The notes below the pieces were generated by a model. That model saw nothing but the letters and a program-made list of their open reading frames with translations, did no database searches and had not been told where the DNA came from. This document shows, piece after piece, positions 1 through 19,257 of a stretch of 19,257 bases of DNA (the stretch's first letter is position 1; each line of letters begins with the position of its first letter). Position numbers and translations under genes: made by a program. The stretch comes from Fusobacteriaceae bacterium (GTDB taxonomy: Bacteria; Fusobacteriota; Fusobacteriia; Fusobacteriales; Fusobacteriaceae). The stretch lies in the NCBI GenBank assembly GCA_030625925.1, contig DAOUPY010000002.1, forward strand, positions 1 through 19,257. Reading direction: 5' to 3'.

Positions 1-1947
1 AAGTAAAGGTACTGCTTGTCTTTGCATGTTTGATCCCATTAATGCTCTATTGGCATCATCATGCTCTAAGAAAGGAATTAATCCAGCTGATACAGATACT
101 ACCTGCTTAGGAGATACATCTAAATAATCTATCTTTTTACCATCTACCCATACAACTTCATGTCCAAATCTACATAATCCATCACCAGTGATTTCATGTG
201 TTTCTTCATCCATTACAGTATCGGCTTGGGCAATAAATAATCCCTCTTCCTCATCTGCTGCTAAATATCTGATATCCTCGAAATCAGCTATTCCATCTGT
301 TACTTTTACATATGGAGTTTCCATAAATCCATACTTATTTACTCTGGCATAAGTTGCTAAAGATCCTATAAGTCCGATGTTTGGTCCCTCTGGAGTTTCT
401 ATCGGGCAGACTCTTCCATAATGTGAATCATGTACGTCTCTAACCTCAAATCCTGCTCTTTCTCTCGAAAGACCTCCAGGTCCTAATGCAGATATTCTTC
501 TCTTATGAGTTAATTCTGCCAATGGATTAGATTGGTCCATGAATTGTGATAATTGACCTGATCCGAAGAAGTCTAAGATAAGTGCATTAAGAGGTCTAGT
601 ATTTAATAATGATTGCGGTGTAAGTGCAGATGCATCTTGTACAGTCATTTTTTCCTTTACCATCTTATTCATCTTAGCTAAGCCTGATCTGATTTGCATA
701 TGAAGTAGTTCTCCTACTCCTCTTACCCTTCTGTTAGAAAGATTATCTATATCATCTGTATGTCCGTCTCCACCATATAATCCTATTGCATATTTGATAG
801 TAGCCATTACATCTTCTTTAGTTAATACAACTATGTCTTCTGCAACTTCTAACTTTAATCTCTTGTTCATCTTGTATCTTCCAACTGAAGCAAAGTCATA
901 TCTTTGCGGGTTGAAGAACATTTGTCTAATAAGAGATCTAGCTGAATCTACAGTTACCATGTCTCCTGGTCTCAACTTTTTAAACACTTCCATTACAGCG
1001 TCATCTGAGTTTTCAGTTGTATCATCTAATAATGAATTAGCTAATACCTTATCTTCAGGTTTAACTTCCCAGTAAGTAAGAGTTTCTAATTTTTCATCTA
1101 TGATTTTTTCTACTGTCATCTCATCTATAACACTCTCTGCTTCTAAGATGATCTCTCCAGTTTCTTCATCGTAAACGTCTTCCTTTATGAAACTTCCCTC
1201 TATCTTAGTTCTAAGAACAGATAACAATTCGTCTCTGTTAGAGTACTTTTCATAGTATTCTGTAAGATCTTTTACTCTAGTTTCTAGTAGATCTTCCATT
1301 ATTTCTGCATTAGTCTCGTAGAAATCTACTGCCTTTAAGAATACAGGTGCTAATACCTTTTTCTTTCTGTCTATTTTTACATTCAAATAGTCATTTTTGT
1401 CAGTTTCAAATTCCAGCCAAGTTCCTTTGTATGGAATTATCTTACCTGTAAACATATCTTTAGCTGTTTGGATATTTACTTCCTTCGTAAAAGATACACC
1501 TGGTGATCTGTGTAGTTGTGAAACTACTACTCTTTCTGCACCGTTTATTATGAATGTAGCATATTCAGTCATTCTTGGAATCTCTCCGAAGTAAACTAAA
1601 CTTTCTTGTATTTCGTTCCCTGCTTTTTTATTTTCTAATCTAAGTCTAACTTTTAAAGAAGATGAAAAAGTTTTTCCTCTTTTTTTACACTCTAATTCGT
1701 CATTTAGTGGAGGTTCATTTTCATGTAACTCATACCCTACATAATCTAATTTAATGTCACCATTAGAAGATTCTATTGGAAATATTTCCTTAAAGGCTGC
1801 CTCTAATCCCTTGTTCTCTCTTGAAGTAGGATCTTTTTTAGCCTGTAAAAAGTCCTCATACGAGTTTAATTGGAATTCTAAGAAGTGAGGCATTGTACCT
1901 CTTTCTTTTATTCTTCCAAAACTAGTTCTTTTAATAAGCTTTGTCAT
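1..1947 (-). CDS. rpoB: RNA polymerase beta subunit, N-terminal part (partial)
   Basis: This is the beta subunit of DNA-directed RNA polymerase, the core transcription enzyme. The 649 codons seen run in frame to base 1, so the C-terminal half lies outside the window. The protein starts MTKLIKRTSFGRIKERG. The rifampicin-binding cluster is clear (GQLSQFMDQ, then THKRRISALGPGGL), followed by GRVCPIETPEGPNIGLIGS. D471, H481 and S486 correspond to E. coli D516, H526 and S531 and have the rifampicin-sensitive identities; the E. coli S509 position is Gly here. The ATG at 1947 is preceded by AAGGAG (1957-1962) at 9 nt spacing. It is the last gene of the ribosomal protein operon in view and is separated from rplL by a highly structured 206-nt spacer. 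rpoC would be expected next (inference). Confidence 0.98.
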   Translation of the reverse strand, partial: MTKLIKRTSFGRIKERGTMPHFLEFQLNSYEDFLQAKKDPTSRENKGLEAAFKEIFPIESSNGDIKLDYVGYELHENEPPLNDELECKKRGKTFSSSLKVRLRLENKKAGNEIQESLVYFGEIPRMTEYATFIINGAERVVVSQLHRSPGVSFTKEVNIQTAKDMFTGKIIPYKGTWLEFETDKNDYLNVKIDRKKKVLAPVFLKAVDFYETNAEIMEDLLETRVKDLTEYYEKYSNRDELLSVLRTKIEGSFIKEDVYDEETGEIILEAESVIDEMTVEKIIDEKLETLTYWEVKPEDKVLANSLLDDTTENSDDAVMEVFKKLRPGDMVTVDSARSLIRQMFFNPQRYDFASVGRYKMNKRLKLEVAEDIVVLTKEDVMATIKYAIGLYGGDGHTDDIDNLSNRRVRGVGELLHMQIRSGLAKMNKMVKEKMTVQDASALTPQSLLNTRPLNALILDFFGSGQLSQFMDQSNPLAELTHKRRISALGPGGLSRERAGFEVRDVHDSHYGRVCPIETPEGPNIGLIGSLATYARVNKYGFMETPYVKVTDGIADFEDIRYLAADEEEGLFIAQADTVMDEETHEITGDGLCRFGHEVVWVDGKKIDYLDVSPKQVVSVSAGLIPFLEHDDANRALMGSNMQRQAVPLL

Positions 1948-1970
1948 CAATTCACGCTCCTTATCTTTAT

Positions 1971-2081
1971 ATCATTGAAAATTAATAGTTAATACCTTGG
2001 GCCGATTTTCATCACTGCCCAATATATGAACTATTAATCTTTGATAAATTTATTTTATATTTTTTTTACTTTTTCAATGAT
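1971..2081 (-). ncRNA. Nested hairpin structure in the rpoB 5' leader (unassigned cis-RNA candidate)
   Basis: Read on the minus strand, this leader has an outer stem of 10-11 bp (2071-2081 with 1971-1981). It encloses an A/U-rich linker and an inner rod: 9-10 bp (2029-2038 with 1981-1990), then ATAT/GTAT, then TTGGGC/GCCCAA (2017-2022 with 1997-2002). The rod continues through an asymmetric AGU/G loop into GAU/AUC capped by a GAAA tetraloop. The 3' arms of the outer and inner stems are contiguous, so they could stack coaxially. The structure ends 8 nt upstream of the rpoB Shine-Dalgarno sequence. I do not recognise it as a named family. Regulation of rpoB translation or mRNA processing is inferred from position only. 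Confidence 0.6.
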
Positions 2082-2082
2082 T

Positions 2083-2118
2083 AAATAGGGCACTCTAAGC
2101 TAAAAGAGTGCCCTATTT
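2083..2118 (-). other. 14-bp perfect hairpin in the rplL-rpoB spacer (attenuator or processing site candidate)
   Basis: AAATAGGGCACTCT (2083-2096) pairs perfectly with AGAGTGCCCTATTT (2105-2118) around an 8-nt loop. Neither strand has a U run directly after the stem, so it is not a standard intrinsic terminator. In E. coli the rplL-rpoB spacer holds a partial attenuator and an RNase III site. A similar role here is inferred. Confidence 0.6.
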
Positions 2119-2153
2119 TATTCAATTAGTCAATTTTGGACTTAGAGAGTTAA

Positions 2154-2516
2154 TTACTTAACTTCTACTGTAGCTCCAGCTGCTTCTAATTTAGCTGCAA
2201 CTTCAGCTGCTTCATCTTTAGAAACTCCTTCTTTAACTTTTCCACCTTCAGTTTCTGCTAAACCTTTAGCTTCTTTAAGACCTAATCCAGTGATAGCTCT
2301 TAATTCTTTGATTACAGCTATTTTCTTAGCTCCTGCTGACATGATGATTACATCAAATTCAGTTTGCTCTTCTACTGCTGCTGCTGCTCCTGCTACTGCT
2401 ACCGGTGCTGCTGCTGTTACTCCAAAGTGATTTTCTAATGCTTCAACTACTTCTTTTAATTCTAATACAGTCATTGCTTCTAAATCAGCGATGAAAGTTT
2501 CTTGGTTAAATGCCAT
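2154..2516 (-). CDS. rplL: 50S ribosomal protein bL12 (L7/L12)
   Basis: This is the ribosomal stalk protein that recruits translational GTPases. It forms dimers that bind the C-terminal helix of L10. The 120 aa length is standard. The N-terminal dimerisation domain (about 1-33) is followed by an Ala-rich hinge (about 34-50, with [11 protein letters not shown]) and the globular C-terminal domain (about 53-120), with the factor-binding helix motif [14 protein letters not shown] and the usual end GATVEVK. The ATG at 2516 follows a TAGGAGG ribosome binding site. It lies 97 nt after rplJ in the same operon. That spacer can form a small hairpin (2543-2562). Confidence 0.99.
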
Positions 2517-2542
2517 TTTTATGTTCCTCCTAATTTTTATTT

Positions 2543-2562
2543 GGTAAGCTCAAAGCCATACC
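2543..2562 (-). other. Small hairpin between rplJ and rplL
   Basis: GGTAAGCT (2543-2550) can pair with AGCCATACC (2554-2562) with one bulged base and one G-U pair around a 3-nt loop, just upstream of the rplL ribosome binding site. A second hairpin, TGATC-GTGA-GATCA on the minus strand, lies near 2582-2597 and has a GNRA loop. Their role is unknown; they may influence the high relative expression of L12. Confidence 0.35.
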
Positions 2563-2613
2563 TTAATATTCTTAATTTATTTTGATCTCACGATCATATT
2601 TTAAAGCAGAGAA

Positions 2614-3108
2614 TTACGCCTCTTCTTTTTGATCAGCGATAGCTACGATACCGTATGCTAACTTTCTGATTGGTCCTAACATTCCATTTAATATCATAGA
2701 TAATAATGCGTCTCTTGATGGTAAAGTCGCTAATGCTTCTATTTCAGAAACCTCAACTCTTTTCCCTTCAGAGTAACCACCTTTGATGTTAAATAAATCT
2801 TTTTTACCTTTACCAAATTCGTAAACCACTTTAGCTGGTGCTACTGCATCTTCATATCCAAACGCAAATGCTGTAGTTCCCTCTAAAAGATCGTCAAATG
2901 AATCTGTTACACCTGCCTCAGTTAAAGCTATTTTGAATAATCTATTCTTAGCTACTAAGTATTCAGATCCAGATTCTCTTAATTGTTTCTTAACTTCAGT
3001 ATCATCTTTTGCATTGATACCTTGATAATCAACAAGTACGATTGTTTTAGCGTCTTTGATTTTTTGAGCTAATTCTGCTACTACTAATTTTTTCGCTTCA
3101 GTTGCCAT
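2614..3108 (-). CDS. rplJ: 50S ribosomal protein uL10
   Basis: L10 anchors the L12 dimers to the ribosome and, with L12, represses its own mRNA through the L10 leader. The protein is 164 aa from ATG 3108 (MATEAKKLVVAEL). An in-frame GTG at 3120 also exists but overlaps the Shine-Dalgarno sequence AGGAGGT (about 3119-3125), so I reject it as the start. The N-terminal rRNA-binding domain includes AKTIVLVDYQGI and YLVAKNRLFKIAL. The C-terminal helix (MLGPIRKLAYGIVAIADQ) is the L12-binding part. The gene is preceded by a clear L10 leader and followed by rplL. Confidence 0.98.
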   Translation of the reverse strand: MATEAKKLVVAELAQKIKDAKTIVLVDYQGINAKDDTEVKKQLRESGSEYLVAKNRLFKIALTEAGVTDSFDDLLEGTTAFAFGYEDAVAPAKVVYEFGKGKKDLFNIKGGYSEGKRVEVSEIEALATLPSRDALLSMILNGMLGPIRKLAYGIVAIADQKEEA

Positions 3109-3140
3109 TCTTCTAGTCACCTCCTCTTTAAATTAAAATA

Positions 3141-3173
3141 ATCTCTGCCTAAAGGTTTAGTAAAGACAGAGAT
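3141..3173 (-). terminator. Attenuator-type terminator hairpin in the rplJ leader
   Basis: On the minus strand ATCTCTGTCT (3164-3173) pairs with AGGCAGAGAT (3141-3150), about 10 bp with one wobble pair, around a 13-nt loop. It is followed by UUAUUUUAAUUU. Its 5' arm shares bases 3164-3169 with the closing stem of the L10 leader (TAAAGACAG, 3161-3169), so the two structures exclude each other. This layout suggests L10-dependent transcription attenuation. Confidence 0.6.
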
Positions 3174-3261
3174 CATTTCTGATAGGTGAGGTTATAAGCT
3201 TTGTATTCAAAACTGTATAAACCTCGGTAGGATTTACGGTTTTCACCACCTACTGTCTTTA
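3161..3261 (-). ncRNA. Ribosomal protein L10 leader RNA
   Basis: This cis-regulatory leader binds L10(L12)4 and controls rplJ-rplL. The visible parts are a closing stem of 9 bp (3253-3261 with 3161-3169), a second stem TAGGTG/CACCTA, and a terminal arm GAGGTTTATA/TATAACCTC. The conserved segment CCGTAAATCCTACCGAGG lies between them on the minus strand. Order, spacing and sequence match the known L10 leader family. It sits between the rplA stop codon and rplJ. Confidence 0.92.
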
Positions 3262-3267
3262 GTTCAA

Positions 3268-3296
3268 TTTATAGTTTAAAAAAAGTTAAACTTTAA
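3268..3296 (-). promoter_or_regulatory. Possible weak internal promoter before the L10 leader
   Basis: On the minus strand TTAAAG (3291-3296) and TATAAA (3268-3273) are separated by 17 nt and lie just upstream of the L10 leader. The -10 is good but the -35 is poor and the region is simply A/T-rich. An AT-only inverted repeat (AGTTTAA/TTAAACT) overlaps it. Confidence 0.3.
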
Positions 3297-3300
3297 TTAA

Positions 3301-4011
3301 TTAAGCTTCTAAATATTTAGAAACTAGGATAGGATCAATTTTGATTCCAGGTCCCATAGTTAATGATAAAGCTACAGTTCTAAGGTATTGACCTTTAGCT
3401 GCTGATGGCTTTAATCTTTCGATTTCTGCCATGAATGCTTTGAAGTTATCTTCAATTTGCTCATCTGTGAAATCTACTTTTCCAATTCCTACATGAATAG
3501 ATCCTAATTTGTCTACTCTGAATGCAAGTTTTCCTCTTTTGAATTCAGATACTGCTTGCTCTACGTTAGTAGTTACAGTTCCTGATTTAGGATTAGGCAT
3601 TAAACCTTTAGTTCCTAAAGTTCTACCTAATTTTCCTAACTTAGGCATCATGTCTGGTGTAGCGATTACTACATCAAAATCAAACCAACCTTTTTGGATT
3701 TGCTCGATATATTCTTCTGCTCCTGCATAGTCTGCTCCTGCATCTAATGCTTTTTGTATGTTTTCACCTTGAGTGATTACTAATACTTTAGTTGTCTTAC
3801 CAGAACCATGAGGTAATACTACAGTTCCTCTTACTTGTTGGTCAGCATGTCTAGGATCTACTCCTAATCTTAATGCAACTTCAACAGTTTCTACGAAATT
3901 TGCAGTTTTAGTTTTTGCAACTAATTCTAATGCATCTTTAACTTCATATAATTTACCAGTCTCTACTAATTTAGCAGCTTCTACGTATTTTTTAGCTTTT
4001 TTGTTTGCCAT
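3301..4011 (-). CDS. rplA: 50S ribosomal protein uL1
   Basis: L1 forms the mobile L1 stalk at the ribosomal E site and typically represses the rplK-rplA mRNA. The length is 236 aa, usual for bacterial L1. It contains the family signature around [10 protein letters not shown] and the segment [19 protein letters not shown]. The ATG at 4011 ([16 protein letters not shown]) follows TAAGGAGG. It is preceded by rplK with a 99-nt spacer holding a GTGG/CCAC hairpin and followed by the L10 leader. Confidence 0.99.
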
Positions 4012-4030
4012 TATTACTTTTCCTCCTTAT

Positions 4031-4059
4031 GTGGCTTAAGCGAACTTGCGTCCTACCAC
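4031..4059 (-). other. GTGG/CCAC hairpin upstream of rplA
   Basis: On the minus strand GTGG (4056-4059) and CCAC (4031-4034) enclose GGAC-GCAA-GTTC, a short stem with a GNRA-type loop. The outer arm ends directly against the rplA ribosome binding site. It resembles the L1-type site before rplK in its outer stem but lacks the GGGAG element. Confidence 0.4.
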
Positions 4060-4110
4060 TTAATTATCAACAATGTGATATATATTGAAATTTAAAATAT
4101 TAAATTAAGA

Positions 4111-4536
4111 TTAACCTTCTATTTTGATTCCCATTGATCTTGCAGATCCTGCAATGATACTCATAGCTGCTTCTAATGATCCAGCGTTTAAGTCTACCAT
4201 CTTAGTTTCAGCAATCTCTTGAACTTGTGCACTAGTTACTGTTCCAGCAACTTCAGTCTTTGAATTTCCAGCTGCTGATTTAATTCCAGCTGCTTTCTTT
4301 AATAAGTCTGATGCAGGTGGAGTCTTTAATACAAATGTGAAAGATCTATCAGAATAAACTTTGATCTCTACCGGTATTATAAATCCAGCCTTATCTTGAG
4401 TTTTTGAGTTGAATGCTTTACAGAATTCCATAATGTTTACACCATGTTGACCTAATGCTGGTCCAACTGGTGGTGCCGGGTTTGCTTTCCCTGCTTGTAA
4501 TTGTAATTTAATTAATCCGATTACGTCTTTTGCCAT
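4111..4536 (-). CDS. rplK: 50S ribosomal protein uL11
   Basis: L11 forms the base of the GTPase-associated centre with the 23S rRNA thiostrepton loop. The length of 141 aa is typical. The N-terminal domain has the proline-rich segment [20 protein letters not shown]. The C-terminal RNA-binding domain has [16 protein letters not shown] and ends with [12 protein letters not shown], as usual. The ATG at 4536 follows TGGAGG. An L1-type RNA site lies between nusG and this gene, suggesting L1 autoregulation of rplK-rplA. Confidence 0.99.
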
Positions 4537-4559
4537 TTTTTGCTACCTCCATAATTTCC

Positions 4560-4590
4560 TTGTGGTTTTAATGATTTACTCTCCCACCTT
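4560..4590 (-). promoter_or_regulatory. Probable L1 protein binding site in the rplK leader
   Basis: On the minus strand AGGTGGGAGAG and TTAAAACCACAAGG face each other, with GTGG (4584-4587) pairing with CCAC (4562-4565) and a GGGAG/AAA-type internal loop. Such GUGGGAG...ACCAC elements in front of rplK are known L1 operator sites that mimic 23S rRNA. The inner stem is short here, so the match is good but not certain. Confidence 0.6.
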
Positions 4591-4614
4591 TGAAAAGATT
4601 GTTAGTTATTCTAA

Positions 4615-5217
4615 TTAAGTCATTACTTTCTTAACTTCATTTACCCCAATCTCTACAGGAGTCATTCTACCAAACATATCTATCATTATTTTTACTTTTC
4701 CATGTTCTAAGTCAATATTATTAACTTCTCCAACACTTCCAACAAAACCGCCCTCAAGCAGCTCTACCATATCCCCAACTACGAAATCCAATATGACCTC
4801 TTCCTTAGGTTCTGGTTTTTCTTCTCCTTCTTCTCCTAAGAATCTAAGGATACTAGTTACTTCCTCATCTTCCATAGGGATAGGATCAGATCCAATACCA
4901 ACAAATCCTGTTACACCGTTAGTGTTTCTGATTACATACCATGCATCAGAGTCAACACTGTACCATATACCATCGTTTGTCTCTTCTCTAACTGCTTCCA
5001 TTTCTATCATTACGTAACCTGGAAATAATTTCCTAAAAACGATTTTTTCTTTACCGTTTTTAATTTCTTTTATTTCTTCTTCAGGAACCACAATTCTAAA
5101 AACTTTATCTGTCAATTCAAGTGTCTGAATTCTTTTTTCTAAATCAGCTTTTACTTTTTTTTCATAACTGGAATACGTATGAATCATATACCATTTTTTT
5201 TCTATTGTTCTTTCCAT
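4615..5217 (-). CDS. nusG: Transcription termination/antitermination factor NusG
   Basis: NusG binds the RNA polymerase clamp and links it to Rho, S10 or the ribosome. The NGN domain spans about residues 7-125 (WYMIHTYSSYEKKVK; FRKLFPGYVMIEM). The KOW domain spans about 143-200 (VVGDMVELLEGGFVGSVGEV). An acidic, proline-containing linker (about 128-141, GEEGEEKPEPKEE) makes it 200 aa, somewhat longer than the common ~180. The start is ATG 5217. Its ribosome binding site GGAGGG is formed by the last codons of secE, with 3 nt between the genes, so the two are translationally close. Confidence 0.98.
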   Translation of the reverse strand: MERTIEKKWYMIHTYSSYEKKVKADLEKRIQTLELTDKVFRIVVPEEEIKEIKNGKEKIVFRKLFPGYVMIEMEAVREETNDGIWYSVDSDAWYVIRNTNGVTGFVGIGSDPIPMEDEEVTSILRFLGEEGEEKPEPKEEVILDFVVGDMVELLEGGFVGSVGEVNNIDLEHGKVKIMIDMFGRMTPVEIGVNEVKKVMT

Positions 5218-5220
5218 AAA

Positions 5221-5406
5221 TTACCCTCCAAAAAAGGTACCCATCATCTTAAGTATCCTCGAAGCTATCACGTCAAAAGCACCCACATAGATACTCACCG
5301 CGACACTCATAGCTGCAACAAGTAACGTTGACTTAACAGTTTCATCTTTGTTAGGCCATACGACTTTCTTATATTCAGTCTTAACGTTCTGTAACAAAGT
5401 ATTCAT
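5221..5406 (-). CDS. secE: Preprotein translocase subunit SecE
   Basis: SecE is the small membrane subunit that clamps SecY. The 61-aa form starts at ATG 5406 (MNTLLQNVKTEYKKVVWPNKDE). The KVVWP motif marks the amphipathic helix, and a single membrane segment follows (about residues 26-50). An in-frame GTG at 5415 lies inside the AAGGTGG ribosome binding site and is unlikely to be the start. The position between tRNA-Trp and nusG is typical. Confidence 0.96.
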   Translation of the reverse strand: MNTLLQNVKTEYKKVVWPNKDETVKSTLLVAAMSVAVSIYVGAFDVIASRILKMMGTFFGG

Positions 5407-5429
5407 ATTAACCACCTTAAAGTATAAAA

Positions 5430-5505
5430 TGGCAGTCCAGTAGGGACTCGAACCCTAAACCCACGGTTTTGGAGACCGTTACTCTACCAATTGAGCCACT
5501 GAACT
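5430..5505 (-). tRNA. tRNA-Trp (anticodon CCA)
   Basis: This is a complete 76-nt cloverleaf: acceptor AGTTCAG/CTGGACT, D stem GCTC/GAGT, anticodon stem ACGGT/ACCGT with loop CTCCAAA, T stem TAGGG/CCCTA with loop TTCGAGT. It has discriminator G and an encoded CCA (5430-5432). It sits between rpmG and secE on the same strand and must be cut out of the operon transcript. A tRNA-Trp in front of secE is known from several phyla, including Bacteroidota. Confidence 0.97.
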
Positions 5506-5535
5506 GCATGTTGTTAAGCTATGTCTTTCCAAGAA

Positions 5536-5688
5536 TTACTTCTTAGTTTCTTTATGCACAGTTACTTTTTTATCCCACTTACAGAATTTTTTTAATTCAA
5601 TTCTACCATCCGTGTTTTTTTTGTTTTTAGAAGTACTGTAGTTTCTTCTCTTACATTCTGTACATTCCATTAAAATGTTTACTCTCAT
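5536..5688 (-). CDS. rpmG: 50S ribosomal protein bL33
   Basis: This small 50S subunit protein has 50 aa ([17 protein letters not shown] ... VTVHKETKK). The ATG at 5688 follows GGAGGTG. The first zinc-knuckle pair is present (C9, C12), but the second reads C36-K-W-D39, so one of the four usual ligands is Asp instead of Cys. The gene lies first in the operon behind a good promoter, with tRNA-Trp 30 nt downstream. This is the place it holds in Firmicutes between sigH and secE. Confidence 0.95.
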
Positions 5689-5729
5689 TTCTTTACACCT
5701 CCACTCATCATATCGGAATTGCTATCCTC

Positions 5730-5747
5730 CCACAATTTCAATTGTGG
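5730..5747 (-). other. Inverted repeat in the rpmG 5' leader
   Basis: CCACAATT (5730-5737) and AATTGTGG (5740-5747) are perfect inverted repeats, lying between the rpmG promoter and its ribosome binding site. It could be an mRNA-stabilising hairpin or an operator-like palindrome. No specific factor can be named. Confidence 0.4.
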
Positions 5748-5782
5748 TGCATGAGCCAAAAATTCGCTCACAAACATAGATA

Positions 5783-5811
5783 ATGATATCATACATAATA
5801 CAAAAAGTCAA
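5783..5811 (-). promoter_or_regulatory. Sigma-70-type promoter of the rpmG-secE-nusG-rpl-rpoB operon
   Basis: On the minus strand TTGACT (5806-5811) and TATCAT (5783-5788) are separated by exactly 17 nt. An A/T-rich stretch lies upstream, as in strong ribosomal promoters. Transcription would start near 5775 and give a leader of roughly 85 nt. Confidence 0.75.
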
Positions 5812-5875
5812 TAATTTTCAAAGTTTTTTTATATCTTTTCTGTGTTTTTTTTTACCCCTTTAACTCCCCCTATAA

Positions 5876-5897
5876 AACCCACGTTTCCTCGTGGTTT
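5876..5897 (-). terminator. Weak second hairpin downstream of the leuS-omp terminator
   Basis: On the minus strand CCACG (5890-5894) pairs with CGTGG (5879-5883) around AGGAAA. The flanking A/T pairs extend the stem past one bulge, and GTTTTAT follows. It lies just past the strong terminator and may act as a backup. Confidence 0.35.
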
Positions 5898-5916
5898 CTT
5901 ATATATATCCAGGCTC

Positions 5917-5955
5917 AAAAACAATTAAAAGAACCCTTGAAAAAATCAAGGGTTC
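5917..5955 (-). terminator. Intrinsic terminator of the murA-sigH-leuS-omp operon
   Basis: On the minus strand GAACCCTTGA (5946-5955) pairs perfectly with TCAAGGGTTC (5931-5940) around five T residues. It is followed by TTTTAATTGTTTTT. It separates the outer membrane protein gene from the rpmG promoter. The stretch 5956-6057 between it and the gene holds only an imperfect inverted repeat (5966-5988). Confidence 0.88.
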
Positions 5956-6057
5956 GGAGAGAGTTATGAAAAAGTTACTACTTTTCATGTACACATATTA
6001 CCACTGTTATCTTAGAACAACCTTAGAAAAAAATTAATTTACCGTTAGTTTGTTACC

Positions 6058-6588
6058 CTACCAAAAATTATACCCCAAGGTCAAAGACACCATCTCTACA
6101 TTATCTTTTCCACTGGGATTATTTTTCACTTCAGAGATTGAGTAAAGGAGTTCTCCCTGGAAGGAACTTAAAAACTCTACTCCTACACCCACAGCTCCAT
6201 AGGCGCCTCCATCAGCTTTAGATTCTCCATTATAATCTGTATCATCATTTACCACAAAGTTTTTCCCCAGTCTAGCCACCACATAAGGTTTTACAGCTAC
6301 TGGTATGATATTGAACTTGGCAAATACATATACAGGAGCCAGATCATATCCAATATTTTTTTGCTCCGAGGAATTATCATATTTTAAATTTCCATTATAA
6401 GCTACACCCGCTCCCAGATCTACAAAACCTAAAAATCCCTGACTAAGTTCCAACCCAGCATTGTAACCTGGATCTTCCGTCTGTTTACTTCCTGTACCTT
6501 GAACGATTCCACCTTTTACCCATATATCCAAAGCCAGAGCGTTTAACGACATCACAGTAAACATCAATACAACTAAAATTCTCTTCAT
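6058..6588 (-). CDS. Small outer membrane beta-barrel protein (hypothetical porin-like)
   Basis: The product has 176 aa. A signal peptide (MKRILVVLMFTVMSLNALA, cleavage near residue 19) is followed by alternating hydrophobic/polar strands with Gly and aromatic residues (WVKGGIVQG, GFVDLGAGVAYNG, GAYGAVGVGVEF). The last residues are SLTLGYNFW, an aromatic C-terminus of the kind recognised by the outer membrane assembly machinery. The length suggests an 8-strand barrel. The start at 6588 follows GGGAGG. It begins 16 nt after the leuS stop and ends at the strong terminator, so it is the last gene of that operon. The function is unknown; transport or adhesion cannot be decided from the sequence. 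Confidence 0.8.
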   Translation of the reverse strand: MKRILVVLMFTVMSLNALALDIWVKGGIVQGTGSKQTEDPGYNAGLELSQGFLGFVDLGAGVAYNGNLKYDNSSEQKNIGYDLAPVYVFAKFNIIPVAVKPYVVARLGKNFVVNDDTDYNGESKADGGAYGAVGVGVEFLSSFQGELLYSISEVKNNPSGKDNVEMVSLTLGYNFW

Positions 6589-6604
6589 GATTTTTCCTCC
6601 CTTT

Positions 6605-9214
6605 TTATTTCACCACTATATTTACTATTCTTCCTGGAACGACTATCTTCTTCACTATAGTTTGACCATCTATAAACTTAATTACATTAGGAGCCGCTAA
6701 AGCTAGAACTTCCAATTCTTCCTTTGTGATAGTTCTTGAAACATCTAAGGTAGCTCTTAATTTTCCATTTACCTGTACACCTATCTGTACATCGTCAGAT
6801 ACAGTCAATTCTTCCACATGAGTCGGCCAAGTCATTTCAAACAAGTGCCCTGTCTCTCCTAATTCTACCCATAATTCATCGGTAATATGAGGAACAAACG
6901 GTGATAACATGATTATCATAGTTCTCACAGTTTCAGTAAACACTTTTTTAGATTCACTGGTTGTTTCTCCTTTCTCCAATATATTTGCCTTAAAATCCTG
7001 CAGCTCATTAATCAATTCCATGTTAGCCGCAATAGAGGTATTAAAATGATAATTATCCTCGATAGATGCAGTTACTTTTTTAATAGTCTGATGTAACTTC
7101 CTGATCACATTTTTATCAGCTTTAGAAACCTTCTCTAAATCTATACTGCCTGTTTCAAAATATCCTTTATTTTCTACAACCATTCTCCAGACTCTGTTTA
7201 AGAATCTCGATGATCCAGCCAATCCATTTTCATTCCACTCCAATTCCTTTTCTGGTGGTGCTGCAAACATCGTAAATAATCTGGCAGCATCCGCTCCATA
7301 TTTGTTAATTATATTCAGTGGATCTACCCCATTGTTTTTGGATTTAGACATCTTTTCAACCTTCACTACCAGCTCTTCACCTGTAGTTTTAGAATATGTT
7401 TTTTCACCTTTGATCTCTGTTTGATCTGGGAACAGATACTTTCCTGTACTCTTTTCATAATATGACGGCCCCAGTACCATTCCTTGGGTCAACAACCTTT
7501 TAAAAGGTTCATCTGTGGATAAAAGTCCCATATCTCTAAGTACCTTGTGGAAAAATCTAGAGTATAGCAGATGCATTACAGCATGTTCTACTCCTCCAAT
7601 ATATTGATCTACAGGGCTCCAGCTGTCAGCTATTTCCTTGTCTATAGGTAAATTTGTATTTTTAGGATCACAATATCTCAAATAATACCAAGATGAATCC
7701 ACAAATGTATCCATGGTATCCGTCTCTCTCTTTGCAGCTCCTCCACATGTTGGACAAGTCGCATTTTTGAACTCTTCCGATGTTTCCAATGGATTTCCAT
7801 TTCCTGAAAATTCAATATCCATAGGCAGTTTAACTGGCAGGTTTTCATCTTTTTCCATCACTATTCCACATTTATCGCAATAGATAGCTGGAATAGGAGT
7901 TCCCCAATACCTCTGCCTGGATACTCCCCAATCTTTCAATCTATACTTTACTGTTCTTTCTCCAAATCCTAATTCTTCTACATATTCAGCCATCTTCGTC
8001 AATGCTTCTTTAGATGAAATACCGTCAAATTTGTCAGAATTTGTCATGATGCCTCTACCAATAAATGCATTTTCCATTTCATTCACATCTATTTTTATCT
8101 CTTCTTTAGTTTTTTTCTCTATAGGATTTATTACCACTTTCATAGGCAGATCATATTTTTTAGCAAAAGCAAAATCTCTTTCATCATGAGCAGGTACAGC
8201 CATAACAGCTCCCGTTCCATAGTTCATAAGTACATAGTCAGCTATCCAAAGTTCAACTTTCTCACCATTTACCGGGTTGATCAAATGTCTACCTGTAAAT
8301 ATTCCATTTTTCTCCTTACCCTCTGCAGTTCTAGCTATCATATCTTCGTTTTTCATAGCATCTACCGCATCTTTGATCTCAGGTTTCTCTGTTAGAATTT
8401 CTGCTACCATTGGATGTTCTGGAGCTATCACACAGTATGTCACACCATACAAAGTTTCTATCCTAGTAGTAAACATAGGCAGCTTCTCGTCAGACCCTTC
8501 TAAATTAAAGGCTATCTCAGTACCAAAAGATTTACCTATCCAGTTTTTCTGCATAGTAATTACCTTTTCCGGCCACCCTTCTTTTATCTCTTGATGCCCC
8601 TTTAATAATTCGTCTGCATATTCAGTTATCTTAAAGAACCATTGAGTCAGCTCTTTTTGAATAACATCCGTGTCCCCGTGTCTCCAACACTTACCATCTT
8701 CTACCTGTTCATTGGCTAGGACGGTATCACACTTAGGGCACCAATTAACTGTAGATTTTTTTCTGTATACCAGATCATTTTCATACATTTTTTTAAAGAT
8801 CCATTGATTCCACTTATAATAATCTGGCTTATAAGAAGCTATTTCCCTGTCCCAGTCATATGAAAGTCCCAACATCTTTAACTGATCCTTCATATATTCT
8901 ATGTTTTTTACCGTCCAAGTGGCAGGATGTTCACCATTTTGAATAGCTGCATTTTCTGCTGGCAGTCCAAATGAATCCCAACCCATTGGGTGAAGAACGT
9001 TATAACCCTTCATAGTTTTATACCTGGCGATTACATCACCTATAGTATAATTTCTTACATGTCCCATATGCAGTTTTCCCGACGGAAAAGGTAACATCTC
9101 CAACACGTAATAATTCTCTTTTCCTTCTACTTTGTTTTTTGTCTCAAATATTTTTTTTTCGTCCCATGCCTGTTGTAAGTTTTTTTCCATTTCATTAAAC
9201 ATATATTCTCTCAT
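6605..9214 (-). CDS. leuS: Leucyl-tRNA synthetase
   Basis: This class I synthetase charges tRNA-Leu. At 869 aa it is of normal bacterial length. The HIGH-type motif is HMGH at residues 49-52 and KMSKS is at 621-625. The CP1 editing domain (about 225-420) carries [12 protein letters not shown] and [15 protein letters not shown], both needed for removing mischarged amino acids. Cys pairs at 159/162, 446/449 and 487/490 look like zinc-binding knuckles. The anticodon-binding and C-terminal domains end VNIVVK. The ATG at 9214 ([12 protein letters not shown]) follows TAGGAG at about 8 nt. It lies 72 nt after the sigma factor gene across an unusual hairpin. I saw no T-box leader. Confidence 0.99.
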
Positions 9215-9263
9215 CTACTACGCTCCTACTCTATTATTATTTACATATTTTTGTTTATACCAC

Positions 9264-9301
9264 AAAGGATTAAGGTAGGCAGCAGCCTAACTTAATCCTT
9301 T
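9264..9301 (-). other. Long hairpin spanning the sigma factor stop codon, without a U tract
   Basis: AAAGGATTAAG (9264-9274) pairs with CTTAATCCTTT (9291-9301) over 11 bp. After one G-A mismatch the inner stem TAGGC/GCCTA (9276-9280 with 9285-9289) closes on a 4-nt loop. The stop codon of the sigma gene (9287-9289) is inside the stem. The minus-strand sequence after the stem is GTGGTATAAAC, so there is no run of U. It may be a processing or stability element, or a weak attenuator between the sigma gene and leuS. Confidence 0.6.
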
Positions 9302-9913
9302 ATATGTATCCAGCCATAACTCACTTTTTCTTTTTATCCTTTGGATGGCATTATCTACTGCCTTTACTTTTTCGCCCATTTTTTCCGCTATCTCTTTATA
9401 CGGATATCCCTTTACCATATATCTAAAAACAGAAGTTTCCAGCGGACTCAACTTTCTTTCCAGGTAATTCTTCAACCCATTCACCTGCTCCTTAGACAGA
9501 GCCAGCTCTTCCGGGTTATACGATTGATAAGATTTTAATCCCCTAAAATATTCTATCTCCCTATTAGTTTCCTTATTTTCATTTTCTATACCAATAGATG
9601 TATTCAACGCTCTATTCTTGTTGGAGTTGGCTTTTTTTATAGCTGTAATTATCTGCCTTTTAACACAAATCGTGGCAAAAGTTTTAAATGATGCCGCTTT
9701 TTCGGTATCATATGCTCTAATAGCCTTTAATAGCCCAATCATCCCCTCTTGAATAAGGTCATCTCTTTCAGCGCCCAGTAAAAAATAGTTCTTGGCATTC
9801 ATCATAACAAAACCTCTATAGTTTTCCACTACCTTCCCTACAGCTTCCTCATTTCCACCTTTTGCTTCCTCTAATATTTCTTCAGTAACTTCAAATCTCG
9901 CTCTCTCTCTCAA
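9287..9913 (-). CDS. sigH: SigH-type RNA polymerase sigma factor (sigma-70 family)
   Basis: This 208-aa alternative sigma factor resembles Bacillus SigH throughout. Region 2 contains YRGFVMMNAKNYFLLGAERD and DLIQEGMIGLLKAIRAYD (52-69, core binding), then SFKTFATICVKRQIITAIKK. Region 4 (about 150-202) contains SPLETSVFRYMVKGYPYKEI and KAVDNAIQRIKRK. It lies next to rlmB and upstream of rpmG-secE, the same order as in Firmicutes. The start is TTG at 9913 inside TTGAGAGAGAGAG, preceded by GGGGG at 8 nt spacing; no ATG occurs before residues 37-38. In sporeformers SigH controls the transition state, sporulation and competence. No sporulation genes are seen here, so its regulon is unknown. Confidence 0.9.
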   Translation of the reverse strand: MRERARFEVTEEILEEAKGGNEEAVGKVVENYRGFVMMNAKNYFLLGAERDDLIQEGMIGLLKAIRAYDTEKAASFKTFATICVKRQIITAIKKANSNKNRALNTSIGIENENKETNREIEYFRGLKSYQSYNPEELALSKEQVNGLKNYLERKLSPLETSVFRYMVKGYPYKEIAEKMGEKVKAVDNAIQRIKRKSELWLDTYKGLS

Positions 9914-9960
9914 AATTTTTACCCCCGTTAAAATCCATTAAAGATAACCCTATTGATTTA

Positions 9961-10665
9961 TTATCGATTTTTTGATATTTCCGATAGTAGAATTCCACCT
10001 GCAACCGATACATTCAATGAATTTATCTTCCCTTTCATAGGTATTTTTATTAAAATATCACAATGTTCCCTGACTTTTTTCCTTATTCCAAACCCTTCAC
10101 TACCTAAAATTAAAGCCGTTTTAGCAGGATAATTTTCTTCATGATAATATTTTTTTGCACTTCCTTCTGCACCATAGACCCAGAAATCATACTTTTTCAA
10201 TTCATCAATTGTTTCAGATATATTCTTTACCTTAATAATATTCACATGTTCTATGGCTCCTGTTGAGGTTTTTACCACAGTTTCGTTTATCTTTACCGAG
10301 TTTCTTTCGGGTATTATTATCCCTTTCACACCAAAAATCTCTGCACTCCTGATTAATGCACCAAAATTTCTGGGATCCTGTACTCCGTCTAAAATAAGTA
10401 CAGTTGATTTTTCTTCCTTCACAGCACTTTCCAAAAATTCTTTAAAAGTTATATAGTAGTCATAATCACTTATATAAGCCACCACCCCCTGAGAATTTTC
10501 AAGTTTTTTCTTTCCAGCCTTTACAACTATGTTTTTCTTGCTGGCCTTAGTTTTTAACTTAGCTACCTGTTCAGGTCTAACCCCTGTAAATATCTCTATG
10601 TATTCTATGTTTACATTAGATTCTATAGCTTCATTTACAGCATTGATTCCTATTATTTTTTCCAT
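9961..10665 (-). CDS. rlmB: 23S rRNA 2'-O-methyltransferase, RlmB/TrmH (SpoU) family
   Basis: This is a SPOUT-fold methyltransferase using S-adenosylmethionine; the RlmB subgroup methylates the 2'-O of G2251 in the peptidyl transferase loop. The length is 234 aa. The N-terminal substrate-binding domain (about 1-75) is of the L30e-like type. The three SpoU motifs are present: motif 1 DPRNFGALIRSAEIFGV (97-113), motif 2 LILGSEGFGI (185-194) and motif 3 IPMKGKINSLNVSVAGGILL (208-227). It starts 2 nt after the murA stop, and its ribosome binding site lies in the last murA codons. The next gene is sigH, as in Bacillus (rlmB = yacO there). Confidence 0.93.
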   Translation of the reverse strand: MEKIIGINAVNEAIESNVNIEYIEIFTGVRPEQVAKLKTKASKKNIVVKAGKKKLENSQGVVAYISDYDYYITFKEFLESAVKEEKSTVLILDGVQDPRNFGALIRSAEIFGVKGIIIPERNSVKINETVVKTSTGAIEHVNIIKVKNISETIDELKKYDFWVYGAEGSAKKYYHEENYPAKTALILGSEGFGIRKKVREHCDILIKIPMKGKINSLNVSVAGGILLSEISKNR

Positions 10666-10667
10666 TA

Positions 10668-11936
10668 TTACATCTCCACCTTAATCCTTTCTATATCTGC
10701 ACCTATCTTTTGTAGTTTCTTCTCTATCTCTTCATACCCTCTGTCTACATGGTATATTCTAGTTACTATAGTTTCACCTTTAGCTTTTAATGCTGCCATA
10801 ATAAGTGCTGCTCCTGCTCTTAAATCACTTGCCATCACTTCTGCACTACTAAATTCTTCCACACCTTTTATTATAGACACATTATTGTCTATGTGAATAT
10901 TTGCTCCCATTCTGTTTAATTCCGGGACCTGCATAAATCTATTTTCAAATATAGTTTCCTTTATCTCACTGCTTCCTAAAACTAATGCTAACAATGTCAT
11001 AAATTGAGCCTGCAGATCGGTAGCAAATCCTGGATGAGGAGCTGTTTTTATAATTACAGGTTTTAAATCCTCCATCTTGGCCTCTATTGTAACTAGATCG
11101 CCGTCAAAGTTAACCTTTACTCCCATCTCTTCAAGTTTTGCAACAAAACTTCCTAGATGTTCTTTAATAGCTCCTTTAACTTTTATCTTTCCGTCAAATA
11201 AAACTGAAAGAACCATATAAGTTCCAGCCTCTATCCTGTCTGGCATGATAGAATATTCCACTGGAGTCAATTTTTCTACACCAACTATTGTGAGCTTTCC
11301 TGTCCCAATTCCTTCAATCTTTGCTCCCATGGCAACCAAATAGTTACATAGGTCATCTACCTCAGGTTCCCTGGCTACATTTTCCAAGGTAGTTGTACCC
11401 TCTGCTTTTACAGCGGCCATTACAATATTTTCGGTAGCTCCTACACTAGGAAAATCTAAGACAATATGTCCTCCAACTAATTTTTCGGCTTTAGCTTCTA
11501 AATATCCATGGGTCATTTCAATTTTAGCTCCTAACCCTTCAAATCCTTTTAGATGCAAATCTACAGGTCTAGAACCAATTGCACATCCTCCTGGAAGAGA
11601 TACTTTAGCACTATTTGCATGAGCTAACATGGGACCCATAACTAGAAATGATGCCCTCATTTTTTTTACCAGGTCATACTCAGCTTCTAAATTAGTCAAT
11701 CCATTATTTATAATCTTATAACTGTTGCTTCCTATTTTTTCAGTTTTTAATCCCAAGCTCTCCAATAACTTCATCAAAGTCCCGATATCTCTCAGGTTTG
11801 GTACATTGTGCAAAATATGTGTTCCTTTTTCTATTATTGTTGCCGTTATTATCGGCAGCGCTGCATTTTTTGCTCCACTGACTTCCAATGTTCCATTGAG
11901 TGGATTCCCACCCTTTATTTTAAAAGCTCCTATCAT
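10668..11936 (-). CDS. murA: UDP-N-acetylglucosamine 1-carboxyvinyltransferase
   Basis: MurA transfers enolpyruvate from PEP to UDP-GlcNAc, the first committed step of peptidoglycan synthesis in the cytoplasm. At 422 aa it has the family's length. Key parts are [10 protein letters not shown] (20-29, with the Lys-Asn pair), the catalytic loop [13 protein letters not shown] with Cys118, which is the fosfomycin target (so an intrinsically resistant Asp variant is not present), and DRIEAGTYM. The end has [12 protein letters not shown] and HVDRGYE. The start at 11936 follows AGGAGG located in the preceding gene, with 2 nt between them. The operon pairs it with the YueI-like gene and rlmB. Confidence 0.98.
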
Positions 11937-11938
11937 CC

Positions 11939-12523
11939 TTATTCATTTCCTCCTAATTTTTTCCGATCTCTGCATACCGGACAGTTAGTTCCTAATAATT
12001 TATCTATAATATTAAGCCTTTTAAATTTATTCAAATAACTAGGTAATTTGTCCTCAATTTTGAGATAACACTCATTACAGATGCTTTTATTTTGATTTTT
12101 AGAAAATTCATATCCTAATTCCACATCTAAAAAATCCTGATCCATATCTCTTACAACCAATTCGTCCTCTTCATTATCCAAAGCTTTGTCTGAAACCACT
12201 ATAAGCCCTATATCTCCCACATAGCTGAGACCGTCAATAAGTTCATATCTAAACTCCAATCTTTCCGCTTCCTTTATATAAGGTTTTAGATATTTAAGTC
12301 CTACATCTCGCCTTAATTTCAAAAGCTTAGCACTATCACTTTTCATAGCTTCTACTACCTCGGAATAGATCTCATCTTCTACTAATTGATCTATTTTTAA
12401 AGCTAATATTACCCGCTCCCTATATTCACCTAAATAGTATTTTTTTTGATGCTGAATACTGTACAACTGATTCATTTTTTTTTCTTTTTCATCCAACAAA
12501 TCCAAATGATTCATTTCTCTCAT
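11939..12523 (-). CDS. YueI-like (DUF1694) protein with a C-terminal Cys-pair tail
   Basis: The product has 194 aa from ATG 12523 ([10 protein letters not shown]), chosen because AAGGAT (12531-12536) lies 7-8 nt upstream. An in-frame ATG at 12532 overlaps that ribosome binding site. Residues about 18-127 resemble the YueI/DUF1694 family: [20 protein letters not shown], a central helical region, and [22 protein letters not shown]. The function of that family is unknown. The C-terminal part (about 145-190) adds C149-x2-C152 and C181-x2-C184, as in a zinc ribbon; this is not part of ordinary ~130-aa YueI proteins. It is the first gene of the operon and is joined to murA by a 2-nt gap. No signal peptide or membrane segment is seen. 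Confidence 0.72.
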
Positions 12524-12556
12524 AATTATCATCCTTATTTTTTTAGTTCAATCATA

Positions 12557-12584
12557 ATTATACCACATTAAGATCTTTTTTCAA
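12557..12584 (-). promoter_or_regulatory. Extended -10 promoter of the yueI-like/murA/rlmB/sigH operon
   Basis: On the minus strand TTGAAA (12579-12584) and TATAAT (12557-12562) are separated by 16 nt, with TGG directly before the -10 (extended -10). Transcription would begin near 12550, about 27 nt before the start codon. It is the only strong promoter I see for the operon down to the terminator at 5.92 kb. Confidence 0.75.
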
Positions 12585-12673
12585 TCCTTCTCAACAAATT
12601 AGTTATTTTTGCTGAGCATTAATTAATTTTTTATTTGTTCCCAAAGATAAGCCTTGGAAATTTTTAAATATTA

Positions 12674-12703
12674 TTACTCAATAAGGTATATATAATGTAT
12701 AAT
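12674..12703 (+). promoter_or_regulatory. Possible promoter of the exported repeat protein gene
   Basis: Two overlapping TATAAT boxes (12691-12696 and 12698-12703) lie 32-39 nt upstream of the ATG. No good -35 element is present; the best match is TTACTC (12674-12679). The rest of the 12585-12734 spacer is A/T-rich without other clear elements. Confidence 0.4.
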
Positions 12704-12734
12704 TTAATAAAACAGTCCAACATGGAGGCACCTG

Positions 12735-14531
12735 ATGAAAAAATTAATACTTTTATTTATAGTACTATTCAGCATTACTTCTTATTCTATTACAATCACC
12801 ATAACAGGAGAAGATACGACTTCCCTAAAAGAAGTCATTGTAAATATCAATAACCAAGTTAAAATAAGTGATTCAAAGGGTCGCGTTACTTTTGACACTT
12901 TAGAAGAGATCCTAAACATTTCAATTTCTAAAGAAGGTTATAAGGAGGAAGTTCTCACCTTGAAAAACTCCAAAGATGAGATTCAAAACTTTTCCCTCGT
13001 TATGAAAAAATTAAATATTTCCTACGTTACATTTGAATTTTCAGTAAACAGCGGATTAATCGAATATCGTGAGGTTGGAGCAAGGAGATACACCAAAGTT
13101 CCTTTTTTAAGAGGTTTCAAATCCATAGAATTTTTAGCAGGGACTTATGAGTTTGTATTTTCAGCAAAGAACTCTAAAAAAAATAAGCAGATATTAAATT
13201 TTAAAGACAGGTCTGAGCATTTCTTTATAGATATAGATATCCCTAAAAATAAGTTTTTTATCCTTGGAAACGTGTCTAAAAATAAAGGAATCAAATTCTA
13301 TAAAGACAATATCGGTAAGGTGATACCACCTAAAGATATTACCCTTGTAATATTTCAAAAAGGTAAGATAATAACAAAAATCAAACTTAAAGATACCTTT
13401 ATTCCCATTGAACTAGATGATGGAATTTATGACTTTATGATTGAAGACAGGTTTTATTCCGATCTTTATTTTAGAGGGATTAAACTTAATTCCACTGTTA
13501 ATAAAAATATAGTCATATCCATACCATCTGTCCAGGCTACCATCCTTGGTGTTATAAAGAATCAAGACCAATTTATTGGAGGAGCCAAAATTTTATTTAC
13601 AGATGTAGATAACAATTCCTATGAAACTATGAGTAACTTTGCAGGTGAATTTTCTATAAATATACCTCCGCAAAAATATAAAATAACCCTTAAAAAACCC
13701 GGATTTATTCTAGAAAAAAATCAAAATTTAATCTATAATTTTACTGCCCCAAAAGAAATTTATAACCTTAGCCTTAATACAGAAGAACTCCTCAGTAATA
13801 TCGAAGGTATTGTTGTAGACAACAGAGGTATCCCTATTTCAAATGCTGATATTATGGTGAAAAACGGCGAAAAAATAATCCGTTTAAAAAGTGATGACTT
13901 TGGAAATTTTTCCACATCTACCTTACCAGGTCTACTATTTATAAAGGTACAGAAAGATGGATATAAAGCCTTTGGTGTTGTGACAAAGTTAGAGCGTTTT
14001 TCCACTATTTCTGGATTAAACATTTCTCTGACACCATACCTTTCTAATGTCTCTGGAATAGTAGGTAATAGTTTTACCCCTCTAGGCAGTCTCCATCTGA
14101 CCCTTAGAAATCAAGAGGGAGAAGTCGTGGCAAACACCATTTCCAATCCAAATGGATACTATGAATTTTCCGACATCAAGATAAATAACAGCTATTTTAT
14201 CAGTGTAGGAGCCCAATCTTATAAATATTATTATTCCGATGTTTTTACCCTGACAAAGGAAGACTTGATCAATAAAAACATTATTTTAGAAAACCGAGAG
14301 ATCCAAATTCACTTAGAACTTCTAAACGGCTCTAAAACACCAGTGAGCAATCAAGAAGTCATCATAGAAGGTATAACGTATAAAACTGATACCAACGGGT
14401 TTTTATTATTAGAATTCCCTGAAGATAAAAAAAATATAAATATAGAGGTAATGTCCTACGGCTATTACAAACAGATCGATCTCACTTCTATGTCTACAAA
14501 TCCAAATCAATTAACTCTAATTATTAAATGA
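12735..14531 (+). CDS. Exported multidomain protein of carboxypeptidase-regulatory-like beta-sandwich repeats
   Basis: The product has 598 aa. A signal peptide (MKKLILLFIVLFSITSYS) is followed by a chain of roughly 80-residue beta-rich domains: about 20-92, 96-170 (PEGA-like), 172-262, 267-347, 353-432, 437-519 and 521-597. Several share the pattern of CarboxypepD_reg/CnaB folds: an opening GxV strand, a DxxGxF turn and a K-x-GY/F end (SKEGYKEEVLTLK; TMSNFAGEFSINI with KKPGFILEK; SDDFGNFSTSTLPG with QKDGYKAF; NPNGYYEFSDI; TDTNGFLLLEFP). No catalytic domain, LPXTG or barrel is seen. The ATG at 12735 follows GGAGG at 6 nt. It is monocistronic, ending at a bidirectional terminator. Likely a periplasmic or surface structural/binding protein; the exact role is unknown. 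Confidence 0.75.
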   Translation: MKKLILLFIVLFSITSYSITITITGEDTTSLKEVIVNINNQVKISDSKGRVTFDTLEEILNISISKEGYKEEVLTLKNSKDEIQNFSLVMKKLNISYVTFEFSVNSGLIEYREVGARRYTKVPFLRGFKSIEFLAGTYEFVFSAKNSKKNKQILNFKDRSEHFFIDIDIPKNKFFILGNVSKNKGIKFYKDNIGKVIPPKDITLVIFQKGKIITKIKLKDTFIPIELDDGIYDFMIEDRFYSDLYFRGIKLNSTVNKNIVISIPSVQATILGVIKNQDQFIGGAKILFTDVDNNSYETMSNFAGEFSINIPPQKYKITLKKPGFILEKNQNLIYNFTAPKEIYNLSLNTEELLSNIEGIVVDNRGIPISNADIMVKNGEKIIRLKSDDFGNFSTSTLPGLLFIKVQKDGYKAFGVVTKLERFSTISGLNISLTPYLSNVSGIVGNSFTPLGSLHLTLRNQEGEVVANTISNPNGYYEFSDIKINNSYFISVGAQSYKYYYSDVFTLTKEDLINKNIILENREIQIHLELLNGSKTPVSNQEVIIEGITYKTDTNGFLLLEFPEDKKNINIEVMSYGYYKQIDLTSMSTNPNQLTLIIK

Positions 14532-14541
14532 TAACGAGAGA

Positions 14542-14578
14542 AAAAGAGGTGATCAATTATATTGATCACCTCTTTTCA
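14542..14578. terminator. Bidirectional intrinsic terminator
   Basis: AAAAGAGGTGATCAA (14543-14557) pairs perfectly with TTGATCACCTCTTTT (14563-14577), 15 bp with a 5-nt loop, and with A and T runs at the outer ends. It lies between the convergent repeat-protein gene and tsaD and can serve both strands. Confidence 0.88.
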
Positions 14579-14582
14579 ACTC

Positions 14583-15596
14583 TTAATCTTCCTCTATTCC
14601 CATATTTGCTACTCCATTTAATTTTAAATCAGCAAATATCTTATCTGAATCACCATGCATCAATTTATAATAGCCTGCTGCTGCAATCATACCAGCATTG
14701 TCGGTACATAATTTCATAGATGGATAAAAGACTTTTATCCCCTCTAATTTTGATCTTTCCAATAATTCCTTCCTCAACAATGAATTAGCTGCTACTCCTC
14801 CTGCAATCAGGATATTCTTTACCTCTTTTTCCATGGCTGCTTTTATGGTTTTTTTACAGAGTATATCCACTACTCTATTTTGAAAACCTGCCGCTATATC
14901 GGCAGGATTATATTCCTCTTTTTTCATATTCATCTTATTTACATAGTTTATTACCGAAGTTTTAACCCCCGAAAAACTAAACTCATAACCTCCAACTTTA
15001 GGTTCCGGCATAGGGATCTTATCTTTATCTCCCTCATATGCTAATTTATCTATCACTGGTCCCCCGGGGTATCCTAGTCCCATCACCCTGGATACTTTGT
15101 CATAAGATTCTCCTACAGCATCATCCAGAGTCCCTCCTAGATTAAAGAAATTATGATTTTCATCAATATATATTATATTTGTATGTCCACCAGATACCAC
15201 CAATGCAATTGCAGGCAGCTCCACCTTGTGTTCCAAAAAGTTAGCATAGATATGTCCCTTTATGTGGTGTACCGGTATTATAGGTATGTCCCTTCCATAG
15301 GAGATTCCTTTGGCAAATGAGATTCCGACTAAAAGCGCTCCTATAAGACCTGGTGCATAGGTTACAGCTATATAATCCACGTCATCTAAGGTTATTCCCG
15401 CTTCCTTCAAGCTGACCTCCATTATAGTGGCTATATTTTTAATATGATGTCTCGAAGCTATTTCAGGAACAACTCCTCCATATTCCTTGTGTATATCTAT
15501 CTGCGATGAAATATGATTAGATAACATTTCCTTTCCATCTTTCAGCACTGATATAGACGTTTCATCACACGATGTTTCTATTCCTAATATAATCAT
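14583..15596 (-). CDS. tsaD: tRNA N6-adenosine threonylcarbamoyltransferase TsaD
   Basis: TsaD transfers the threonylcarbamoyl group made by TsaC/B onto A37 of ANN-decoding tRNAs, in a complex with TsaB and TsaE. At 337 aa it has normal length. It contains the ASKHA-fold signature ILGIETSCDETS (3-14), the metal-binding HHIKGH (His111 and His115), SGGHTN (135-140), GGTLDDAVGESYDKVSRVMG, GGVAANSLLR (266-275) and TDNAGMIA with Asp299. The ATG at 15596 follows AAGGGAG. It lies 43 nt downstream of minC and probably shares its transcript. It ends against the bidirectional terminator. Confidence 0.98.
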   Translation of the reverse strand: MIILGIETSCDETSISVLKDGKEMLSNHISSQIDIHKEYGGVVPEIASRHHIKNIATIMEVSLKEAGITLDDVDYIAVTYAPGLIGALLVGISFAKGISYGRDIPIIPVHHIKGHIYANFLEHKVELPAIALVVSGGHTNIIYIDENHNFFNLGGTLDDAVGESYDKVSRVMGLGYPGGPVIDKLAYEGDKDKIPMPEPKVGGYEFSFSGVKTSVINYVNKMNMKKEEYNPADIAAGFQNRVVDILCKKTIKAAMEKEVKNILIAGGVAANSLLRKELLERSKLEGIKVFYPSMKLCTDNAGMIAAAGYYKLMHGDSDKIFADLKLNGVANMGIEED

Positions 15597-15639
15597 TTTT
15601 TCTCCCTTGTATCATCTCTATTTTTATTTTATCTCAACT

Positions 15640-16275
15640 TTATACCAAATCGACACCTATTTTTTTCATCAATTCTTTTATCTCATTTTTATCTATCTGC
15701 TTTATAAGTATCTTCCCCAATTTTTTTTCAAACATAATATTTTTATCCACTTCTTTATCCTCATGCATAATCTGAACCTCACCTATCCTTACTTTGGGAT
15801 ATTCAGCTTCTTCTATATATATAAAACTACTTTGATATTTATTAATTTCACAGCCGGCATGGAGAGTTCCATGGGCTTTTCCGTAAACAAAAATATTTTT
15901 TTTACTTTTCACATATGATCCGGGATTCAAATTTCCCAATATTATTACACTGGCTTCTGAATTAATTTTTTCACCGGATCTTAAATTTCCATAATGAAAT
16001 CTAAAATCTACTTTTTTCTCTGTTATTTTATTTAATTTATCGACTTTCCCCAAAGGTTTTAGGCTTATTATAGACTCTATTAATTTCTCTAATTGTAATA
16101 TTTGACTATCGCTAAAATTTGAATTTACTATCTTATAAAATTTTAATGTTTTAAGTAATTTATAGTTTTTTATAACTATACCTTTTAATTGGTCCTCTAT
16201 CATCTCAAAACTTGTCGTTGAAGGTACTCTTATTCCAACTAAATTCCCCGATATATTTAGTATTATCTTCTCCAT
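15640..16275 (-). CDS. minC: Septum site-determining protein MinC
   Basis: MinC blocks FtsZ assembly away from mid-cell and is recruited to the membrane by MinD. The product has 211 aa. The N-terminal FtsZ-inhibiting domain (about 1-78) is weakly conserved. The C-terminal beta-helix domain (about 92-170) is diagnostic: NLRSGEKINSEASVIILGNL, NPGSYVKSKKNIFVYGKAHG and TLHAGCEINK (137-146). A charged tail of about 35 residues follows. The ATG at 16275 sits directly after a purine-rich AAGGGGGAGGT. No minD or minE is adjacent; the next gene on the strand is tsaD. Confidence 0.9.
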   Translation of the reverse strand: MEKIILNISGNLVGIRVPSTTSFEMIEDQLKGIVIKNYKLLKTLKFYKIVNSNFSDSQILQLEKLIESIISLKPLGKVDKLNKITEKKVDFRFHYGNLRSGEKINSEASVIILGNLNPGSYVKSKKNIFVYGKAHGTLHAGCEINKYQSSFIYIEEAEYPKVRIGEVQIMHEDKEVDKNIMFEKKLGKILIKQIDKNEIKELMKKIGVDLV

Positions 16276-16316
16276 ACCTCCCCCTTTATTTATAGATATA
16301 TTTTTTCACCTTATAT

Positions 16317-16344
16317 TTTATAACTCCACTTAACTCTTTGTCAA
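16317..16344 (-). promoter_or_regulatory. Promoter of minC-tsaD
   Basis: On the minus strand a consensus TTGACA (16339-16344) and TATAAA (16317-16322) are separated by 16 nt. The start of transcription would be near 16310, about 35 nt before the minC start codon. Confidence 0.7.
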
Positions 16345-16352
16345 TACAATTT

Positions 16353-16380
16353 TTTAAACTCCTATTCTATATATTACAAT
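16353..16380 (+). promoter_or_regulatory. Possible promoter of mscS
   Basis: TTTAAA (16353-16358) and TACAAT (16375-16380) are spaced 16 nt apart on the plus strand, back-to-back with the minC promoter. The -35 is weak. Other A/T-rich -10-like boxes nearer the gene (about 16430-16438) cannot be excluded. Confidence 0.35.
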
Positions 16381-16466
16381 ATCTGCCATATATCATTTTT
16401 TAAAAGGATTTAATATTTTTAACAGTATAGTTATAGCGTTCGAATTTATTTTTAGGAGGTAAGGCT

Positions 16467-17267
16467 ATGAACTATGTAGATTATTTTTCTACACTTTTTA
16501 TCACTTATGGAATTAAACTTCTCTATGCTGTATTAATATGGGTTATTGGAAAGTTTATCATCAGTAAATTAATGCTATTGGTAGACAAGAAAATGGAACT
16601 TGCTCGTACTGAAATTACGTTAAAGAAATTTTTACATTCTATAGTTAACACACTCTTTTATACATTTTTATTTATTATCATCATATCTACACTGGGGATT
16701 CAAACAGCATCCTTTATAGCAGTACTAGGTGCGGCTTCTTTAGCTATTGGATTTGCACTTCAAGGTAGTTTAGCTAACTTTGCCGGCGGGGTATTAATTA
16801 TTCTCTTCAAACCATATAAAATCGGTGACTATATTGAAGCCTCTGGAGTTGCTGGAACGGTTATTGAAATTCAGATTTTTGCTACCCTTTTAAATACTGT
16901 GGATAACAAAAGAGTTGTTATTCCAAATGGAAAATTATCCAATGATACCCTTGTAAATTACTCTAAAAACCCAGTTAGGAGGGTAGATATTGTATTTGGG
17001 GTAGGTTACAACGATGACATCGAAAAAGCTAAATCAGTTCTTGTTGAAATTGCAGATTCTCAAGAAAAAATATTAAAAAACCAAGAAGCTTTTGTTGAAA
17101 TAGTCGAATATGGAAGTTCATCTGTTAACTTAGTATATCGGGTTTGGTGTAATACTGCTGACTATTGGGATGTTTATTTTTGTTCTATGAAGATGGCAAA
17201 AACTGAATTTGATAAAGCTAATATCTCTATTCCATATCCACAAATGGATGTCCATGTAGAAAAATAA
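16467..17267 (+). CDS. mscS: Small-conductance mechanosensitive channel, MscS family
   Basis: MscS channels open under membrane tension to release osmolytes during hypo-osmotic shock. The 266 aa match the compact E. coli MscS type. There are three membrane segments: about 10-35, 56-77 and the pore helix 80-113, which is Gly/Ala-rich (IAVLGAASLAIGFALQGSLA, then NFAGGVLIILF). The beta domain follows with KPYKIGDYIEASGVAGTVIEI and RVVIPNGKLSND. The C-terminal alpha/beta domain ends FDKANISIPYPQMDVHVEK, the usual MscS ending. The ATG at 16467 follows TTAGGAGG. It stands alone with its own downstream terminator. Confidence 0.97.
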   Translation: MNYVDYFSTLFITYGIKLLYAVLIWVIGKFIISKLMLLVDKKMELARTEITLKKFLHSIVNTLFYTFLFIIIISTLGIQTASFIAVLGAASLAIGFALQGSLANFAGGVLIILFKPYKIGDYIEASGVAGTVIEIQIFATLLNTVDNKRVVIPNGKLSNDTLVNYSKNPVRRVDIVFGVGYNDDIEKAKSVLVEIADSQEKILKNQEAFVEIVEYGSSSVNLVYRVWCNTADYWDVYFCSMKMAKTEFDKANISIPYPQMDVHVEK

Positions 17268-17284
17268 AAAATAAGAAAAAATAG

Positions 17285-17314
17285 AAATCAGGGAATTTTT
17301 CCCTGATTTTTATT
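17285..17314 (+). terminator. Intrinsic terminator after mscS
   Basis: AAATCAGGGAA (17285-17295) pairs with TTCCCTGATTT (17299-17309) around three T residues, followed by a short T-rich tail. The tail coincides with the -35 region of the next gene's promoter. Confidence 0.85.
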
Positions 17315-17333
17315 CTCCTATCTATGTTATAAT
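17303..17333 (+). promoter_or_regulatory. Extended -10 promoter of the DUF4015-type gene
   Basis: TATAAT (17328-17333) is preceded by TGT, giving an extended -10. The -35 is poor; CTGATT (17303-17308) lies within the 3' arm of the mscS terminator at 19 nt spacing. Transcription would begin about 30 nt before the ATG. Confidence 0.6.
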
Positions 17334-17368
17334 TAACTCACATTAAATCATTAAAAAAGGAGATAAAT

Positions 17369-18865
17369 ATGCGAAAAATAAAAATGATAATTTTTTCATC
17401 CATACTCATTATGACATTTTTTTTCATCTTTAAAAATAAAGATGATCTTTTCTCAAAAAAAGAAATAGTCAGCAAGAAAGAGGCGACCTTACCCGCTACT
17501 ATGTATCTTTCAGAATTAATCACTTTAAGGAGCAGTATCCATGGAAAACCCAAAAATTCATTGACCATTGGTACCCTGGTAAATGTTTTAAAAATTAAAG
17601 AAAATTGGGTATATATATCCACTAACAACTCTGACTATAAGGGGTGGATCGAAAAAAAATATCTCACTGAGATTAAATTAGAAGATAAAGAAATATTTGA
17701 AACTATCAAAGTCCTAACCAGTGTCCCAGTAAGTACCCAAGGGGGCGAAAACAATGAAAAAGTTGAGCAAAAATTTATAAAAAAAATGATAGATACAGAT
17801 TTCAATATCAAAGAACTATATCAATTAGGCGATGTACAGTTTAAATCTATCCATAAACAGATCTATAAAAATAATCCTAAAGAAGATATTAAAGCTATCT
17901 ATATTTCTCTCAATGGAATGTATCATGTAGATGATTATATTAAGTTAGCTAAAAAAACAAATATCAATGCATTTGTTTTAGATGTGAAAAATGATCATGG
18001 AAGGGTTTTGTTTGACTCCCCTATCGCACGCAAAACCTTGGGAGATTCCTATATTCGTTCTAGGATAAAAGAAATCGAACCATTCATAAAAAAACTAAAG
18101 AAAAACAATATTTACCTTATTGGTAGGATCTCTACCTTTAAAGATGAAGCATACGCTGTTTCCAATAAGAATGATGTCATCCTTGATAAAAGATATAACC
18201 GCGCTTACCAGAGTTCAGACAAAATTCCATGGCTGTCACCCTATAACCGAAATGCTTGGCATTACAATATAGAGTTGGCTAAGGAAGCTGCTGACATTGG
18301 GTTCAATGAAATTTTATTTGATTATGTCAGGTTCCCTGACAGAGTTCAAAACCTAGAAAAAAAATCAAAATTAGTCTATAACAACACTTATTCAGAAACA
18401 AAACCTGAGGTTATCCAAAGCTTTTTAAAATATGCCCATGATGTACTAGCTAAAAAAGAAGTTTATATAGCTGCGTCTGTTTTTGGTCAGATCGGCATCT
18501 CAAAAACTGATGAAAATATTGGTCAGCATTGGGAGTCTATTTCTAATGTAGTTGATTTTATCAACCCTATGGCTTATCCATCTCATTATGCATATGGTAC
18601 ATATGGACTGAAAAACCCGGATAACAATCCATTTTTACTATTAAACAATTACACAAAAGATGTGGTTTTAAGAAATAAGAATCTGGAAAGTCCCGCTGTC
18701 ATTGAAACATGGATCCAAGGTTTTAGTGCTCCTTGGATTAGAAATCATAGAAGTTATAGAACAAAAGAGTTAAAGGAGCAGATAAAGGCTCTTGAGATAG
18801 AAGGTTTAAACAGTTATCTCGTTTGGAATGCATCCAGCCGTTATTATTGGGACGGATTGAAATAA
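17369..18865 (+). CDS. Membrane-anchored or exported SH3b plus DUF4015-type putative glycoside hydrolase
   Basis: The product has 498 aa. An N-terminal hydrophobic segment (about 5-22, preceded by Arg/Lys) is a signal anchor or signal peptide. A bacterial SH3-like domain covers about 43-102 (ELITLRSSIHGKP, NWVYISTNN, GWIEKKYL), a fold common in cell wall-binding proteins. Residues about 172-490 match the DUF4015 family of putative glycoside hydrolases with a TIM-barrel pattern: KAIYISLNGM, INAFVLDVKNDHG (199-211), YLIGRISTFKDE, GFNEILFDYVRFPD (311-324), DFINPMAYPSHY and IETWIQGF. Conserved Asp/Glu in these strands are candidate catalytic residues. The substrate is unknown; a cell wall or exopolysaccharide glycan is an inference. 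The ATG at 17369 follows AAGGAG. Confidence 0.82.
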   Translation: MRKIKMIIFSSILIMTFFFIFKNKDDLFSKKEIVSKKEATLPATMYLSELITLRSSIHGKPKNSLTIGTLVNVLKIKENWVYISTNNSDYKGWIEKKYLTEIKLEDKEIFETIKVLTSVPVSTQGGENNEKVEQKFIKKMIDTDFNIKELYQLGDVQFKSIHKQIYKNNPKEDIKAIYISLNGMYHVDDYIKLAKKTNINAFVLDVKNDHGRVLFDSPIARKTLGDSYIRSRIKEIEPFIKKLKKNNIYLIGRISTFKDEAYAVSNKNDVILDKRYNRAYQSSDKIPWLSPYNRNAWHYNIELAKEAADIGFNEILFDYVRFPDRVQNLEKKSKLVYNNTYSETKPEVIQSFLKYAHDVLAKKEVYIAASVFGQIGISKTDENIGQHWESISNVVDFINPMAYPSHYAYGTYGLKNPDNNPFLLLNNYTKDVVLRNKNLESPAVIETWIQGFSAPWIRNHRSYRTKELKEQIKALEIEGLNSYLVWNASSRYYWDGLK

Positions 18866-18878
18866 ATATTTTTCTAAA

Positions 18879-18915
18879 TTAAAGAGGCTGATCCAAAAGG
18901 ATCAGCCTCTTTTTT
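18879..18915 (+). terminator. Intrinsic terminator after the DUF4015-type gene
   Basis: AAAGAGGCTGATCC (18881-18894) pairs perfectly with GGATCAGCCTCTTT (18899-18912) around an AAAA loop, followed by a T run ending at 18915. This is a strong, canonical terminator. The stretch 18916-19054 that follows holds no gene or clear element. Confidence 0.92.
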
Positions 18916-19054
18916 GATTACCAAACCTAGTAATTGACCGACTAGAGAAACATATTATTTAGTAGTTATTTCAAAGCGAAATTTACTTATGAGTCACTCT
19001 TTAATTTGTTATGAATAAGTAATAGTCACCTTTTTATTTTTGATAGTATACATA

Positions 19055-19091
19055 AAAAAAGATCTGTCAATTCTATCGACAGATCTTTTTT
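19055..19091 (-). terminator. Terminator of the rRNA/tRNA-Ala operon
   Basis: AAAAAAGATCTGTC (19055-19068) pairs with GACAGATCTTTTTT (19078-19091) around 9 nt. Read on the minus strand it ends in a T run 36 nt downstream of tRNA-Ala. The stem is symmetrical, so it can also act on the plus strand. Confidence 0.85.
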
Positions 19092-19126
19092 ATATAAATC
19101 AGAATAATACCTGATTAAGTTTTATT

Positions 19127-19202
19127 TGGTGGAGATAAGCGGGGTCGAACCGCTGACCTCCGCAGTGCAAGTGCGGCGCTCTCCCAACTGAGCTATATCC
19201 CC
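19127..19202 (-). tRNA. tRNA-Ala (anticodon UGC)
   Basis: This is a complete 76-nt cloverleaf: acceptor GGGGATA/TATCTCC, D stem GCTC/GAGC, anticodon stem CCGCA/TGCGG with loop CTTGCAC, T stem AGCGG/CCGCT with loop TTCGACC. It has discriminator A and an encoded CCA (19127-19129). It follows 5S rRNA by about 13 nt. Confidence 0.97.
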
Positions 19203-19215
19203 TTAAATAAAAAAG

Positions 19216-19257
19216 ACTTGGCAAGTTCCTATCCTCCCAAGGGGCTGCCCCCTAAGT
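19216..19257 (-). rRNA. 5S ribosomal RNA, 3' end (partial)
   Basis: On the minus strand the sequence resembles the 3' third of bacterial 5S rRNA: an arm GGGGGCAGCCCC, then GGGAGGATAGGAACTTGCCAAGT, of which the final GCCAAGT would pair with the 5' end. The rest lies beyond the window. The boundary at 19216 is approximate. It implies the distal end of an rRNA operon. Confidence 0.82.

Follow-up and report, generated by a model that had tools for sequence, protein, structure and literature searches.

RNA polymerase genes often follow ribosomal protein genes, and how the expression of the polymerase is set apart from that of ribosomal proteins is known in few models. In Escherichia coli, Barry et al. 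are said to have described, in 1980, an attenuator and an RNase III processing site between rplL and rpoB, and Steward and Linn reportedly raised, in 1992, a possible autogenous control at that attenuator. Lacto-rpoB RNA (RF01709) sits in the rpoB 5′ leader. In predicted folds, the E. coli rplL–rpoB spacer forms two structures, a terminator hairpin and a long, irregular stem, and this spacer is among the RNase III substrates named in a review (PMC2777011). Lacto-rpoB is likewise a conserved structured RNA named for rpoB, found in Lactobacillales only according to the source table (PMC2864571) and listed among 5′UTR elements in PMC7724050. A candidate leader ahead of cyanobacterial rpoBC (cluster 245) was computed from its conservation; its authors liken it to the E. 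coli attenuator, the experiment column of its entry reads "-", and elements of this kind were taken no further in that paper (PMC1242208). In Fusobacterium nucleatum, there is preliminary evidence of a small RNA that targets intra-operonic terminators, in a fine-mapping paper whose main text names neither rpoB nor rplL (PMC11005410). The main text of a survey of ribosomal leaders covering Fusobacteria does not mention rpoB (PMC7247131), and our search of open papers, by titles and the first part of abstracts, returned no report of a fusobacterial rpoB leader.

The DNA analyzed here (the window) is the whole stretch of 19,257 nucleotides from a Psychrilyobacter-like member of Fusobacteriaceae (assembly GCA_030625925.1, contig DAOUPY010000002.1). 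The L10 protein of the window is 96%–97% identical to records from Fusobacteriaceae bacterium UBA2433 and Psychrilyobacter sp. The rplL and rpoB genes follow one another on the minus strand, separated by a spacer of 206 nt (Table 1), and a promoter scan of 1900–3400 listed no minus-strand site. Analysis of this spacer and its relatives shows a predicted RNA helix of ~25 pairs that carries compensatory change; it follows a terminator-like hairpin and ends 21–33 nt short of rpoB.

Table 1. Features of the rplL–rpoB region, in window coordinates
Feature	Positions	Strand	Basis
rpoB (beta subunit), 5′ part; ATG at 1945–1947	1–1947	-	Protein match, frame read
rpoB Shine-Dalgarno, AAGGAG	1957–1962	-	Sequence
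Conserved hairpin (~32 pairs in Psychrilyobacter)	1970–2046	-	Folds, covariance-model match
Main helix, 5′ arm	2017–2041	-	Inverted repeat I1, helix pairs
Main helix, 3′ arm	1978–2002	-	Inverted repeat I1, helix pairs
Tip GAU-GAAA-AUC (GNRA loop), differs between relatives	2004–2013	-	Sequence, 7 Psychrilyobacter spacers
Outer repeat, 5′ strand; overlaps the box after the terminator	2071–2081	-	Inverted-repeat search
Outer repeat, 3′ strand; alternative partner at ~2036–2044	1971–1981	-	Folds, inverted-repeat search
Terminator-like (attenuator) hairpin 3′ of rplL, UAGGGCACUC...GAGUGCCCUA, short U tract	2086–2115	-	Folds, inverted repeats
rplL (ribosomal protein L7/L12)	2154–2516	-	ORF list

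Compared with E. coli, the gene order and the place of the element are the same: rplL is followed by a terminator (here a terminator-like hairpin), and a long stem separates this from rpoB. It should be noted that this likeness is one of layout and predicted fold. The dimensions differ. The E. coli spacer is 319 nt long, and its predicted stem, with 37 pairs and several internal loops, ends 97 nt before the ATG rather than at the 21–33 nt found in Fusobacteriaceae.

Lacto-rpoB is the nearest named kind. The fusobacterial hairpin also lies in the rpoB 5′ leader, and the Lacto-rpoB model, with 58 positions, is near it in span. Membership was nevertheless rejected because the gathering cut-off was reached in none of the 98 Fusobacteriota genomes, despite a positive control (Lactococcus lactis) that scored above it. 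No weak match listed for these genomes was at rpoB, and Lacto-rpoB was not among the matches in 1900–2200 of the window at E values up to 10. The likeness to cyanobacterial cluster 245 is in position, ahead of rpoBC. The L10 leader (RF00557) is a cis RNA of the same gene cluster, detected at 63 bits in 3125–3280 (minus strand) upstream of rplJ; it is a different model, which the rpoB hairpin does not match. A search of Rfam, as proposed in the sequence-only reading, showed no known family reaching its cut-off at the rpoB leader: across the whole window, Rfam 15 at gathering score gave the L10 leader, two tRNAs, and nothing else, with no match at 1940–2153, and the 17 relatives' loci searched (of 92) gave no match above cut-off. 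Weaker overlaps were discarded. The weak matches in 1900–2200 (E 0.09–10) all fall short of their cut-offs; those on the hairpin (e.g., mir-350, E 2.1), like the equally insufficient mir-1992 on locus L078 and MIR9563 on L124, come from eukaryotic families. A MicX match on L072 (E 2.4e-4), likewise under its own cut-off, is away from the hairpin and on the other strand from rpoB; it was taken as chance.

The minus-strand RNA of the spacer folds as two hairpins, the terminator-like one and the long one, the latter reaching across 1971–2081 when the outer pairing is included. The sequence-only reading had described three inverted repeats, one inside another, ending 8 nt before the ribosome binding site. 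All three are present, and the gap is as stated. The outer repeat is a perfect 11-nt pair, whereas the "middle" and "inner" repeats both fall within a single 25-nt pair of arms (84%), so that the set is better described as a single long hairpin to which this genus adds an outer pairing. The 3-bp tip capped by GAAA does read as claimed on the minus strand, although the tetraloop is outside the conserved element. The same reading held that chance in A/T-rich DNA could hardly give such a set. Raw measures within the window do not single out the hairpin: at least 32 pairs per 100-nt window occur at six other places, and the hairpin is absent from the 13 lowest fold energies listed for 100-nt windows. 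However, the fold of 1946–2085 (minus strand) has an energy of −30.0 kcal/mol (z −4.49), equaled by none of 200 composition-matched shuffles, and it is because of this test, together with conservation and covariation, that we place the hairpin above chance. Outside the rplL–rpoB spacer, two A/T-rich stretches of the minus strand (17264–17330 and 19034–19107) form long hairpins that fold nearly as well. A DNA search of the genome with its own element returned the opposite strand of the terminator and, at another place, a single weak match in A/T-rich DNA, and the idea of a repeat family was dropped on that basis.

For comparison, we read spacers from 90 genomes and from two named records (genomes G001, G089, G091, and G092 were left out); rplL-like frames precede rpoB in these 92 loci, and an rpoB protein query (1300–1947) had a match in 94 of the 98 Fusobacteriota genomes. 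Fusobacteriaceae (f1 below) account for 59 loci, which reduce to 49 distinct sequences. A seed alignment (A1) of 29 of these, from genera g2–g7, was made by sequence only, and a covariance model was built from it. Although none of the 29 sequences comes from Psychrilyobacter, the model found the window hairpin at 1945–2054 (minus strand) with an E value of 6.9e-6, a score raised by the inclusion of the Shine-Dalgarno region in the model (the AAGG of that region and the GTGA that follows are invariant in 29 of 29 rows). At E values up to 1, the model matched in 52 of the 98 genomes: 52 of the 61 from Fusobacteriaceae and none of the 37 outside. Among the matches listed, every one below E 0.004 was the rpoB site or its opposite strand, and six sit elsewhere (E 0.004 to 1). 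When only the loci were searched, all 49 distinct f1 spacers matched on the sense strand, three of them weakly (L073, L082, and L020, E 0.11–0.34), and the f2 locus L124 reached 30 bits (E 7e-4) with filters off.

Folding of single sequences, limited to the last 125 nt of each spacer, gave a hairpin of at least 20 pairs with z of about −2 or lower in 51 of the 59 f1 loci (those falling short are L083, L084, L085, L086, L087, L093, L097, and L098) and in 0 of 30 f4 loci. The single f2 locus has 25 pairs (z −4.94) and the single f3 locus 22 pairs (z −5.04), in stretches that include the terminator; more generally, where spacers are short (g4, g8, f2, f3, and parts of f4), the folded stretch takes in all or part of that hairpin. 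Within f4, the loci of genus g21 (L099, L102–L109, L111–L113, and L115) have computed rplL–rpoB spacers of 324–748 nt, and their last 125 nt contain no hairpin with z below −2. Absence of the stems from related genomes was named beforehand as grounds for abandoning the idea; the main hairpin is kept throughout Fusobacteriaceae, though not in the 30 f4 loci.

The 49 distinct f1 spacers keep a median of 22 of the 25 helix pairs, and 43 of them keep at least 20, a count that includes L082 even though it is misaligned in the model alignment (0 of 25 pairs). The loop varies from 5 to 37 nt, and the distance from helix end to rpoB start codon has the range given above. Within A1, the majority letter accounts for 87%–88% in the helix arms versus 56%–58% in the flanks and loop. 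Elsewhere the letters of the helix are very different (g1, g8, g10, and g11, and in part g9 and g14), yet the helix remains; in g8 and in the one locus each of f2 and f3, the long hairpin found at this place shares little of its sequence with the others. Sequestration of the Shine-Dalgarno was rejected as a conserved feature, given that predicted ensembles differ among relatives.

Covariation was evaluated with our own R-scape-like simulation (not R-scape), in which substitutions are re-placed at random on a tree of rplL plus the 60 nt at the start of rpoB; p values for the 25 pairs are uncorrected. In A1, 91.5% of the cells of the 25-pair helix are standard pairs, compared with 36%–50% when the partners are slid. 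The summed G is 118 for the 29 rows of A1, against a null of 43 ± 15 with a maximum of 113 (a small margin) and slid controls of 13–69. It is 582 for the 49 rows of the model alignment (null 179 ± 32, maximum 310; slid controls 196–249), an alignment that was fitted to the structure, whereas the 29 rows of A1 were aligned independently of it. The twenty rows outside model building gave 375, versus 147 ± 22 with a maximum of 215. Six of the 25 pairs have p ≤ 0.01 (uncorrected) in the 49 rows, and one does in the 29 rows. The null is somewhat liberal, since 11 of 12 slid controls exceed its mean and three (A1 at +1; A3 at +2 and +3) exceed its maximum, and comparison with the slid values is therefore safer. 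A simpler shuffle control on A1 was mixed: the paired cells and the covariation score beat all 500 shuffles, and the numbers of covarying pairs and of pair types did not. Overall, the compensatory change that related spacers had been expected to reveal is present, above both the null and the slid controls.

The strand on which the element acts can be judged from the pairs themselves. G-U combinations outnumber A-C by 87 to 9 in A1 (23 to 7 with each genus counted once); the model alignment gives 131 to 17. In 45 of 49 spacers the predicted fold of the sense strand is better than that of the antisense, with genus g7 reversed on average. Such a G-U excess and strand bias would not be expected of an element that acts only as DNA and point to RNA of the rpoB transcript. 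Taken with position, conservation, and covariation, the asymmetry supports the view that the rpoB mRNA carries the hairpin as a real, conserved RNA element in cis, as had been proposed from the letters of this genome. An inverted repeat acting in DNA, either as an operator or as a mobile palindrome and without RNA function, is thus very improbable. Inverted repeats may covary as binding half-sites, so covariation is compatible with it, but G-U pairs would not then be far above A-C, nor the sense strand favored, and the six listed matches elsewhere in 98 genomes do not make a repeat family. Pairing by chance in A/T-rich DNA could be entertained given the other long irregular hairpins of the window, which rival this one by pair count and energy; against the shuffles, the conservation, and covariation that exceeds the tree null and the slid controls, we consider it hardly credible.

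The terminator-like hairpin is the second part of the arrangement. A hairpin followed by T's occurs 3′ of rplL in 57 of 57 f1 loci, 26 of 30 f4 loci, and 86 of 90 loci across the phylum, under a lax rule that has no shuffle control; L082 and L131 are among the few such matches that differ from the conserved stem. With a stricter consensus scan for terminators, the hairpin of the window is not listed, and nothing is found on the minus strand in 1900–3400. The U tract is short in Psychrilyobacter (UUUAAUCA). The stem GRCACTC...GAGTGYC was found in 70 of 98 genomes and is single-copy in 56 of the 70; among the matches listed, the single-copy ones are at the rplL–rpoB locus. In f1 the stem is mostly GGCACTC/GAGTGCC and in f4 mostly GACACTC/GAGTGTC, a compensatory difference. 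Intrinsic terminators usually drift. Here the letters of the stem are constant over much of the phylum while the loop varies. A recurrent terminator-like stem of another type (AAGCTCG...CGGGCTT, by eye) also lies 3′ of rplL in many loci of Bacilli (L036–L071), and letter conservation at this place may therefore be general. After the terminator, a loose box, A-N-T-[CA]-A-[TC]-[TC] (ANTCATT type), is present in 46 of 57 f1 loci (at 2076–2082 in the window), and 19 of 26 f4 loci have CCACTAT at that position.

What such an arrangement does has several possible answers. The one we favor, to which we would give about an even chance by analogy with E. coli, is that the helix is an RNase III-type processing site that works together with an attenuator or partial terminator. 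Transcripts that read through the terminator after rplL would fold the long helix, RNase III would cut it, and the cut would free the rpoB message from the rplL part and give it a 5′ end of its own. The terminator would thereby set the amount of polymerase mRNA, and the cut would set its separate stability and translation. A helix of ~25 pairs is long enough for RNase III. The gene for this enzyme is present in 97 of 98 Fusobacteriota genomes, which does not discriminate because it is nearly universal, including in the genomes of the 30 f4 loci that lack the hairpin. An RNase III-type site fits the position and shape at least as well as the control by beta/beta′ suggested in the sequence-only reading.

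Closest to that suggestion is an autoregulatory leader whose helix would be bound by RNA polymerase, either as beta/beta′ or as holoenzyme, or by some other protein, with less read-through or less translation of rpoB as the result. We regard this as rather unlikely overall, although RNA polymerase could regulate its own synthesis through the hairpin. The element is placed just ahead of the Shine-Dalgarno region, a conserved motif linked to rpoB is known in Lactobacillales (RF01709), and the E. coli work of Steward and Linn mentioned above points the same way. The letters of the arms are also strongly conserved among genera g2–g7, more than a plain double-stranded substrate strictly needs, and thus leave room for a specific binding protein. 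However, the Shine-Dalgarno is not within the helix, no recognition motif was identified, and the letters vary widely in the divergent genera listed above and in f2 and f3 while the helix stays. A passive role, in which the helix shields the end of the rpoB message or blocks upstream sequence from pairing with the ribosome site, strikes us as improbable also. It would account for a Shine-Dalgarno outside the helix and for a sense-strand fold that is stable in most relatives, but in predicted ensembles the Shine-Dalgarno is variably paired (mean unpaired 0.03–0.79), so that insulation is not evident, and insulation alone would presumably not require ~25 pairs.

The presence throughout Fusobacteriaceae of a covarying rpoB element that occupies an E. 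coli-like place, belongs to the same gene as Lacto-rpoB, and is unmatched in Rfam suggests an RNA device at this point that lineages either retain or invent anew. It also opens separate control of RNA polymerase to testing in a phylum whose RNA biology is little developed.

The outer repeat and the GNRA cap are, as judged from the spacers compared, features at the level of the genus. The 11-nt outer complement is perfect in 7 of 7 distinct Psychrilyobacter spacers and, being invariant there, has no support from covariation. In the other f1 loci the complement runs 8–9 nt (five g5 loci) or at most 7 nt (the rest), and we therefore rejected the outer repeat as a conserved third stem; the f2 locus has a run of 9 nt and the f3 locus one of 8 nt, both overlapping the main hairpin. 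In predicted folds of the Psychrilyobacter RNA, the 3′ strand of the outer repeat has a second, nearer 5′ partner (~2036–2044). One 3′ strand with two competing 5′ partners could be a strand-exchange switch. A more elaborate arrangement can be built on this, namely a two-stage element controlling the RNA polymerase genes of this phylum, in which the letter-conserved terminator is combined with a helix bound by RNA polymerase or a dedicated protein, tuning polymerase synthesis to demand, with the swap of the 3′ strand between 2036–2044 and 2071–2081 as the switch in Psychrilyobacter; we think this speculative and quite unlikely. Inspected by eye, the same seven distinct spacers show no change in the lower helix and differ at the tip; five of them have a GNRA cap.
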